Shown piece after piece: positions 1-64,000 of a stretch of DNA of 64,000 nt (positions are counted from its first letter, which is position 1; each line of letters opens with the position of its first letter). The translations under genes were made by a program, and so were the position numbers. The stretch comes from Couchioplanes caeruleus (GTDB lineage: Bacteria; Actinomycetota; Actinomycetes; Mycobacteriales; Micromonosporaceae): contig NZ_CP092183.1 of assembly GCF_023499255.1 (NCBI RefSeq), forward strand, positions 1,433,501 through 1,497,500. The letters are read 5' to 3'. The notes below the pieces were generated by a model. It did not search any database. It worked only from the letters and a program-made list of their open reading frames with translations, and was not told the DNA's origin.

Positions 1-50
1 CGCTGGGTCCGCCTCTGCCGCAAGCCGTGAACAAGCTGCACTCCAAGTGA
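1..50 (+). CDS. C-terminal end of an unidentified protein (partial)
   Basis: One frame is open from the window edge and ends at a TGA at 48-50, reading LGPPLPQAVNKLHSK. The other two forward frames also end within 55 bases, so the assignment rests on the fragment looking like an ordinary protein tail. An 84-base gap with no gene separates it from the next start. Too little is present to name a family. Confidence 0.3.
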   Translation, partial: LGPPLPQAVNKLHSK

Positions 51-134
51 AATAAACCACGCCTCCCGCCTTGTGACCGGCCGGTAACAACTGGACTAGA
101 GTCGGGCGAAAACCAGATCTGCGGGAGGCCACGA

Positions 135-893
135 ATGACCCAGCCGAGTCGGGTAGCGATCGTCACCGGAGCCGCACGCGGCATCGGCGAGGCGACCGCG
201 CGCAAGCTCGCCGCCGACGGCCTGGCCGTCGCGGTCGTCGACCTCGACGAGGGCGCGTGCGCCAACACGGTCACGGCGATCCACGACGCGGGCGGCACCG
301 CGCTCGCCGTCGGTGCCGACGTGTCGAACCCGGACCAGGTCACCGCGGCGGTCGAGAAGGTGGTCAACGAGCTGGGCGCGCCCACCGTCCTGGTGAACAA
401 CGCCGGCGTGCTGCGCGACAACCTGCTCTTCAAGATGAGCGACGACGACTGGGAGACCGTCATGGCGGTCCACCTGCGCGGCGCGTTCCTGTTCAGCCGG
501 GCGGTGCAGAAGCACATGGTGGACGCCGGCTGGGGCCGCATCGTCAGCCTGTCCAGCACGTCCGCGCTGGGCAACCGGGGCCAGGCCAACTACGCCGCCG
601 CCAAGGCCGGCCTGCAGGGCTTCACCAAGACCCTCGCGATCGAGCTGGGCCGCTTCGGCATCACCGCCAACGCGGTCGCGCCGGGGTTCATCGTGACCGA
701 CATGACCGCCGCCACCGCCGCGCGCGTGGGCGTCGACTTCGCGGACTTTGAGAAGGCGGCGATCAGTCAGATTCCCGTCGGCCGGGCGGGCCGTCCCGAA
801 GACGTCGCCCACACCGTATCCTTCCTGGTCAGTGAGGGAGCGGGGTTCGTGTCCGGCCAGGTGATCTACGTGGCCGGCGGTCCCCGCGGGTAG
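135..893 (+). CDS. SDR-family 3-oxoacyl-ACP reductase-like oxidoreductase
   Basis: Predicted 252-aa NAD(P)-dependent short-chain dehydrogenase, probably reducing a 3-ketoacyl or similar carbonyl substrate in the cytoplasm. The cofactor motif TGAARGIG lies at residues 11-18 and NNAG near 88-91. The catalytic Ser sits around 138-140 and the YAAAK pair is Tyr153/Lys157. The C-terminal end GxVIYVAGGPRG and the overall length match FabG-type SDRs. GGGAGG lies 8 bases before the ATG. The next gene starts 47 bases downstream. FabG-like paralogues are numerous in actinobacteria, so the true substrate cannot be read from sequence; the SDR assignment is firm, the exact role is not. Confidence 0.85.
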   Translation: MTQPSRVAIVTGAARGIGEATARKLAADGLAVAVVDLDEGACANTVTAIHDAGGTALAVGADVSNPDQVTAAVEKVVNELGAPTVLVNNAGVLRDNLLFKMSDDDWETVMAVHLRGAFLFSRAVQKHMVDAGWGRIVSLSSTSALGNRGQANYAAAKAGLQGFTKTLAIELGRFGITANAVAPGFIVTDMTAATAARVGVDFADFEKAAISQIPVGRAGRPEDVAHTVSFLVSEGAGFVSGQVIYVAGGPRG

Positions 894-940
894 CGTTTGC
901 CTTGATCGGGGTCGCTACAACAGGTAAGGAAGCGACCCCG

Positions 941-1381
941 ATGGGCGAAAGGGCGGAGAAGCGTTCAGTGAACCGACGGATGAGCTCTCGTAGCGTGGCG
1001 CTGACCAGCACGTTCCTGCTGCTGGCCGCGGGTGGCGCCGCGGCGTGCGACAACGGTGACGACTACCAGGACGAGGGCTTCTACTGCGCTGACGAGAACG
1101 GCACCATCGTCGACGAGGACTACTGCGACGACGACAACGACGGCGGCGGTGGCTTCGGGGGCGGCTTCTTCATCTGGCACTCGACCAGCTACCGCTCCGG
1201 CTACCCGATCGGTTCGCGGCTGCCCGCCGGCGGTCAGAGGTTCGCGTACAACGACAAGGCTTCGCGGTCGAGGTTCGGGCTCCCGTCCAGCGGCCGGATC
1301 AGCAACGGCACGGTGAAGACCAGCGTCGTCGGCAAGGGTGGCAGCGGCACGTCCGGCAAGTCCAGCCGGTCGGGTGGCTGA
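941..1381 (+). CDS. Small secreted lipoprotein, YgiB/DUF1190-like
   Basis: A 146-aa protein from the ATG at 941. A hydrophobic stretch (residues about 19-35) ends at AAAC, giving a likely lipidated Cys36. The mature part has an acidic, Cys-containing segment (GFYCADENG), a Gly-rich patch and a Ser/Gly/Lys-rich tail ending KSSRSGG. This layout resembles E. coli YgiB (DUF1190), whose partner YgiC is a glutathionylspermidine-synthase-like enzyme; the next gene, 3 bases downstream, is that family. The lipobox has Ala rather than Leu at -3, so lipidation is less certain. GTG 968 and ATG 980 are alternative starts. Function is unknown even in well-studied relatives. Confidence 0.65.
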   Translation: MGERAEKRSVNRRMSSRSVALTSTFLLLAAGGAAACDNGDDYQDEGFYCADENGTIVDEDYCDDDNDGGGGFGGGFFIWHSTSYRSGYPIGSRLPAGGQRFAYNDKASRSRFGLPSSGRISNGTVKTSVVGKGGSGTSGKSSRSGG

Positions 1382-1384
1382 GCC

Positions 1385-2839
1385 GTGCGCCGGGTCCCGT
1401 ACGGGCCGGTCCGCGACGGCTGGCGGCTCACCAACTACAGCCTCGGGCTGACCTACAACGACACCGAGCTGCCGGACGGGACGATGATCTCGTACTGGCA
1501 GGAGGGGCCGTACTACGAGTTCTCCGAGGCCGAGATCGAGGAGCTGGAGACGGCGACCTCGGTGCTGCACCAGATGTGCCTCGACGCCGGCGACTGGATG
1601 GTCCGGCAGTGCCCGCGGCGCACGCTCGAGGGCCGCCGCCAGGGCTACTTCGCCTCCGTGTGCACCCCGGAGAGCTGCTTCCTGACGAAGATCGGCATCC
1701 CGGAGTACGCGCACGAGCAGATCATCCGTACCTGGTTCGACGGCGACGCGGAGACCTGGACCCACCGGGACAAGGACCCCGACGGCACGGTCCCGATGCA
1801 GACGCCGGACTACTCGCCGAGCATCTACGGCCGCTTCGACCTCTGGTACAACGGCGCCGGCAGCGTCCCCCGGCTGCTCGAGTTCAACGCGCAGACCCCC
1901 ACGTCGCTGGTCGAGTCCGCGGTCATCCAGTGGCACTGGGTCGACCAGACCAACCTGACCCAGCACCCGTGGCGGCAGTGGAACTCCATCCACGACCGCC
2001 TCGTCGGCTGGGAGGCCGCCGACGGCGAGCCCGCCAACCCGGGCGCCTGGCGGCGCAACATCGGCAAGCTCCGCGAGGCCCGGCCCTGGCTGCCGGAGAA
2101 ACCGAAGATCTATTTCGCGTACGAGACGAGCGAGACGTCCGGTGAGGACCGGATGAACGTCGCCTACCTGATGGCCACCGCCGAGGAGGCCGGCTACCCG
2201 GTCGAGCTCATCGCCATGAGCCAGATCGGCTGGGACGTGGCGGGCGACCGCGTGCTCTTCGTCCCCGCCCCCGGCCAGGAGCACAAGGCCGAGCCGATCG
2301 ACGTGATCTTCATGCTGTACCCGTGGGAGTGGTTCTGGAACGAGGAGGGCGGCAAGGCCTTCTTCCGCAACATGGCCGACCCGGCGAAACGGGGCACGGT
2401 GTGGATCGAGCCTCCGTACAAGGCGGCGCTGCTGGGCAACAAGGCGCTGCTGCCGGTGCTGTGGAAGCTGTTCGGCGACGACCCCGAGCGCGGCAAGTAC
2501 CTGCTGCCGGCGTACTTCGCGGAGTCCTCGTCGGCGGCCAAGCTGACCAGCTACGCCAAGAAGCCCGTCTGGGGCCGTGAGGGCGGATCGGTCACCCTGG
2601 TCAAGGACGGGGTCACAATCACCGAACACCCCTCCGAGTACGGCGCGGACGGCCGGTTCGTGGTGCAGGAGCTGCTCGAACTGCCGTCGTACGACGGTCT
2701 GGAGGGGACGGTGCACCCGGTGATCGGCTCCTGGCTGATCGACGGCGAGCCGGCGGGCATGGGCATCCGCGAAGGGCTGGGCACGGACGGCCTGGTCACG
2801 AAGGACCGCTGCAACTTCCTGCCGCACCTCATCAGCTGA
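1385..2839 (+). CDS. Glutathionylspermidine synthase-family ATP-grasp protein (YgiC-like)
   Basis: A 484-aa protein starting at GTG 1385, three bases after the lipoprotein gene and so probably co-transcribed. The family fold is ATP-grasp, forming amide bonds with ATP. The region GRFDLWYNGAGSVPRLLEFN (about residues 149-168) and the C-terminal PVIGSWLIDGEPAGMGIREG match the glutathionylspermidine-synthase C-terminal domain. No N-terminal amidase domain is present, as in YgiC/YjfC. True glutathionylspermidine synthesis is unlikely in an actinobacterium lacking glutathione, so the natural substrate is unknown. Its last codons (HLIS-stop) form half of a 15-bp repeat that recurs at 4636. Confidence 0.8.
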   Translation: MRRVPYGPVRDGWRLTNYSLGLTYNDTELPDGTMISYWQEGPYYEFSEAEIEELETATSVLHQMCLDAGDWMVRQCPRRTLEGRRQGYFASVCTPESCFLTKIGIPEYAHEQIIRTWFDGDAETWTHRDKDPDGTVPMQTPDYSPSIYGRFDLWYNGAGSVPRLLEFNAQTPTSLVESAVIQWHWVDQTNLTQHPWRQWNSIHDRLVGWEAADGEPANPGAWRRNIGKLREARPWLPEKPKIYFAYETSETSGEDRMNVAYLMATAEEAGYPVELIAMSQIGWDVAGDRVLFVPAPGQEHKAEPIDVIFMLYPWEWFWNEEGGKAFFRNMADPAKRGTVWIEPPYKAALLGNKALLPVLWKLFGDDPERGKYLLPAYFAESSSAAKLTSYAKKPVWGREGGSVTLVKDGVTITEHPSEYGADGRFVVQELLELPSYDGLEGTVHPVIGSWLIDGEPAGMGIREGLGTDGLVTKDRCNFLPHLIS

Positions 2840-2840
2840 C
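2826..2840. repeat. 15-bp direct repeat, left copy (3' end of the ATP-grasp gene)
   Basis: ACCTCATCAGCTGAC is identical to positions 4636-4650. The left copy overlaps the last codons and stop of the ATP-grasp gene. The two copies bracket exactly one gene, as expected for an insertion that duplicated its target. Confidence 0.8.
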
Positions 2841-2853
2841 ACCGAGAGAGGAT

Positions 2854-2887
2854 CTTGCTAAAGTCTTTTGCAAAAGACTTTAGCAAG
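2854..2887. promoter_or_regulatory. 34-bp perfect palindrome, likely autoregulatory operator
   Basis: The left arm CTTGCTAAAGTCTTTTG and the right arm CAAAAGACTTTAGCAAG are exact reverse complements with no spacer. The site is AT-rich in a GC-rich genome and ends 9 bases before the GTG start of the following gene, with GGGAGG between. A bound dimer here would block transcription or ribosome access. The encoded protein has C-terminal winged-helix segments, so it could be its own repressor (inference). Confidence 0.75.
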
Positions 2888-2896
2888 GGAGGCGGC

Positions 2897-4630
2897 GTGG
2901 TCGGTCCGGAACTCGCGCGGCTTGTCGCCCTGCTGCGGCAAGCGCGTACCGACCTCATGGATGTCGAGGTCAAGGCGGCGGCCGGAGGGCTGCCGAAGTC
3001 GGTGCGGGACACGCTGAGCGCGTTCAGCAACGACCGAGGCGGCACGCTCCTCCTGGGGCTGGACGAGAATGACGACTTCCGTCCCGCCGTGGGCTTCGAT
3101 GCGGCGCGGATCCGGGATGCGCTTGCCTCAGCGTGTAGTGACGACCTGCATCCGCCCGTGCGCGCGGAGATTGACATCGTCCCCTTCGGGGGCTCGCTGG
3201 TGGTCGTGGGTGAGGTCGGCGAGCTCGACCCGCGCTTCAAGCCGTGTTACGTCGCCGCTCGCGGTGAATACAACGGGTCTTTCACCCGGGGTGGAGACGG
3301 TGACCGCCGGCTCACCGATTTCGAGATCCACCTCCTTCACACCAACCGCGGTCAGCCGGAGGACGACCGGCAGCCGGTCGCCAACGCTCTGCCGGAAGAC
3401 CTGGAGTCCGTGGAAGTGCGAGCTCTGGTCGACAGGGTTCGTCTCCGGCAACCGCGAGCTTTCGCCAATCTCTCGTCAGAGCAGGTGCTGCGCAGACTCA
3501 ACGTGCTTGCTGAGGATCAGGAGGGCCGGCTCCGGCCGACCCTCGGGGGGCTCTTGGCGCTCGGTGCGTATCCGCAGCAGTTCTTTCCTCAGCTCAATGT
3601 GACCTTCGTGGTCTATCCGGGGCTGTCAGCTGAGGATGTACCGGTCAATGGGCCCCGGTTCCTCGACAACAGGTCCTTCGACGGACCGATTCCCGTGATG
3701 GTTGATGAAGCCGTCACGGCGGTCCTTCGTAACACGTCCGTGCGGTCGTTCGTCGAAGGCGCTGGACGTACCGATGTGTACGACTACCCGGCAGAGGCTG
3801 TCCGCGAGGCGGTCGCGAACGCTCTGCTGCATCGGGATTACTCCCCGTACTCCCGAGGGGCGCCCGTGCAGATCACTCTGTATGCGGACCGACTGGTCGT
3901 TGCCAATCCGGGTGGACTGTTTGGCGCCGTGACCACGGACGACTTGGGCGGTGAGGGGGTCACGTCGACGCGTAATTCCGTGCTGGCGAAGTTGCTGCAG
4001 GACGTTCGTCTGCCGGAGAGCGGCCGCATGGTGTGCGAGAACCGGGCCAGCGGAATTCCGACGATGCTCCGTGAACTCCGCCGGATCGGATCGCCGCCAC
4101 CGGAGTTCCACAGTCGTATCACTCGCTTCAAGGTCGTCATGCCGAGGCATGCCCTCCTGGGTGACGAGACCATGAGGTGGATTGCCGGCCTTCATCAGAG
4201 GGGTCTCACACCGACCCAGCATCTGGCTTTGGCCGAGATGCGCGCAGGCCGCCCGGTGACCAACGGCTCCATGCGAAATCTGGGCCTGGAGGCGCACCGT
4301 GCGACCGCCGAGCTTTCCGACCTCGTCAACCGGGGTGTTGCGGTGCGGATCGGTGAACGGCGCCATGCTCGTTATGTTCTGGCCCCTGCCGATGGCAGTG
4401 CTGAACGCGGGTTCGAAGCACTGCCGCCCGCGAGGAGCGTCGAAGAGGAGGTGCTGGCCGCGTTCACGGATCAATCCGAGTTGAGTCGCCGGGAGCTGGA
4501 ACAATGTACGGGCCTGAGCTGGACGAAGGTTCTTCGAGCTTTGAACACGCTCGAGGCTCAGGGGCGGATTGCGTTCACTGCACCGGCCCGCTCACCCCAC
4601 CGACGCTATCGGCGCGTCGATGAGCGGTGA
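2897..4630 (+). CDS. Schlafen/AlbA_2 - HATPase - winged-helix protein (putative regulator or defence ATPase)
   Basis: A 577-aa protein from GTG 2897, chosen because GGGAGG precedes it; an in-frame TTG at 2855 would put the palindrome inside the coding region. An N-terminal AlbA_2/divergent AAA_4 domain carries EVKAAAGGLPKSVRDTLSAF then RGGTLLLGLDE. The middle has a GHKL-type ATPase_C-4 module (YPAEAVREAVANALLHRDYS, later VVANPGGLFG). The last 150 residues look like two winged helices. Such proteins are annotated as transcriptional regulators or RecG-like proteins, and some take part in defence. Base and codon use are visibly less GC-rich than the neighbours. With the flanking 15-bp repeats this points to recent acquisition. 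Confidence 0.82.
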   Translation: MVGPELARLVALLRQARTDLMDVEVKAAAGGLPKSVRDTLSAFSNDRGGTLLLGLDENDDFRPAVGFDAARIRDALASACSDDLHPPVRAEIDIVPFGGSLVVVGEVGELDPRFKPCYVAARGEYNGSFTRGGDGDRRLTDFEIHLLHTNRGQPEDDRQPVANALPEDLESVEVRALVDRVRLRQPRAFANLSSEQVLRRLNVLAEDQEGRLRPTLGGLLALGAYPQQFFPQLNVTFVVYPGLSAEDVPVNGPRFLDNRSFDGPIPVMVDEAVTAVLRNTSVRSFVEGAGRTDVYDYPAEAVREAVANALLHRDYSPYSRGAPVQITLYADRLVVANPGGLFGAVTTDDLGGEGVTSTRNSVLAKLLQDVRLPESGRMVCENRASGIPTMLRELRRIGSPPPEFHSRITRFKVVMPRHALLGDETMRWIAGLHQRGLTPTQHLALAEMRAGRPVTNGSMRNLGLEAHRATAELSDLVNRGVAVRIGERRHARYVLAPADGSAERGFEALPPARSVEEEVLAAFTDQSELSRRELEQCTGLSWTKVLRALNTLEAQGRIAFTAPARSPHRRYRRVDER

Positions 4631-4635
4631 GCACA

Positions 4636-4650
4636 ACCTCATCAGCTGAC
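4636..4650. repeat. 15-bp direct repeat, right copy
   Basis: Second copy of ACCTCATCAGCTGAC, five bases after the stop of the inserted gene. Removing 2841-4650 would restore an uninterrupted 3' end for the ATP-grasp gene followed by GTGGGGTCCGGG. Confidence 0.8.
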
Positions 4651-4741
4651 GTGGGGTCCGGGCGGGCCGGAAGGCGTTACCATACGGCTTCATCAATGTT
4701 ACCGTTCACTTCCCGGCCGACCCGCACCCGAGGACACCGCC

Positions 4742-6187
4742 GTGGCCCAGCCGACCCACGCCCGTGACGACGCCGTCGTCGTCGCCGCGCGTGCCGGTGA
4801 CCGGGCCGCGTGGAACGAGCTGGCGCGTCGTCATCTGCCGATGGTGTACACGCTCGTCCGGCAGGCGCTGCACGACGATCCGGGCGTGGACGACGTGGTG
4901 CAGGACGTCATGGTGCGCGCGCTGCGGCAGCTGTCCGACCTGCGGTCGCCGGGCAGCTTCCGGCCGTGGCTCGCCGCCATCGCCGTACGCCAGATCGGCA
5001 GCCACCTGGCCCGGGAGGAGGTCGCCGCCCGCCGCGCGGTGCCGCTCGGCGAGGTGACCGGCCGTCCGGATGCCGGCGCGGAGGTGGAGGGGCCGGCGCT
5101 GCTCCGGGCCGAGCTGGCGGGTCAGCGCCGCCAGGTGGGGCACGCGACCCGGTGGATGGGCGCGGACGAGCGGACCGTGTTCTCGCTGTGGTGGCTGGAG
5201 ACGGTCGGCGAGCTGACCCGCCGTGACGTCGCCGCGGCCCTCGGGACGAGCGTCGCTCATGCTGGCGTACGGATCCAGCGGATGCGTGAGCAGCTCGAAG
5301 CCGCCCGGCGGGTCGTCGCGGCGCTCGAGGCGATGCCCGGTTGTGGCGTCCTCGGCGAGGTCGCGGCGGAGTGGGACGGGGTCCCGGGCGGGTACTGGCG
5401 GAAACGGCTGACCCGGCACGTCGAATCCTGCCGGGTCTGCGGCGCCGCCGCCGGTGGGCTCGTACCGCTGGACCGCCTGCTGGCGGGGATCGCGCTGCTT
5501 CCCGTGCCCGTCGCGCTGACGGCCGCGGTGCTCGGCAAGACGTCCGCGGGCGGTGTGGCCGTCACCTCGTGGCTGGGCCGGGTCGTGCAGGTGGCCGTCG
5601 CTCATCCGCTGGCGGTGACGGTCGCGTCCGGGATGCTGGTCGTCGGCGTCACGGCGTCCGCCGCCGCCGTCGTGCCGTTCACCCGCTCGAGCGTCGCCGC
5701 GGCGCCGGCGCTGCCCCGGCCCGGGCCGCCGCAACCGGATCCGCCGGCCGGGGCGCTGCGTACCGGCCGGGTGTCGCTGGAGTCGGCCACCTCGGCCGGC
5801 CGGTTCGTCGCCGTGGCGGGGGACCAGGGTGTGCTCGTCACGATCGGCCCGGGGAGCGACGCCGCGACGCGCGAGCGAACCACCTTGATCGCGGAGGCCG
5901 GGCTCGCCGACGCGTCGTGCTTCTCGTTCCGCCGGCCGGACGGGCGCTACCTGCGCCATTCGTCGTTCCGGCTGCGGCTCAGCGCGGACGAGGGGACCGT
6001 TCTCTTCCGGCGGGATGCGACGTTCTGCGGTCAGGACGGCTTCGTGGACGACTCGGTGTCGCTGGAGTCGTACAACTACCGTGGATTCTTCCTGCGCCAT
6101 GTCGGCGATCAGCTGTGGATCGACCAGTTCGACGGCAGCGACGCGTTCCGGGCCGACAGCTCGTTCCGGGTGCGACCGCCACGCTGA
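4742..6187 (+). CDS. ECF sigma factor fused to zinc-finger, membrane segment and AbfB carbohydrate-binding domain
   Basis: A 481-aa fusion from GTG 4742 (GAGG upstream). Residues about 15-95 form sigma region 2 (DDVVQDVMVRALRQL) and 130-185 region 4 (RDVAAALGTSVAHAGVRIQR). HVESCRVC near 226-233 resembles the H-x3-C-x2-C zinc finger of anti-sigma factors. Hydrophobic stretches at about 245-275 and 286-313 should span the membrane. From about 340 to the end are AbfB-type repeats (RYLRHSSFRLRL ... GTVLFRRDATF; FFLRHVGDQLWIDQF). An outside arabinan- or xylan-sensing domain is therefore tied to an inside sigma factor. The next gene is a xylanase, a plausible target (inference). Confidence 0.85.
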   Translation: MAQPTHARDDAVVVAARAGDRAAWNELARRHLPMVYTLVRQALHDDPGVDDVVQDVMVRALRQLSDLRSPGSFRPWLAAIAVRQIGSHLAREEVAARRAVPLGEVTGRPDAGAEVEGPALLRAELAGQRRQVGHATRWMGADERTVFSLWWLETVGELTRRDVAAALGTSVAHAGVRIQRMREQLEAARRVVAALEAMPGCGVLGEVAAEWDGVPGGYWRKRLTRHVESCRVCGAAAGGLVPLDRLLAGIALLPVPVALTAAVLGKTSAGGVAVTSWLGRVVQVAVAHPLAVTVASGMLVVGVTASAAAVVPFTRSSVAAAPALPRPGPPQPDPPAGALRTGRVSLESATSAGRFVAVAGDQGVLVTIGPGSDAATRERTTLIAEAGLADASCFSFRRPDGRYLRHSSFRLRLSADEGTVLFRRDATFCGQDGFVDDSVSLESYNYRGFFLRHVGDQLWIDQFDGSDAFRADSSFRVRPPR

Positions 6188-7654
<1,467 letters not shown>

Positions 7655-7676
7655 CGACGCCCTGACCGCATCGCAC

Positions 7677-7706
7677 CCGCCGGTCCGGCTCCTGCCGGGC
7701 CGGCGG
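7677..7706. terminator. GC-rich hairpin between convergent genes
   Basis: CCGCCGGTCCGGC pairs with GCCGGGCCGGCGG across a 4-base loop (one G-U pair). It lies between the xylanase and the convergent membrane-protein gene. There is no U-tract, as is common for actinobacterial terminators. Confidence 0.5.
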
Positions 7707-7715
7707 TGTGTCGTC

Positions 7716-8147
7716 TCAGGGGCGCGGACGGTTGCGCCAGAGCCACCAGAGGCCGACGAACGGCAGCACCAGCGGGACGTAGCCGTACCCGCTGCCGTAG
7801 CGGGACCAGACCGTGTCGTCCGAGAACGCGACCGCGTCCGCGATGCTCAGCGTGCCCACCACCAGCACGCCGATCAGCTCGATCGAGCAGCTGGTCAGCG
7901 CGAGCAGCCGGCCCCGGACGCCGCCGATCGCCAGACCCACGGTCGCCGCGATGTAGACCAGGCCGGCGAACGCCGACAGCAGGTACGCCAGCGGCGCCTC
8001 GGAGAAGTGCGTGGTGATCTGGACCAGGGCGCGGGCGCTCGCCGACAGCGCGAAGATGCCGTACACGAGGAGCAGGACCCGGCCGAGGCCGGTGCCGATG
8101 GCCGCGTCGCGGGGGCGGGCCGGGGTCGGGGTGGGCTGCTCAGCCAC
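7716..8147 (-). CDS. Conserved hypothetical integral membrane protein
   Basis: A 143-aa protein with a charged, Pro-rich N-terminus (residues 1-20) and four predicted transmembrane helices (about 22-44, 52-75, 80-105 and 118-138), ending in a basic RNRPRP tail. Its start overlaps the end of the upstream membrane-protein gene by 8 bases, so the two are probably translated from one message and may work together. I do not recognise a named family. The hydrophobic pattern and codon bias support a real gene. Confidence 0.75.
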   Translation of the reverse strand: MAEQPTPTPARPRDAAIGTGLGRVLLLVYGIFALSASARALVQITTHFSEAPLAYLLSAFAGLVYIAATVGLAIGGVRGRLLALTSCSIELIGVLVVGTLSIADAVAFSDDTVWSRYGSGYGYVPLVLPFVGLWWLWRNRPRP

Positions 8148-8508
8148 TGGTCACCTCCGCGATCTGCTGCAGGCGCAGCACGAGGACCGGCAGCGTCAGC
8201 GCGGCGACGCCGAGGATAAGGGTGCCCCAGCGGGTCGGTTCGAGGCGGGCCAGGTAGACCGCGACCGGCGCGAAGGCGACCGTGGTGATGAGGTAGCCGA
8301 CGAACGTGGTCCATTCGGCCGGCCGGTCGCCGATGAAGAGGCCGACGACGGCGACCACGACCAGGACCGCCACCAGCGCGCCGAGGCCGAGCATGGACCA
8401 CAGGTCGGCGTTCGTCGGGCGGCGGTCGAGGGCCGTACGGACCAGGTACCAGACCGCCAGCACCAGCGCCACCGCGATCACGGCGATCGAGAGGGGGCCG
8501 TTCATCAC
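8140..8508 (-). CDS. Conserved hypothetical membrane protein, leaderless start
   Basis: A 122-aa protein with about four transmembrane helices (SIAVIAVALVLAVWYLV, then three more) and short loops. I place the start at GTG 8508 because TACGCT lies exactly six bases upstream (8515-8520 on the reverse strand) with no ribosome-binding site, as in other leaderless genes here; GTG 8514 and ATG 8505 are alternatives. It heads a two-gene unit with the downstream membrane protein and diverges from the oxidoreductase at 8582. Function unknown. Confidence 0.72.
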   Translation of the reverse strand: MMNGPLSIAVIAVALVLAVWYLVRTALDRRPTNADLWSMLGLGALVAVLVVVAVVGLFIGDRPAEWTTFVGYLITTVAFAPVAVYLARLEPTRWGTLILGVAALTLPVLVLRLQQIAEVTSG

Positions 8509-8581
8509 CGGCACAGCGTACTGACCAGTCCGGGCGTGTTAGCTTTCGCCCGGGTGATCAGCGGCGGAAGGCGGCACGGCG

Positions 8582-9478
8582 ATGCGGTTCGGACTCTTCG
8601 GCACGGGGCCCTGGGCCCACCAGGCGCACGCTCCGGCGCTGGCGGCCCACGACGACGTCGAGTTCGTCGGTGTGTGGGGACGCAACGCGGAGAAGGCTGC
8701 CGAGCTGGCCGGTGAGCACGGCGCGAAGCCGTACGCGGACATCGACGCGCTGATCGCCGACGTGGACGCGATCGCGGTCGCCCTCCCGCCGGACGTGCAG
8801 GCGGACATCGCGCTGCGGGCCGCGCGCGCGGGCAAGCACCTGCTGCTGGACAAGCCCGTGGCGTTCACCGCGGCGGCCGCCCGGGAGATCGTGGCCGCGG
8901 CGACGGAGCACGAGGTCGCCAGTGTGGTGTTCTTCACCCGGCGGTTCATGCCGGCCATCCAGGAGTTCGTCGAGCGGGCCGAGGCCACCGGCGGCTGGCT
9001 CGAGGCCCGCATCGATCACCTCGGCTCGATCTTCCAGCCCGGCAACCCGTTCGGCGAGTCGGCCTGGCGCAAGGAGAGCGGCGGCCTGTGGGACGTCGGC
9101 CCGCACGCGGTCGCGCTCGTGCTGCCCGTGCTCGGCGCGGTCACCGAGGTCACCGCGCTGGCCGGCGCCCGGGACATGACCCACGTCCTGCTGCGGCACG
9201 CCGGCGGCGCGATCAGCACGCTGACCCTGTCGGTCGACGCCCCGGCCAAGCTCGAACGCGAGGACGCCGTCCTGTACGGCGAGTCCGGCGTCGCCGGTGT
9301 GCCCCCGGTCGAGTGGCTGCCGGTGGAGGCGTTCGGGCGGGGGGTCGACGCGCTGATCGGCGCCGCGAACGGTGGCCCGGCGTCGCCGCTCGACGTGCGC
9401 TTCGGCGCGGAGGTCGTCACGATCCTCGCCGCCGCCGCCGAGTCCATCTCCACCGGAGCCACCGTCAAGCTCGGCTAG
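8582..9478 (+). CDS. Gfo/Idh/MocA-family NAD(P)-dependent oxidoreductase
   Basis: A 298-aa predicted sugar or inositol-type dehydrogenase. An N-terminal Rossmann fold opens with MRFGLFGTGPWAHQAHAP. The family EKP motif appears as LLDKPVAF near residue 91, with the usual Lys kept. The second half is the GFO_IDH_MocA C-terminal fold, with GGLWDVGPHAV corresponding to the conserved substrate-site Asp/His. The substrate is unknown. The gene is monocistronic: divergent from the membrane pair and convergent with the propeller gene, with which it shares the four bases CTAG so that the two stop codons overlap. Confidence 0.85.
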   Translation: MRFGLFGTGPWAHQAHAPALAAHDDVEFVGVWGRNAEKAAELAGEHGAKPYADIDALIADVDAIAVALPPDVQADIALRAARAGKHLLLDKPVAFTAAAAREIVAAATEHEVASVVFFTRRFMPAIQEFVERAEATGGWLEARIDHLGSIFQPGNPFGESAWRKESGGLWDVGPHAVALVLPVLGAVTEVTALAGARDMTHVLLRHAGGAISTLTLSVDAPAKLEREDAVLYGESGVAGVPPVEWLPVEAFGRGVDALIGAANGGPASPLDVRFGAEVVTILAAAAESISTGATVKLG

Positions 9479-10701
9479 CGGCACTTCCAGAGCAGCGGGT
9501 GGTTGGACACGTCCTCGCCGCTGGAGTAGCCGGCGGCGGTCCGCCCGTCGTCGCTGAAGCTGGAGATCAGGTAGTCCTGCCGGCCTTTCGCCTTGCGGTA
9601 CCCGGGCAGCTCCGTCGTCACGTTGCCGTCGCTGGTGATCACGGGGCGCCGGGCCTCACCGATGATCCACCCGTTGGCGGCCACCCGGGCGGGCATGCCC
9701 GAGTCGTCCGGCAGGCGCTCGTACCGCCCGGTGGCGATGCGGAAGCGGAAGAACTCGAACCGGCGCTCCTTCCCGGTGTCGACGACGGAGCGCCCCACCA
9801 CCCAGCCGTTGCGGATGGACGCCGGCCAGAACATGGTCGCTTTCTTCCCGTCGACCTTCGGCAGCGGCATCGCGCGGTGGGTGCCGTCGGGAAGCCACAG
9901 GTATCCGCTGCCCTCCTTGCCCTTGGGCGACACCGTGCCCAGGATGGTGCCGTCCTCGTCGATGTCGACCGCCGCGCCGGACTCCGTGCCGGGCGGTACG
10001 GGCAACGTCTCCGGCTGGGCGGTGATCGAGGACCAGCGGACGGGCAGCCCCTCGTAGATGGGGCCGAGGCTGCCCACCACCACGCCGGCGTCGTTGATCG
10101 CCTGGGCGACGGCCTCCCCGCCCGGGATCGGGGTGACCTTGCCTTTGCTGTAGGCGTACGGTCGCACTCCGGGCTCGAAGGTGTATCCCACGGCGTTCCC
10201 GCGCGTGTTGACGTCCTCGAAGCTCTGGTCCTCCCCGCCGATCCGGACGGTGTCGGCGATCTTGCCGTCCTTCCAGATCACCAGGGGCCGTGACCCGTCG
10301 TCCTTCCCGGCCGGGTACGTGCGCCCGACGACCCAGTGCCCGCTGGGGTCGCCGCCCGTGACCAGCGCCTTCTCCACGCCGTCGGTGGGCAGCCGGGTGA
10401 CCGTGCAGTCCTTCGGCCGCTCGAGCGGGGCGGCGGCGGTGATCGAGGGGGCGGGGGTGGCGACCGGCCGCGGGGCGGTGCTCGGCCGGCCCACCGCCGA
10501 GAACGCCAGCGTGCCGCCCGCCGCGGTGGTGGCGGTCAGCGCGACGATCGCCGTGCCGCTCGCCCACCAGCGGGTCAGGCGGCGCCGGCGGCCCTGCGCC
10601 ATGGCCCGGGCCACGTCGATGCGGGGCTGCCCGGCCGGCTCGCCCGCGAGGGGGCGCAGCAGGGCCCGGCCGTACCGCTCGTCGTCGAGGTGTTGTCTCA
10701 C
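9475..10701 (-). CDS. Membrane-anchored HAF-repeat/beta-propeller protein, partner of SigE-type sigma factor
   Basis: A 408-aa protein whose GTG start at 10701 overlaps the TGA of the sigma gene (GTGA). A short cytoplasmic N-terminus (MRQHLDDERYGRALLRP) precedes one transmembrane helix at about 45-70. A large outside domain follows with repeated units such as AINDAGVVVGSL and DIDEDGTILGTV, resembling HAF-type propeller blades. The position and topology are those of an anti-sigma factor or signal receptor for the adjacent sigma factor, but no zinc-finger motif is visible, so that role is inference. The stop overlaps the convergent oxidoreductase. Confidence 0.75.
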   Translation of the reverse strand: MRQHLDDERYGRALLRPLAGEPAGQPRIDVARAMAQGRRRRLTRWWASGTAIVALTATTAAGGTLAFSAVGRPSTAPRPVATPAPSITAAAPLERPKDCTVTRLPTDGVEKALVTGGDPSGHWVVGRTYPAGKDDGSRPLVIWKDGKIADTVRIGGEDQSFEDVNTRGNAVGYTFEPGVRPYAYSKGKVTPIPGGEAVAQAINDAGVVVGSLGPIYEGLPVRWSSITAQPETLPVPPGTESGAAVDIDEDGTILGTVSPKGKEGSGYLWLPDGTHRAMPLPKVDGKKATMFWPASIRNGWVVGRSVVDTGKERRFEFFRFRIATGRYERLPDDSGMPARVAANGWIIGEARRPVITSDGNVTTELPGYRKAKGRQDYLISSFSDDGRTAAGYSSGEDVSNHPLLWKCR

Positions 10702-11207
10702 TGGTTGCTCCCGATCTCGATGCGGTCGCCGAGGATGCGGCGCAGCGCCGCCAGCCCGTGCGACGTCTGGCTCTTCACGGTGCCCTCGCTGCAGTTCAGC
10801 GCCCGGGCGACGTCGGCGACGGGCTGGTCGCAGAGGAACCGCAGGACCAGCACGGCCTGCTGCCGGGGCGGCACCTGCGACAGCGCGGCGCGCAGCACGG
10901 TGCGTTCCTCGACGTCCGGGTGAGCGCCGGCCGGGACCGGACGTTCCGGTGGGGCGCCGAGCCGGACCTTCCACCAGCCCCGGCGCTTCTCGTCGAGGAA
11001 CGTGCGGACCAGGATGGCGTGCACGTACCCGTCGAGGTTCTCCACGCGGCCGATCCGCGGCCAGCGCGCGTACAACTTGGTGATGGCCTCCTGTACCAGG
11101 TCGTCGGCCTGGTGCACGTCGCCGCACAGCAGGTACGCCGTACGCCGCAGCGCCGCCGCCCGCCCGTGGACGTACGCCACGTACTCCGAATCCGTCCCGT
11201 CAGCCAT
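10698..11207 (-). CDS. SigE-family ECF RNA polymerase sigma factor
   Basis: A 169-aa sigma factor. ATG 11207 is preferred over the longer GTG start at 11228 because GGGAG lies 5-6 bases before it. Region 2 contains LRRTAYLLCGDVHQADDLVQEA and region 4 the helix-turn-helix PVADVARALNCSEGTVKSQ. This is the small SigE-type subfamily common in streptomycetes and relatives. It is translationally coupled to the membrane propeller protein, its likely partner. It diverges from the SigK gene 127 bases away. Confidence 0.85.
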   Translation of the reverse strand: MADGTDSEYVAYVHGRAAALRRTAYLLCGDVHQADDLVQEAITKLYARWPRIGRVENLDGYVHAILVRTFLDEKRRGWWKVRLGAPPERPVPAGAHPDVEERTVLRAALSQVPPRQQAVLVLRFLCDQPVADVARALNCSEGTVKSQTSHGLAALRRILGDRIEIGSNQ

Positions 11208-11270
11208 CCCAGCTCCCGTCGCCGACACACCTGCTAGACGGAAGTTCGCCAGGTTCGGTTATACGGCGGC

Positions 11271-11298
11271 CCATCCGCATAGCGTCCGGCTCCGAATC
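11271..11298 (+). promoter_or_regulatory. SigK-type promoter upstream of sigK
   Basis: CCATCC at 11271-11276 and CGAATC at 11293-11298 are separated by 16 bases. As I recall it, the mycobacterial SigK consensus is CCATCC-N16/17-CGAATA. The element ends 36 bases before the sigK start, indicating autoregulation. A matching element stands before the fasciclin gene. Confidence 0.7.
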
Positions 11299-11333
11299 GA
11301 CGTTGAATGCCTGTGGACGAAGAGAGGGCCAGC

Positions 11334-11945
11334 ATGGCGGAGTACGGCGCGGCCCGGAACCGGCCCGACCACCTGTCGGCGGTTCCGGCGCCGCCCACGG
11401 ACGTCGGCGACCTGCTGCGCGGGATCGCCCGGGGTGACGAGGCGGCCTTCGGGCGGCTCTACGACCTGGTGGCGCCGCGTGTCTTCGGGCTGATCCGGCG
11501 GGTGCTGCGCGACCCGGCCCAGGCCGAGGAGGTGACGCAGGAGGTGCTCGTCGAGGTGTGGCGCACCGCCGCGCGCTTCGACTCGGCCCGCGGGTCGGCC
11601 ACCGCCTGGGTGTTCACCATCGCGCACCGGCGGGCCGTCGACCGGGTACGCGCCGAGCAGGCCTCCGCCGACCGCACCCTGAAGGTCGGCGCCGCCTCGG
11701 TCGACACCCCGTACGACGAGGTGGTCGACGAGGTGGCCGGCCGGCTGGAGCGCCAGCAGGTGCGCCGCTGCATGGACGATCTCACCGAGCTGCAGCGGCA
11801 GGCCGTGACGCTCGCGTACTACCAGGGCCACTCGTACCGCGAGGTGGCCGATCTGCTCGAGACGCCGCTGCCCACGGTCAAGACCCGGATGCGCGACGGC
11901 CTGATCCGCCTGCGCGACTGCCTGGGCGTGGAGGTGACCGCATGA
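11334..11945 (+). CDS. sigK: ECF RNA polymerase sigma factor SigK
   Basis: A 203-aa sigma factor from ATG 11334, which follows GAGAGGG; ATG 11307 would add nine residues. Region 2 includes VFGLIRRVLRDPAQAEEVTQ and VEVWRTAARFD. Region 4 includes YYQGHSYREVADLLETPLPT. The gene overlaps the next, an RskA-type anti-sigma factor, by ATGA, and a fasciclin lipoprotein follows. This resembles the Mycobacterium tuberculosis SigK regulon, where SigK-RskA controls MPT70/MPT83. The SigK-like promoter upstream supports autoregulation. Confidence 0.85.
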   Translation: MAEYGAARNRPDHLSAVPAPPTDVGDLLRGIARGDEAAFGRLYDLVAPRVFGLIRRVLRDPAQAEEVTQEVLVEVWRTAARFDSARGSATAWVFTIAHRRAVDRVRAEQASADRTLKVGAASVDTPYDEVVDEVAGRLERQQVRRCMDDLTELQRQAVTLAYYQGHSYREVADLLETPLPTVKTRMRDGLIRLRDCLGVEVTA

Positions 11946-12688
11946 CCCCGACGGATGTGCACGCGCTGGTGGGCGCCTATGCCCTGGACGCGGTGGACGA
12001 CCTGGAACGGGCCGCCTTCGAACGGCACCTGGCCGAGTGCGCGGCCTGCCGTACCGAGGTGGACGAGCTGCGGGAGACCGCGGCCCGGCTGGCCGACGGG
12101 ACCTGGTCGGTGCCGCCACCGCGGTTGAAGGCCGAGGTCATGGCCGCGATCGGCCGGACCCGGCAGCTGCCGCCGCCGGACACGGCCGCGCCTTCGGGCC
12201 GTTCCCGTGAGAACCGCTGGCGCCGGTATTCGGTGGCCGCGGCCGCGGCGGTGGTCCTGGCAGCGGGCACGGGCACGACCGTCTACGCGATCCAGGAGCA
12301 GCGGGTACGGGACGAGCGCGCGATCGCCTCGGCCGCCGAACAGCAGCAGCAGCGTACGCAGTCCATCCTCTCCGCTCCCGACCTCGTGGTCCGCACCGCG
12401 CCGGTCACGGGGGGTGGACGGGTGACCGTGGCGTCCTCGGCGTTGCAGGGTGCGAGCGTGGTGACGCTCCAGGCCGACCGGGCGCCCGGCGCCGACCGGG
12501 CGTTCCAGATGTGGACGATCCGCGGCGCGGGCGACCCCGTATCCCCGGGTGTCATGAACCCCGGGCAGCAGTCGGCGGTGGCAGTGGTGAAGGGGATTCC
12601 CGGCAACGACATCTTCGCGGTGTCGCTGGAGCCGGCGGGTGGTTCGGCGCGACCGACCACAGTGGTCGCTAAAGTTTCTTTGGCCTGA
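11942..12688 (+). CDS. rskA: Anti-sigma-K factor RskA
   Basis: A 248-aa membrane anti-sigma factor holding SigK inactive until cleaved. The cytoplasmic N-terminus has the zinc-binding motif His29-x3-Cys33-x2-Cys36 (HLAECAAC). One transmembrane helix lies at about 97-118 (YSVAAAAAVVLAAG). The outer RskA domain contains FQMWTIRGAGDPVSPGV. The start overlaps the sigK stop (ATGA), giving balanced synthesis. It is followed after 68 bases by the fasciclin gene. Confidence 0.9.
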   Translation: MTPTDVHALVGAYALDAVDDLERAAFERHLAECAACRTEVDELRETAARLADGTWSVPPPRLKAEVMAAIGRTRQLPPPDTAAPSGRSRENRWRRYSVAAAAAVVLAAGTGTTVYAIQEQRVRDERAIASAAEQQQQRTQSILSAPDLVVRTAPVTGGGRVTVASSALQGASVVTLQADRAPGADRAFQMWTIRGAGDPVSPGVMNPGQQSAVAVVKGIPGNDIFAVSLEPAGGSARPTTVVAKVSLA

Positions 12689-12691
12689 GAG

Positions 12692-12719
12692 CAATCCGGC
12701 GCGCATACGGGTCCGAATC
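12692..12719 (+). promoter_or_regulatory. SigK-type promoter upstream of fasciclin lipoprotein gene
   Basis: CAATCC at 12692-12697 and CGAATC at 12714-12719 are spaced by 16 bases, the same spacing and -10 as the element before sigK, with one change in the -35. The start codon is 37 bases downstream, with GAGG between. Confidence 0.68.
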
Positions 12720-12756
12720 AGTAGCGAAGGTAAGAACCACTACTGAGAGGTCCAAA

Positions 12757-13401
12757 ATGCGCGCCACGAAGCTCACCGCAGTCGCCGCAGCCGCCCTGTT
12801 CTCCGTCTCCCTGGCGGCCTGCGGCGACGACTCCTCCTCGGACGACACCGGTTCGGCCGCCGCCCCGGCGCCCATGACCTCCTCGGCCGCGCCGATGATG
12901 TCGTCGGACGCGGGTACGGACACCATGACGAACTTCGGCTCCGGCTGCGCGGCCGTGCCGAAGGACGCCTCGAACCCGGGCAGCTTCGAGGCGATGGCCC
13001 AGGTGCCGGTCGCCACCGCCGCCTCCGGCAACCCCGTGCTGTCCACACTGGTCACCGCCGTCAAGAAGGCCGGCCTGGTCGACTCGCTCAACAACGCCAA
13101 GGACATCACCGTCTTCGCGCCGGCGAACTCCGCGTTCGAGAAGATCCCGTCGAAGGACCTGAACAAGGTGCTCGCCGACAAGAAGACGCTGACCAGCATC
13201 CTCACGTACCACGTGGTGTCCGGGAAGCTCGCGCCCGCCGACCTGGCCGGCACGCACAAGACCCTCGAGGGTGACAACCTCAAGGTCACCGGCAGCGGCA
13301 CCGACTTCAAGGTCAACGACGCGTCGGTCGTCTGCGGCAACGTGCAGACCGCGAACGCGACGGTCTACATCATCGACTCCGTTCTGATGCCGAAGAGCTG
13401 A
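12757..13401 (+). CDS. Fasciclin-domain (MPT83/MPT70-like) lipoprotein
   Basis: A 214-aa exported lipoprotein. The signal peptide ends SLAAC with lipid-modified Cys22, followed by a Ser/Asp/Ala/Met-rich linker. The FAS1 domain (about 65-214) shows NPVLSTLVTAVKKAGLVDSL, DITVFAPANSAFEKIP, LTSILTYHVVSGKL and the terminal VYIIDSVLMPKS. FAS1 domains mediate surface adhesion or binding; the mycobacterial homologues MPT70 and MPT83 are SigK targets. It sits between rskA and a molybdoenzyme gene that starts 5 bases after its stop and is probably co-transcribed from the SigK-like promoter. Confidence 0.9.
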   Translation: MRATKLTAVAAAALFSVSLAACGDDSSSDDTGSAAAPAPMTSSAAPMMSSDAGTDTMTNFGSGCAAVPKDASNPGSFEAMAQVPVATAASGNPVLSTLVTAVKKAGLVDSLNNAKDITVFAPANSAFEKIPSKDLNKVLADKKTLTSILTYHVVSGKLAPADLAGTHKTLEGDNLKVTGSGTDFKVNDASVVCGNVQTANATVYIIDSVLMPKS

Positions 13402-13406
13402 TCGCA

Positions 13407-14882
13407 GTGCTCCGGCGTACGCGTCCGGCTCTGGCCGGCATGCTCTCCGCCGCCCTCGGGGTGGCCGCCGCGGAACTCCTCGCGGCGGCCACCCGGCCGG
13501 CGGCCGGACCCCTGGTCGCGGTCGGCGGGGCGGTCATCGACGCGACACCGACGCCGGTCAAGGAGTTCGCCGTACGGACCCTCGGCACGCACGACAAGCC
13601 GGTGCTGCTCGGCTCGATCGTGCTGGTCCTGCTGCTGTTCACCGCCGTCGTCGGCCTCCTGAGCGCCCGTCGCCGCTGGATGGCGGTGGCCGGGGCCGCG
13701 GTCTTCGGCATCGCGGGCGCCGCCGCCGCACTGTCCCGGCCGGCCGCCATCGCGTACGACGCCGTACCGTCCCTGCTCGGCGCCGCGATCGCCGGTGTAG
13801 TCCTGCTGTTCTGGGCGCCCGCCGCGCCCGCAGCACCCGGCCGGCGCCGCTTCCTGAGGACCGCGTTGCTGGTTGCCGGCGGAACTGTCGTGGCCGGCGC
13901 CGCAGCCGAGACGGTCAAGCGGATCAAGGGTGGCGCGGTGGCCCAGTCCCGCGAGGCGATCACCCTGCCCGCGGCCGCGGACCCCGCGAAACCCCTGCCC
14001 AGCGGCATCGCACCGGGCTTCTACTCCGACAAGCTCTACCGGGTCGACACCGCCCTCACCGTGCCCCGCATCGACGCCGGCGGGTGGCGGTTGAAGATCC
14101 ACGGCATGGTCCGGGACGAGATCTCGCTGTCCTTCGCGGACCTGCTCGAGCGGCCCCTCGTCGAGCGCGACATCACGCTGAACTGCGTGTCCAACGAGGT
14201 CGGCGGGCCGTACATCGGGACGGCCCGCTGGCTGGGCGTACCGCTGGCGCCGCTGCTGGCCGAGGTCGGCGTGGACGCCGCGGCGGACCAGATCGTGGCG
14301 CGTTCCGCGGAGGGCATGACCATCGGTACGCCGCTCGCCACGGCCCTCGACGGCCGCGACACGATGCTCTGCGTCGGCATGAACGGCGAACCGCTCGAGC
14401 TGGAACACGGCTTCCCGGTGCGGATGCTCACCCCCGGCCTGTACGGCTACGCCGGCGCCTGCAAGTGGGTCACCGAGCTGGAGCTCACCACGTTCGCCGA
14501 CTTCGACGCGTACTGGGTCCGGCGCGGCTGGGCGGCGAACGGGCCGGTCAGGACGGCCTCACGGATCGACCGCCCGCAGCCGTTCGCCCGGCCTGCCGCG
14601 GGGAAGGTGACGGTCGCCGGGGTGGCGTGGGCGCAGGGCCGCGGCATCCGCACCGTCGAGGTACGTGTCGACGACCGCCCGTGGCGCAAGGCGGAGCTGC
14701 TGCCCGTACCGTCGTCGGACACCTGGGTTCAATGGCGCCATGAGTGGGATGCGACACCCGGCCTGCACACCCTCGCGGTACGCGCGACCGACGGCGCCGG
14801 CGACGTGCAGACCGAGCAGCGGGCGACGCCGTACCCGTCCGGTGCGACCGGCTGGCACAGCGTCACCGTGACGGTGGAGTAA
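13407..14882 (+). CDS. Membrane-anchored sulfite-oxidase-family molybdopterin oxidoreductase
   Basis: A 491-aa protein from GTG 13407. The first 170 residues hold four to five transmembrane helices, the last preceded by RRRFLR. The outer part is a sulfite-oxidase fold. The molybdenum-ligand Cys is expected at 260 in ITLNCVSNEVGG. GYAGACKWVTELELT marks the cofactor domain, and the C-terminal third is a Mo-co dimerisation domain ending GWHSVTVTVE. It probably oxidises or reduces a small substrate at the membrane surface; the substrate is unknown. It follows the fasciclin gene by 5 bases and likely belongs to the SigK regulon. Confidence 0.87.
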   Translation: MLRRTRPALAGMLSAALGVAAAELLAAATRPAAGPLVAVGGAVIDATPTPVKEFAVRTLGTHDKPVLLGSIVLVLLLFTAVVGLLSARRRWMAVAGAAVFGIAGAAAALSRPAAIAYDAVPSLLGAAIAGVVLLFWAPAAPAAPGRRRFLRTALLVAGGTVVAGAAAETVKRIKGGAVAQSREAITLPAAADPAKPLPSGIAPGFYSDKLYRVDTALTVPRIDAGGWRLKIHGMVRDEISLSFADLLERPLVERDITLNCVSNEVGGPYIGTARWLGVPLAPLLAEVGVDAAADQIVARSAEGMTIGTPLATALDGRDTMLCVGMNGEPLELEHGFPVRMLTPGLYGYAGACKWVTELELTTFADFDAYWVRRGWAANGPVRTASRIDRPQPFARPAAGKVTVAGVAWAQGRGIRTVEVRVDDRPWRKAELLPVPSSDTWVQWRHEWDATPGLHTLAVRATDGAGDVQTEQRATPYPSGATGWHSVTVTVE

Positions 14883-14883
14883 G

Positions 14884-15174
14884 TCAGGGGACTGTACGCT
14901 CGATCGCGGCGGCCCCGTCGCGTTCCAGCTCCTCGCGGGCCCGCTCGATGTTCTCCGGCGTCGGGTCCCGGCCCTCCGCCACGGCCAGGTCCACGGGCTC
15001 CCACTCCTGGTCGGCGCCCGTCCGCACCACCGGCTCCTCGCCCGGCTGCAGGAACTGGGGGTTGTCGGAGTCGGGGCCGCCCCCGGTGATGAAGGCGTCC
15101 ACCGCGACGTCGTCCTCGATGGCGTCGGCCACCTCCGGGGTCTCCTCCAGCGGCGGCTGATTCTGATCGGTCAT
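14884..15174 (-). CDS. Conserved hypothetical acidic protein
   Basis: A 96-aa protein from ATG 15174, with GGAGGA 5 bases before it. It is very acidic and Pro/Glu-rich (PPLEETPEVADAIEDD) and ends in a charged helix (PENIERAREELERDGAAA). No transmembrane segment or catalytic motif is visible; it looks like a small soluble stress or scaffold-type protein of actinobacteria. It converges on the molybdoenzyme gene with one base between stops. Function unknown. Confidence 0.7.
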   Translation of the reverse strand: MTDQNQPPLEETPEVADAIEDDVAVDAFITGGGPDSDNPQFLQPGEEPVVRTGADQEWEPVDLAVAEGRDPTPENIERAREELERDGAAAIERTVP

Positions 15175-15470
15175 CGTTCCTCCAAGGGCCACGCTTGCGT
15201 CCTGGCTCCCGGCATACCCCCCGGTGCAGTTGTCCACGCACCCACGCCGAATGGGACGATCGATTCGTTGGGGCACCAAGCGAGCGCGATTCGGACAGCC
15301 GCCGCGCGCATCGGATGGACGGTGCGTAGCGGGCCGAATACATTTCTGCCGTGCCACGTGTATGAGCGTTCCGGCGGGGAAGGCGCACGCCCGTGGCGAG
15401 GGGAACATGATATGAGCGATCGCTGGACAGCGTGGCCCCACTCCGGCCCGGCCGAGCGGGGCGAGGCGAG
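15175..15470 (+). other. Intergenic region with a possible 20-codon upstream ORF
   Basis: About 296 bases between divergent genes. The only structure I see is a short ORF at 15412-15474 (MSDRWTAWPHSGPAERGEAR) with GGGG upstream. It ends in a GTGA overlap with the start of the next gene and could couple translation. The rest shows no hairpin or repeat I can support. Confidence 0.35.
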
Positions 15471-15806
15471 GTGAGCAGTCTGCCCGACGCCGAGCGGGAC
15501 GCGGGTGAGGTGGTACGGCTGCTCGAGGCGCTCGTGGCGTCGTTGCGGGCGCGCGGAGCGGACCTCGGCGACGAGAGCGAGGCCCTGGCCGCCCTGGCCC
15601 GGGAGGGCGGTACGGCGGCCGGCCGGGTCCTGGCCTACCTGCGTGCCCTGCAGGGCGCCGGCGACGGGGTGGCCGTCGCGGTGCCCCGGCACCTCGGCCC
15701 CTGGCGCGACTGGACGCCGACCCGGGGCAACCTTTTCGAGGGATTTCCTGCGCCGGCCCGGGTCGAGGAGTTCCCGCGGCCGCGGCGCTGCGATCCCGGC
15801 GAGTAG
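15471..15806 (+). CDS. Hypothetical protein
   Basis: A 111-aa protein from GTG 15471 (GAGG 6 bases upstream). Residues 1-65 form an Ala/Leu/Glu-rich helical region (GEVVRLLEALVASLRARGAD); the C-terminal part is Pro/Arg-rich (LGPWRDWTPTRGNLFEGF). No known domain is recognised. It converges on the AraC-family gene with three bases between stops. Codon bias fits a real gene, but with no family support I hold it at moderate confidence. Confidence 0.55.
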   Translation: MSSLPDAERDAGEVVRLLEALVASLRARGADLGDESEALAALAREGGTAAGRVLAYLRALQGAGDGVAVAVPRHLGPWRDWTPTRGNLFEGFPAPARVEEFPRPRRCDPGE

Positions 15807-15809
15807 CGC

Positions 15810-16814
15810 CTACCCCCGCGACCGCAGCGTGTCGGAGGGCGACACCCCGAAACGCGTCCGGTACGCCGACGCGAACCGTCCGAGGTGGGCGAAGCCCCAG
15901 CGGTGCGCCACCGCCGCCACCGTCGTACGGCCCGGATCCTCCATGCGCAGGGTCTCGTGCGCCCGGGTCAGGCGTACCTGTTGCAGGTAGGACATCGGTG
16001 CGCAGCCCACGTGCCGCCGGAAGCCCTCCTGCAGCGAGCGGACGCTCACCCCCGCGATGCGGGCCAGGTCCGCCACCGTGAACGGCCGCTCCGGCTCGTC
16101 GCGGATGGCGTCCATCGTGCGCCGTACGGCCCGGGGCGGCATCGCGGGCGCCGGCGCGGTGAGCTCCTCGGTGTACCGGTGCGGCATGCTCAGCAGCAGC
16201 CCCGAGACGATGCTGCGGCGCAGGTGCTCGGCGATCAGCGGCTGCCGGATCAGGCTCCCCGGCCGGGCGATCTCGGCGTGCAGCATCCGGACGAGCTCGC
16301 TCCAGCTGCGTACGGCGCCGTCGCCGAGCGCAACCTGCGGCGGCAGGTCCAGCGGGCCGTCGACCGGACGGCCCAGCAGATCGGCGAGCTCCGCCTCGAG
16401 CGCCGGCCGTTCGATCTTCACGTCCAGCTCCGCCGAGTACGCGTCGTGCAGCGTGTAGACCGGCTTGCCGGGTCCGTACACGACGGCCGTGCCGGGGTCC
16501 GCGGTGAGCTCCTGACCGGCGTGCCGGACGTGCACGCGGCCGGACGTGGGGATGGTGACGTGGTACGCGTCGAGATCGGTCGAGGCGATCGAGACGGCGG
16601 CCCCGAAACCGATGTGGCCGACGGTCAACGGTCCGAGTTGGATCACATCGGCGCGGAACTGGAAGCCCTCGGCGCCGTCGGGCGTACCGATCGCCAGCGG
16701 ATAGTAGAAGCTGGCCAGCAGCGATCGCATGTCCTCGATGTCGGAACTGCGAAAACCCGCCGTGGCGCGGTCTGCCAAGGGGGGCGTCACCGTCCTCTGG
16801 TGAACGTCAACCAT
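15810..16814 (-). CDS. AraC-family transcriptional regulator
   Basis: A 334-aa regulator from ATG 16814; GTG 16832 is an alternative. The N-terminal half is an AraC-binding-like sensor domain (AYHVTIPTSGRVHVRHAGQE, GTAVVYGPGKPVYTLHD). The C-terminal 100 residues carry two helix-turn-helix motifs (FTVADLARIAGVSVRSLQEG; VAAVAHRWGFAHLGRFASAY) followed by RFGVSPSDTLR. No obvious target lies beside it: the divergent gene is a STAS protein 277 bases away. Ligand unknown. Confidence 0.87.
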   Translation of the reverse strand: MVDVHQRTVTPPLADRATAGFRSSDIEDMRSLLASFYYPLAIGTPDGAEGFQFRADVIQLGPLTVGHIGFGAAVSIASTDLDAYHVTIPTSGRVHVRHAGQELTADPGTAVVYGPGKPVYTLHDAYSAELDVKIERPALEAELADLLGRPVDGPLDLPPQVALGDGAVRSWSELVRMLHAEIARPGSLIRQPLIAEHLRRSIVSGLLLSMPHRYTEELTAPAPAMPPRAVRRTMDAIRDEPERPFTVADLARIAGVSVRSLQEGFRRHVGCAPMSYLQQVRLTRAHETLRMEDPGRTTVAAVAHRWGFAHLGRFASAYRTRFGVSPSDTLRSRG

Positions 16815-17091
16815 GTCGCACGGCACTCCCACGCATACGGTGAGTATTCGGCCCGGAACAGTGGATCGTCAATCTCACGCGACGCGGGGTGACCGATCCA
16901 GCACATTCCGGCCAGATGAACTACCCTGGCGTTCCGCGCCTACCTGGCGTAACTTGCAGACCAGCGGATAGTTGTTGGGACGCGGAGGTCCAGCCGGCGC
17001 CGGGGTGAGGTGCCGGGCCGCGCGGCTGGTAGCGCGAAAGACCTCGCGGAACGTTCGGCGTCGCCCGCACGACGCCAGGAAGAGGGCAGCC

Positions 17092-17448
17092 GTGTATCTG
17101 CCGATCACCACTCGCCAGCTGGCCGATGGCACCGTCGAGATCGCCCCCAGCGGGGAGATCGATCTGGACAACGCCCACGTCCTGCGCGACGCCGTCAACG
17201 ACGTCCTGACCGCGCAGACGCCGGGCAAGATAGACCTCGACCTCCAACGGGTGATGTTGATCGACAGCATCGGCATCGGCATCCTCGTCGCCTGCTTCCA
17301 CGCGGCCGCCGCCTCCGGCGTGAAGCTCGCGGTGAGCCACCCCAGCCCGACCGTGTACCGGCAGCTCTGGATCTCCGGCCTGGTCGGCCTCCTCGGCTGC
17401 GCCGAACCGCCCTCCCCGCGCACCTCGGTGGGCCTGCGCCCCAGCTGA
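17092..17448 (+). CDS. STAS-domain anti-sigma factor antagonist
   Basis: A 118-aa single-domain protein of the SpoIIAA/RsbV type, expected to bind a serine kinase anti-sigma factor in a partner-switching pathway. The phosphorylatable Ser is in [10 protein letters not shown] (about residue 63). Start GTG 17092 follows AGGAAGAGGG. No cognate kinase is adjacent, so partners must be elsewhere. The C-terminal [14 protein letters not shown] is a family-typical tail. Confidence 0.85.
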
Positions 17449-17546
17449 CGACGGTCCTGGGGGACCCCGCCGGGTTTGCCGGCCCGGCGGAGGTCCGCAG
17501 GCGCCGTTCGTCCTCGCCGCCGGCCGGGCCGGGCACAATGCAGCGC

Positions 17547-17882
17547 ATGTCCGTGCTGCGCTCCGTCGCCCTGTTCCTGCTTGCCGCCCTCGCCGAGATC
17601 GGCGGCGCGTGGCTCGTCTGGCAGGGCGTCCGCGAACACCGCGGCCTGCTGTACGTCGGCCTCGGGGTGGCGGCGCTCGGTGCGTACGGTTTCGTCGCGA
17701 CCCTGCAGCCCGACCCGAACTTCGGCCGCATCCTGGCCGCCTACGGCGGCGTCTTCGTCGCCGGATCCCTCGGATGGGGGATGCTCGTCGACGGCTTCCG
17801 GCCGGACCGCTGGGACCTCATCGGCGCGGCGTGCTGCCTCGCCGGCGTCGTCCTGATCATGTACGCCCCCCGCGGCGCCTGA
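17547..17882 (+). CDS. UPF0060 (YnfA-like) small membrane protein
   Basis: A 111-aa, four-helix membrane protein. The signature [18 protein letters not shown] and the terminal [21 protein letters not shown] identify the UPF0060/YnfA family, an SMR-like group sometimes linked to efflux, though function is not settled. ATG 17547 gives the family's usual length and has CACAAT seven bases upstream with no ribosome-binding site, as for a leaderless message; ATG 17538 is the alternative. Confidence 0.85.
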
Positions 17883-17932
17883 CCCTCCGCCGTGGGCCGT
17901 GATCTTTCCGGGTGGCCTACCGTTGAACAATC

Positions 17933-18388
17933 ATGGGGCGACGGGTCACGGTCGGGATGCTGCTTCTGTACGCGGCAGGCGTCATCGCCATCACCATCTT
18001 CCCGATCCGCCCGCACCCCGCGTCGTACTGGGCCGACGAGCCGCTCGCCGAGATGTTCCACTGGATCCCGGGCGACGTGGACGCGCCCAGCTTCACGCTC
18101 AACGTCATCATGTTCATCCCGTTCGGCATCCTCGTACCGCTGCTCCGGCCGGCCGCCGACCACTACCGCCGGCTCGCCGCGTACGCGGCCACCGCCAGCG
18201 CGACGATCGAGCTGGCGCAGCTCGTGCTGGGGCTCACGCTGGGCAGCCGCCGTACGGTCGACGTCAACGACCTGATCGCCAACACCGCGGGGGCGGTGCT
18301 GGGGCTGCTCATCCTGCGGCTGGCGGTGCCGTCCGCGGCGCACCGGGCCGCCGCCTGCCCGCCGCCGAGGCCGGACCCGGCCGGGTAG
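17933..18388 (+). CDS. VanZ-family membrane protein
   Basis: A 151-aa protein with four hydrophobic helices. The family marks are NVIMFIPFGILVPLL, a Glu in SATIELAQLVLGLTLGS, and VDVNDLIANTAGAVLG. VanZ-like proteins are widespread in Gram-positives; VanZ itself gives low-level teicoplanin resistance, but no resistance role is implied here. The last 25 residues are Ala/Pro-rich. It converges on the VOC-protein gene, leaving 21 bases. Confidence 0.85.
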   Translation: MGRRVTVGMLLLYAAGVIAITIFPIRPHPASYWADEPLAEMFHWIPGDVDAPSFTLNVIMFIPFGILVPLLRPAADHYRRLAAYAATASATIELAQLVLGLTLGSRRTVDVNDLIANTAGAVLGLLILRLAVPSAAHRAAACPPPRPDPAG

Positions 18389-18409
18389 CGCGGGCCGGCC
18401 CCGGCGCCC

Positions 18410-19294
18410 CTAGATCAAGAGGTCCGGCTCGACCTGGTGAATCTTGATCGGCATGCCGTCGGGGGTCTCCACGTGCAGGCGGGTGCCCAGGTCGGGGTCG
18501 ACGGCCATCCGGACGATCCGGACCTCCCGGTCGCGCAGCAGCCGCTCGAGGCGGTCCAGCGGCATCGTGGCGGAGAAGTTCAGCTCGACGGTGCTCTCCC
18601 CGCGGGCCGGGTCCGGCGGGCGGGTGACCAGTCCGATCTGGGCCGTACCGACCTGCATCAGGACCCAGTCGCCGTCTCGTTCGCCGTGGACCAGGTCGCC
18701 GCCGAGCTTCTCGTAGAAGGCGACCGCGGCCGGCATGTCGGCGACGTGCACCATCGGCTGCAGCTGCAGGCCCGGCCAGGGTGCGGGGACCTTCGCCACG
18801 CCACGGCTCGGTGCCTCGCGCTGCTCGGCGTCGGCGGCCGCGGACGGCTGCGTCGGGACCGCCTGCCGGGCATCTGCTGCCTCCGTTGTTGCTGTCGCCG
18901 CCTCTTCCGCCGTCCCCATCTGCGCCGTGGCCGTTGCACTCGTCTCCGTCGCTTCCCGCGTGGAGGTCGCTTCGTACGGCGGGGCCGCTTCGTGCGGCGG
19001 GGCCGTTTCCTCTGCCGCGACGGTCGCTTCCTCTGCCGCGACCGTCGCTTCCGTCGCGGCCGGCCCGGTCGCCGGCGTCCGTGCCTCGTCGGCGGGGGCG
19101 TCCGCTTGCTGCGCCGGGTCGGTCAGGAACGGGGACGCGATCGGGCGCGGGTCGGTCGCGCTCGGCGGGCGTCGCGGGACCGGAGCCACCGGCGCCGGCG
19201 ACGTACGCGCCGGGTGCGGGCGCGGCGGGGCGGACTCCCGGCCCCGCGGATCGGCCGTCCTGCCGCCGGCGGCGACCGGTCGTTCCTTGGCCAT
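18410..19294 (-). CDS. VOC-family protein with long low-complexity N-terminus
   Basis: A 294-aa protein from ATG 19294 (AGGAGG 7 bases upstream). Residues 1-175 are disordered and rich in Ala, Thr, Glu and Pro, with near-repeats such as EATVAAEEATVAAEETAPPH. The last 115 residues are one VOC (glyoxalase-fold) domain: LQLQPMVHVADMPAAVAFYE, ELNFSATMPLDRLERLL, ETPDGMPIKIHQVEPDLL. The VOC part resembles antibiotic-binding or dioxygenase-like members with no clear enzyme role. The long tail is unusual for the family and may be a tether or interaction segment. Confidence 0.75.
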   Translation of the reverse strand: MAKERPVAAGGRTADPRGRESAPPRPHPARTSPAPVAPVPRRPPSATDPRPIASPFLTDPAQQADAPADEARTPATGPAATEATVAAEEATVAAEETAPPHEAAPPYEATSTREATETSATATAQMGTAEEAATATTEAADARQAVPTQPSAAADAEQREAPSRGVAKVPAPWPGLQLQPMVHVADMPAAVAFYEKLGGDLVHGERDGDWVLMQVGTAQIGLVTRPPDPARGESTVELNFSATMPLDRLERLLRDREVRIVRMAVDPDLGTRLHVETPDGMPIKIHQVEPDLLI

Positions 19295-19367
19295 GACGGG
19301 CCTCCTGTCGGGCAACTGTCGGCGCGGCCGGATGCCGTCACCGCAGGGCTCAACGACCCGTACCCGC

Positions 19368-19655
19368 TCATCGATTCAGCCGGGCGTGCCGACTTCGGGA
19401 ACCGAGCGTCCGGTGTATCCGGCGAATCGCCAGAAGACCACCGACACCGGGCACGACCGCGAGCAGCCTGGCCCGCCCGTCCCGGGTCTCCCGCAGCGCC
19501 GCGCCGACGACGACCAGGTACGCGCACCCGTGCACCGGCCCCACCAGCGAGGCGACCTCGGGTGCGTGCACGGTCGCCAGGTTGGCGAGGAGCAGGAGGA
19601 GCGAGGCCAGTTCGATCAGCGCGGCGAGACGTAACGGGCGGGACGGCACGCTCAC
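19368..19655 (-). CDS. DUF3817-type small membrane protein
   Basis: A 95-aa protein from GTG 19655, overlapping the stop of the upstream membrane-protein gene (GTGA). It has three hydrophobic helices (LAALIELASLLLLLANLATV; VGPVHGCAYLVVVGAALR; LLAVVPGVGGLLAI) and a GPVHG motif typical of DUF3817 proteins. The C-terminus is basic. Function unknown; coupling suggests it acts with its neighbour. Confidence 0.75.
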   Translation of the reverse strand: MSVPSRPLRLAALIELASLLLLLANLATVHAPEVASLVGPVHGCAYLVVVGAALRETRDGRARLLAVVPGVGGLLAIRRIHRTLGSRSRHARLNR

Positions 19656-20080
19656 ACCCCCGTCGTGGAGCCGGGACGGATGACCATCAGCACCACGACG
19701 GTCGCCCACAGCAGGTTGAACACGCCCGTGACCATGCCCAGGCGGACCGCTGCCCGCTTGCCGGGCCCGCCGAGGGCCGCGGCCTGGGCGGGGAGGATCA
19801 CGAAGGCGAGGAGCACGCCGGCGACCGCCGTGAGAAGCATCGAGGCGATCAGCCAGGCGTCGGTGAGGACGCCGAGGCTGCTCGCGGTCGCGAGGCCGAA
19901 CACGGGCACGAGCAGGCCGAGTCCCGCGTACACGCGGCAGATGCGGTGCAGGAGCGTGGGGCCTGTGCCGCCGGGAGTCGCTCTTCTGAGGGCGGCGGGG
20001 AACATGCTGGCCGCGACGGTCACCGGGCCGATCGCCACGATGGCCGCGAGGACGTGCAGGGACAGGAGCAGTTTCGTCAC
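19652..20080 (-). CDS. Conserved hypothetical membrane protein (DUF2269-like)
   Basis: A 142-aa protein from GTG 20080 with four transmembrane helices, beginning VTKLLLSLHVLAAIVAIGPV, a pattern seen in DUF2269-type proteins. TACCGT lies eight bases upstream on the reverse strand with no Shine-Dalgarno sequence. It is the first gene of a two-gene unit with the DUF3817-type protein and diverges from the GlxA-type regulator; the intergenic region is under 100 bases. Family assignment is tentative. Confidence 0.65.
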   Translation of the reverse strand: MTKLLLSLHVLAAIVAIGPVTVAASMFPAALRRATPGGTGPTLLHRICRVYAGLGLLVPVFGLATASSLGVLTDAWLIASMLLTAVAGVLLAFVILPAQAAALGGPGKRAAVRLGMVTGVFNLLWATVVVLMVIRPGSTTGV

Positions 20081-20177
20081 GGTAGCCGACGGTAGGGAGC
20101 ACGGAAAATCGCCGACAGTGGCCGGAATGCCACATGCCAACGGATTTGCGCCACGCGTGCGGCTAGGCTCCGGTGGC

Positions 20178-21260
20178 ATGCACATCGTGGCCGTACTCGC
20201 GCTGGACGGCGTCGTCGCCTTCGACCTGTCGACACCGCTCGAGGTGTTCGGCCGCACCCGCCTCGCGGACGGTAGCGCCCCTTATGACGTACGCGTCTGC
20301 GCGCCGGACGGTGACGTCGCCGCGGGGGCTTTCGTCGTACGGGCGCCGTACGGTCTCGACGTGTTCGAGGAGGCGGACACGATCATCCTTCCCGGGGTGG
20401 CAGACGTTGCTGTGCCCGTACCGGAAAAGGTCCTGAGCGCACTCCGCGCGGCCGCGGCGCGCGGCACCCGGATCGCCTCCATCTGCGCGGGCGCGTTCGT
20501 GTTCGCGGCGACCGGGCTGCTCGACGGCCACCGCGCCACCACGCACTGGATCGCCGCTGCCCAGCTGGCCGGGCGATTCCCGGCGGTCGACGTCGACCCC
20601 GGCGTCCTCTACGTCGACAACGGCCAGTTCCTCACCTCGGCCGGCGCCGCGGCGGGACTGGACCTGTGCCTGCACATGATCCGCCGCGACCACGGCTCGG
20701 CCGTGGCCGCGGACGCCGCCCGGCTCTCCGTGATGCCGCTGGAACGCGAAGGTGGCCAGGCGCAGTTCATGGTTGCCGAGCAGCCACCCGCCCCACGCGG
20801 CTCCACGATGGAGCCGCTCCTGCGCTGGCTCGACGACAACTGCGGCCGTGAACTCACGACGGCGCAGATAGCCGCCCATGCCGGAATGAGCACGCGCACG
20901 CTCAACCGCCGCTTCCGCGAACAGACCGGCACGACGCCGCTGCAGTGGCTCCACCTGGCCCGCGTCCGCCGCGCGCAGCACCTGCTGGAGACCACGGCGG
21001 TCACTGTGGACCGCATCGGCGCCAGGGTCGGGTTCGGGTCGCCCACCGCGTTCCGGGACCGGTTCAAGCGGGTCGTGGGGACGAGCCCGCACGCCTACCG
21101 CCACGCGTTCCGCTCGAAGCACCGCACTGTCCCGGCCGTCACGCCACCGGCCGCTCGGCCCGTCGCTCCGACGGTCGCGCCGGCTGTCACGCGGTCGGCC
21201 ACGGCCGCAGTGGCGTCGAGCATCACCTCGGCCGGGGCGTCGGCGCGCGTCAGTCGTTGA
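20178..21260 (+). CDS. GlxA-family regulator (DJ-1/PfpI domain plus AraC helix-turn-helix)
   Basis: A 360-aa transcription factor. Residues 1-170 are a DJ-1/PfpI-like domain (VAVLALDGVVAFDLSTPLEV; ASICAGAFVFAATGLLDG). Residues 215-310 hold the AraC DNA-binding region (TTAQIAAHAGMSTRTLNRRF; VTVDRIGARVGFGSPTAFRD). The last 45 residues are an Ala/Pro/Thr/Val tail. TAGGCT lies eight bases before ATG 20178, suggesting a leaderless start. It diverges from the membrane pair, a possible target. The 3' end overlaps the convergent hypothetical gene by 11 bases. Confidence 0.9.
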   Translation: MHIVAVLALDGVVAFDLSTPLEVFGRTRLADGSAPYDVRVCAPDGDVAAGAFVVRAPYGLDVFEEADTIILPGVADVAVPVPEKVLSALRAAAARGTRIASICAGAFVFAATGLLDGHRATTHWIAAAQLAGRFPAVDVDPGVLYVDNGQFLTSAGAAAGLDLCLHMIRRDHGSAVAADAARLSVMPLEREGGQAQFMVAEQPPAPRGSTMEPLLRWLDDNCGRELTTAQIAAHAGMSTRTLNRRFREQTGTTPLQWLHLARVRRAQHLLETTAVTVDRIGARVGFGSPTAFRDRFKRVVGTSPHAYRHAFRSKHRTVPAVTPPAARPVAPTVAPAVTRSATAAVASSITSAGASARVSR

Positions 21261-21720
21261 GCTGCGCTCGCTGGATCTCGTCGAGCGTCGCCGTCATCAC
21301 CTCCGTCATCGGTCGCGGCCCGATCAGGTGCTCGATGAGCAGCGCCGCGTGCAACGCCAGCTCCTCCGGCTTGGGCGGGGGCGAACCGTCGTCCTCCCAG
21401 ACCCCCAGCGCGCCCGCCAGCAGATACAGCATCGTCTGCGGGTCGACCCGCGGGCACCACGCCGCGGCGGCCCGAACGCTGCCGGCCAGCACCGCCCGCA
21501 CGTCGTCGGCGTCCAGGCCGTCGGGATGCGCGGCCTCCAGCTGCAGGCGCACCGCCGTGCCGAGGATCAGCCCGGCCTGGGTCTGGTCCTGCACGCTGAG
21601 CTCGGCGATCGCCGCGGCCAGGGCCGCCTCGTCATGGGCACGTGCACCCGCCACGGCGGCGGAGGTCGCCGCCGCGATGGGCCGGGCCGGTGCGGGCAGC
21701 TGCCGCCACTCGTTCGTCAC
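21250..21720 (-). CDS. Hypothetical protein, leaderless start
   Basis: A 156-aa, mostly helical Ala-rich protein (AAATSAAVAGARAHDEAALA; VDPQTMLYLLAGALGV; ELALHAALLIEHLIG). No family is recognised. Start GTG 21720 has TAGCTT exactly six bases upstream (21727-21732) and no ribosome-binding site, supporting both the start and leaderless transcription. It overlaps the end of the GlxA-type gene by 11 bases and lies 9 bases downstream of the HxlR gene in the same direction. Confidence 0.65.
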   Translation of the reverse strand: MTNEWRQLPAPARPIAAATSAAVAGARAHDEAALAAAIAELSVQDQTQAGLILGTAVRLQLEAAHPDGLDADDVRAVLAGSVRAAAAWCPRVDPQTMLYLLAGALGVWEDDGSPPPKPEELALHAALLIEHLIGPRPMTEVMTATLDEIQRAQLND

Positions 21721-21729
21721 GACACGAAG

Positions 21730-22167
21730 CTAGTCCGGGGGTCCGACATTCCTGGGACGGCGCGGCTGAGCGATCGAGCCCGCCCGCGATGGGGCACGCG
21801 CGCCGGCCGGGACCACCGCCTCCGGGAAGCGCTCGATGTTGTCCACCACCCACCTGCGCAGCAGTGCCAGCGGCTCGCACGCGTCCCGGCCCAGCGGCGT
21901 CAGCGAATACTCCACGTGGAGCGGGACCGCGGGGTACACCGTGCGGTCGATCAGGCCGTGCTCCTCGAGCCGGCGCAGTGTGGCGGTGAGCACTTTCGGG
22001 CTCACGCCGTCGAGCTTGGTGCGCAGCGCGCCGAAGCGCCGGGGGCCGTCCTCGAGGGCGCCCAGCGCGAGCGCGCTCCACTTGTTGGCCAGCAGATCCA
22101 GCATGTGGCGGCACGGGCAGGAGGCGTCGTAGACGTCGTGCGTACGCCCGCAGGAGGTGGTCGGCAT
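21730..22167 (-). CDS. HxlR-family winged-helix transcriptional regulator
   Basis: A 145-aa regulator. The family pattern is clear: CPCRHMLDLLANKWSALALG (with the N-terminal redox-type Cys), FGALRTKLDGVSPKVLTATL as recognition region, and EYSLTPLGRDACEPLALLRR. ATG 22167 has TACGAT six bases upstream on the reverse strand and no Shine-Dalgarno sequence. It is divergent from an alcohol dehydrogenase-like gene, its probable target, with an inverted repeat between them. Some HxlR proteins sense aldehydes or electrophiles through the N-terminal Cys; that would suit the neighbour (inference). Confidence 0.88.
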   Translation of the reverse strand: MPTTSCGRTHDVYDASCPCRHMLDLLANKWSALALGALEDGPRRFGALRTKLDGVSPKVLTATLRRLEEHGLIDRTVYPAVPLHVEYSLTPLGRDACEPLALLRRWVVDNIERFPEAVVPAGARAPSRAGSIAQPRRPRNVGPPD

Positions 22168-22179
22168 CGGGCCATCGTA

Positions 22180-22194
22180 GTTCCCTTTGGAAAC
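22180..22194. promoter_or_regulatory. Inverted repeat, candidate HxlR operator
   Basis: GTTCCCTTTGGAAAC has imperfect arms GTTYCC/GGRAAC. It abuts the -10-like TACGAT of the HxlR gene and lies 48 bases before the divergent oxidoreductase, so one bound dimer could control both. Confidence 0.5.
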
Positions 22195-22241
22195 CAGTGT
22201 CCGTTGACGGTAACTGGGGCGTACGGAATAGCGTCCGCGGC

Positions 22242-23237
22242 ATGGCTGAACTCATGCGCGCGGTCGGCTACCGCAAGAACCTGCCGATCTCGGACCCGTC
22301 CTCCCTGCTGGATCTCGAGCTGTCGGTGCCCGAACCAGGCGACCACGACCTGGTCGTGCGGGTCCGGGCCGTCTCGGTCAATCCGGTGGATGTGAAGGTA
22401 CGGGCGAGCAGCGACCCGCGCGGCGAGCCGAAGGTGCTCGGCTACGACGCCGCCGGCATCGTCGAGCGGACCGGGGCCGCCGTCACGCTCTTCAAGCCGG
22501 GCGACGAGGTCTGGTACGCGGGCTCCATCGCCCGTCCCGGCACCAATGCGGAGCTGCACCTGGTCGACGAGCGCATCGCCGGACCGAAGCCCGCGTCGCT
22601 GGACTTCGCGCAGGCGGCCGCCCTGCCGCTGACCGCGTTGACCGCGTGGGAGGCGCTGTTCGACCGGCTGCGGCTGACCTCGCAGAGCACCGGAACGCTG
22701 CTGGTGCTCGGCGCGGCCGGTGGCGTCGGGTCGATCCTGGTCCAGCTCGCCCGCCGGCTCACCGATCTGGAGATCATCGGTACGGCGTCCCGCCCGGAAT
22801 CCCAGCGCTGGGTCCTGGACCGCGGCGCGCACCGCGTCGTCAACCACCATGATGATCTCGCGGCGGCGCTGCCGGACGGCGTCGACCACGTGTTCACACC
22901 GCACTCGGCCGGCATGATCGAGACGTTCGCGACGATCGTGCGGCCGTTCGGCGCCGTGGTCGCGATCGACGAGCCGCCGAACCTGGACCTGCTGCCGCTG
23001 AAGTCGAAGAGCATCGCCTGGCACTGGGAGCTCATGTTCACCCGCTCCCTGTACGACCCCACCAGCACCGCCCAGCACGAGATCCTGCGGCAGGTCGCCG
23101 AGCTGGTCGACAAGGGCGTCCTGCACACGACCCTGACCCGGCGGATCGACGGCATCACCGCGGCGAACCTGCGGGAGGCGCACGCGGCGGTCGAGGCCGG
23201 CGCGACCATCGGCAAGATCGTTCTCGCCGGGTCCTGA
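22242..23237 (+). CDS. Zinc-type alcohol dehydrogenase-like / quinone oxidoreductase
   Basis: A 331-aa MDR-superfamily reductase. It shows a GroES-like N-terminus (VRAVSVNPVDVKVRA), the GYDAAGIVERTG segment, and the nucleotide-binding LVLGAAGGVGSILVQLARRL. Structural-zinc cysteines are absent, as in quinone reductase-like members that use NADPH on quinones or enals. TAGCGT lies seven bases before ATG 22242, fitting a leaderless start. It is divergent from hxlR, the usual partner of such genes. Confidence 0.87.
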   Translation: MAELMRAVGYRKNLPISDPSSLLDLELSVPEPGDHDLVVRVRAVSVNPVDVKVRASSDPRGEPKVLGYDAAGIVERTGAAVTLFKPGDEVWYAGSIARPGTNAELHLVDERIAGPKPASLDFAQAAALPLTALTAWEALFDRLRLTSQSTGTLLVLGAAGGVGSILVQLARRLTDLEIIGTASRPESQRWVLDRGAHRVVNHHDDLAAALPDGVDHVFTPHSAGMIETFATIVRPFGAVVAIDEPPNLDLLPLKSKSIAWHWELMFTRSLYDPTSTAQHEILRQVAELVDKGVLHTTLTRRIDGITAANLREAHAAVEAGATIGKIVLAGS

Positions 23238-23270
23238 TTTCTGTCGTACGGGCCTGGCATGGTGGTCGGC

Positions 23271-24446
23271 ATGACGTTGCACGAGGCGATGACGGCACGC
23301 ATGGAGCGCGGCGAGTTCCCGGGGATCGTCACGCTCGTGGCCCGCGGTGACGACGTGCGGGTCGACGCGATCGGGGTCACGAGCTTCGGGGGCGCCGTGC
23401 CGATGCGCCGCGACACGATCTTCCGGATCGCGTCGCTCACCAAGCCGGTGCTGGCGGCCGCGACGATGGCGCTCGTCGAGGACGACGTCATCGACCTGGA
23501 GGAGCCGGTCCACAAGCTGCTGCCCGAGCTGGCGGGCCAGCGGGTGCTGGCCCGCATCGACGGCCCGCTGGACGACACCGTCCCACCGCATCGCCCGGTC
23601 ACCGTGGAGGACCTGCTCACCTTCCGGATGGGACACGGCTTCATCACCGAGCCCACCTTCGACCCGCCGTGGCCGATCGTGGAGGCCGCCCGTGACCTCG
23701 AGCTCGTGATGGGGCCGCCGGACCCCCGCACTCCGCACGACCCGGACGAGTGGATCCGCCGCTTCGGCACGCTTCCGCTGATGGCTCAGCCGGGCGAGAA
23801 GTGGCAGTACAACACCGGCATGCTCGTGCTCGGCGTGCTCCTCGCCCGCGCTGACGGCAAGCCGCTGGGCGACGTGCTGCGCGAGCGGCTGTTCGACCCG
23901 CTGGGCATGCGGGAGACCGGCTTCTGGTTGCCGGCCGACCGGGCGGGTGAGCTGCCGGCCTCGTACATGGGGGATCCGGGCACGGGCGAGATGGTGGAGG
24001 CGACCAACACCGGGCCGGAGGTGTGGAGCAGCCCGCCGCGGTTCCCGTCCGGCTCGGCGGGCCTGGTGTCCACGGTGGACGAGTTCTGCACGTTCGCCCG
24101 GATGCTGCTCGAGGGCGGGGTCCACGGCGGCACCCGGCTGCTGTCCGAGCAGTCGGTGGAGCTGATGACCACCAACCGGCTGACGCCCGAGCAGGTCGCC
24201 TCCGCGGGGCAGCTGCTCGGCGGATCGGGGTGGGGCTTCGGCGTGGGCGTGAGCGTCACGGCCGACGACGTCTCCGCCCCGGGGCGATACGGCTGGTCCG
24301 GCGGGTACGGCACCACGTGGTTCAACGATCCGCACGAGCGCCTCATCGCCGTCGCGTTCACCCAGGTCAGCGACTTTCTGTGGAGCGGGGCGCAGAAGGA
24401 GTTCTCGAGGCTGGCGTACACAGCGGGACACGGGCGGGGGAGGTGA
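23271..24446 (+). CDS. Serine hydrolase, beta-lactamase/class C PBP family
   Basis: A 391-aa protein from ATG 23271; an in-frame ATG at 23259 would add four residues. The active-site motif SLTK is Ser55-x-x-Lys58 and the YxN motif is QYNTG near Tyr179. The third motif appears around YGWSGGYGTTW. The family includes esterases and D-aminopeptidases as well as beta-lactamases. There is no export signal, so a cytoplasmic esterase-like role is more likely than antibiotic resistance. It is followed one base later by a SnoaL-like gene. Confidence 0.87.
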   Translation: MTLHEAMTARMERGEFPGIVTLVARGDDVRVDAIGVTSFGGAVPMRRDTIFRIASLTKPVLAAATMALVEDDVIDLEEPVHKLLPELAGQRVLARIDGPLDDTVPPHRPVTVEDLLTFRMGHGFITEPTFDPPWPIVEAARDLELVMGPPDPRTPHDPDEWIRRFGTLPLMAQPGEKWQYNTGMLVLGVLLARADGKPLGDVLRERLFDPLGMRETGFWLPADRAGELPASYMGDPGTGEMVEATNTGPEVWSSPPRFPSGSAGLVSTVDEFCTFARMLLEGGVHGGTRLLSEQSVELMTTNRLTPEQVASAGQLLGGSGWGFGVGVSVTADDVSAPGRYGWSGGYGTTWFNDPHERLIAVAFTQVSDFLWSGAQKEFSRLAYTAGHGRGR

Positions 24447-24447
24447 C

Positions 24448-24810
24448 ATGACACATCTCGACGCGGTCACCGCCTGGATCGGGAACTACCGGGCCGCCTG
24501 GGAGTCGAACGATCCGGCCGACATCGGCGAGCTGTTCACCGACGACGCGGCGTATTTCACCGAGCCGTATGCGAAGCCCTGGGTCGGGCGGGAGGCGATC
24601 GTCGCGGGGTGGCTGGAGCACCGGGACGCACCCGGCACCACCGCGTTCGACTGGCATCCCGTGATCGTCACGGACGACCTGGCGATCGTGGAGGCCACGA
24701 CGCGGTACGAGGATCCGGCGCGGACCTACAGCAACCTGTGGGTGCTGCGGCTGGACCAGACCGGCCGGGCGCGGCAGTTCACGGAGTGGTGGATGGAGCA
24801 CCCCGGCTGA
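24448..24810 (+). CDS. SnoaL-like (NTF2-fold) protein
   Basis: A 120-aa single-domain protein with the cone-shaped SnoaL/NTF2 fold pattern: VTAWIGNYRAAWESNDPADI, LFTDDAAYFTEPYAKPWVGR, FDWHPVIVTDDLAIVEATTR, and the closing WVLRLDQTGRARQFTEWWME. Such proteins bind or isomerise small molecules; the substrate here is unknown. It starts one base after the serine-hydrolase stop with GGGAGG upstream, so the two are likely co-expressed. Confidence 0.85.
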   Translation: MTHLDAVTAWIGNYRAAWESNDPADIGELFTDDAAYFTEPYAKPWVGREAIVAGWLEHRDAPGTTAFDWHPVIVTDDLAIVEATTRYEDPARTYSNLWVLRLDQTGRARQFTEWWMEHPG

Positions 24811-24858
24811 GCCGCGGCACCGGGCCGCGGCCGCTCGGCCGCCGATACGCAGGCGAGG

Positions 24859-26466
24859 CTACGACGTCACCGGCGCGATCAGCCGGGATACTCCGCAGTG
24901 GACGGTGTGCACTGACGGGGCCAGCTCCGCCCCGTCCACCGGTTTGCCGTCCGTGCCCAGGTTCCGGGCGAACCGCGGGTGCGCCCCGCCCGACACCTGC
25001 AGCCTCAGCCGGTGCCCCGCCCGTACCCGATGGAAGCAGGAGTCCAGCCGCAGCGTGAGCCGCTGCACCGTGCCGGCGGGCACCGACGGGTCCAGCCGGA
25101 GCAGCGCGTCGGAGAAGTTGCGGGAGTGGCCCGACGGGTCCACGTCGCAGAGGCGGGCGAAGACGTCCGCGAACGGGTTGTCGACCGAGACGTCGATCTC
25201 GAGGGTGGGACTGCCCGCCAGGTCGAGGTCGGCGGTGAGGGCGGGGCTGGTGAAGGTGACGACGTCGCCGCGGGCTTCCAGTTTGCGGTTGTCGCGGACG
25301 CCCATGCTGCCCGCCAGGACGCGGCCGCCGACCGAGGGGGTCGGCGTCCGGGGGTCGTAGCGGAAGATCACGGCTCCCGGGGGTGCCGTCTTCGCCGAGG
25401 AGAGGGAGCCGTCGGGGGTGAGCGTGAACGTTCGTTGCCGGGTCGCGGGTGGCCAGAGGGGGAGCTCATGCCATTTCTCTTCGCCGGTGCGGTAAACGCT
25501 GACCGTGCCGGCCGGTGCCGGGGTCGCGTCGCCGGCCACGTAGTGGTCGAGCCAGGCCAGCGTGACCGGTTCGGTCCGGGTGCTGCCCTTCGTCGCGACC
25601 CCGATGTGGGTCCACGGTCCCACCAGGAGCGACACGTCGGCGCCGCGGGCGTGCAGGGTCTCGTACTGGGTGAGGGTCTGGTCGAGGAACAGGTCCTGCC
25701 AGCCGCTGATCAGCAGCACCGGCACCGTGACCCGGTCCAGGGCCCGCCCCGCCCGGTACGCGTCCCAGAACGGGTCGGAGTCCTCGGGGTGCGACAGCCA
25801 CTCCCGATACCAGGGTGCGCGACCCTGCAGCACCGGCTCGGCGGCGTCGGCCAAGGGGAGTCCGTGCAGTCCCGGCCGGACCCGGCGGCGGGCGGTTGCC
25901 AGGTGGCGTACCCGGTCGAGACCGCGCCGCTCCTGCCCGGTGATCTGGTGACTCCAGCTGAGGAAGTCGCCCAAAGTGAACGCGCCCGTGCCGAACACCG
26001 CGTCGCGGAAGTCGTGCGGGCCGACCGCGATCACCGCCATCTTCAGCTCCGGCGGCGGATCGAGCAGGAGTGTCCACTGAGCCCAGCCGAGGTACGAGGC
26101 GCCCAGCGTGGCGAGCCGCCCGTCGAACCATGCGCGGGTCCGCAGCCACGCGACCGTGTCCTGCCCGTCGGTGGTCTCCTGCGCCATGGGGACGAACGTG
26201 CCGCCCGAGCCAAAGGTGCCCCGTACGCTCCCGACCAGGACGTGGTAACCCCGGGCCGCGAGCATGCGGCCCTGCAGGAGCGACGCCGGCAGGCCGCGGC
26301 CGTACGGCGTACGGATCAGAACCGTTCCCCGCGCCGGGCCCTGCGGCGCGTAATGAGTCGCTCGGAGCTCGACACCGTCGCGCATGGGGATGCGGACGCC
26401 GCTCTCCACCGTGTAACGCGTGCGCGGCGGAGGCAGGCGTAGCAGGCGTCCCAGCGGTGAGTTCAT
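24859..26466 (-). CDS. CocE/NonD-family alpha/beta hydrolase
   Basis: A 535-aa hydrolase from ATG 26466 (GGGAGG 7 bases upstream). The X-Pro dipeptidyl-peptidase-like fold is clear: GVRIPMRDGVELRATHYAPQ, RGTFGSGGTF, nucleophile Ser124 in LGASYLGW, the Asp-containing LISGWQDLFLDQ, and His in VGPWTHIG. The C-terminal 180 residues are the jelly-roll domain of this family (LTLRLDSCFHRVRAGHRLRL). Relatives cleave esters, cocaine or acylated antibiotics; no signal peptide is seen. Substrate unknown. Confidence 0.9.
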   Translation of the reverse strand: MNSPLGRLLRLPPPRTRYTVESGVRIPMRDGVELRATHYAPQGPARGTVLIRTPYGRGLPASLLQGRMLAARGYHVLVGSVRGTFGSGGTFVPMAQETTDGQDTVAWLRTRAWFDGRLATLGASYLGWAQWTLLLDPPPELKMAVIAVGPHDFRDAVFGTGAFTLGDFLSWSHQITGQERRGLDRVRHLATARRRVRPGLHGLPLADAAEPVLQGRAPWYREWLSHPEDSDPFWDAYRAGRALDRVTVPVLLISGWQDLFLDQTLTQYETLHARGADVSLLVGPWTHIGVATKGSTRTEPVTLAWLDHYVAGDATPAPAGTVSVYRTGEEKWHELPLWPPATRQRTFTLTPDGSLSSAKTAPPGAVIFRYDPRTPTPSVGGRVLAGSMGVRDNRKLEARGDVVTFTSPALTADLDLAGSPTLEIDVSVDNPFADVFARLCDVDPSGHSRNFSDALLRLDPSVPAGTVQRLTLRLDSCFHRVRAGHRLRLQVSGGAHPRFARNLGTDGKPVDGAELAPSVHTVHCGVSRLIAPVTS

Positions 26467-26608
26467 CGGGCGCCTCCCAGGGGCCGTCGCAGAAGATCCA
26501 TTCTGGTGTACCCGGCGCCCAGAGCAAGCAGCCGTCCGTGAACACGCGATCACTTACCGATTTGAGCGGTCTGTGTACTCAACTTCGCGTCCGGGAAAGG
26601 ATCTCTCT

Positions 26609-27985
26609 GTGCGGAACGCCGCCGGGCGGGCAGACTGGCTCGCCGTGGAGGCGCAGCAGCGGATGCTCGGTGGCCGCTACACCCTGCTGGACGTCCTCGG
26701 GCGCGGAGGAATGGCGGTGGTGTGGCGCGCCCGCGACGAGGTTCTCGGCCGGCTGGTCGCCGTCAAACTGCTGGCCGGACGGTACGCCGGGGACGCGCAG
26801 TCCCGGGCCCGCATCCGGGACGAGGCGAGAGCCGCCGCGGCGCTGTCCCACCCCCACATCGCGCAGATCTACGACTACGGCGAGGCCTTCGACGGCGGGC
26901 GGCTCACCCCGTACGTGGTCATGGAGCTCGTCCACGGCATCACCCTGCAGCAGCGGGTGCGGGACGGCCGGCTGGAGCCGCGGGAGATCTGCACCATCGG
27001 CGGGCAGGTGGCGGCCGCGCTCGCGGCCGCCCACGCTGACGGCCTGGTGCACCGGGACGTGAAGCCGGGCAACGTCATGGTCACGCCGGACGGCGCGAAG
27101 GTCGTCGACTTCGGGCTGGCCGCGACCGCCGGGCCGGTCGAGCCGGACGACGAGCTGCTGGGCACTCCGGCGTACCTCGCGCCGGAACGGGTGATCGGCG
27201 GGCCGGTCGAGCCGGCCTCCGACGTGTACGCGCTCGGCGTGCTGCTCTACCGCCTGCTGACCGGCGAGTCGCCGTGGACGACCGACAGCACCACCCAGAT
27301 GCTCACCGCCCACGTGTACGTCGAACCGGCCCCGCTGCCGCAGCTCACCGGGGTGCCGCCGGCCGTCACCGACCTGGTCAGCCGCTGTCTGCGCAAGGAG
27401 CCCGCCGAGCGGCCCAGCGCGGCGGAGGCAGCGCAGGTCCTCGCCTCGGGCCGGGAGCCGTCGCAGCCACGCGCGGCCCGCCTCCGGACGGTGCTGCTGG
27501 TGGGTGGTGTGGCGGTGGCCGTAGCGCTCGCCGCGCACGCCTGGCTGGTGCTCCCGACCGATACGCCGCGGAACCCGGGCATGCCCGCAGTCGTGCTGCC
27601 GTCGGCCGCCCCTGCCAGGCCGCGACCGTCCCTCAAGCCCGTCGGCGGACGGCCGGCACCGTCCGTACCCGCACTCGCCACCACCGCGACCACGACGCCG
27701 CCGCCGAAGAAGTGGAGAGCAGCGCCTCCTCCCAAGCCCCATCCGGAGCCGCCACCGAAGGGCCGGGCGTTCACCTCGGCCGGTGGCAGCGTCACGGCGC
27801 GGTGCACCGACGGCCATCGGGCGGAGCTCACGTCGTGGAAGGCGACCGAGCCGTACGAGGTCCAGCGGGTGAACGCCGGGCCCGCGCTCGCGGCGGCGGT
27901 GGTCTTCGGTCACGCCGCGAGCCGGATCCGCATGACGGTGACCTGCGTCGCCGGGGCGCCGACGCTGGTCACCCGGCCCGTCTGA
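26609..27985 (+). CDS. Transmembrane serine/threonine protein kinase (PknB-type)
   Basis: A 458-aa Hanks-type kinase from GTG 26609 (AAAGGA 9 bases upstream). The kinase domain spans about 14-275, with glycine loop GRGGMAVVW (about 31-39), VAVKLLA, catalytic VHRDVKPGNVMV (about 146-157), VDFGLA, and activation-loop GTPAYLAPE. A transmembrane helix at about 293-315 (VLLVGGVAVAVALAAHAWLV) is followed by a Pro-rich linker and a small outer region of unknown fold, with no PASTA repeats. It should phosphorylate cytoplasmic proteins in response to an external cue. Confidence 0.93.
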   Translation: MRNAAGRADWLAVEAQQRMLGGRYTLLDVLGRGGMAVVWRARDEVLGRLVAVKLLAGRYAGDAQSRARIRDEARAAAALSHPHIAQIYDYGEAFDGGRLTPYVVMELVHGITLQQRVRDGRLEPREICTIGGQVAAALAAAHADGLVHRDVKPGNVMVTPDGAKVVDFGLAATAGPVEPDDELLGTPAYLAPERVIGGPVEPASDVYALGVLLYRLLTGESPWTTDSTTQMLTAHVYVEPAPLPQLTGVPPAVTDLVSRCLRKEPAERPSAAEAAQVLASGREPSQPRAARLRTVLLVGGVAVAVALAAHAWLVLPTDTPRNPGMPAVVLPSAAPARPRPSLKPVGGRPAPSVPALATTATTTPPPKKWRAAPPPKPHPEPPPKGRAFTSAGGSVTARCTDGHRAELTSWKATEPYEVQRVNAGPALAAAVVFGHAASRIRMTVTCVAGAPTLVTRPV

Positions 27986-28010
27986 CCCCGGCCTGTCAGA
28001 CCTCGGGGTC
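27984..28010. terminator. Hairpin between convergent genes
   Basis: GACCCCG pairs with CGGGGTC across 13 bases and spans the 3' ends of the kinase gene and the convergent small gene. There is no U-tract; it may act in both directions. Confidence 0.45.
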
Positions 28011-28190
28011 CTCGCCGGTGGCCGGCGGCACCTCGTTCGGGTCGTACGGCTCGAGCCCCGCCGCGACGCGCTCGGCCTCGGTACGGCGCGCCAGCTCGTC
28101 GTCGTCGAGGTGGACGGGCGCGCCGCCGTGGAAGCGCCGGTCCCTCTCGCCCTCGGCCGCCTCGGTCTGGAACTGCTCGTCGGTAGCCAT
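27996..28190 (-). CDS. Small hypothetical acidic protein
   Basis: A 64-aa soluble protein with GGGAGG 6 bases before ATG 28190. It is highly charged (EAAEGERDRRFHGG, DDDELARRTEAERVAAGLEP) and ends in an acidic tail, with no hydrophobic segment. The good ribosome-binding site and codon bias support expression. Function unknown. Confidence 0.6.
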   Translation of the reverse strand: MATDEQFQTEAAEGERDRRFHGGAPVHLDDDELARRTEAERVAAGLEPYDPNEVPPATGEDPEV

Positions 28191-28327
28191 GCTGCCTCCC
28201 GATCTGACGATGATGTGTCGCCTTTCGCTTACCCGCTCCGGCGCGCCGCACGCCTGTCGCCGAACTGCTCAGGAGGGAACCGGAGCGGCCGATATTGGGG
28301 GCCACAGTCAGCACGGGGGAGGCACGC

Positions 28328-28504
28328 ATGGACGCCTATCTCGATGTCGCGTACCGGTGGACGAGCAACCTCGTCGGCCCGCAGTCGGTGATCCCGTGGT
28401 GGGCGTGGATCGCGGCGCTCGGCATGATCTTCTGGGGCCTGCTCGCCCCCGGGATCGCCGCCTGGCGTGAACCCGACCGCCACCCCGGCCGCGACCGCCG
28501 CTGA
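28328..28504 (+). CDS. Small single-pass membrane protein
   Basis: A 58-aa protein from ATG 28328, preceded by GGGGGAGG. It has one hydrophobic helix (IPWWAWIAALGMIFWGLLAP) and a basic C-terminal tail (REPDRHPGRDRR). No family is recognised; the size is below usual gene-finding comfort, but the strong ribosome-binding site and membrane helix argue for a real gene. Confidence 0.55.
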   Translation: MDAYLDVAYRWTSNLVGPQSVIPWWAWIAALGMIFWGLLAPGIAAWREPDRHPGRDRR

Positions 28505-28520
28505 CCCTCGGGCCGGGCCG

Positions 28521-28988
28521 TCAGTCCGGGTCCTCTTCGCCGGCCAGGTCGGTCAGTGCGGCGGCGAACGCCGTGAGGTCCGCGCACATCCGCCGCTCGG
28601 CCTCGGGGGTCAGGGCGGCCAGCATCGTCTCCTCGACCACGCTGACTGCCTCGTTCGCGGCGGCCAGCTTCGCCAGCCCGGCGGGGGACAGCTCGGTGGG
28701 CAGCGCCTTGCCGTGGCGCGGAACCGGTGAGCGGGTCAGCAGCTCGCGGCGCTCCAGCCCTTTCAGCACCAGGTTCATGGACTGGCGGCTGACGAACATC
28801 GCGCGGGCCAGCTCCGAGCCGGACAGGCCCGGCTGCTGGCGCAGCAGCTCGAGGCAGGCGTACTGCGAGACGGTCAGGTCCAGCGGGCGCAGCGCCTTGT
28901 CCATCGCCGCCCGCAGCGAGCTGGCCGCCTTCTTCAGCACGTATCCGACCTGCTCATCGACGGGCCGGAAAGCTGGCTCTTGACTCAT
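28521..28988 (-). CDS. MarR-family transcriptional regulator
   Basis: A 155-aa winged-helix repressor from ATG 28988. Helix-turn-helix: SQYACLELLRQQPGLSGSEL and FVSRQSMNLVLKGLERREL; wing: LLTRSPVPRHGKALPTELSP. It is divergent from a VOC-family gene 55 bases away, with two matching 16-bp inverted repeats between them, one covering its own start codon. This is the standard layout of a self-controlling repressor and its target. Confidence 0.9.
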   Translation of the reverse strand: MSQEPAFRPVDEQVGYVLKKAASSLRAAMDKALRPLDLTVSQYACLELLRQQPGLSGSELARAMFVSRQSMNLVLKGLERRELLTRSPVPRHGKALPTELSPAGLAKLAAANEAVSVVEETMLAALTPEAERRMCADLTAFAAALTDLAGEEDPD

Positions 28989-29003
28989 GTCAACATGATG
29001 ACA
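28988..29003. promoter_or_regulatory. MarR operator, site 1
   Basis: TGTCAACATGATGACA: arms TGTCA/TGACA around a CATG core, 14 of 16 positions symmetric. It overlaps the first base of the MarR start codon. Confidence 0.75.
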
Positions 29004-29014
29004 CAGAATGGGCG

Positions 29015-29030
29015 TGTCAACATGCTGACA
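29015..29030. promoter_or_regulatory. MarR operator, site 2
   Basis: TGTCAACATGCTGACA matches site 1 at 15 of 16 positions, with centres 27 bp apart. It lies just before the GAGGAGG of the VOC gene. Confidence 0.75.
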
Positions 29031-29043
29031 TGAGGAGGAAGCC

Positions 29044-29415
29044 ATGACCGTCACCGGACCCGACTTCATCGCCCTGCAGGTACGCGACCTCGAGAAGGCG
29101 GCCGCCTTCTACGAGACACAACTCGGGCTCGAGCGCGCACCGGTGGCCCCGCCGCACGCGGTCGTCTTCGCCACCGGGACCGTCGCCTTCGCCGTACGCG
29201 AACCGCTGCCCGGAGTGGACCTCGACGCCGTGACCCCGCACCCGGGCGCCGGTGTCGTGCTGTGGATGGGCGCCGACGACGCGCAGGCGGTCCACGACAA
29301 GCTGCAGGCGAACGGGGTCCCGATCGCGGTGCCGCCGTTCGACGGACCCTTCGGTCGGACCTTCACCTTCACCGACCCCGACGGGTACGCCGTCACCATC
29401 CACGACCGCACCTGA
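29044..29415 (+). CDS. VOC-family (glyoxalase/bleomycin-resistance fold) protein
   Basis: A 123-aa single-domain protein: FIALQVRDLEKAAAFYETQL, APPHAVVFATGTVAFAVRE, and the closing FTFTDPDGYAVTIHDRT. Metal-ligand-type residues are only partly present, so an enzyme or a binding protein is possible. GAGGAGG precedes the ATG. The divergent MarR gene and paired operators imply induction by a ligand of that repressor. Confidence 0.87.
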   Translation: MTVTGPDFIALQVRDLEKAAAFYETQLGLERAPVAPPHAVVFATGTVAFAVREPLPGVDLDAVTPHPGAGVVLWMGADDAQAVHDKLQANGVPIAVPPFDGPFGRTFTFTDPDGYAVTIHDRT

Positions 29416-29463
29416 GCACTCCCGCCGTCCACGGTCGGGTCCGCCAACCGGGCCCTGGCCGGG

Positions 29464-29625
29464 GGTCGCCGGCCGGGTCTTGGCTGGGGTCGCCGGCCGG
29501 GTCTTGGCTGGGGTCGCCGGCCGGGTCTTGGCTGGGGTCGCCGGCCGGGTCTTGGCTGGGGTCGCCGGCCGGGGACGGCGCTGAGGCTGCCGGCCGGGGA
29601 CGGCGCTGAGGCTGCCGGCCGGGGC
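29464..29625. repeat. GC-rich minisatellite (24-bp x4, then 25-bp x2)
   Basis: Four identical 24-bp units, each GGTCGCCGGCCGGG followed by TCTTGGCTGG, occupy 29464-29559. A partial fifth leads into two 25-bp units containing GGGGACGGCGCTGAGG, to about 29625. All share the core GCCGGCCGGG. They abut the decayed regulator gene. Confidence 0.85.
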
Positions 29626-30011
29626 CAGGCGAGGGTCTGTGTGCCGAGCACCCTGAGCAGGGCGAGCTTGCCGGCCGCCTCGCTGCCGGGCTCGGCCGTG
29701 TACGCCACGAGCCGCAGATCGTCCGCACCCGGCACGGTCAGCACGTCGCAGTCGAGTTCCAGCTCGCCCACCGACGGGTGCACGACGGTCTTCCGCTCGG
29801 AGGCGTGCCGGCCCACGACGCCGGAGTCCCACAGCTCGGCGAATAGTCCGCTACGCGCCCGCAGCTGCGCCACGAGGGCGCGCAGCTCACCGTCGGCCGG
29901 ATGGTCGGCGGCCGCTTTCCGCAGATCGGCGACCAGCGCGGTACCGAACCGCGCCAACTGCTCCGTGCCCTGCCGCACCCTGCTCGTACCGACCGACCCC
30001 TCCTCGATCGC
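29619..30011 (-). pseudogene. Truncated XRE/MmyB-type regulator remnant
   Basis: The reverse strand encodes the C-terminal ligand-binding (MmyB-like) part of an XRE regulator: LRKAAADHPADGELRALVAQ, RSGLFAELWDSGVVGRH, VVHPSVGELELDCDVLTVPG, LRLVAYTAEPGSEAAGKLAL, VLGTQTLAW. The N-terminal helix-turn-helix and the first third of the ligand domain are missing; upstream codons run into unrelated sequence at about 30000. The natural stop also appears lost, the frame continuing into the minisatellite. It abuts a truncated SDR gene on the other strand, the usual divergent partner of such regulators. Confidence 0.75.
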
Positions 30012-30262
30012 GAAGGACTTCGTGATGGTCGCCTACAGCTCGGCGAAGGCGGCTCTCAACATGGTCACCGTGCAGTACGCGAAGGCCTTCCCGGGATGCG
30101 CATCAACTGTGTCGACCCCGGATTCACGAGCACCGACTTCAACGGCCATCGCGGGGGGCAGACGGTGGAGGACGGCGCGGAGGCGATCGTCCGGATGGCG
30201 GCGGTGGCGCCCGACGGCCCACCGGCGGCTTCTTCGACCGCAACGGCCCGGTCCCCTGGTGA
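30011..30262 (+). pseudogene. Truncated, frameshifted SDR dehydrogenase remnant
   Basis: The forward strand encodes the C-terminal end of an SDR enzyme: VAYSSAKAALNMVTVQYAKA (with the catalytic YxxxK), then, after a one-base frameshift near 30095, RINCVDPGFTSTDFNGHRGG and QTVEDGAEAIVRMAAVAPDG. After a second shift near 30222 it reads GGFFDRNGPVPW-stop. The Rossmann N-terminus is absent. Two frameshifts and the missing cofactor site make it non-functional. Confidence 0.8.
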
Positions 30263-30318
30263 ACGACCGGCCGCAACGGCACGGTGTCCTGGTGACGACC
30301 GGCCGCAACGGCGGGCGC
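30225..30318. repeat. Degenerate tandem copies of the SDR tail
   Basis: The tail GACCGCAACGGC...CCTGGTGA of the SDR remnant is followed by a degenerate copy (CGACCGGCCGCAACGGC, then GTGTCCTGGTGA) and part of a third. This suggests slippage or local duplication in decaying DNA. Confidence 0.55.
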
Positions 30319-30332
30319 GCCGGGCACGGAAA

Positions 30333-30367
30333 AGGCCGCTGACCGAATTTCTCCTGGTCAGCGGCCT
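30333..30367 (-). terminator. Intrinsic terminator of tRNA-Arg
   Basis: AGGCCGCTGACC and GGTCAGCGGCCT form a perfect 12-bp stem with an 11-base loop. On the reverse strand the stem is followed by TTTTCC, 22 bases after the tRNA 3' end. Confidence 0.85.
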
Positions 30368-30388
30368 CGACGTCACGGTCGCCCTGGG

Positions 30389-30460
30389 TGCCCCCGGCAG
30401 GATTCGAACCTGCGCTTTCGCCTCCGGAGGGCGACGCTCTATCCCCTGAGCTACGGGGGC
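30389..30460 (-). tRNA. tRNA-Arg (anticodon CCG)
   Basis: The reverse strand folds as a 72-base cloverleaf. The acceptor GCCCCCG pairs with CGGGGGC, the D arm is GCTC...GAGC, and the anticodon stem TCGCC/GGCGA carries loop CTCCGGA (anticodon CCG, reading CGG). The T arm is GCAGG-TTCGAAT-CCTGC. No CCA is encoded. A strong terminator follows. It lies upstream of argS but on the opposite strand; a tRNA-Arg near argS is also known in mycobacteria. Confidence 0.96.
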
Positions 30461-30540
30461 TCAGCGGGTGAAACTCTAGCAGGCCGCCCGGAACCGCCGC
30501 CAACCGGTTCCCCGGCGTGCCGCCCCGGGCACGTGGTTGC

Positions 30541-31215
30541 TCAGCCCTGGAGCTGCTTGAGCAGTGAGTCGATCAGGTTGATCTCGCTCTGCTGGCCGCG
30601 GACCATCGAATCCGCTATCCAGCGCACGTCCTTGTTGTCCGACATGTCGAGGATCTCCTGCGCCATGTGGATGCCGCCCACGTGGTGCTGGCGCATCAGC
30701 GTGAGGAATTGGACGTCGAGGTCCTTGCCGGTGGCCTTGCGCAGGGCCGCGAGCTGCTCCGGGGTCGCCATGCCCGGCATGAGGCCGTTGCGGATGGAGC
30801 CTTCGGAGCCCGGCATCCACGCCATCGGCTCGCCGGTGCCGGTCAGGCTGAGCTTCCAGTCGCGGAGCCAGGCCTGCATGGTGGCGATCTGGCCGTGCTG
30901 GGTGAGGGCGATGTCGCCGGCGAGGGTGACGATCTGCGGGTTGGTGGAGTTGGCGTGGGCGATCATCGCCATCTCCACCGCCTGGGCGTGGTGGGTGCTC
31001 ATGTCGCGCAGGAAACCGGCCTCGGCCGAGTCGTCGCCCGGCGTGCCGATGGTGCGGGCGCCGAGGAAGCCCGCGGCGCCGCCCAGCAGGAGGCCGAGGA
31101 CGAGCGCGAGAGCGATCCAGCCCGCCCCGAACCGGCGGGTGCCGGTCGAGGTCGGGCCGTCGTCGGCCGCGGCGGTGTCCTGGTCCGCCGGGCCGGGGTC
31201 GGTGGAGACGGTCAT
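30541..31215 (-). CDS. DUF305 family membrane-anchored protein
   Basis: A 224-aa protein with one N-terminal transmembrane helix (about 32-54) and an outer four-helix DUF305 domain. The His/Met-rich family motifs are present: MSTHHAQAVEMAMIAHANST, MPGMATPEQL, and LMRQHHVGGIHMAQEILDMS. Conserved His and Met suggest metal binding, and copper is often proposed. Its ATG shares a base with the stop of the upstream DUF3105 gene, so the pair is co-translated. Confidence 0.9.
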   Translation of the reverse strand: MTVSTDPGPADQDTAAADDGPTSTGTRRFGAGWIALALVLGLLLGGAAGFLGARTIGTPGDDSAEAGFLRDMSTHHAQAVEMAMIAHANSTNPQIVTLAGDIALTQHGQIATMQAWLRDWKLSLTGTGEPMAWMPGSEGSIRNGLMPGMATPEQLAALRKATGKDLDVQFLTLMRQHHVGGIHMAQEILDMSDNKDVRWIADSMVRGQQSEINLIDSLLKQLQG

Positions 31216-32054
31216 CAGTTGCCCGGCTGGTCCATGTTCGTGCCGTTGCCCGCCGCGGTGACCGGGCCGGTGGCCGTGTTGCCGCCGGAGCAGCCCGCGT
31301 TGGGCTCCAGGGTCGCGTTGACCCGCAGGTCCTTGATGAACTCGTCGATGCGCTTGTCGTCGGCGTTGTCGACCTTCAGCTGGTAACCCCAGGCCTGCAG
31401 CGAGATGTTCTTGTCGAGGTTGGCGACCGGGCTCAGCATCATGAAGTCCTTGCCCTGGACCTTCGACTTCAGCTTGTCGACCTGGTCGGCGGCGAGGCCC
31501 TGCTTGTACGTGACCCAGACGGCGCCGTGCTCGAGGCTGTGCACGGCGTGCTCGTTGGCGATGGGTTCGGTGTAGACGTCGCCCATGCAGTTCTGCCACT
31601 GCGCGTTGTGCGCGCCACCGACCGGCGGGTTGGTGACGTACGTGAGCGCGCCGTCCTTGTGGTCCCGGGCGTCGATCTGCGGGTTCTTCTGCTCCCGGTA
31701 GTTCACGATGCCCTCGATGCCGGCCGCCTTGTCCTCCCAGGTCTCGGTGCCCTTCATCGAGGCGAAGACGCCGTACCCGATGATGCCGGCCGCGATGAGC
31801 ACGACGACGCCGGCGACGAGGATCGGGCCCCAGTTGCGGCCGCCGCTGACCTTGACCGGCGTGACCGGCTTGCGGCCCTTGCCGCCGCCCTTGCCCTGCG
31901 GGCCCTTGCCGCCGGGACGGTTGCCGGGCTTGGCGCCGGAGCCCCCGCCGGGCTTGCCACCCGACTTCGCGGCGGGCGGTTTGCCCTGGCCGGACGTCTT
32001 GTCGACCTTGACGGTGGACGGGACCCGCTCGGGACCCGGGGTGCTCATGCTCAT
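31215..32054 (-). CDS. DUF3105 family membrane protein
   Basis: A 279-aa protein from ATG 32054 (GAGG upstream). A basic Gly/Lys/Pro-rich cytoplasmic segment (1-73) precedes one transmembrane helix (about 78-100). An outer DUF3105 domain follows, with NPPVGGAHNAQWQNCMGDVY and EHAVHSLEHGAVWVTYKQGL, whose His cluster may bind metal. DUF3105-DUF305 pairs are common in actinobacteria. The gene diverges from argS about 110 bases away. Confidence 0.9.
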   Translation of the reverse strand: MSMSTPGPERVPSTVKVDKTSGQGKPPAAKSGGKPGGGSGAKPGNRPGGKGPQGKGGGKGRKPVTPVKVSGGRNWGPILVAGVVVLIAAGIIGYGVFASMKGTETWEDKAAGIEGIVNYREQKNPQIDARDHKDGALTYVTNPPVGGAHNAQWQNCMGDVYTEPIANEHAVHSLEHGAVWVTYKQGLAADQVDKLKSKVQGKDFMMLSPVANLDKNISLQAWGYQLKVDNADDKRIDEFIKDLRVNATLEPNAGCSGGNTATGPVTAAGNGTNMDQPGN

Positions 32055-32151
32055 CGTGCCTCGTCAATTCGTCGGAGAGGTCGGCAGGGAGGCCGGCGCG
32101 GGCCCGCACGCAGCGCCCCGGTACGCCGCCGGGCGCCAAAGTCTACCCGGA

Positions 32152-32157
32152 TAGCAT
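32152..32157 (+). promoter_or_regulatory. Leaderless -10 element of argS
   Basis: TAGCAT ends exactly six bases before the GTG start of argS, with no Shine-Dalgarno sequence between. The same hexamer and spacing precede thrB. Confidence 0.65.
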
Positions 32158-32163
32158 GGCTCA

Positions 32164-33822
32164 GTGACTCCCGCTGACCTCGCTTCCACTGTTCTCACAG
32201 CTGCGCGTGCCGTATTCGTCACCCGCGGCCTCGATGTCTCCCTGCTGCCCGAGACGACGACGGTGGAGCGGCCGCGCAACCCCGAGCACGGCGACTACGC
32301 CTCGACGATGCCGCTGCAGCTCGGCAAGAAGGCCGGAGTGCCGCCGCGCGAGCTGGCCGCGGCGCTGGCCGAGGAGCTGAGCAGCCACCCGGGGATCAAG
32401 TCGGTGGAGATCGCCGGCCCGGGCTTCCTCAACATCCGCCTGGACGCGGCGGCGGCCGGCGTGCTGGCCCGTGACGTGGTGCTGGCCGGAGCGGAGTACG
32501 GCAACACCGACCGCCTCGCCGGTCAGCGGATCAACCTCGAGTTCGTCTCCGCCAACCCCACCGGCCCCGTACACATCGGAGGGGTCCGATGGGCCGCCGT
32601 CGGTGACGCGCTGTCCCGGCTGCTGCGGGCGGCCGGCGCCGAGGTCGGCACCGAGTACTACTTCAACGACGCCGGTTCGCAGATCGACCGGTTCGCCCGC
32701 TCGCTGTACGCGGCGGCCAAGGGCGAGCCCACCCCGGAGGACGGGTACGGCGGCGCCTACATCGGCGAGATCGCGCAGGCGGTCGTCGACCAGGTTCCGG
32801 ACGTCCTGGCGGCTCCCGACCCCCAGGAGATCTTCCGGCGCGTCGGCGTGGAGCTGATGTTCGCCGAGATCAAGCAGTCGCTGGCCGAGTTCGGCGTGCA
32901 CTTCGACACGTACTTCAACGAGAAGGACCTGCACGACCGGGGCGAGCTGCAGGAGGCCCTGGACCGGCTGACCGAGCAGGGTCACGTGTACGAGGCCGAC
33001 GGCGCCACGTGGCTGCGAACGACCGACTTCGGCGACGACAAGGACCGCGTCGTGCGCAAGTCCGACGGCGACTGGACGTATTTCGCCGCCGACTGCGCCT
33101 ACTACCTCGACAAGCGCAAGCGGGGCTTCGAGAAGATCGTCATCATGCTCGGCGCCGATCACCACGGCTACATCGGCCGGATGAAGGCGATGGTCGCGTG
33201 CTTCGGCGACGACCCGGCGGCCAACCTGGAGATCCTCATCGGCCAGCTGGTCAACCTCGTCCGCAACGGCGAACCGCTGCGGATGAGCAAGCGTGCCGGC
33301 ACGGTGATCACCCTCGAGGACTTCGTCGACGCGCTCGGCGTCGACGCGGCACGCTACGCCCTGGCCCGCTTCTCGTCGGATTCGCAGATCGACATCGACA
33401 TCGAGCAGTGGACCCGGGCCAGCAACGACAACCCGGTGCACTATGTCCGTTATGTCGCGGCCCGGACCGCGAGCGTGGCCCGCAACGCCGCGGATGTCGG
33501 CCTGACCCGCGGCGAGCCGGACGACTTCCACCCCGAGCTGCTCACGCATGAGAAGGAACACAGCCTGCTCAAGGCGCTCGGCGACTACCCCGGCGTGGTG
33601 GCCACGGCCGCGGAGCTGCGCGAGCCCCACCGGGTGGCGCACTACCTGGAGAAGGTCGCGGGGGAATACCACCGGTTCTACGACAAGTGCCGGGTGCTTC
33701 CGGTGGGGGACGAGCCGATCACCGACCTTCAGCGCTCCCGCCTGTGGCTGAACGACGCCACCCGAACGGTGATCGCGAACGGTTTGGGACTGCTGGGCGT
33801 CAGTGCGCCCGAGAGGATGTAG
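32164..33822 (+). CDS. argS: Arginyl-tRNA synthetase
   Basis: A 552-aa class I synthetase charging tRNA-Arg. It has the N-terminal Arg-tRNA-binding domain ([20 protein letters not shown]), then [14 protein letters not shown] with the HIGH-type motif at His137. The KMSKS-type loop is LRMSKRAGT near 373. The C-terminal anticodon-binding domain ends [20 protein letters not shown], and PERM closes the chain as in other ArgS. GTG 32164 is set by the leaderless -10 and the conserved N-terminus. lysA starts two bases after the stop. Confidence 0.97.
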
Positions 33823-33824
33823 GC

Positions 33825-35210
33825 ATGCGGGCACATGAGGCCGGGGCGCTGCACGGCGACCTCGGCAACCGAGGGCCGGCGTGGCTGCGTAGCCCCGAGG
33901 ACGTGAACGCGCTCGTGCCGCAGTTGTGGCCGCGTACGGTCAGCCGTACGGAAGCGGGCGCCCTGGAGATCGGCGGCGTGAGCGTCCTCGACCTGGCGGC
34001 GGAGCACGGCACCCCGGCGTACCTGTTGGACGAGGACGACCTGCGGTCGCGGTGCCGCGATTTCGCGGCCGCCTTCGCCGACGCGGACGTCTACTACGCG
34101 GGCAAGTCGTTCTTGTGCAAGGCCGTGGTGAAGGTGGTCGACGAGGAGGGGCTCTTCCTCGACGTGTGCTCCGGCGGTGAGCTCGCGGTCGCGCTGGCCG
34201 CCGGCTTCCCGCCCGAGCGGATGGGCTTCCACGGCAACAACAAGTCGGTCTCCGAGCTGCGCCGGGCGCTGGACGCCGGGGTGGGGCGGATCATCCTCGA
34301 CTCGTTCCAGGAGATCGACCGGCTCACCGCGCTCGCGCAGGAGGCCGGCAAGCGTCCGGCGGTCCTGATCCGGGTGACGGTCGGCGTCGAGGCGCACACC
34401 CACGAGTTCATCGCGACCGCGCACGAGGACCAGAAGTTCGGTTTCTCGCTGGCCGGCGGGGCGGCGTTCGAGGCCGCGGTCCGGGTGCTCGACGAGGGCG
34501 TGCTCGACCTGCGGGGCCTGCACTCGCACATCGGCTCGCAGATCTTCGACACCTCCGGGTTCGAGGTCTCCGCCCGGCGCGTGCTGCAGCTGCAGGCGCA
34601 GATCCGGGACGCGCGCGGCGTCGAGCTGGCCGAGCTGGACCTCGGCGGCGGGTTCGGCATCGCGTACACGACCCAGGACGACCCGTCGTCCGCCGGCGAC
34701 CTGGCCAAGCGGATCAACAAGATCGTCGACGCCGAGTGCGCCGCCGAGAAGCTGCGCCGGCCCAAGCTCTCGATCGAGCCCGGACGGGCCGTCGTGGGGC
34801 CGGCCGTGCTCACCCTGTACGAGGTCGGCACGGTCAAGAACGTCGACGGCATCCGCACGTACGTGAGCGTCGACGGCGGGATGAGCGACAACATCCGTAC
34901 GGCGCTCTACGACGCGTCGTACTCGGCCACGGTGGCGGGCCGGGCCTCGGAGGCGCCGCCCATGCTCGCCCGCGTCGTGGGAAAGCATTGTGAATCCGGG
35001 GACATCGTCGTGAAGGATGAATTCCTGCCCGCCGACGTGCAGCCCGGAGATCTTCTCGCCGTGCCCGGCACGGGCGCGTACTGCCGCAGCATGGCCAGTA
35101 ACTACAACCACGTGCCCCGGCCGCCGGTCGTCGCCGTCCGTGACGGCGCCTCGCGGGTGATCGTGCGCCGGGAGACCGAAGAAGATCTGCTCGCATTGGA
35201 TGTGGGATGA
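33825..35210 (+). CDS. lysA: Diaminopimelate decarboxylase
   Basis: A 461-aa PLP enzyme for the last step of lysine synthesis. The PLP lysine lies in YYAGKSFLCKAV (about residue 92) and the glycine-rich site in LDVCSGGELAVALAAGFP. HSHIGSQIFD and DLGGGFGIAY mark the barrel. The active-site Cys/Glu region is VGKHCESGDIVVKDEFLP, and YCRSMASNYNHVPRP closes the substrate pocket. It overlaps hom by ATGA, and the operon continues from argS. Confidence 0.97.
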   Translation: MRAHEAGALHGDLGNRGPAWLRSPEDVNALVPQLWPRTVSRTEAGALEIGGVSVLDLAAEHGTPAYLLDEDDLRSRCRDFAAAFADADVYYAGKSFLCKAVVKVVDEEGLFLDVCSGGELAVALAAGFPPERMGFHGNNKSVSELRRALDAGVGRIILDSFQEIDRLTALAQEAGKRPAVLIRVTVGVEAHTHEFIATAHEDQKFGFSLAGGAAFEAAVRVLDEGVLDLRGLHSHIGSQIFDTSGFEVSARRVLQLQAQIRDARGVELAELDLGGGFGIAYTTQDDPSSAGDLAKRINKIVDAECAAEKLRRPKLSIEPGRAVVGPAVLTLYEVGTVKNVDGIRTYVSVDGGMSDNIRTALYDASYSATVAGRASEAPPMLARVVGKHCESGDIVVKDEFLPADVQPGDLLAVPGTGAYCRSMASNYNHVPRPPVVAVRDGASRVIVRRETEEDLLALDVG

Positions 35211-36520
35211 GTTCTGGTAAGCCTGCGGTTCGCCTGGCCCTGCTCGGTTGCGGCACGGTCGGCAGCGAGGTCGTCCGCCTGCTCCACGATCAGGCGGAGG
35301 ACCTGACGGCGCGGATCGGGGCGCCGCTGGAGCTCGTCGGCATCGCCGTGCGCCGGCCCGGCCGCCGGCGTGGTGACCTGCCGGTCGATCCGGGACTGTT
35401 CACCACGGACGCGCTCGGCCTGGTCAAGCGGGACGACGTCGACGTGGTGATCGAGGTCGTCGGCGGCATCGAGCCGTCCCGCACCTGGCTGACCGAGGCG
35501 CTCGGCGCCGGCAAGAGCGTCGTGACGGCCAACAAGGCCCTGCTCGCCGAGGACGGCGCGACGCTGCACGACGCCGCCACCCGGGGCGACGCCGACCTCT
35601 ACTACGAGGCCTCCGTCGCGGGTGCGATCCCGCTGCTGCGCCCGCTGCGCGAGTCGCTGCACGGCGACCGTGTCACCCGGGTCACCGGCATCGTCAACGG
35701 CACGACCAATTTCATCCTGTCGTCGATGGACGCCACGGGGGCCGGTTTCGGCGAGGCGCTGGAGGAGGCCACCGACCTCGGGTACGCCGAAGCCGACCCG
35801 ACCGCCGACGTGGAGGGTTTCGACGCCGCCGCGAAGGCCGCGATCCTGGCCTCGCTCGCGTTCCACACCCGGGTGACCGCGGCAGACGTCTTCCGCGAGG
35901 GCATGACCGGCGTGACGGCCGCCGACGTGGCCAGCGCCAAGGAGATGGGCTGCACGATCAAGCTGCTCTGCATCGCCGAGCGCGGGCCGGACTCGACCGG
36001 CCAGGAGTCGGTCAGCGTGCGCGTGCACCCGGCGATGATCCCGCGCAGCCACCCGCTGGCGAGCGTGGGCGACGCGTTCAACGCGGTCTTCGTCGAGGCC
36101 GAGGCCGCGGGGCAGCTGATGTTCTACGGCCGGGGAGCCGGGGGTACGCCCACCGCCAGCGCCGTCCTGGGTGACATCGTGGCGGCGGCTCGCAACCGCC
36201 TCGCGGGCACCCGCGCGCCGAGCGAGAGCGCGTACGCCCACCTGCCGATCCGCCCGATCGGCGAGGCGGTGACCCGGTATCACATCAGCCTCGACGTGGC
36301 CGACCGGCAGGGCGTGCTCGCCACCGTCGCCGGCGTCTTCGCCAAGCACGAGGTCTCGATCGCGACGGTCCGGCAGTCCGGCCGCGACGAGGACGCGACG
36401 CTGGTCATCGTCACGCACGGCGCGCCCGATGCCAACCTCGCGGCCACCGTGGAGGATCTGCGCTCGCTGGACATCGTCCGATCGATCGCCAGCGTGCTGC
36501 GCGTCGAGGGGGGAGTCTGA
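35207..36520 (+). CDS. hom: Homoserine dehydrogenase
   Basis: A 437-aa enzyme reducing aspartate semialdehyde to homoserine, the branch point to threonine and methionine. The NAD(P) motif is [26 protein letters not shown] and [13 protein letters not shown] are catalytic-domain marks. A C-terminal ACT domain ([20 protein letters not shown]) suggests feedback control by threonine. It starts inside the lysA stop (ATGA). Confidence 0.97.
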
Positions 36521-36522
36521 GC

Positions 36523-36891
36523 ATGCTCGACCACGTCGGTTTCCAGTGCGCGGACATGGCCGCGAGTGCGGCCTTCTACGACAAGGTGCTGGCCCCGCTG
36601 GGCCTGCGCCGGCTCGCCGACCACAAGGTCGCGATGGGGTACGGCGGCGACTTCCCGGACTTCTGGATCAGCGAGCTCACGTCGGGCAACGGCTTCCGCG
36701 AGTCGCACATCGCGTTCAAGGCGGCGGACCGGGCGGCCGTCGACGCGTTCTTCGCCGCCGCCGTCGAGGCCGGCGCCGAGGTGCTGCACGAGCCGGCCGT
36801 CCACCCGGAATACCACGAGAACTACTACGGCGCGTTCGTGCGCGACCCGGACGGCAACAACGTGGAGGCCGTGTCCCACGGTCCCGTATAG
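36523..36891 (+). CDS. VOC-family protein lodged between hom and thrC
   Basis: A 122-aa glyoxalase-fold protein: [57 protein letters not shown], and [17 protein letters not shown] with its metal-site-like Glu. It follows hom by two bases and precedes thrC by 68, so it is probably in the operon. No link to threonine synthesis is known; it could have been carried in. Confidence 0.87.
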
Positions 36892-36959
36892 TGGATGCCT
36901 GGTCTCGCCATTCGGCAGGCTGGTGCATCCTTGAGCGACCCCAGCGAGAGGAAAAGGCC

Positions 36960-38009
36960 ATGTGGCGGGGATTGATCGAGGCGTACCGTGACCGGCTCCC
37001 GGTCTCGGAGGCCACCCCGGTGGTCACGCTGCACGAGGGCAACACGCCGCTCGTGCCGGCCCCGGTGCTCTCCCGGCGCACCGGCGCGGACGTCTACCTC
37101 AAGGTCGAGGGCGCCAACCCGACCGGCTCCTTCAAGGACCGCGGCATGACGATGGCCGTGTCCAAGGCGGTGGAGGAGGGCTCCAAGGCGATCATCTGCG
37201 CCTCCACCGGCAACACCAGCGCCTCGGCCGCCGCGTACGCGGCCCGTGCCGGGCTGACCTGTGCGGTGCTCGTGCCCCAGGGCAAGATCGCGCTCGGCAA
37301 GCTGGCCCAGGCGCTGGTCCACGGCGCCAAGCTGCTGCAGGTCAACGGCAACTTCGACGACTGCCTCGCGCTCGCCTCGAAGCTGTCCCAGGACTTCCCG
37401 GTGTCGCTGGTCAACTCGGTCAACATCTTCCGCCTGCACGGCCAGAAGACGGCCGCCTTCGAGATCGTCGAGGCGCTCGGCGGCGCCCCCGACATCCACT
37501 GCCTCCCGGTCGGCAACGCGGGCAACATCTCCGCGTACTGGATGGGCTACCAGGAGGACCACGAGGCCGGAAACTCCAAGGTCCTGCCGAAGATGTACGG
37601 CTTCCAGGCCTCCGGGGCCGCCCCGATCGTCAACGGCAAGGTCGTGCCGGAGCCGTCCACCATCGCCACCGCCATCCGCATCGGCAACCCGGCGAGCTGG
37701 ACCAAGGCGCTCGACGCCCGGGACGCCTCGGGCGGCCTGATCTCCGCGGTGACGGACCGGGAGATCCTCACGGCCTACCGGCTGCTCGCCCGCGAGGTCG
37801 GCGTGTTCGTCGAGCTGGGCAGCGCGGCGAGCGTGGCGGGCCTGCTCCAGCAGGCGGAGGCGGGCATGATCCCGGCCGGCGCGACGGTCGTCTGCACGGT
37901 GACCGGCCACGGCCTCAAGGACCCGGAATGGGCCATCTCCACCGCGCCGTCGCCCACCACCATCAAGAACGACGTCCTCGCCGCCGCCCGGGCCCTCGAC
38001 CTGACCTGA
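36960..38009 (+). CDS. thrC: Threonine synthase
   Basis: A 349-aa PLP enzyme converting phosphohomoserine to threonine. The PLP lysine is in [18 protein letters not shown] (about Lys59), and the phosphate/PLP loop includes [19 protein letters not shown]. The C-terminal [15 protein letters not shown] is a family mark. ATG 36960 follows AGAGGA. Its partner thrB lies 6.5 kb away, although these genes adjoin in many actinobacteria. Confidence 0.96.
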
Positions 38010-38018
38010 CCCGCCCGG

Positions 38019-38660
38019 TCAGGCCCGGCCCGCGCGTCCGGGAGCGGTCGTCTCCCCGGCCCCGGCGACCTCGTCAGCCACATCGGCGGCCGCAGCGTCG
38101 GCCATCTCGGCGGCCACGGCTTCGGCCACGTCGGCGGCTACGCTCTCCACGGCCTCTGCGGCCACCGCGTCGGTCACTCTGCGTGCTGCGTTCTCCGCCG
38201 GGTCGCCGGCCTCGGTGCCGGCCGCGTCCTCGGTGGCGGCGCGGACCATCGCCTGCATCGCGTCCCGCACCGTGCGCAGCTCGGCGTCGGTGAGCTTGCG
38301 CAGCAGCCGGGTCTGCTTCTCGGTGCCCGCGGTGATGATCCGGGAGATCATCTCGGTGCCGGTGGTGCTCAGCCGGATCCGCCGGACGCGGCGGTCGTGC
38401 GGGTCCTCCGCGCGGGTGACCAGGTCGTTCGTCACGAGCCGGTCCACCATGCCGCTGAGCGTCGCCAGGCTGACCCCCAGCAGGCCCGCCAGTTCGCGGC
38501 CCGAGGTGTCGCCGAGCCGGTGCAGCAACAGCAGGATCTTGAGCTGCGGCATGGTGAGCTGGCTGCTGAAGAGCGGGTCCGAGCGGTCGTACGCGAACAG
38601 GTGCTGCAGCTGCTGCTGGGCGTGCATGATGTCCGCGATGAGTCGTTCGTTCTCGGCCAC
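38019..38660 (-). CDS. MarR-family regulator with Ala-rich C-terminal tail
   Basis: A 213-aa repressor from GTG 38660 (AGGAGG upstream). The winged helix spans about 30-140: MPQLKILLLLHRLGDTSGRE, LAGLLGVSLATLSGMVDRL, and wing EDPHDRRVRRIRLSTTG. Beyond about residue 150 is an Ala/Glu/Val-rich tail with near-repeats (AAEAVESVAADVAEAVAAEM), unusual for MarR and probably helical or disordered. It is divergent from an RND transporter, its likely target. Confidence 0.87.
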   Translation of the reverse strand: MAENERLIADIMHAQQQLQHLFAYDRSDPLFSSQLTMPQLKILLLLHRLGDTSGRELAGLLGVSLATLSGMVDRLVTNDLVTRAEDPHDRRVRRIRLSTTGTEMISRIITAGTEKQTRLLRKLTDAELRTVRDAMQAMVRAATEDAAGTEAGDPAENAARRVTDAVAAEAVESVAADVAEAVAAEMADAAAADVADEVAGAGETTAPGRAGRA

Positions 38661-38742
38661 CGCACCTCCTGTGTAGCGCGCCGATGGCCGGTCGGCGTCC
38701 GTCGCGTGACGGGACGTTACCAGCGGACCCCGGCGAAAACCA

Positions 38743-38761
38743 TTTGTTCGCGTCGGGCAAA
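38743..38761. promoter_or_regulatory. Candidate operator for the RND transporter
   Basis: TTTGTTCG-CGT-CGGGCAAA is an inverted repeat with two mismatches, 35 bases before the RND start and next to AT-rich TATATG, which may be its -10. It is a plausible site for the divergent MarR protein. Confidence 0.4.
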
Positions 38762-38796
38762 CTATATGCCTTGGCCGAACTTTCTCGGGGGAGCAC

Positions 38797-41700
38797 ATGT
38801 CATTCCTGACCAGGCTCAGTCTCGCCAACAGAGGGCTCGTCGCCCTCATCGCGGTGGTGATCACCGGCTTCGGCGTGTACACCATCCCGTCGCTGAAGCA
38901 GCAGCTCCTGCCCTCACTGGAGTTCCCGGGCGCGTTCATCGGCGTGGTCCTGCCGGGCGCCAGTCCCGAGATCATGGAGGAGCAGGTCACCAAGCCGATC
39001 GAGGACGCCGTCAAGGGCGCCGACGGCCTGGACACCATCCAGTCGACGACCCGTGAGGGCTCGGCCACGATCATCGTGCAGTACGAGTTCGGCACCGACC
39101 TCGACAACGCGATCAACCAGCTCACCACCTCGGTCAACCGGATCCAGCCGACGCTGCCCGACGACGTGAAGCCGACCATCTTCGCCGGCGGCACCGACGA
39201 CATCCCGGCGATCGTGCTCGCCGCGACCGGCGGCTCCGGCCAGTCCGACCTGGCCCAGCGCCTCGAGCAGGACGTCGTCCCCGAGCTCAACGCCATCGAG
39301 GGCGTCCGGGACGTGCAGGTCACCGGCACCCGCTCCGAACAGGTCGTGATCAAGCCCGACCTCGTCAAGCTGCGCGCCGCCGGCGCCGACCCGCGGGCGA
39401 TCACCACGCTGCTGCAGAACAACGGCATCTCCGTCCCGGCCGGCGCGATCACCGACGACGGGCGGTCGCTCAGCGTGCAGGTGGGCAGCCCGATCAATTC
39501 GGTCGAGCAGCTGCAGAACCTGTACCTCACCGGCGCGCGCGGGCCGGTCCGGCTCGGCGACGTCGCCTCGGTCACCAGCCAGCTCGCCACGGCCACCTCG
39601 TTCACGCGTACGGACGGCGTCGAGAGCCTCGGCATCGCCGTCACCGCCGCGCCCGACGGCAACGCCGTGGCCATCTCCCACGAGGTGCGCGACAAGCTCG
39701 CCGAGCTGGAAGGCACCTCCGGCGCGAAGCTGACCGTCATCACCGACCAGGCGCCGTTCGTCGAGCGCTCGATCGAGAGCCTGACCACCGAGGGACTGCT
39801 CGGCCTGATCATGGCCGTGATCGTGATCTTGGTCTTCCTGCTCTCCGTCCGCTCCACGGTCGTCACCGCGGTGTCGATCCCGCTGTCGGTGCTCATCGCG
39901 CTCATCGGGCTGTGGATCGGCGACTACTCGCTCAACCTGCTCACCCTGGGCGCGCTGACCATCGCCGTCGGCCGCGTCGTCGACGACTCGATCGTGGTGC
40001 TCGAGAACATCAAACGCCATCTCGGGTACGGCGAGGCCAAGGTGCACGCCATCATGTCCGGCGTGAAGGAGGTCGCCGGCGCGGTGACCGCCTCCACGCT
40101 GACCACGGTCGCCGTGTTCGCCCCGATCGCGCTCGTCGGCGGCTTCGTCGGGCAGCTGTTCGCGCCGTTCGCCATCACCGTCACCGTGGCGCTCGTCGCC
40201 TCGCTCTTCGTGGCGCTGACCGTCGTACCCGTGCTCGCGTACTGGTTCCTGCGTCCCGCCGCCGGCGGCAGCGAGTCCGAGGAGGTCCGCCGGGCCGCCG
40301 AGGAGAAGGAGCTGCGCAGCCCGCTGCAGCGGGCGTACCTTCCGATCATCCGCTGGGCGACCCGCAGCCGCCCCACCCGCTGGTCCACCGTCGCGATCGG
40401 CGTCGTGGTGCTGCTCGGGACGCTGGGGCTGGCGAGCCGGCTCGAGACCAACTTCCTCGACGAATCCGGCCAGGACACCATCCAGGTCAGCCAGGACCTG
40501 CCCGTCGGCACGAGCCTCGCCGCGACGAACGAGGCCGCCAAGAAGGTCGAGGCGCTGCTCGCCGCCCGCGACGACGTCGAGACCTACCAGGTGACGGTCG
40601 GCAACGGCGAGTTCAACCCGTTCGTCGGCTCCGGCGGGGCCAGCGGCGCGAGCTTCACCGTGGCGCTCGCGAAGGACGCCGACGCGGAGAAGGTCTCCGA
40701 CGAGCTGCGTGAGCAGTTCAAGGGCATGACCGACGTCGGTGAGGTGACCGTCGGCGGCGACAACGGCACGGGCTTCAACGCCAGCCAGCTGTCGGTCGTC
40801 GTACAGGCCGCCGACCAGGTCGCCCTCGCCACCGCGACCAAGCAGGTCCAGGACGCGATGGCCGGCACCGCGAACGTCACCGACGTGAGCACCACCCTGG
40901 CCGCCAGCGTGCCGCGCCTCGACGTGCAGGTCGACCGGCAGGCCGCCGCCCGCCGCGGGCTCACCGAGGCCGCGGTCGGACAGGCCGTCGCCGGTTCGTT
41001 CCGGGCCGCCCCGGCCGGCAAGATCACGGTCGACGGCGCGAGCCGCGACGTCGTGGTCACCTTCGGTGCGGCGCCCGGCAGCGCCGACGCCCTGCGCAAG
41101 CTGCCGCTGACCACGCCGACCGGCCAGGTGGTCACCCTCGACTCGGTGGCGGACGTCAAGGAGGTCGCCGGGCCCGAGGAGGTCACCCGCATCGACGGGA
41201 ACCGCAGCGCCACGGTCAACGGCACGGCCACCGGCTCCAACGTCGGTGCGACCACCAAGGACCTGACGAAGCGGCTCGACGGGCTGACCCTGCCGCCGGG
41301 TGCCTCGTACTCGATCGGCGGCGTCAGCCAGGACCAGGCCGACGCGTTCGCCGACCTGGGCCTCGCGGTCCTCGCGGCCATCGCGATCGTCTTCGTCATC
41401 ATGGTCGCGACGTTCCGCAGCCTGATCCAGCCGCTCGTGCTGCTGGTCTCCATCCCGTTCGCGGCGACCGGCGCGATCGCGCTGCTGCTGGCGACCGGCA
41501 CCCCGCTGGGCGTACCCGCGCTGATCGGTGTGCTGATGCTGGTCGGCATCGTGGTCACCAACGCCATCGTGCTGCTGGACCTGATCAACCACTACCGGAT
41601 GGCGGGGCTCGGCGTCCGGGAGGCGGTCGTGGAGGGCGGCCGCCACCGCCTGCGCCCGATCCTCATGACGGCGATCGCGACCATCTTCGCGCTGCTGCCG

Positions 41701-42147
41701 ATGGCGCTGGGCCTGACCGGCGAGGGCGGCTTCATCTCCCAGCCGCTGGCCATCGTGGTCATCGGCGGCCTGGTCAGCTCGACGCTGCTCACGCTGGTGC
41801 TGGTACCGGCCCTCTACACGATGGTCGAGAACACCAAGCTGAAGCGCCGCGAACGCCGCGACCGCAAGCGCGCCCGCAAGGCGGCCGTGACGGGCCCGGA
41901 CTCGGCGGTCCCGGGCTCTGCGGAGACGGACACGCCCCGGCACGCGGCGGAGGGCCCCGACGGCGACATCCCGGCGGACGCCCCGGCACCGGAGTCCGGC
42001 GGCGGCGCGCACGAGGCCCCGGAGGACGAGCCGGCGGGCCGCCCGCTGCGCACCGAGGGCGAAGGGCCGGGTGCGCTGCGCGGCTACACGGACCAGTTCG
42101 AGGTCCTGAAGATGCCGCGTCGTCCCGCCACCCCGCCGCCGGCCTGA
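38797..42147 (+). CDS. RND (AcrB/HAE1-like) efflux transporter
   Basis: An 1116-aa inner-membrane proton-driven exporter with 12 predicted helices and two large outer loops. N-terminus: LTRLSLANRGLVALIAVVIT. The family's fourth-helix region is LTLGALTIAVGRVVDDSIVV, whose paired acidic residues relay protons, with IVLLDLINHYRMAGLGVREA in the second half. The last 80 residues are an acidic/Pro-rich cytoplasmic tail. No membrane-fusion or outer-channel gene is nearby, as expected without an outer membrane. GGGGGAG precedes ATG 38797. Confidence 0.93.
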   Translation: MSFLTRLSLANRGLVALIAVVITGFGVYTIPSLKQQLLPSLEFPGAFIGVVLPGASPEIMEEQVTKPIEDAVKGADGLDTIQSTTREGSATIIVQYEFGTDLDNAINQLTTSVNRIQPTLPDDVKPTIFAGGTDDIPAIVLAATGGSGQSDLAQRLEQDVVPELNAIEGVRDVQVTGTRSEQVVIKPDLVKLRAAGADPRAITTLLQNNGISVPAGAITDDGRSLSVQVGSPINSVEQLQNLYLTGARGPVRLGDVASVTSQLATATSFTRTDGVESLGIAVTAAPDGNAVAISHEVRDKLAELEGTSGAKLTVITDQAPFVERSIESLTTEGLLGLIMAVIVILVFLLSVRSTVVTAVSIPLSVLIALIGLWIGDYSLNLLTLGALTIAVGRVVDDSIVVLENIKRHLGYGEAKVHAIMSGVKEVAGAVTASTLTTVAVFAPIALVGGFVGQLFAPFAITVTVALVASLFVALTVVPVLAYWFLRPAAGGSESEEVRRAAEEKELRSPLQRAYLPIIRWATRSRPTRWSTVAIGVVVLLGTLGLASRLETNFLDESGQDTIQVSQDLPVGTSLAATNEAAKKVEALLAARDDVETYQVTVGNGEFNPFVGSGGASGASFTVALAKDADAEKVSDELREQFKGMTDVGEVTVGGDNGTGFNASQLSVVVQAADQVALATATKQVQDAMAGTANVTDVSTTLAASVPRLDVQVDRQAAARRGLTEAAVGQAVAGSFRAAPAGKITVDGASRDVVVTFGAAPGSADALRKLPLTTPTGQVVTLDSVADVKEVAGPEEVTRIDGNRSATVNGTATGSNVGATTKDLTKRLDGLTLPPGASYSIGGVSQDQADAFADLGLAVLAAIAIVFVIMVATFRSLIQPLVLLVSIPFAATGAIALLLATGTPLGVPALIGVLMLVGIVVTNAIVLLDLINHYRMAGLGVREAVVEGGRHRLRPILMTAIATIFALLPMALGLTGEGGFISQPLAIVVIGGLVSSTLLTLVLVPALYTMVENTKLKRRERRDRKRARKAAVTGPDSAVPGSAETDTPRHAAEGPDGDIPADAPAPESGGGAHEAPEDEPAGRPLRTEGEGPGALRGYTDQFEVLKMPRRPATPPPA

Positions 42148-42155
42148 CGATCCAC

Positions 42156-42189
42156 CCCGGCGGCCGGTCCTCCCGAGCCGGCCGCCGGG
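42156..42189 (+). terminator. Hairpin downstream of RND gene
   Basis: CCCGGCGGCCGG and CCGGCCGCCGGG form a perfect 12-bp stem with a 10-base loop, nine bases after the stop. No U-tract. Confidence 0.65.
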
Positions 42190-42199
42190 TCTCTGCCCT

Positions 42200-42360
42200 G
42201 CTCCGGTTTTCGCCGCGGGCCGGCCACCCGGGACGGACCCGCTCCGGCTTCTCGTGACCGCGGGCCGGCCGCCCGGGACGGACCCGCTCCGGCTTCTCGT
42301 GACCGCGGGCCGGCCGCGGGGTCCGAACCGGCTCCGGCTTCTCGTGACCGCGGGCCCGTT
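42200..42360. repeat. 45-bp tandem repeat, about 3.5 copies
   Basis: Units begin GCTCCGGCTTCTCGTGACCG at 42241, 42286 and 42331, exactly 45 bp apart. A degenerate copy starts at about 42200. Later copies drift at their ends. The array fills the gap between the RND and MFS genes and is probably not coding. Confidence 0.8.
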
Positions 42361-42419
42361 GCAGGTCCTGGCCTGCTTCGGTTCGATCGGCCGCGGGCCG
42401 GCCGGTACTGTGTGCGTAC

Positions 42420-43841
<1,422 letters not shown>

Positions 43842-44035
43842 GCCCCACGGCAACCGGCAATCCCGCCCGGCCGGCGACCCCCGGGAGGGCCAACGGCGAC
43901 GAATCCGGATGTCGCCCTCCGGGGCGGAGCCTGTCACCAGCCCCGATACCGACCACGCCGCCGAATGCCGTCCCCGGCCGCGCCTCGGTTTCCGTTGAGC
44001 CAGCAGAGAATGCGATCCCGGCGTGGCGCCCGGCC

Positions 44036-44488
44036 CTACATCGGCGGTCGCACGTCGCGGCCGCCCTGCGGTGGGAAACCGCCGGTGGGCGACCGGTAGC
44101 TGCGGGACCTGAGGGGCTCCTGGTAGGCGGCCGGTGGTGACTCGAACGGGCCTTCCGGGCCCTCCGGCGAGCGGGTCACCAGGGCCGCGATCAGCAGGCC
44201 GACGCCGGCGGCCACGACCAGCGCCAGCAGGATGCCCACCACCAGCGTCATGAGACCGTACGTCCGGCTGCTGTAGTCCATCGCGCCGATGATCTGGGGC
44301 AGGGACATGATCCAGATCATGTCGAGGATCTGACCCAGCAGGAGCGCGCCGAGTCCGAGCTGGGCCAGGGTCGCGCTGCGCCGGCCGAGGCGGGCGCGGC
44401 GGGTCGCCACCAGGACGAGGCCGCCGATGAGGACGGCCAGGACCGGTAGGTGGGTGACGACGCCCGATAAGAGGTAGCCGACGGTCAT
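44036..44488 (-). CDS. Hypothetical membrane protein
   Basis: A 150-aa protein with four predicted helices (LLSGVVTHLPVLAVLIGGLV; LAQLGLGALLLGQILDMIWI; LMTLVVGILLALVVAAGVGL) and a Pro/Gly-rich cytoplasmic tail ending GGRDVRPPM. TACGGT lies seven bases before ATG 44488 on the reverse strand with no ribosome-binding site, fitting a leaderless start; ATG 44518 is possible. Divergent from thrB. No known family. Confidence 0.68.
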   Translation of the reverse strand: MTVGYLLSGVVTHLPVLAVLIGGLVLVATRRARLGRRSATLAQLGLGALLLGQILDMIWIMSLPQIIGAMDYSSRTYGLMTLVVGILLALVVAAGVGLLIAALVTRSPEGPEGPFESPPAAYQEPLRSRSYRSPTGGFPPQGGRDVRPPM

Positions 44489-44560
44489 GGCAGCGACCGT
44501 AGACCAGGCGTACGACATTCCGGCGGCGAACGGGGTGACGCGCCGGTGATGATCAAGGCC

Positions 44561-44566
44561 TAGCAT
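44561..44566 (+). promoter_or_regulatory. Leaderless -10 element of thrB
   Basis: TAGCAT followed by six bases and the ATG at 44573, the same arrangement as argS. It sets the start at the ATG rather than GTG 44567. Confidence 0.65.
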
Positions 44567-44572
44567 GTGGCG

Positions 44573-45508
44573 ATGGGCCTGACCTTCGTCTCCGAGCCGG
44601 TACGCGTCCGGACGCCGGCCACCAGCGCCAACCTCGGGCCGGGCTTCGACACGCTCGGCCTGGCCCTCGCCCTCTACGACGACCTGTCCGCCCGTGTCAC
44701 CGGTGACCGTTTCACCGTCTCGGTGTCCGGCGAGGGGGCCGGCGAGCTGCCCGCCGACGAGTCCCACCTGGTGGTCCGCGCGATGCTCGCCACCTTCGAC
44801 GAGCTGGGCGGCCGGCCCGCCGGGGTCGCGGTGGAGTGCGTCAACCGGATCCCGCAGGCGCGCGGGCTGGGTTCGTCCTCCGCGGCCATCGTCGGTGGCG
44901 TCCAGCTGGCCCGGGGCCTGGTCGAGGAGCAGATCACCGACGAGGACGCGCTGCGGATCGCCGCCCGGCTGGAAGGGCACCCCGACAACGTCGCGCCCTG
45001 TCTGCTCGGGGGGTTCACCATCGCGTGGACCGAGGGCGCCGGGGCCCGGGCCGTGCGGTTGCCGACCGCTGACGCCGTACGCCCGACCGTCTTCGTTCCG
45101 CAGGAACGGGGCCTGACCTCGACGGCGCGGGCAGCGCTGCCGGCGAGCGTGCCGCACGCGGACGCCGCGTTCAACACCGGGCGGGCCGCGCTGCTGGTGC
45201 ACGCGTTGCAGCACGACCCGGATCTGCTCTTCGCCGCGACCGAGGACCGGCTGCATCAGGGATATCGGGCAGAGGCCATGCCCGGCACGACGTCGCTGGT
45301 GGCCTCGCTGCGTTCCGTCGGGGTGGCCGCGGTGGTCAGCGGCGCCGGGCCGACCGTGCTGGCCCTGACCTCGGTACCTGCGGATTTCCACCCGGGAACA
45401 CAGTGGCGGGCGGAAACGTTGGGCGTGGATGCCGACGGCGCCCTTGTCAGAGGGAGTATGGTGGAACACGCCGAGCGGGACCCTGTTGCCGCAGGTCGCA
45501 AGAGTTGA
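44573..45508 (+). CDS. thrB: Homoserine kinase
   Basis: A 311-aa GHMP kinase phosphorylating homoserine before ThrC. N-terminal motif: VRTPATSANLGPGFDTLGLA. ATP loop: PQARGLGSSSAAIVGGVQLA. Motif 3: VVSGAGPTVLALT near the C-terminus. It is separated from thrC by a 6.5-kb block of efflux genes and has its own leaderless promoter, so it is no longer in the hom-thrC operon. rho follows. Confidence 0.95.
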   Translation: MGLTFVSEPVRVRTPATSANLGPGFDTLGLALALYDDLSARVTGDRFTVSVSGEGAGELPADESHLVVRAMLATFDELGGRPAGVAVECVNRIPQARGLGSSSAAIVGGVQLARGLVEEQITDEDALRIAARLEGHPDNVAPCLLGGFTIAWTEGAGARAVRLPTADAVRPTVFVPQERGLTSTARAALPASVPHADAAFNTGRAALLVHALQHDPDLLFAATEDRLHQGYRAEAMPGTTSLVASLRSVGVAAVVSGAGPTVLALTSVPADFHPGTQWRAETLGVDADGALVRGSMVEHAERDPVAAGRKS

Positions 45509-45809
45509 CTACGCTCAAGACCTAGCACAGCCGCGAAGCAAGCGATCTCTGCGGTTCGGCGCGCACCCCCGAGACTTTTGCCGATCTGGCTCGTCTCACT
45601 TCTTCATCAAGGCACACGCCGAGCAGCAGGTCTCCAGATCGCTGCGCTCGCCGAGACCTACTCGTCACCGTATGACGGGTCGGGAAACCGTCGAGCTGCC
45701 GTGCTGCAAAACTCCCGCGCCGCAGGTGCGAAGCGGGTTCCGAGGGCACCCGGCCACCAGGCTGCTGCAGACCCGGGTGGTCTTGGGCTTTTTCGACGGA
45801 AGGAATCCA
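45509..45809 (+). other. Long leader region of rho
   Basis: About 300 bases with no recognised gene between thrB and rho. Near its end AGACC-CGGGT-GGTCT (45769-45783) forms a short hairpin followed by TTTTT at 45789-45793, resembling a weak terminator 17 bases before the rho start. rho genes are often autoregulated through their leaders; attenuation here is inference. Confidence 0.5.
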
Positions 45810-47861
45810 TTGAGCGACACCACCGACGTGACGTCGGGTGTTTCTGACGTCGCTGATGACGGCGCCACCACCACCGCGGCTGTCACGAAGCGCCGCCGCG
45901 GCGGCACCGGCCTGTCCGCGATGCTGCTGCCCGAGCTGCAGAGCCTCGCCGCGTCCCTCGGCATCTCCGGCACCGCCCGGATGCGCAAAGGTGAGCTGAT
46001 CACGGCCATCTCGGAGCGGCAGAACGGCGGCGCACCGGCCGCTGCCGAGAGCGCCCCTCGGGCGCGTCGCACCAACGGGGCCCCCCGCGCCGACACGCCG
46101 CCGGCCGAGCCGGTGCGTGCCGAGCCCGCCCCGGCCGTGGTGGGCACCCAGCCCGCCGTGGCCCCCGTGGCCGAGCAGCAGCAGCCGGCCTCCCCGCCCG
46201 CCGTCGTGCAGACCGCCGTGGCCCCGGTGACGGAGCAGGCCCCGCCTTCCGAGCAGACCGAGCCCGAGCAGGGCCGTCGCAGCCGCCGTGACCGTCAGGA
46301 CCGGCAGGACCGCGAGCCACGCGACCAGGGCGAAGCCCGCACCGAGGGCACCGACACCGCCGAGCGCGGCGACCGGCCGGAGCGCGGCGACCGCAACCGC
46401 GACCGCCAGCGCAACCAGCAGCGCGGCGACGGTGGCGACCGGAACGACCGGGGCGAGCGTAACGACCGCAGCGAGCGCAACGACCGGGGCGAGCGCAACG
46501 ACCGCGCTGAGCGCAACGACCGTAACGACCGCGGGGACCGCAACGACCGTGGCCCGCGCACCGACAGCCACGACGATGACGACAACGAGAACGGCGAGGG
46601 CGGGCGTCGCAGCCGGCGCAGCCGGTTCCGGGACCGTCGTCGCGGCCGGGACCGTGACGGTGACGGCGGTGGCCGCGAGAGCGGTGGCCGTGAGGGCCGC
46701 GAGCCGCACGTCAACGAGGACGACGTGCTGGTGCCGGTGGCCGGCATCCTGGACGTGCTCGACAACTACGCGTTCGTGCGTACGACCGGCTACCTGTCCG
46801 GCCCGAACGACGTGTACGTGTCGATGTCGCAGGTCAAGAAGCACGGCCTGCGCCGCGGCGACGCGGTCACCGGCGCCGTGCGGGCGGCCCCGCGGGACGG
46901 CGGTGGCGACCAGCGGCGGGACAAGTACAACCCGCTGGTGCGGCTCGACACCATCAACGGGATGGAGCCGGAGGAGGCCCGCCGCCGCCCCGAGTTCTAC
47001 AAGCTGACCCCGCTCTACCCGCAGGAACGGCTGCGGCTGGAGACCGAGGCGCACATCCTCACCACCCGCGTCATCGACCTGGTGATGCCGATCGGCAAGG
47101 GCCAGCGTGCCCTGATCGTCTCGCCGCCGAAGGCCGGTAAGACGATGGTGCTGCAGGCGATCGCGAACGCGATCACCCACAACAACCCCGAGTGCCACCT
47201 GATGGTCGTGCTGGTCGACGAGCGGCCCGAAGAGGTCACCGACATGCAGCGCTCGGTCAAGGGCGAGGTCATCGCGGCCACGTTCGACCGGCCGCCGCAG
47301 GACCACACCACGGTCGCCGAGCTGGCGATCGAGCGGGCCAAGCGCCTCGTCGAGCTCGGCCACGACGTCGTCGTGCTGCTCGACTCGGTGACCCGGCTCG
47401 GTCGGTCGTACAACCTGGCGGCGCCGGCGTCCGGACGCATCATGTCCGGCGGTATCGACTCGACCGCGCTCTACCCGCCGAAGCGGTTCCTGGGCGCGGC
47501 GCGCAACATCGAGAACGGCGGCTCGCTGACCATTCTCGCGACCGCGCTGGTCGAGACCGGCTCGATGATGGACACGGTCATCTTCGAGGAGTTCAAGGGC
47601 ACGGGTAACGCCGAGCTCAAGCTCGACCGGAAGATCGCCGACAAGCGGACGTTCCCCGCCATCGACATCCACCCGTCCGGCACCCGCAAGGAAGAGATCC
47701 TGCTCGGCAAGGAAGAGCTGGCGATCGTCCACAAGCTGCGCAAGGTGCTGAGCTCGCTGGAGTCCTCGGCGGCGCTGGACCTCCTGCTCGACCGGCTCAA
47801 GCAGTCCCGGACGAACATCGAGTTCCTCATGCAGATCGCGAAGTCCACCCCCGGGGAGTGA
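45810..47861 (+). CDS. rho: Transcription termination factor Rho with Arg/Asp/Asn-rich insert
   Basis: A 683-aa hexameric RNA helicase ending transcription. Start TTG 45810 is set by GGAAGGAA upstream and the SDTTDVTSG N-terminus. The Rho-N domain is at about 32-70 (LSAMLLPELQSLAASLGISG). A disordered insert from about 75 to 300 includes repeats like NDRGERNDRSERNDRGERND. The cold-shock RNA-binding domain begins near 304 (DDVLVPVAGILDVLDNYAFV). Walker A is SPPKAGKTMVL (about 437-447), Walker B VVLLDSVTRL, and the R/Q-loop region is GGSLTILATALVETGS. Long inserts are typical of actinobacterial Rho. Confidence 0.96.
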   Translation: MSDTTDVTSGVSDVADDGATTTAAVTKRRRGGTGLSAMLLPELQSLAASLGISGTARMRKGELITAISERQNGGAPAAAESAPRARRTNGAPRADTPPAEPVRAEPAPAVVGTQPAVAPVAEQQQPASPPAVVQTAVAPVTEQAPPSEQTEPEQGRRSRRDRQDRQDREPRDQGEARTEGTDTAERGDRPERGDRNRDRQRNQQRGDGGDRNDRGERNDRSERNDRGERNDRAERNDRNDRGDRNDRGPRTDSHDDDDNENGEGGRRSRRSRFRDRRRGRDRDGDGGGRESGGREGREPHVNEDDVLVPVAGILDVLDNYAFVRTTGYLSGPNDVYVSMSQVKKHGLRRGDAVTGAVRAAPRDGGGDQRRDKYNPLVRLDTINGMEPEEARRRPEFYKLTPLYPQERLRLETEAHILTTRVIDLVMPIGKGQRALIVSPPKAGKTMVLQAIANAITHNNPECHLMVVLVDERPEEVTDMQRSVKGEVIAATFDRPPQDHTTVAELAIERAKRLVELGHDVVVLLDSVTRLGRSYNLAAPASGRIMSGGIDSTALYPPKRFLGAARNIENGGSLTILATALVETGSMMDTVIFEEFKGTGNAELKLDRKIADKRTFPAIDIHPSGTRKEEILLGKEELAIVHKLRKVLSSLESSAALDLLLDRLKQSRTNIEFLMQIAKSTPGE

Positions 47862-47903
47862 GTAACTCTCCCAGCCCGGCTGGGTAGGGGTCGAAGTACG
47901 GCG

Positions 47904-47937
47904 AAAAGGGCGGTCACCGGGCGGTGGCCGCCCTTTT
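47904..47937. terminator. Strong bidirectional intrinsic terminator after rho
   Basis: AAAAGGGCGGTCACC pairs with GGTGGCCGCCCTTTT (one mismatch, 4-base loop), giving U-tracts on both strands, 42 bases after the rho stop. Confidence 0.9.
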
Positions 47938-48020
47938 GTCGCACATGCTGTGCGGTTCGGCCCGTACGGGGTCGTGCGAACCTCCCGTGACTACCTACTC
48001 GATCTGGGGGAGGGCGCTCG

Positions 48021-49175
48021 ATGATCGTGCCTGGCTACCGGGACCATCCGGCCGAACCCTGGGACCGGTGTGCGCCGGTCGACCCGGGGGAGGCGGAGGA
48101 CTTCCTGCGCCGCTGCTACCTGGAGAACCCGCGCCTCGGCCCGGTCGAGCCCCGGCTCGCCATCGTGCGCGCCCAGATCGCGGCGACCGGCAGCTACGTG
48201 CACACCACCGAGGAGCTCACGTACGGGGCGAGGATGGCCTGGCGCAACGCGAGCCGCTGCATCGGCCGGCTCTACTGGCGCAGCCTCGTGGTCCTCGACC
48301 GGCGGCGCGCCCGTACGGCCGACGAGATCTTCTCCCTGCTCGTGCACCACCTCCAGGCCGCCGGCGGTGGCCGCGAGACGGGCCGGATCCGCCCGGTCAT
48401 CAGCATCTTCGCCCCCGCCCAGCCGGGGCAGCCGTACGCCAGGATCTGGAACGAGCAGCTGATCCGCTACGCCGGCTACCGCACCGAGGACGGCGGCCAC
48501 GTGGGCGACCCGCGGCAGGCCGAGTTCACCTCGGCGATGCAGGGCTTCGGCTGGCAGGGCAAGGGCGAGGCGTTCGACGTGCTGCCGCTGGCCATCGAGG
48601 TGCCGGGGGAGCCCGTACGCCTCTACGAGCTGCCCGAACGCGCGATCCTCGAGGTGCCGCTGAGCCACCCCGAGTACGGCTGGTTCGCCGAGCTGGGCCT
48701 GCGCTGGCACGCCGTACCGGCCATCGCGAACATGCGCCTGTCCATAGGCGGGGTGAACTACCCGCTCGCGCCGTTCAACGGCTGGTACATGGGCAGCGAG
48801 ATCGGGGCGCGGAACCTCGCCGACGCCGACCGCTACGACATGATCCCCACCGTGGCCGCCCGGATGGGCCTGGACACCGCCCGGGAGTCGACGCTGTGGC
48901 GGGACCGTGCGCTGGTCGAGCTCAACCGCGCGGTGCTGTGGTCGTTCGAGAAGGCGGGCGTCAAGATCACCGATCATCACACCGAGTCGCAGCGCTTCAT
49001 CCGGCACCTGGCCAACGAGGAGAAGGCGGGCCGCCCGGTGCCGGCCGACTGGACGTGGATCGTGCCGCCCGTCTCCGGCGGCATCACCCCGGTCTTCCAC
49101 CGGTACTACGAGGAGATGGACCTGCGGCCGAACTTCTATCCCGACGACACCGGCTGCCCGTACGCGAAGAACTAG
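48021..49175 (+). CDS. nos: Bacterial nitric oxide synthase oxygenase
   Basis: A 384-aa heme enzyme making NO and citrulline from arginine, consisting of the oxygenase domain only; electrons would come from cellular flavoproteins. The heme-thiolate Cys80 lies in the hallmark WRNASRCIGRLYW. GGVNYPLAPFNGWYMGSEIG contains the arginine-binding Glu (about 260), and WIVPPVSGGITPVFHRYYEE marks the pterin/dimer region. GGGGGAGGG precedes ATG 48021. It follows a strong terminator, so it is transcribed alone. The stop overlaps the convergent RNA-ligase gene (CTAG). Confidence 0.96.
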   Translation: MIVPGYRDHPAEPWDRCAPVDPGEAEDFLRRCYLENPRLGPVEPRLAIVRAQIAATGSYVHTTEELTYGARMAWRNASRCIGRLYWRSLVVLDRRRARTADEIFSLLVHHLQAAGGGRETGRIRPVISIFAPAQPGQPYARIWNEQLIRYAGYRTEDGGHVGDPRQAEFTSAMQGFGWQGKGEAFDVLPLAIEVPGEPVRLYELPERAILEVPLSHPEYGWFAELGLRWHAVPAIANMRLSIGGVNYPLAPFNGWYMGSEIGARNLADADRYDMIPTVAARMGLDTARESTLWRDRALVELNRAVLWSFEKAGVKITDHHTESQRFIRHLANEEKAGRPVPADWTWIVPPVSGGITPVFHRYYEEMDLRPNFYPDDTGCPYAKN

Positions 49176-49804
49176 GCGAACTCGTTCACCGCGAAGTCGT
49201 CGCGATGGCGCCACGCGGCTTCGGTCCGTACGTGGTCCGCCCGTACCCATTTCAGGACCTTGACGCCGAACTCCTCGGCCGGGATGCGCCCGGCGCTGCG
49301 CACCACGAAGCCCTCCGACGTCTCCGGGGTGTGCCGGCGTCCCCAGGCCGCCCGGGCCTCGCTCAAGCTCCCGCCGCGGTAGAGGACCGGTACCACCGGC
49401 AGTTCCAGGCGTTGCGCCCAGTCGACGGTGTCGTCCCAGCCGAGCAGCGTGTCGGTCTCGTCCCAGATGCCGAAGACGATGAACACCCCTGGAAGATCCG
49501 TGTACGCGATGCTGCGCCGCGCCCACATCGACTCGCCGCAGACCCGCCACTCGTCCGGGATGCGGTACGCCGTCATCGCCCACAGTGCCTTCGCCGGCCG
49601 GTCCCACGGGTGTGTGCCGGAGTCGGGGGAGCGTGCGTACATGGCGTCCCGGGTGAAGGTGAGGTTCCCGCCGTCGAGCTTCTCGGTCACCACGAGCTCA
49701 CCGTCCAACCAGGACAGGTCCTGCTGCACCTTGTCGTCCGCGGTGGCGCCGGGGGAGTCGGGCAGGTGGAAAGTCCGCGGATACCTCGCCGCCTGCCCGC
49801 TCAT
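49172..49804 (-). CDS. Small RNA ligase (Rnl2-like nucleotidyltransferase domain)
   Basis: A 210-aa covalent nucleotidyltransferase, third gene of an RNA-repair operon. Motif I is TEKLDGGN with adenylated Lys42. Motif III-like GVFIVFGIWD lies near 106-115, motif IV EGFVVR at 164-169, and motif V VKVLKWVR at 181-188. At this length it lacks the C-terminal domain of T4 Rnl2, a minimal form. Its ATG shares a base with the stop of the kinase-phosphatase gene. It probably seals a different end type from the Rnl1-like enzyme (inference). Confidence 0.85.
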   Translation of the reverse strand: MSGQAARYPRTFHLPDSPGATADDKVQQDLSWLDGELVVTEKLDGGNLTFTRDAMYARSPDSGTHPWDRPAKALWAMTAYRIPDEWRVCGESMWARRSIAYTDLPGVFIVFGIWDETDTLLGWDDTVDWAQRLELPVVPVLYRGGSLSEARAAWGRRHTPETSEGFVVRSAGRIPAEEFGVKVLKWVRADHVRTEAAWRHRDDFAVNEFA

Positions 49805-50700
49805 CAGAAGTCTCCCTCCGCCACCTGGAACACGGTCAGTCCCAGCGCGCGCCACATCCGCACCACCTGCTGCCGGTCGTCGAAGACGCCGACGACCCGC
49901 CAGCGGTCGCGGATCTCCCGGTCGAAGATCTCCCGCTTCACGATCGCGTCCTTGCGCGAGTCGCCCTCGGGCCGCATGAATAGTCCTTCGTACGGCACCC
50001 CCACGTAAAGATCCAGCCAGGCCTCGGTCTCCGCCCGGCACACCGCGTCGCGCCCCGAGCAGAAGACGATCGTGTTGCCGGCCGCGTGCATCGCCCGGAC
50101 CGCGTCGATCACCGCCTGGTGGGGCAGGTCCGAACCGACCCGGGACCAGTCGTACGGACTGCGCCCGGCCATCAGCGCCACCGTGCCGTCGATGTCAACG
50201 AGCACCGCCGGGGGCAGCTCCGGGTCGGGCCGGTACACCACGCCGGGGCCGCCCGGATACACGTACGGCACCGGCAACGGCAGGTTCCGGCCGGCCAGGT
50301 AGCGCTCGTGCATGCGGTGGATCGCGTCCGCGCCGACCCGCTCCTCCTCGGGCCGCTCGGCGTCGCGGCGTACGCACTCCTCCAGCGGCACGTCGGTGAA
50401 GTCGTGCACCTCGAACGTCGCGTGGAAGCGGGCCGCGAGCTCCGCCCACTCCCGTACCGTCTTCGCCCGCAGGTTGGTGTCGTCGACGATGACATCGGCG
50501 TGCGCGCGCAGCAGCGCCTCGACGGCCGCCCGCTGAGCGTGTGTCACCTGGCCCTCGGATCGCTGGGTGAACAGGCGTTGCCCGTGCAGCATGCGTCGCA
50601 GGTCGTCCCGGTTGACCCGGACGACCTGCGGCTGCAGCTTGCGTGCGAACGTGGTCTTGCCGGAGGCGGGCAGCCCCCGGGTGATCAGCAGTCGTGTCAT
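49804..50700 (-). CDS. T4 Pnkp-like polynucleotide kinase/3'-phosphatase
   Basis: A 298-aa bifunctional RNA end-healing enzyme. The N-terminal kinase has Walker A GLPASGKTT (Lys15) and IVDDTN near 71-76, to phosphorylate 5'-OH ends. The C-terminal HAD phosphatase has VDIDGTVA (Asp169/Asp171), FCSGRDAV and VGVFDDRQQ (Asp274/275), to remove 3' or 2',3'-cyclic phosphates. The domain order is that of T4 Pnkp. It lies between two ligase genes, 7 bases after the first and overlapping the second. The products would heal and seal cut RNA such as cleaved tRNA. Confidence 0.9.
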   Translation of the reverse strand: MTRLLITRGLPASGKTTFARKLQPQVVRVNRDDLRRMLHGQRLFTQRSEGQVTHAQRAAVEALLRAHADVIVDDTNLRAKTVREWAELAARFHATFEVHDFTDVPLEECVRRDAERPEEERVGADAIHRMHERYLAGRNLPLPVPYVYPGGPGVVYRPDPELPPAVLVDIDGTVALMAGRSPYDWSRVGSDLPHQAVIDAVRAMHAAGNTIVFCSGRDAVCRAETEAWLDLYVGVPYEGLFMRPEGDSRKDAIVKREIFDREIRDRWRVVGVFDDRQQVVRMWRALGLTVFQVAEGDF

Positions 50701-50707
50701 CTCTCGC

Positions 50708-51769
50708 TCACCTGGGTGTCATGGCGTCGCCCGGCGGCCGGACGAGCTGCCACAGGCCGGGACGGTAGTCCTTGCCGTCGAGGCGCAGGAACAGCGCGCC
50801 CCGGTGCGGGCTGCGCACGGCTCGGGCCGCGAACTCGCGCCGGCCCCACCCGCCGGGAAGGTCCGCCACGATCGCCGCGAACTCCTTCTCCACGCCCTCG
50901 GCGAGGGCGTCGACGGACGCGGTCAGCTCGCCGGCCACCCCGAGAACCCACGCGTGGAACTCGTCGGGCAGCGGTTCCGTCAGCGCGTCCAGCTCGCCGC
51001 CGGTGGCCAGCACCTCCCAGACCGTACGGGGGGTCAGCCCGGTCACCAGCCGGTGCAGCCGGACGTACTCCGCGTACTTGATCTTGACGCGCTCGTCGGT
51101 GCCGGTGAAGTGCACCACCAGCCCCTCCCGCCCGTCACGCGGCGGGGCGGCGAGCGCCTCGGCCAGCGTCGCGTAGGCGAACGACTCCACCACCGGGCCC
51201 GGCCAGCCCGGCACGGCGTCCGGCCCGTACGTGCGCCCGGTGGCGATGTCGACGGCCCCGAGCAGCACGAGGTCGTCCATCGGCCCGTAGTCGACCACGA
51301 TCCGGTTGCCCGGAAAGATGATCTCGACGAGCACGGTCATGCCGGGCGGCGGCGTGAAGCCCGCATACCGGGTACGCAGCACCTCGGTCGCGTGCAGCGC
51401 CTGCGCCGACGCGAACGACCCCCGGGTCGCGACGGCGTACCCGTCCCCGTCCCGGAAGATCACGCCGAGCGAGCCGTCGGCTTTGTCCGTGACCCGCACG
51501 GAAGCCTCGGCGCGCAGGGCGGGCGCACGCCCCTCGGTGTGGTTGAAGAACTTGGTGAAGGGGCGCGCGAGGACCTCGCCGGTGTCCGAGGCGGCGATCA
51601 GGCCCCGGCAGGCGAGGGTCACCGGGGTCCAGGCGCCGGCGTACTGGCAGGCCTCGGTGTAGTTGTAGATCACATACGGCCGCGACGGGTGACGCTGCAT
51701 CCGCACGTGCCCGTTGTCGACCGCGGCGGTCAGTTCGACCTGGTCGAGGACGTCGGCGAGCATCGTCAT
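50708..51769 (-). CDS. T4 RnlA (Rnl1)-like RNA ligase
   Basis: A 353-aa ATP-dependent RNA ligase, first gene of the repair operon. Motif I is VTDKADGSLG with adenylated Lys96. Also present are CRGLIAA upstream, the motif III region VLVEIIFPGNRIVVDY, motif IV EGLVVHF at 215-221, and motif V VKIKYAEYVRLHR at 228-240, which resembles the Rnl1 K-x-K-x3-Y-x3-H pattern. A helical C-terminal domain follows. ATG 51769 has AGGAAAGG upstream. In phage T4, Rnl1 and Pnkp restore tRNA cut by an anticodon nuclease; a similar task is inferred here. Confidence 0.9.
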   Translation of the reverse strand: MTMLADVLDQVELTAAVDNGHVRMQRHPSRPYVIYNYTEACQYAGAWTPVTLACRGLIAASDTGEVLARPFTKFFNHTEGRAPALRAEASVRVTDKADGSLGVIFRDGDGYAVATRGSFASAQALHATEVLRTRYAGFTPPPGMTVLVEIIFPGNRIVVDYGPMDDLVLLGAVDIATGRTYGPDAVPGWPGPVVESFAYATLAEALAAPPRDGREGLVVHFTGTDERVKIKYAEYVRLHRLVTGLTPRTVWEVLATGGELDALTEPLPDEFHAWVLGVAGELTASVDALAEGVEKEFAAIVADLPGGWGRREFAARAVRSPHRGALFLRLDGKDYRPGLWQLVRPPGDAMTPR

Positions 51770-51840
51770 GGCGCAACCTTTCCTGGTGGGAATGCCTGGA
51801 GGGGCGCTCACGTTATCCAGGGCGGACCGGTCGACGCCTC

Positions 51841-51855
51841 CTGATTTCTGATCAG
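51841..51855. promoter_or_regulatory. 15-bp palindrome between the RNA-repair operon and rpmE
   Basis: CTGATTTCTGATCAG has perfect 5-bp arms (CTGAT/ATCAG). It lies 72 bases before the repair operon start and 14 bases before the presumed rpmE -10, so it could control either. Confidence 0.4.
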
Positions 51856-51869
51856 GGGGTACGGCATGG

Positions 51870-51875
51870 CAGACT
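51870..51875 (+). promoter_or_regulatory. Putative -10 of rpmE
   Basis: CAGACT within CATGGCAGACTG. The same CATGGCAGACTG string occurs before the Sua5-family gene at 57236. It would give a leader of about 105 bases. Confidence 0.4.
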
Positions 51876-51985
51876 GGTCCATCGGCCAGCAAAGGTTCCG
51901 GTTCACGCTCGAGTCGTCCGCCCTGGCGGGGCGACGGTGCTGACGGCGACCCGGCGACCCGTTCATCGAGAGGGACCGAGAAGAC

Positions 51986-52210
51986 ATGAAGAGCGGAATC
52001 CACCCGGAGTACACGTCCACCGAGGTCGTCTGCTCCTGCGGCAGCACGTTCACGACCCGCAGCACCGCCAAGGGCGGCGAGATCCGCGTCGAGACCTGCA
52101 GCGCCTGCCACCCGTTCTACACGGGCAAGCAGCGCGTGCTGGACACCGCGGGCCGGGTCGCCAAGTTCCAGGCGAAGTACGCCAAGGTCAACGCGAGCAA
52201 GAAGAAGTAA
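51986..52210 (+). CDS. rpmE: 50S ribosomal protein L31, zinc-binding form
   Basis: A 74-aa ribosomal protein. The four zinc cysteines are in VVCSCGSTF and [14 protein letters not shown], with the family start MKSGIHPEY and a Lys-rich tail. The zinc form is the one usually expressed when zinc is plentiful. GAGAGGGACCGAG lies upstream. It sits between rho and prfA as in most actinobacteria. Confidence 0.97.
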
Positions 52211-52217
52211 CTGCCTC

Positions 52218-52257
52218 AACGGCGCCCGGTTCCCGCTCTGCGGGGCCGGGCGCCGTT
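52218..52257 (+). terminator. Strong hairpin between rpmE and prfA
   Basis: AACGGCGCCCGG and CCGGGCGCCGTT form a perfect 12-bp stem, with a further CCCGC/GCGGG stem in the loop. It starts 8 bases after the rpmE stop and ends 17 before prfA. It may reduce read-through. Confidence 0.75.
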
Positions 52258-52274
52258 GGTATGTGGGGAGAATT

Positions 52275-53366
52275 GTGAGCAACGACCGGCTGACCACGCT
52301 GCTGGACGAGTACGCGCAGCTCGAGAAGCAGATGGAGGACCCCTCCATCCACGCCGATCAGGCCCTGGTGCGCCGGGTCGGGCGCCGCTTCGCCGAGCTG
52401 GCGCCGCTGAACGCCGCCCACGCCGAGCTGGAGGCGGCCCGCGCCGACCTCGCCGCGGCGAAGGAGCTGGCCGCCGAGGACCCCTCGTTCGCCGGTGAGG
52501 TGGAGGCGGTCGCCGCCGTGCTGCCCGCGCTGGAGGAGAAGCTCGGCGAGATGCTGATCCCCCGGGACCCGCACGACGCCAAGGACGTCATCGTCGAGAT
52601 CAAGGCCGGCGAGGGCGGGCAGGAGTCCGCGCTGTTCGCCGGCGACCTGCTGCGCATGTACACCCGGTACGCGGAGCGCCGCGGCTGGACGGTCGAGGTC
52701 ATCGACGCGCAGGAGTCGGACCTGGGCGGCGTCAAGGACGTCTCCGTCGCGGTGAAGACGAAGGGCATGCCCGAGGGCGGCCACGGCGTCTGGTCGCGGC
52801 TGAAGTGGGAGGGTGGCGTGCACCGCGTCCAGCGGGTGCCGGTCACCGAGTCGCAGGGCCGCATCCACACGTCGGCCGCCGGGGTGCTGGTGCTGCCGGA
52901 GGCCGAGGACGTCGACGTGCAGATCGACGCGGGTGACATCCGGGTGGACGTGTTCCGCTCGTCCGGTCCGGGCGGCCAGTCGGTCAACACGACCGACTCC
53001 GCGGTCCGGATCACCCACCTGCCCACGGGCATCGTGGTGAGCTGCCAGAACGAGAAGAGCCAGCTGCAGAACCGCGAGCAGGCGATGCGCATCCTGCGGG
53101 CCCGGCTGCTGGCCGCGGCGCAGGAGCAGGCCGACGCGGCTGCGTCCGACGCCCGCAAGGCACAGGTACGCACGGTGGACCGCTCCGAGCGGATCCGGAC
53201 GTACAACTTCCCGCAGAACCGGATCACCGACCACCGCATCGGCTACACCGCGTACAACCTGGATCTGGTGCTCGGCGGTGAGCTGGACGCCGTGCTGGAC
53301 GCGCTGGCCGAGGCGGACCGGGCCGCGCGGCTCGCCGGCGACACGGAGATCAGCCGACGTCCGTGA
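52275..53366 (+). CDS. prfA: Peptide chain release factor 1
   Basis: A 363-aa factor ending translation at UAA/UAG. The GGQ loop is [17 protein letters not shown] (Gln235), with [20 protein letters not shown] before it. The stop-codon-reading motif, PxT in E. coli RF1, falls in the preceding domain. GTG 52275 is chosen because GGGGAG lies 5 bases upstream; GTG 52263 would lie inside that site. Its methylase gene prmC lies 3 kb downstream, separated by two reverse-strand genes. Confidence 0.96.
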
Positions 53367-54696
53367 CCGCCAGGTGCCCGTCACCGGCGCTCACGCAGGC
53401 GAGGATCGTCGCGGCGCTCTGACAGCTGTTGTCGGAGATCGCGCCGATGGTGCCGATCAGCCGCACCTGATGGGTACGCGCGTCCAGCCGGCTGACGGCC
53501 ATCCGCCCGGCCGGCTCCTGGGTGCGGGCCAGCAGGTACGGCATGTCGGTCCGCGAGGTGAAGTCCCACACGAGGTTCGCGGTGCCGAGGTCGGCGATGT
53601 CCCGGCCGCTGCCCGCGTCGATCACCGCGCGCCGGCTGCCGTTCTCCCGGTCGACCATGAGCAGGCCGCCGGCCATCGGGAACACGTTGGCCGCGTCGGG
53701 CCGGCTCCAGCGCAGCCTGCCGGTCGCCCGGTCGTAGCCGGAGGTGCCCTGCGGGGTGCTGATGCACAGGACCGGACCGCAGCCGGCGAAGCCGCCGTAC
53801 GACCGCTCGCCGACCCGCCACAGCTCGTGCAGCGTCTCGGTGTCGTACGCGCTGACCGTCCCGCGCTGGTCGGCGACGTTCTCCAGGTACAGCGTGTGCC
53901 CCTCGACGGTGAGGTTCGTGTAGGTGCCGTCCTCGCGGTCCTGCCGGCTCCAGGGCAGCCGCCCGCTCGCCACCTCCCGGCCGTCGGCGAGCGCGTACAC
54001 CGTCGCAGCGCCCGTACCGGTGACCGTGACGAGCCGGTCGGAGCCGCCGCCGAGCCCGCCGCCGGACACCCAGGTCTCCAGGCCGCTGCCCGGACGGGTC
54101 CAGAGCGGGGAGCCGTCGCGCAGCCGCACCACGCGGAGCGTCCGCGCGGAGGTGCCGTCGTCGTTCCACTCCGCGAGGAGCACCAGGCCGTCCGCGGAGG
54201 CCGAGAAGTCGCCCGGCTGCCGCCACAGCTGCCGGCCGGTGGCGGCGTCCACGGCGACGGTACGGCGGGTGAACTGGCGGAAGATCTGACCGCCGTCGGC
54301 GTCCTCGACCTGCACGGTGGCGTCGTCGGCGGGCAGGAGCATCACTCCGGACTCCACCGCGCCGACCCAGGACGCGCCGCCCAGCTCGGTGCTGGACCAG
54401 AGGACCTCGCCGGTGTGGCTGCCGTACGCGGTGAGCCTGCCGTCCAGGGAGCTGAGCACGTACACGGCTTCCGGGGTGACGGTGAAACCGTCGCTGCCGT
54501 CGCGGAACGGCACGGTGAAGAGCTGCCGCGGGGCGTGCGAGACGGGCAGCGCGGAGGCCGTCACGCCGAACAGGCAGAGCACGGCGACCGCGGCCAGCAG
54601 CACCCGGCGGACGTCGCCGTGCCGGATCGGGCGCGCGACCGTCTCGAGCGGCTGGTCGCCGGCGTCCGTGACGAGTCCGAGCTCGATGACCCCCAT
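53350..54696 (-). CDS. Membrane-anchored PQQ-like beta-propeller protein
   Basis: A 448-aa protein with a cytoplasmic N-terminus, a transmembrane helix at about 32-52 ([20 protein letters not shown]) and an outer seven- or eight-blade propeller. Its PQQ-type repeats include [35 protein letters not shown] and [18 protein letters not shown]. It probably binds a ligand or protein rather than acting as a quinoprotein. TACGCT lies six bases upstream of ATG 54696 on the reverse strand. It overlaps the prfA 3' end by 17 bases. Confidence 0.8.
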
Positions 54697-54721
54697 GGCG
54701 GAAGCGTAGGGGTTGCGCAGC

Positions 54722-56272
54722 TCAGGCGGGGGTCCGGTTGGCCGCGGCGGCGGCGAGCGCGGCGCTGAGGCTGCGCGTGCTGGGCCCCACCTCGGACCAT
54801 CCGGCCGCCAGGCCGATCGGCGTGCCGGGGACCAGGACCTGCCAATTCTCGCCCGCGGCGGCGGCGCTGATGCGCCGGGACACCTCCGCGGCCTGGGCGG
54901 TGCCGGCGCCGGGCAGCACCACGACGAACTCGTCGCCGGCGAAGCGGGCCACGAAGTCGCCCCGGCGCATCACGCGGTTCAGCACGCCGGCGATGCGCTG
55001 CAGCACCAGGTCGCCGCAGTGCCTCCCGTGGCGTGCGTTCACCGCGCTGAAGCCGATCAGGTCGCAGACGCCGATCGCCGCGCGTTCGCCGCGGGCCAGC
55101 ATGGCGGTCACGTACCGCTCGAGCTGGCGGCGGTTGGGCAGGCCGGTCAGCGGGTCGGTGAGGGTCTCGTCGCCGTAGCGGCCGGCGTCGCGGTGGGTCT
55201 CCTGGGCGTCGAGGCGGGCCGCGACCCCGTCGAGGTAGCCGTCGCGGAGCCGGTCGATGCGCTGGGCGGCGAGGCGGAACGCGTACCGGTCCGCGGTGTG
55301 GGCCGCCTCGTGGTCGCCGGCGGTGGCGAGGCAGATGCTGCGCAGCCGGGCGGGCTCGGCGGGGCCCAGGATCTCGGGGGAGACCGGCACCGAGTCCAGC
55401 TTGCGCAGCGCCTCGGCGGGCCGGTCGGCGGCGATGTCCAGGCAGACGCCGGCGAGGTGGCGCAGGTCCCGGGAGCGGACGCTGTCGCCGCCGCTTCTGA
55501 GCAGGTCGCCGACGGCTGTCTCGGTCTGCTCGCCGAGGGCCGCGCGGCGGGCCAGGGCGTACCCGTAGACCGGGCGGCTGCTGGGGCGCAGCCGGTTCTC
55601 GGCGCCGGTGGCGACGTAGCGGGTCAGCTCCGCGTCGATGTCGCGCAGCACCCGCAGGCAGCCGTCGGTGTCGCCCTGGTGGTCGAGGGCGACCGCGTTG
55701 CGCAGCCGGATGCCGGGCGCCGCGAACACCTCGGGGGCCAGCCCGGCCGCCGCGCCGACCTGCCGGGCCTGCTCGATCGCGGTGAGCGCGTGACCGTGGA
55801 AGCCGAGGTACGAATACGCCATGGCGAGGTCGTGCCAGCCCCACGCGGTCTCGCTGTCGCCGTCGGGCACCGCCGCGAGCGCGCGGGACGCCTGGACGAG
55901 GTGGGTGACGCCGCGGTCGAGGGCGCTCTGCAGGTGGGCGCCGAGCGCGGCGAAGGCGTGCATCTGCCCGCGCAGGTACGGGTCGGAGGTCTCGTGCACC
56001 GCGTTGGAGGCGAGCGTCATGGCGGTGGCGAACTCGGCCACCCGGCCCAGGTTGATGAGCGCGCCGAACCGCTGGACCAGCGCGTACGCCCGGGTGAGCG
56101 GGTCGGTGGTGACCTCGAGGACCTTGTCGAGGATGGTCAGCGCCTCGGCGGAGCGGCCGCCCTGCTGGAGCTCACCCGCCCGGCGCAGGTCGTCCACGCA
56201 ATCCGGTAGCTGGTCCAACCAGGTCATGAGACCGCCACGGCCATTCAGGCCCCTCCTGCCGGCGTCGTTCAT
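54722..56272 (-). CDS. TPR-like and GGDEF-domain protein (putative diguanylate cyclase)
   Basis: A 516-aa cytoplasmic protein. Residues about 20-330 are helical repeats of TPR type (AEALTILDKVLEVTTDP, DLAMAYSYLGFHGHALTAIE). A GGDEF domain follows (TDPLTGLPNRRQLERYVTAM), with the signature present as FAGDEFVVVLPG, that is AGDEF, which is seen in active cyclases. If active it makes cyclic di-GMP, which governs development in streptomycetes. ATG 56272 is chosen; ATG 56227 is an alternative. Divergent from prmC, 53 bases apart. Confidence 0.87.
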   Translation of the reverse strand: MNDAGRRGLNGRGGLMTWLDQLPDCVDDLRRAGELQQGGRSAEALTILDKVLEVTTDPLTRAYALVQRFGALINLGRVAEFATAMTLASNAVHETSDPYLRGQMHAFAALGAHLQSALDRGVTHLVQASRALAAVPDGDSETAWGWHDLAMAYSYLGFHGHALTAIEQARQVGAAAGLAPEVFAAPGIRLRNAVALDHQGDTDGCLRVLRDIDAELTRYVATGAENRLRPSSRPVYGYALARRAALGEQTETAVGDLLRSGGDSVRSRDLRHLAGVCLDIAADRPAEALRKLDSVPVSPEILGPAEPARLRSICLATAGDHEAAHTADRYAFRLAAQRIDRLRDGYLDGVAARLDAQETHRDAGRYGDETLTDPLTGLPNRRQLERYVTAMLARGERAAIGVCDLIGFSAVNARHGRHCGDLVLQRIAGVLNRVMRRGDFVARFAGDEFVVVLPGAGTAQAAEVSRRISAAAAGENWQVLVPGTPIGLAAGWSEVGPSTRSLSAALAAAAANRTPA

Positions 56273-56325
56273 CGATCGGAGACCCGGCCGGTCACCGTCG
56301 CGAGACGACGCACCATGATTATGCC

Positions 56326-57201
56326 GTGACACTCGCGCACGAACACCCCTCCGAGGGCACGGACCGGACGAGGTTGGCACCGGCGCTGGTGGCGGCGACG
56401 AAGCGGTTGTCCGCGGCGGGTGTCGCTTCGGCGCGCGTCGATGCCGAACTGCTCGCGGCGCACGTCCTGGACGTGGGCCGGGGGAGGCTGTTGCTGGTGG
56501 ACACGGTGCGCGGTGACGAGCTGCGCCGGTTCGAGGAGCTGGTCGAGCGGCGGGCGCAGCGGGTGCCGTTGCAGCACCTGCTGGGTACGGCCGCCTTCCG
56601 GCATCTGGAGCTCGCGGTGGGCGACGGGGTGTTCGTACCGCGTCCGGAGACGGAACTGCTGGCGGGGTGGGGCATCGAGCACACCCGGCCGGGCGCCACG
56701 GTGGTCGACCTGTGCAGCGGGACGGGTGCGCTGGCCCTGTCCGTCGCCGACGAGGCCGAGCCGGGACTCGTGGTGGCCGTCGAGCGTTCCGCCGAGGCGC
56801 TGGTCTATCTGCGGCGCAACGCCGCCACCTTTCCCCGGGTACGGGTCCTCCAGGCCGACGTGACCGCCCCGGACCTGCTCGAGGAGCTGGACGGGCAGGT
56901 CGACGTGCTGCTGTGCAACCCGCCGTACGTGCCGGACGGGACGCCCGTGCCGCCGGAGGTCGCCGACCACGATCCGGCCGAGGCGGTGTTCGGCGGCGCG
57001 GACGGCCTGAGTGTGATCCGGCCGGTGATCGGGCGCGCCGCGGGGTTGCTGCGCCCCGGCGGCGTGGTGGGCATCGAGCACGACGACGTGCACGGGTCGG
57101 CCGTACCCGATCTCCTGCGGGCGGACGGCCGCTTCACCGGCGTCGCGGCGCACCGGGACCTGGCGGGCCGCCCTCGTTTCGCGACGGCCCGCCGGGCCTG
57201 A
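56326..57201 (+). CDS. prmC: Release-factor glutamine methyltransferase
   Basis: A 291-aa SAM-dependent enzyme methylating the GGQ glutamine of release factors. The SAM loop is VVDLCSGTGALALSVADEAE. The catalytic NPPY lies in LLCNPPYVPDG (Asn198). N-terminal helical domain: VASARVDAELLAAHVLDVGR, then VPLQHLLGTAAFRHLELAVG. GTG 56326 has CATGAT six bases upstream and no Shine-Dalgarno sequence. Confidence 0.95.
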   Translation: MTLAHEHPSEGTDRTRLAPALVAATKRLSAAGVASARVDAELLAAHVLDVGRGRLLLVDTVRGDELRRFEELVERRAQRVPLQHLLGTAAFRHLELAVGDGVFVPRPETELLAGWGIEHTRPGATVVDLCSGTGALALSVADEAEPGLVVAVERSAEALVYLRRNAATFPRVRVLQADVTAPDLLEELDGQVDVLLCNPPYVPDGTPVPPEVADHDPAEAVFGGADGLSVIRPVIGRAAGLLRPGGVVGIEHDDVHGSAVPDLLRADGRFTGVAAHRDLAGRPRFATARRA

Positions 57202-57222
57202 CGGTGATGCCGGGCACCATGG

Positions 57223-57228
57223 CAGACT
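57223..57228 (+). promoter_or_regulatory. Putative leaderless -10 of the first Sua5-family gene
   Basis: CAGACT, in the string CATGGCAGACTG shared with the rpmE upstream region, ends seven bases before GTG 57236. Confidence 0.45.
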
Positions 57229-57235
57229 GCATCTC

Positions 57236-57883
57236 GTGATGCTCTACGACTGTCGGGCCGTGGCCGAGCGGGATCGCGGCATCGCCGCGGCCGTCGAGGC
57301 GGTCAAGAGTGGCGAGCTCGTCGTCATGCCCACCGACACCGTGTACGGGGTCGGCGCGGACGCGTTCACGCCGCACGCCGTCACCGCGCTGCAGAACGCC
57401 CGCGGGGTGGACCGGCGCGTGCCGCCGCCGGTGCTGGTCGGTTCCCGCCACACGCTGGACGGGCTGGTGTATTCGCTGCCCAAGGCGGCGCGCGAGCTGG
57501 CCGACGCGTTCTGGCCGGGCGCGCTGACCATCCTCGTCGAGCACTCGCCCAGCCTGCAGTGGGACCTCGGTGAGACCGGCGGCCGGGTCGCGGTGCGGAT
57601 GCCGCTGCACCCGGTGGCGCTGGAGGTGCTGCGCGAGGTCGGCCCGATGGCCGTCACCACGGCGAACAAGGCCGGGCAGCCCGCGCCGGTCACCGCCGAG
57701 GAGGCGCGCGACCAGCTGGAGTACGCGGTCCGCATCTACCTCGAGGCCGGGGTGGCCCACGACCCGGCGCCCAGCACGATCGTCGACGTGAGCGGCGAGG
57801 TGCCGCGGGTGCTGCGCAACGGCGCGCTGGCGTACGAGAAGCTGCGCGACGTGGTTCCCGACCTGCTGCCCGCGGGGTCCTGA
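57236..57883 (+). CDS. Sua5/YrdC/YciO-family protein (first copy)
   Basis: A 215-aa YrdC-fold protein, likely L-threonylcarbamoyladenylate synthase for the tRNA t6A modification. It shows KSGELVVMPTDTVYGVGADA, FWPGALTILVEHS, GRVAVRMPLHPVALEVLREV, MAVTTANKAGQPAPVT and PSTIVDVSGEVPRVLRNGAL. It lacks the C-terminal Sua5 domain present in the second copy 1.3 kb downstream. Being next to prmC, it matches the canonical actinobacterial sua5 position. Confidence 0.85.
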   Translation: MMLYDCRAVAERDRGIAAAVEAVKSGELVVMPTDTVYGVGADAFTPHAVTALQNARGVDRRVPPPVLVGSRHTLDGLVYSLPKAARELADAFWPGALTILVEHSPSLQWDLGETGGRVAVRMPLHPVALEVLREVGPMAVTTANKAGQPAPVTAEEARDQLEYAVRIYLEAGVAHDPAPSTIVDVSGEVPRVLRNGALAYEKLRDVVPDLLPAGS

Positions 57884-57885
57884 CC

Positions 57886-58512
57886 ATGCCGCCGTTCACC
57901 GTGCTGCACGTGTGCATGGGCAACATCTGCCGGTCGCCGATGGCCGAGCGGCTGCTGGTGCTCGCGGCCCGGCAGCGGCTGGCCAAGCTCGGCTCCGGCG
58001 CCGCCCTGGAGGACCTGCTGCGCAGCGAGAGCGCCGGCACGGGCGGCTGGCACGAGGGCGAGGAGATGAACCCGCCCGCGGCCCGGCAGATCCGGGTGCG
58101 CGGCGGCAGCGTGGACGGCTTCACCGCGCGCAAGCTGACCAGCACCCATCTGGCCGGCGCCGACCTGATCCTCACCGCCACGGCGGACCAGACCGACTAC
58201 GTGCACGCGCTGCTGCCCGAGGCGTCGCACCGCAGCTTCGTCCTGGGGCACCTCGGCCGCATCCTGCGCGAGATCGACACCGCGGCGCTGCCGCCGGCGA
58301 GCACCGATCCGGAAGGCTTCGCCGCGCGGGCGGCCGCCCTCGTCGCCGCCGCCGACCGCGGCCGTGACGACAAGGAGCCGCTGCCCGGCGACGACCTGGA
58401 CGACCCGTGGGGCCGCGGCGACCAGACGTTCCAGCGCGTCGCCGACGAGATCGACGAGTCCCTGTACGCGCTCGTCGACGCCCTGCTGCCGGGAGCACCG
58501 AGGTCCGCGTGA
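57886..58512 (+). CDS. Low-molecular-weight protein tyrosine phosphatase
   Basis: A 208-aa phosphatase. The P-loop is VCMGNICRSPMAE, with nucleophile Cys10 and Arg16 (C-x5-R-S). The general-acid Asp is probably in DDPWGRGDQTF near the C-terminus. It is longer than classic 150-residue members, with extra sequence before the Asp motif. It starts two bases after the first YrdC-family gene and overlaps the second by GTGA, so the three are co-expressed. Targets unknown. Confidence 0.88.
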   Translation: MPPFTVLHVCMGNICRSPMAERLLVLAARQRLAKLGSGAALEDLLRSESAGTGGWHEGEEMNPPAARQIRVRGGSVDGFTARKLTSTHLAGADLILTATADQTDYVHALLPEASHRSFVLGHLGRILREIDTAALPPASTDPEGFAARAAALVAAADRGRDDKEPLPGDDLDDPWGRGDQTFQRVADEIDESLYALVDALLPGAPRSA

Positions 58513-59453
58513 TCGTCCCAGCCGACGCCGGCGGCATCCGTCGCGCGGCCGACCTGCTGCGCGCCGGGTCGGTCGTCGCCTTCCCCACCGAGACCGTGTA
58601 CGGCCTCGGTGCGGACGCGTTCTCCGAGCAGGCGGTCGCGGAGGTCTACCGGCTCAAGAACCGGCCCTCGTGGAACCCGCTGATCGTGCACGTCCCCGGC
58701 GTCGGTGCGGCCCGCGGGCTGGCCGTGGAGTGGCCGGAGGTGGCGGACCGGCTCGCCGCGGCGTTCTGGCCGGGACCGCTGACCCTCGTCGTCGAGCGGG
58801 CGCCGCACCTCACCCAGGTCGGCGCCGACACCGGCACCATCGCGGTCCGCGTACCGGCGCACCCGGTCGCGCTGCGGCTGCTCGAGGCGTGCGGGCTGCC
58901 GCTGGCGGCGCCGAGCGCGAACCGCTCGGAGGGCATCTCGCCGACGACGGCCGGGCACGTGCTGCGCAGCCTGCCCGACGTGCCGCTGGTGCTGGACGGC
59001 GGCCCGGCGTCGTGGGGCATCGAGTCCACGGTGCTCGACGTGACCGGCCCGGTGCCGCGGCTGCTGCGGCCGGGCGCGCTGGGCCTGCGGGAGATCCGCG
59101 AGGTGACCGGCAAGGTGCTGTTGCCCGAGGACGTCGCCGACGGGTCGGCCCGGCCCTCACCGGGCATGAGCAAGCGCCACTATGCGCCGCGCGCCAAGGT
59201 GGTGCTGACAGACGAGGTGGACCTCGCACTGGTCGACGAGACGGTCGGCGTGCTGACGTACGAGACCGCTGTGCCGCTGAAGGGCGGCTCCGCCGAGATC
59301 CTCAGCGCGGATCCGAGGGAGTACGCCGCCGACTTCTACGCCGCCCTGCACCGCCTGGACGACGCCGGGGTCGCCACGATCCTGGTGAAGTCCCCGCCGG
59401 AGACCGAGGAGTGGCTGGCGATCCGCGACCGGCTCGGCCGCGCCGCCGCCTAA
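58509..59453 (+). CDS. Sua5-type threonylcarbamoyl-AMP synthase (second copy)
   Basis: A 314-aa protein from GTG 58509, inside the stop of the phosphatase gene. The YrdC domain (1-200) has GSVVAFPTETVYGLGADAFS, KNRPSWNPLIVHV, FWPGPLTLVVER and PLAAPSANRSEGISPTTAGH. The linker SPGMSKRHYAPRAKV and a C-terminal Sua5 domain mark the full-length form. It makes threonylcarbamoyl-AMP from Thr, bicarbonate and ATP for t6A in tRNA. Two YrdC-fold proteins in one operon is unusual. The 3' end overlaps the convergent gene (CTAA). Confidence 0.9.
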   Translation: MIVPADAGGIRRAADLLRAGSVVAFPTETVYGLGADAFSEQAVAEVYRLKNRPSWNPLIVHVPGVGAARGLAVEWPEVADRLAAAFWPGPLTLVVERAPHLTQVGADTGTIAVRVPAHPVALRLLEACGLPLAAPSANRSEGISPTTAGHVLRSLPDVPLVLDGGPASWGIESTVLDVTGPVPRLLRPGALGLREIREVTGKVLLPEDVADGSARPSPGMSKRHYAPRAKVVLTDEVDLALVDETVGVLTYETAVPLKGGSAEILSADPREYAADFYAALHRLDDAGVATILVKSPPETEEWLAIRDRLGRAAA

Positions 59454-60901
59454 CGGGCCTCCTCGGCGCCCCGGGCGATGTTGCGGGCCATCCCGCTGAA
59501 GATCACCCCGTGGAACGGCACGACGCTGCCCCAGTACGCGTGCCCGGCCAGCCCGCGCGGCACGAACAGCGCCCGCTGGCGGTACACGCTGGTGCCCGCG
59601 GGGCCCGGTGCGGCGCTCATCTCCAGCCAGGCCCGGCCGGGCACGCGCATCTCGGCGCGCAGCCGCAGCAGCTCCCCGGGCTTGATCTCCTCGACCCGCC
59701 ACCAGTCCAGCGCCTCGCCCACGTACAGGCGGTCGCGGTCGCGGCGGCCCCGGCGCAGGCCGACGCCCCCGACGAGCCGGTCCAGCCAGCCGCGCACCGA
59801 CCAGGCCAGCGGGAACGAGTACCAGCCGTTGTCGCCGCCGACGCCCTCGATGACCCGCCACAGTGCCTCCTGCGGGGCGTTCACCTCCCGGCTGCGCTCG
59901 TCGATGTAGATCGTGCCGCCGGACCACTTCGGGTCGCTCGGCAGCGGCTCGGCGTCGGCGTCCGCGCCGGAGGCGTTCGACCACCGGGTCTCCACCTCGG
60001 CGTCACGGACCTTGCCGAGGGCGAGGCGTACGGCCTCGTCGAAGGGCAGCGGCGGCTCGGGAACGTACTGCCGGATGTCCTGCTCGTGGGCGACGGCCTC
60101 GTGGATCAGGCTGGCGACCAGCGGCCGGGCGATCGCGTTGGGCACCGGGGTGATCGCGCCCACCCAGTGCGCCGACAGCCACGGGCTCAGCGGGCGCAGC
60201 GGCAGGATGACCCGGCGCCGCAGCCCGGCCACCCGCGCGTAGCGCTGCATCATCTCCCTGTACGTGAGCACGTCCGGGCCGCCGATGTCGAACGCCCGGT
60301 TCACGTCCTCGGGCATCTCCGCCGCGGCCATGAGGTAGCGCAGCACGTCGCGGACGGCGATCGGCTGGATCCGGTTGCGCACCCAGCGCGGCGTGACCAT
60401 GACCGGGAGCCGCTCGGTGAGGTAGCGCAACATCTCGAACGACGCCGAGCCCGAGCCGATGATCACCGGCGCGCGCAGCACGACGGTCGGCACGCCGCTG
60501 TCCAGCAGGATCCGCCCCACCTCGGCGCGGGAGCGCAGGTGCGCCGACGGCCGCTCCTCCGCCGGGGGTTCCGGGCCGCCGAGATAGACGATCCGACGGA
60601 CCCCTTTCGCGTACGCGGCCCGTGCGAAGTTGCGGGCCGCCTCACGGTCGCGGCGCTCGAAGTCGGCCAGCCCCAGCGAATGCACGAGGTAGTACGCGAC
60701 CTCCACGCCGTCGAGCGCGCGTTCCAGCGAGACGGGGTCGCCCAGATCGCCCTCGACGATCTCGGCATGCGGCGCCCACGGCACGTCCCGAAGCCGGCCG
60801 GCGCTGCGCGTGAGCGCCCGTACGTCGTGACCCGCCTCGATCAGCCGGGGCGCGAGGCGGCCGCCGATGTACCCCGTCGCTCCCGTCACCAGACACCGCA
60901 T
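59450..60901 (-). CDS. NAD(P)-binding epimerase-like protein with DUF2867 domain
   Basis: A 483-aa protein. The Rossmann domain opens MRCLVTGATGYIGGRLAPRL and includes VYLGGPEP and APVIIGSGSASFEMLRYLTE. The last 150 residues are a DUF2867 (SRPBCC-like) domain with IEGVGGDNGWYSFPLAWSVR and YWGSVVPFHGVIFSGMARNI. This two-domain family is common in actinobacteria; function unknown. CACAGT lies six bases before ATG 60901, while GGGAGG directly abuts the ATG and is too close to act in ribosome binding. Confidence 0.87.
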   Translation of the reverse strand: MRCLVTGATGYIGGRLAPRLIEAGHDVRALTRSAGRLRDVPWAPHAEIVEGDLGDPVSLERALDGVEVAYYLVHSLGLADFERRDREAARNFARAAYAKGVRRIVYLGGPEPPAEERPSAHLRSRAEVGRILLDSGVPTVVLRAPVIIGSGSASFEMLRYLTERLPVMVTPRWVRNRIQPIAVRDVLRYLMAAAEMPEDVNRAFDIGGPDVLTYREMMQRYARVAGLRRRVILPLRPLSPWLSAHWVGAITPVPNAIARPLVASLIHEAVAHEQDIRQYVPEPPLPFDEAVRLALGKVRDAEVETRWSNASGADADAEPLPSDPKWSGGTIYIDERSREVNAPQEALWRVIEGVGGDNGWYSFPLAWSVRGWLDRLVGGVGLRRGRRDRDRLYVGEALDWWRVEEIKPGELLRLRAEMRVPGRAWLEMSAAPGPAGTSVYRQRALFVPRGLAGHAYWGSVVPFHGVIFSGMARNIARGAEEAR

Positions 60902-60982
60902 CCTCCCACTGTGCCCGCAGGTGACACCCCATAAGCCATATGCTCGTAATCCGGCGACGACGCCGAGCCGAGGGAGCGCGCC

Positions 60983-62272
<1,290 letters not shown>

Positions 62273-62343
62273 CCGACTGCACCGAGCCGCGCCGCGCGGT
62301 CGTTGCGGACGGCCGTGACGGTGAGGGCCAGGAGGGCATGTCG

Positions 62344-62829
62344 ATGGCAGGCACAGTGAGCACGGATCCGCACGTCGCGTCCCCGGAGCTGGACGACGAC
62401 GAGGACGCGCGGCCGTTGCCGGACCTGCCGCCGCTGCCGCCCGACCCGCGGTGGCGGGTCGAGCACCTGCCGCTGCTCACCGCGTTCTCGTTCGCGCTGA
62501 TGATGTGCGGCGCGTCGGTGGGCTTCCTCTCCGCCGGCACCCCGGCGGCCGTCGGCGCTGCCGCCGGCATCGCGATCGTCACGGTCAGCTACACGATGTC
62601 GACGCTCGTGCTGGCCTGGGCCGACACCGTACGCCCGGCGCTGATCATGCCGCTCGGAATGGTCACGTACGTGGTGAAGTATTCGTTGCTCGGCGTGATC
62701 ATGGCATTCGTGATCTCCTCGGAATGGCCGGGCCGCACCGCGCTGGGCTGGGGTGTCGTCGCGGGTGTTCTCGGCTGGACCGCCGCGCAGATCTGGTGGG
62801 TGGCGCGCCTCGCCGGCCGCCGTAGGTGA
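62344..62829 (+). CDS. Hypothetical membrane protein between glyA and atpI
   Basis: A 161-aa protein with an acidic/Pro-rich N-terminus (DDDEDARPLPDLPPLPPD) and four helices (LLTAFSFALMMCGASVGF; AAVGAAAGIAIVTVSYTM; LIMPLGMVTYVVKYSLLGV; LGWGVVAGVLGWTAAQIWWV). ATG 62344 follows AGGAGG at 8 bases; ATG 62269, which overlaps the glyA stop, would add 25 residues. It lies where proteins related to ATP-synthase assembly are often found, but I do not recognise the family. Confidence 0.75.
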   Translation: MAGTVSTDPHVASPELDDDEDARPLPDLPPLPPDPRWRVEHLPLLTAFSFALMMCGASVGFLSAGTPAAVGAAAGIAIVTVSYTMSTLVLAWADTVRPALIMPLGMVTYVVKYSLLGVIMAFVISSEWPGRTALGWGVVAGVLGWTAAQIWWVARLAGRRR

Positions 62830-62859
62830 TCTTCGGCACGCGCGTTTCCCCTCGTCAGT

Positions 62860-62892
62860 ACCGGTTCGGTAGGTCTCGATCCACGAACCGGT
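62860..62892 (+). terminator. Hairpin after the glyA-linked membrane gene
   Basis: ACCGGTTCG and CGAACCGGT form a perfect 9-bp stem with a 15-base loop, 30 bases after the preceding stop. No U-tract. Confidence 0.5.
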
Positions 62893-62952
62893 GACGGATG
62901 GACGGCAATGGTGTCCGATTCTGGCGGGAGGGGAGTACCGTACCTGGCTAGT

Positions 62953-63002
62953 TGCGAGACCTCCGACGCCTGGACAACTGCGGTTGTGCGGGGGGTCTCG
63001 CA
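62953..63002 (+). promoter_or_regulatory. Structured leader of the atp operon
   Basis: TGCGAGACC pairs with GGTCTCGCA (9 bp), enclosing a second stem ACAAC-TGCG-GTTGT. The nested hairpins lie 38 bases before the AtpI-like start and could control ATP-synthase expression. Confidence 0.5.
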
Positions 63003-63039
63003 TCGGCTCATCTCGCCGACTGATATCGTTCGGGCCGTC

Positions 63040-63273
63040 ATGACCGGTCAAGAACCCCCAGGCAAGCCTCACGGCGATGACAGCCCATCCCCACCTGATT
63101 CAGGTTCGGGTATGACGGCGCTGTCCTATCTCATAGCGGGCATCCTCGTCTGGGGCCTGATCGGCTGGTTGGTCGACCGGTGGCTTGGCACTGGGGGCAT
63201 CGCGACGGGCGTCGGCGTGGTACTCGGTGCCGCGGGCGGGGTCTACCTCATCGTGCGCCGTCTCGGCGCCTGA
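63040..63273 (+). CDS. AtpI/AtpZ-like small membrane protein
   Basis: A 77-aa protein. A hydrophilic N-terminus (TGQEPPGKPHGDDSPS) is followed by two helices (LSYLIAGILVWGLIGWLVDR; TGVGVVLGAAGGVYLIVRRL), the pattern of the ATPase-gene-1 family found before atpB, which helps c-ring assembly or magnesium/calcium transport in some bacteria. ATG 63040 is chosen since upstream in-frame sequence is unlike the family. atpB starts 20 bases after its stop. Confidence 0.85.
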   Translation: MTGQEPPGKPHGDDSPSPPDSGSGMTALSYLIAGILVWGLIGWLVDRWLGTGGIATGVGVVLGAAGGVYLIVRRLGA

Positions 63274-63293
63274 CGCGACATGGAAGGGCAAAG

Positions 63294-64000
63294 GTGACCT
63301 CTCAGCCGACGATCCTCGCCGCGGAGTTTCCCCCGAGCATCCAGGACTTCTTCCCGCCGAGCTTCGCCGGGGGCACGGACAATCCGTGGTTCACGAAGAT
63401 CACGCTGATGCTCTGGATCGCCACGGCGGCGGTCATCATCTTCTTCCTGGTGACCTACCGGAATCCGCAGATGGTGCCCACCAAGCGGCAGTGGATCGCC
63501 GAGTCGATCTACGGCTTCGGGCGCAATGCAATCGCCAAGGAAATGATCGGCCCCGAAGGCGTGCGCTTCGCGTCCTATCTGACGTCGCTCTTCTGCTTCA
63601 TCTTCGCGATGAACTTCTTTGCGATCCTGCCGTTCTTCCAGCTCTCGCCGAACTCGCACTTCGCGTTTCCGGTCCTGCTCGCCGTGATCAGCTACCTGAT
63701 GTTCAACTACGTCGGTATGCGCAAGCACGGCGTCGGCAAGTACCTCAAGATGGCGATGGTCCCGCCGGCGCCGTGGTACATCCTGCCCCTGTTGGTGCCG
63801 ATCGAGTTCGCGTCGACGTTCCTCATCCGGCCGTTCTCGCTCTCGGTCCGTCTCTTCGCCAACATGTTCGCCGGGCACATGCTGCTGCTGGTGTTCACGC
63901 TCGGTGGCTTCGCCATGATCAATGCCAATGCCTGGCTGGCCCCGGTCTCGGTGCTCTCCTGGCTGCTCACGATCGCGCTGACGTTCCTGGAGTTCTTGGT
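63294..64000 (+). CDS. atpB: ATP synthase F0 subunit a (3' end beyond window)
   Basis: The first 235 residues of the proton-channel subunit, open to the window end. Start GTG 63294 follows GGAAGGG. Five hydrophobic helices are visible. The essential Arg lies in FLIRPFSLSVRLFANMFAGH, facing the c-ring, with GHMLLLVFTLGG following. N-terminal TSQPTILAAEFPPSIQDFFP is outside or peripheral. The remaining ATP-synthase subunit genes should follow downstream. Confidence 0.95.
   Translation, partial: MTSQPTILAAEFPPSIQDFFPPSFAGGTDNPWFTKITLMLWIATAAVIIFFLVTYRNPQMVPTKRQWIAESIYGFGRNAIAKEMIGPEGVRFASYLTSLFCFIFAMNFFAILPFFQLSPNSHFAFPVLLAVISYLMFNYVGMRKHGVGKYLKMAMVPPAPWYILPLLVPIEFASTFLIRPFSLSVRLFANMFAGHMLLLVFTLGGFAMINANAWLAPVSVLSWLLTIALTFLEFL

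What the first reader, a model, noticed from the sequence alone, without database searches (positions are those of the whole stretch)
2826..4650. One-gene insertion flanked by 15-bp direct repeats at the 3' end of an ATP-grasp gene
ACCTCATCAGCTGAC occurs at 2826-2840 (overlapping the last codons of the ATP-grasp gene) and again at 4636-4650. Between them is exactly one gene, an AlbA_2-HATPase-winged-helix protein with lower GC than its surroundings, plus its palindrome. The left copy restores the host stop codon, as in att-site integration or target duplication that spares the host gene. No transposase, integrase or terminal inverted repeat is visible, so the way it moved is unknown. This may be an undescribed minimal mobile cassette.
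Basis: partly seen in the sequence, partly recalled or inferred. Interest (0 to 1): 0.75.

Follow-up and report, generated by a model that had tools for sequence, protein, structure and literature searches.

The report
Accessory gene between duplicated gene ends
A single accessory gene with its own palindromic control site sits behind an ATP-grasp gene, bracketed by two copies of that gene's last 15 bases; relatives show that such copied host-gene ends recur around this gene family, more likely as scars of the cell's own recombination than as marks of a new mobile element.

Summary
The repeat is real. ACCTCATCAGCTGAC lies at 2826-2840 (end of the ATP-grasp gene) and 4636-4650, bracketing one lower-GC gene (AlbA_2 + HATPase_c_4, predicted winged helices) and its 34-bp palindrome. 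The nearest relative has the same arrangement with a 13/15 right copy. The gene is accessory: of 67 congeneric genomes, all with the ATP-grasp gene, 3 carry a close copy at this site, 4 beside mqnA, 60 none. One relative looks like a deletion scar; the gene's dS is the highest of 44 ORFs compared, so the site seems to turn over. Across 97 homologue loci, flanking direct repeats are in excess: 9 of 97 at score >=28, against 1 of 355 gene-bounded and 0 of 1296 interval controls. The clearest are copied host-gene ends: 517 bp of rplE-rpsN, 135 bp of a permease gene, an amidase-like gene end, half a tRNA-Leu. Lengths differ and I saw no common core; no integrase lies near where positions could be compared. 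I favour additive host recombination anchored on a conserved gene (homology-facilitated illegitimate recombination, or a circularised fragment plus single crossover). An integrase-less element moved in trans is not excluded. Known kind, unusually clear family-wide example.

The parts
1385..2839 (+). ATP-grasp gene (GSP_synth, PF03738), the conserved anchor gene
   Evidence: Pfam E 5.9e-96; found in 67 of 67 congeneric genomes
2826..2840 (+). Left copy of the direct repeat = native end of the ATP-grasp gene with its stop codon
2854..2887 (.). Perfect 34-bp palindrome ending next to the ribosome-binding site; likely private operator of the gene
   Evidence: its half pattern (up to 2 mismatches) is found in 6 of 67 genomes, at one place each, in front of this gene; 0 of 300 shuffles reach it
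2897..4630 (+). Accessory gene: SLFN_AlbA_2 + HATPase_c_4 protein, 577 aa, predicted winged-helix folds at the C-terminus
   Evidence: The GTG start at 2897 is inferred from the GGGAGG just upstream; the longest ORF starts at 2855
4636..4650 (+). Right copy of the direct repeat (duplicated end of the ATP-grasp gene)
   Evidence: diverged copy at the same place in N. flavum
4742..6187 (+). ORF with sigma-70 region 2 and AbfB domain; at this site in N. flavum, no match at the site in the other relatives read
6308..7654 (+). ORF resembling a secreted glycoside hydrolase (name from my reading of the sequence, not tested); also part of the variable stretch
7716..8147 (-). Convergent gene that follows the ATP-grasp gene directly in several relatives: right border of the variable site

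Best explanation
An accessory regulator-like gene with its own palindromic operator occupies a variable site between two conserved convergent genes. It was added there by ordinary host recombination. A donor fragment carrying 'end of the anchor gene + accessory gene' pairs with the recipient's anchor gene by homology, and its other end is joined illegitimately inside that gene; or the fragment first circularises and enters by a single crossover. Either way the anchor gene's end is followed by the new gene and then by a second, partial copy of that end. The length of the copy is set by where the illegitimate join fell: about 15-18 bp here, 517 bp in the longest case. The gene is then lost or exchanged by deletion and recombination in the flanks. 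Shown: the repeat, the accessory distribution, single-copy relatives for two other members, the excess of repeats around the family, a probable deletion scar. Inferred: the recombination route, the donor, and that the palindrome is an autoregulatory operator.
For: Excess of repeats around the family: 9 of 97 usable loci against 1 of 355 and 0 of 1296 controls. G449 has a 517-bp identical repeat of rplE 3' part + rpsN; its right copy starts at the gene's stop codon, and each of the 20 other genomes searched has one long match to that stretch, against two in G449. G050 has a 135-bp 96% repeat of a permease gene end + terminator; 1 of 67 genomes has a second long match, and G079 and G075 run permease-terminator-next conserved gene with nothing between. 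In the four cases with a protein-gene end (window, L139, L274, L070) the repeat ends near the anchor gene's end and starts at a different point inside it. No PF00589 hit near in the four genomes whose positions can be compared: G000, G012, G050, G014. W. consettensis carries the gene without the sigma-AbfB gene; its sister G057 keeps an 18/21 match to the palindrome's left part where the gene would be, 0 of 2000 shuffles as good. The gene's dS between G000 and N. flavum, 0.456, is the highest of 44 ORFs. Print: hotspots without mobile elements and homologous recombination at their flanking core genes (PMC5635113, passages); HFIR, and circularisation plus single crossing-over (PMC3240628, abstract).
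Against: No donor tract shows in the ATP-grasp gene: identity to W. consettensis does not rise towards the 3' end. The 15-bp repeat here is too short to say much by itself. L080's repeat is a tRNA half on both sides, a classic integrase target. Not all repeats are gene 3' ends: by my reading L290's is the 5' end of a gene and L118's a host repeat; L068, L090 and L106 are unassigned. The accessory-gene control (DUF4365) has only 22 usable loci, 0 with a repeat (one apparent hit was a script fault), so specificity to this family is not shown. The high dS may partly reflect the low GC3 of the gene, and the 44 ORFs probably include antisense ones. Which of the two terminators behind the copies in G449 is native is unclear: one relative resembles the left, another the right.
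Confidence: 0.5

Rival explanations
1. A minimal integrative element (gene + att core) moved in trans by a tyrosine integrase of a phage, plasmid or larger island; host-gene ends are its att sites.
For: Ends of protein genes and of a tRNA are typical att sites; a Streptomyces island uses the 3' end of bacA (PMC4057263, abstract). L080's repeat is, by my reading, the 3' half of tRNA-Leu on both sides. The ATP-grasp tree does not join the two lineages that hold the gene at the same spot: starred branches force at least 2 changes, which two arrivals at one site would explain as well as one arrival and losses.
Against: No PF00589 hit near the locus where positions could be compared; serine integrases were not sought. 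Repeat lengths of 15 to 517 bp and no common core seen. No repeat at or above score 15 in W. consettensis or at the four mqnA sites.
Confidence: 0.2
2. Short-homology event or chance: the 15-bp repeat is a replication-slippage or end-joining scar, or partly coincidence, and says nothing about how the gene came.
For: About 1% of control genes and intervals score as high; short repeats at variable segments are usual (PMC2884548, passages).
Against: The right copy sits directly behind the gene and has a 13/15 counterpart in N. flavum; much longer repeats flank relatives of the gene.
Confidence: 0.2
3. Target-site duplication by an unknown transposase acting in trans.
For: A short exact repeat at both ends.
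Against: No terminal inverted repeats among the pairs shown; repeat lengths vary from 15 to 517 bp.
Confidence: 0.05

Closest known systems
Small variable segments flanked by direct repeats (PMC2884548, 2010; passages read)
   Same: Short segment present or absent between conserved flanks, with a repeat mostly under 30 bp at its base; homology-assisted illegitimate recombination is discussed there
   Different: Described within E. coli, S. aureus and S. pyogenes; here one gene family shows repeats that include copied host-gene ends up to 517 bp
[quoted passage not shown] passages read)
   Same: Accessory turnover at a fixed site without mobility genes
   Different: Their model is double crossover in both flanks, which would leave no duplicated end; the repeat here suggests one homologous and one illegitimate join
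Islands integrating at gene 3' ends, e.g. PAISt at bacA in Streptomyces (PMC4057263; abstract read)
   Same: Insertion at the 3' end of a protein gene in an actinomycete
   Different: PAISt has its own tyrosine recombinase and an 8-bp palindromic site; here one gene, no recombinase, no common core seen
TrlG of Photorhabdus, an AlbA_2 + HATPase_c_4 protein (PMC7554251; passages read)
   Same: Same two Pfam domains in the same order; genetically shown to restrict growth at raised temperature
   Different: TrlG is in a short three-gene operon; no palindrome or flanking repeat is mentioned in the passages that I saw

Membership tests
Site-specific integrative element (ICE, IME, phage satellite) | Own integrase or recombinase | tested here: not met
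   One ORF fills the interval, no recombinase domain in it; nearest listed PF00589 hit on the chromosome about 286 kb away
Site-specific integrative element (ICE, IME, phage satellite) | Flanking att repeats at a conserved target, with empty sites in relatives | tested here: inconclusive
   Repeat present; most relatives read lack the gene at the site, but no common core seen among relatives of the element and no empty site with the same right flank was found
Site-specific integrative element (ICE, IME, phage satellite) | Circular excised form | not testable with these tools
   No reads available
Transposon or IS cargo | Terminal inverted repeats and a transposase | tested here: not met
   None joining the ends among the 25 of 41 inverted pairs shown; no transposase domain in the gene
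Integron gene cassette | attC site and integron integrase | not tested
   No attC search was run
Small variable segment / HGT hotspot without mobility genes | Presence-absence of a small segment between conserved flanks | tested here: met
Small variable segment / HGT hotspot without mobility genes | Entry by homology-assisted recombination | tested here: inconclusive
   Repeat anatomy fits; no donor tract seen in the ATP-grasp gene
AlbA_2 + HATPase_c_4 proteins (TrlG-like, PDB 3lmm) | Both domains in this order and the overall fold | tested here: met
   Pfam both above cut-off; Foldseek best match 3lmm_B, E 2.8e-23, but TM-score only 0.34-0.35; model mean pLDDT 81.6

The most novel reading that the evidence does not exclude
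A family of one-gene, integrase-free elements spreads in actinobacteria by using the end of a host gene as its own homology arm: the element carries a copy of the anchor gene's end, can leave as a circle by recombination between the two copies, and re-enters at the same gene in another cell by single crossover, the cell supplying all enzymes.
Probability: 0.15. Interest if true: 0.75.

Novelty: new member of a known kind. Interest (0 to 1): 0.42.

Why it matters
Many bacterial hotspots gain and lose genes without any recognised integrase, and how the genes get in is an open matter (PMC5635113, passages). Here one gene family leaves readable scars: partial copies of the anchor gene whose length would mark where the illegitimate join fell. 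If they are what I think, they give a direct sequence signature for additive, homology-anchored gene gain that can be counted across genomes.

Tried and rejected
Rejected: the idea that the gene is as old at this site as the ATP-grasp gene. Of 39 genomes whose site was read (24 and 20, 5 in both), 3 hold it there; the other 28 of the 67 were not read at the site, but one search lists a close copy in only two of them (G071, G080), and that copy lies by mqnA. Rejected: a phage-defence label from PADLOC. Its Argonaute-type hits probably reflect shared parts; some prokaryotic Argonautes carry PF04326 (PMC6299218, passages). NCBIfam gave nothing for the protein.

Led nowhere: a donor tract in the ATP-grasp gene; the sigma-AbfB gene alone at the site, not seen among loci read; tRNA genes (4 of 51 loci hold one; L118, L139, L274 and L290 were not scanned; the tRNA half at L080 was named from its sequence, ARAGORN finds no complete gene there). 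D. fulvum's 298-bp repeat at 78% is a second helR start beside the first and was not counted; L091, L092, L100, L104 and L112 have wider or partial-gene repeats that fall outside the 400-bp test or outside the 97.

Dropped rows and faults: L295 from the 98 loci (masked run of N). L330 from the DUF4365 control (contig-end locus, flanks overlapped through my script's assumption) and 7 control loci with short flanks. W. consettensis (L063) was tested with a wrong gene start; with the right start it scores 13, not 9, so the counts at 15 and 28 do not change. That 13 is a 15/16 match between the ATP-grasp gene's interior and a stretch just behind the gene which G057 mostly shares, so I read it as chance. 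L077/L094 and L100/L101 are near-identical pairs counted twice in the 97; W and L055 are the same site in two species. The cross-locus null contains repeats between related loci and was not used. In one search the later loci L139, L274 and L290 were not yet included. In one search the tree's group count left most rows out; it was redone with every row labelled (same answer, 2).
Full report
What is there. The two 15-mers are exact and the only exact copies in the window. Between them lies one ORF, 2897-4630 from its likely GTG start, preceded by a perfect 34-bp palindrome that ends at the ribosome-binding site. The protein has SLFN_AlbA_2 and HATPase_c_4. The model (mean pLDDT 81.6) shows helices and short strands at the C-terminus that I read as two winged helices. 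Its best structural match is 3lmm, E 2.8e-23, with a low TM-score of about 0.35. Residues that I take for the ATP site (N308, H312-R313-D314, G339-G340) are invariant in 22 aligned homologues (motif assignment recalled).

The palindrome. Its half pattern with up to 2 mismatches occurs in 6 of 67 congeneric genomes, at one place each and in front of this gene. Upstream inverted repeats beat all 300 shuffles in 10 of 21 loci tested, all ten being the close homologues (window, N. flavum, two Dactylosporangium, G071, G080, G019, G004, P. maris, W. consettensis); none of the 11 remoter ones does (best 9 of 300). I infer a private operator for autoregulation.

Is it an insertion here? The ATP-grasp gene is in 67 of 67 congeneric genomes. 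Close copies of the accessory gene (75% identity or more) are in 7 of 67: 3 behind the ATP-grasp gene (window genome, N. flavum G012, W. consettensis G048) and 4 beside mqnA (G004, G019, G071, G080). In several relatives the ATP-grasp gene is followed at once by the homologue of 7716-8147, so the sigma-AbfB and hydrolase-like genes look like additions too. N. flavum is collinear at 93.9% over 12.9 kb and has the same arrangement; its right copy reads CGCACCTCATCGCCTGAC, like the ATP-grasp ends of other species.

History. The protein tree groups the three ATP-grasp-site copies apart from the mqnA and Dactylosporangium copies with modest support (89/86 and 92/94; the W. consettensis row is only 104 aa). 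The ATP-grasp gene tree of 39 genomes does not join G000/G012 with G048; starred branches force at least 2 changes, so either two arrivals at one site or one arrival and several losses. Loss probably happens: G057, sister to G048, lacks the gene but keeps an 18/21 match to the start of the palindrome region, reached by 0 of 2000 shuffles. Between the window genome and N. flavum, dS is 0.456 for the gene and 0.08-0.20 for six neighbours, the highest of 44 ORFs in the window. This suggests exchange of the allele after the genomes split, with the caveats of its low GC3 and of probable antisense ORFs among the 44.

Does the pattern recur? I collected homologue loci from three searches and aligned 400 bp before with 400 bp after each gene. 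Of 98 loci, 97 were usable; 9 score 28 or more and 12 score 15 or more, the window at 15 (one gene start mended without effect on the counts). Controls: 0 of 1296 same-length intervals score 28 or more; 1 of 355 gene-bounded controls does; one-sided Fisher p 2.7e-11 and 5.9e-6. A small accessory-gene control, DUF4365, gave 0 of 22. The 9 are L139, L090, L106, L080, L274, L290, L118, L070, L068. Two near-identical pairs are in the 97, none of them among the 9.

What is duplicated. L274 (G449): 517 bp, identical, rplE 3' part and all of rpsN, right copy starting at the gene's stop codon; each of the 20 other genomes searched has one long match to that stretch, and the sequence behind rpsN is variable there. 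L139 (G050): 135 bp of a permease gene end and terminator, 96%; among 67 genomes only G050 has a second long match; in other genomes the same site is empty or holds DUF4365 genes. L070: the end of an ORF that I read as an amidase gene. L080: 60 bp that I read as the 3' half of tRNA-Leu (CAG). L290: 122 bp at 78%, by my reading the 5' end of a glycosylase-like gene. L118: looks like a dispersed repeat. L068, L090, L106: unassigned.

Mechanism. The repeats share no length and no core that I could see, and the clearest run from differing points inside an anchor gene to about its end. One homologous and one illegitimate join, or circularisation and a single crossover, gives this anatomy. A site-specific integrase in trans would need many different cores, though the tRNA half fits it best. 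PF00589 hits were listed for 12 genomes or records; in G000, G012, G050 and G014, whose coordinates I could compare, the nearest on the same contig is over 200 kb from the gene or there is none on that contig. For the other 8 I could not match contig numbers to the loci with certainty.

Literature. The paper searches (0 listings in 69 and 95, 3 in 96) showed no description of repeats around this gene family in their listings. That is a statement about these searches only.

Verdict. An ordinary kind of accessory insertion whose family leaves unusually clear scars; the mobile-element reading stays open at low probability.

Noticed in passing
4742-6187: One ORF joins an ECF-type sigma-70 region to an AbfB (arabinofuranosidase B) domain; 66 of 67 congeneric genomes have a match at E <= 1e-40, many of them partial.
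   Followed up: no
L060, L061 and the mqnA loci L212-L241: The stretch between mqnA and a helR-like gene is itself variable: an MFS-type transporter gene, nothing, or the accessory gene lies there in different genomes (gene names by my reading).
   Followed up: partly
L090:5874-5973 and 7479-7578: A 100-bp repeat with a long imperfect hairpin stands before and directly behind the gene in Corynebacterium parakroppenstedtii.
   Followed up: partly
L097:5824 and 7687: GTTTCACGTGAAAC, a parS-like palindrome (name recalled), occurs on both sides of the gene in Corynebacterium haemomassiliense.
   Followed up: no
L097:9608-9955: The one gene-bounded control with a strong flanking repeat (score 44).
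   Followed up: no
permease site: L139, L243, L244, L249-L251: A hotspot that holds nothing, a DUF4365 gene or the AlbA_2 gene in different congeneric genomes.
   Followed up: partly
L106:5624-5839 and 7527-7738: A repeat of about 215 bp (82%) of unknown kind flanks the gene in a Propionibacteriaceae MAG.
   Followed up: no
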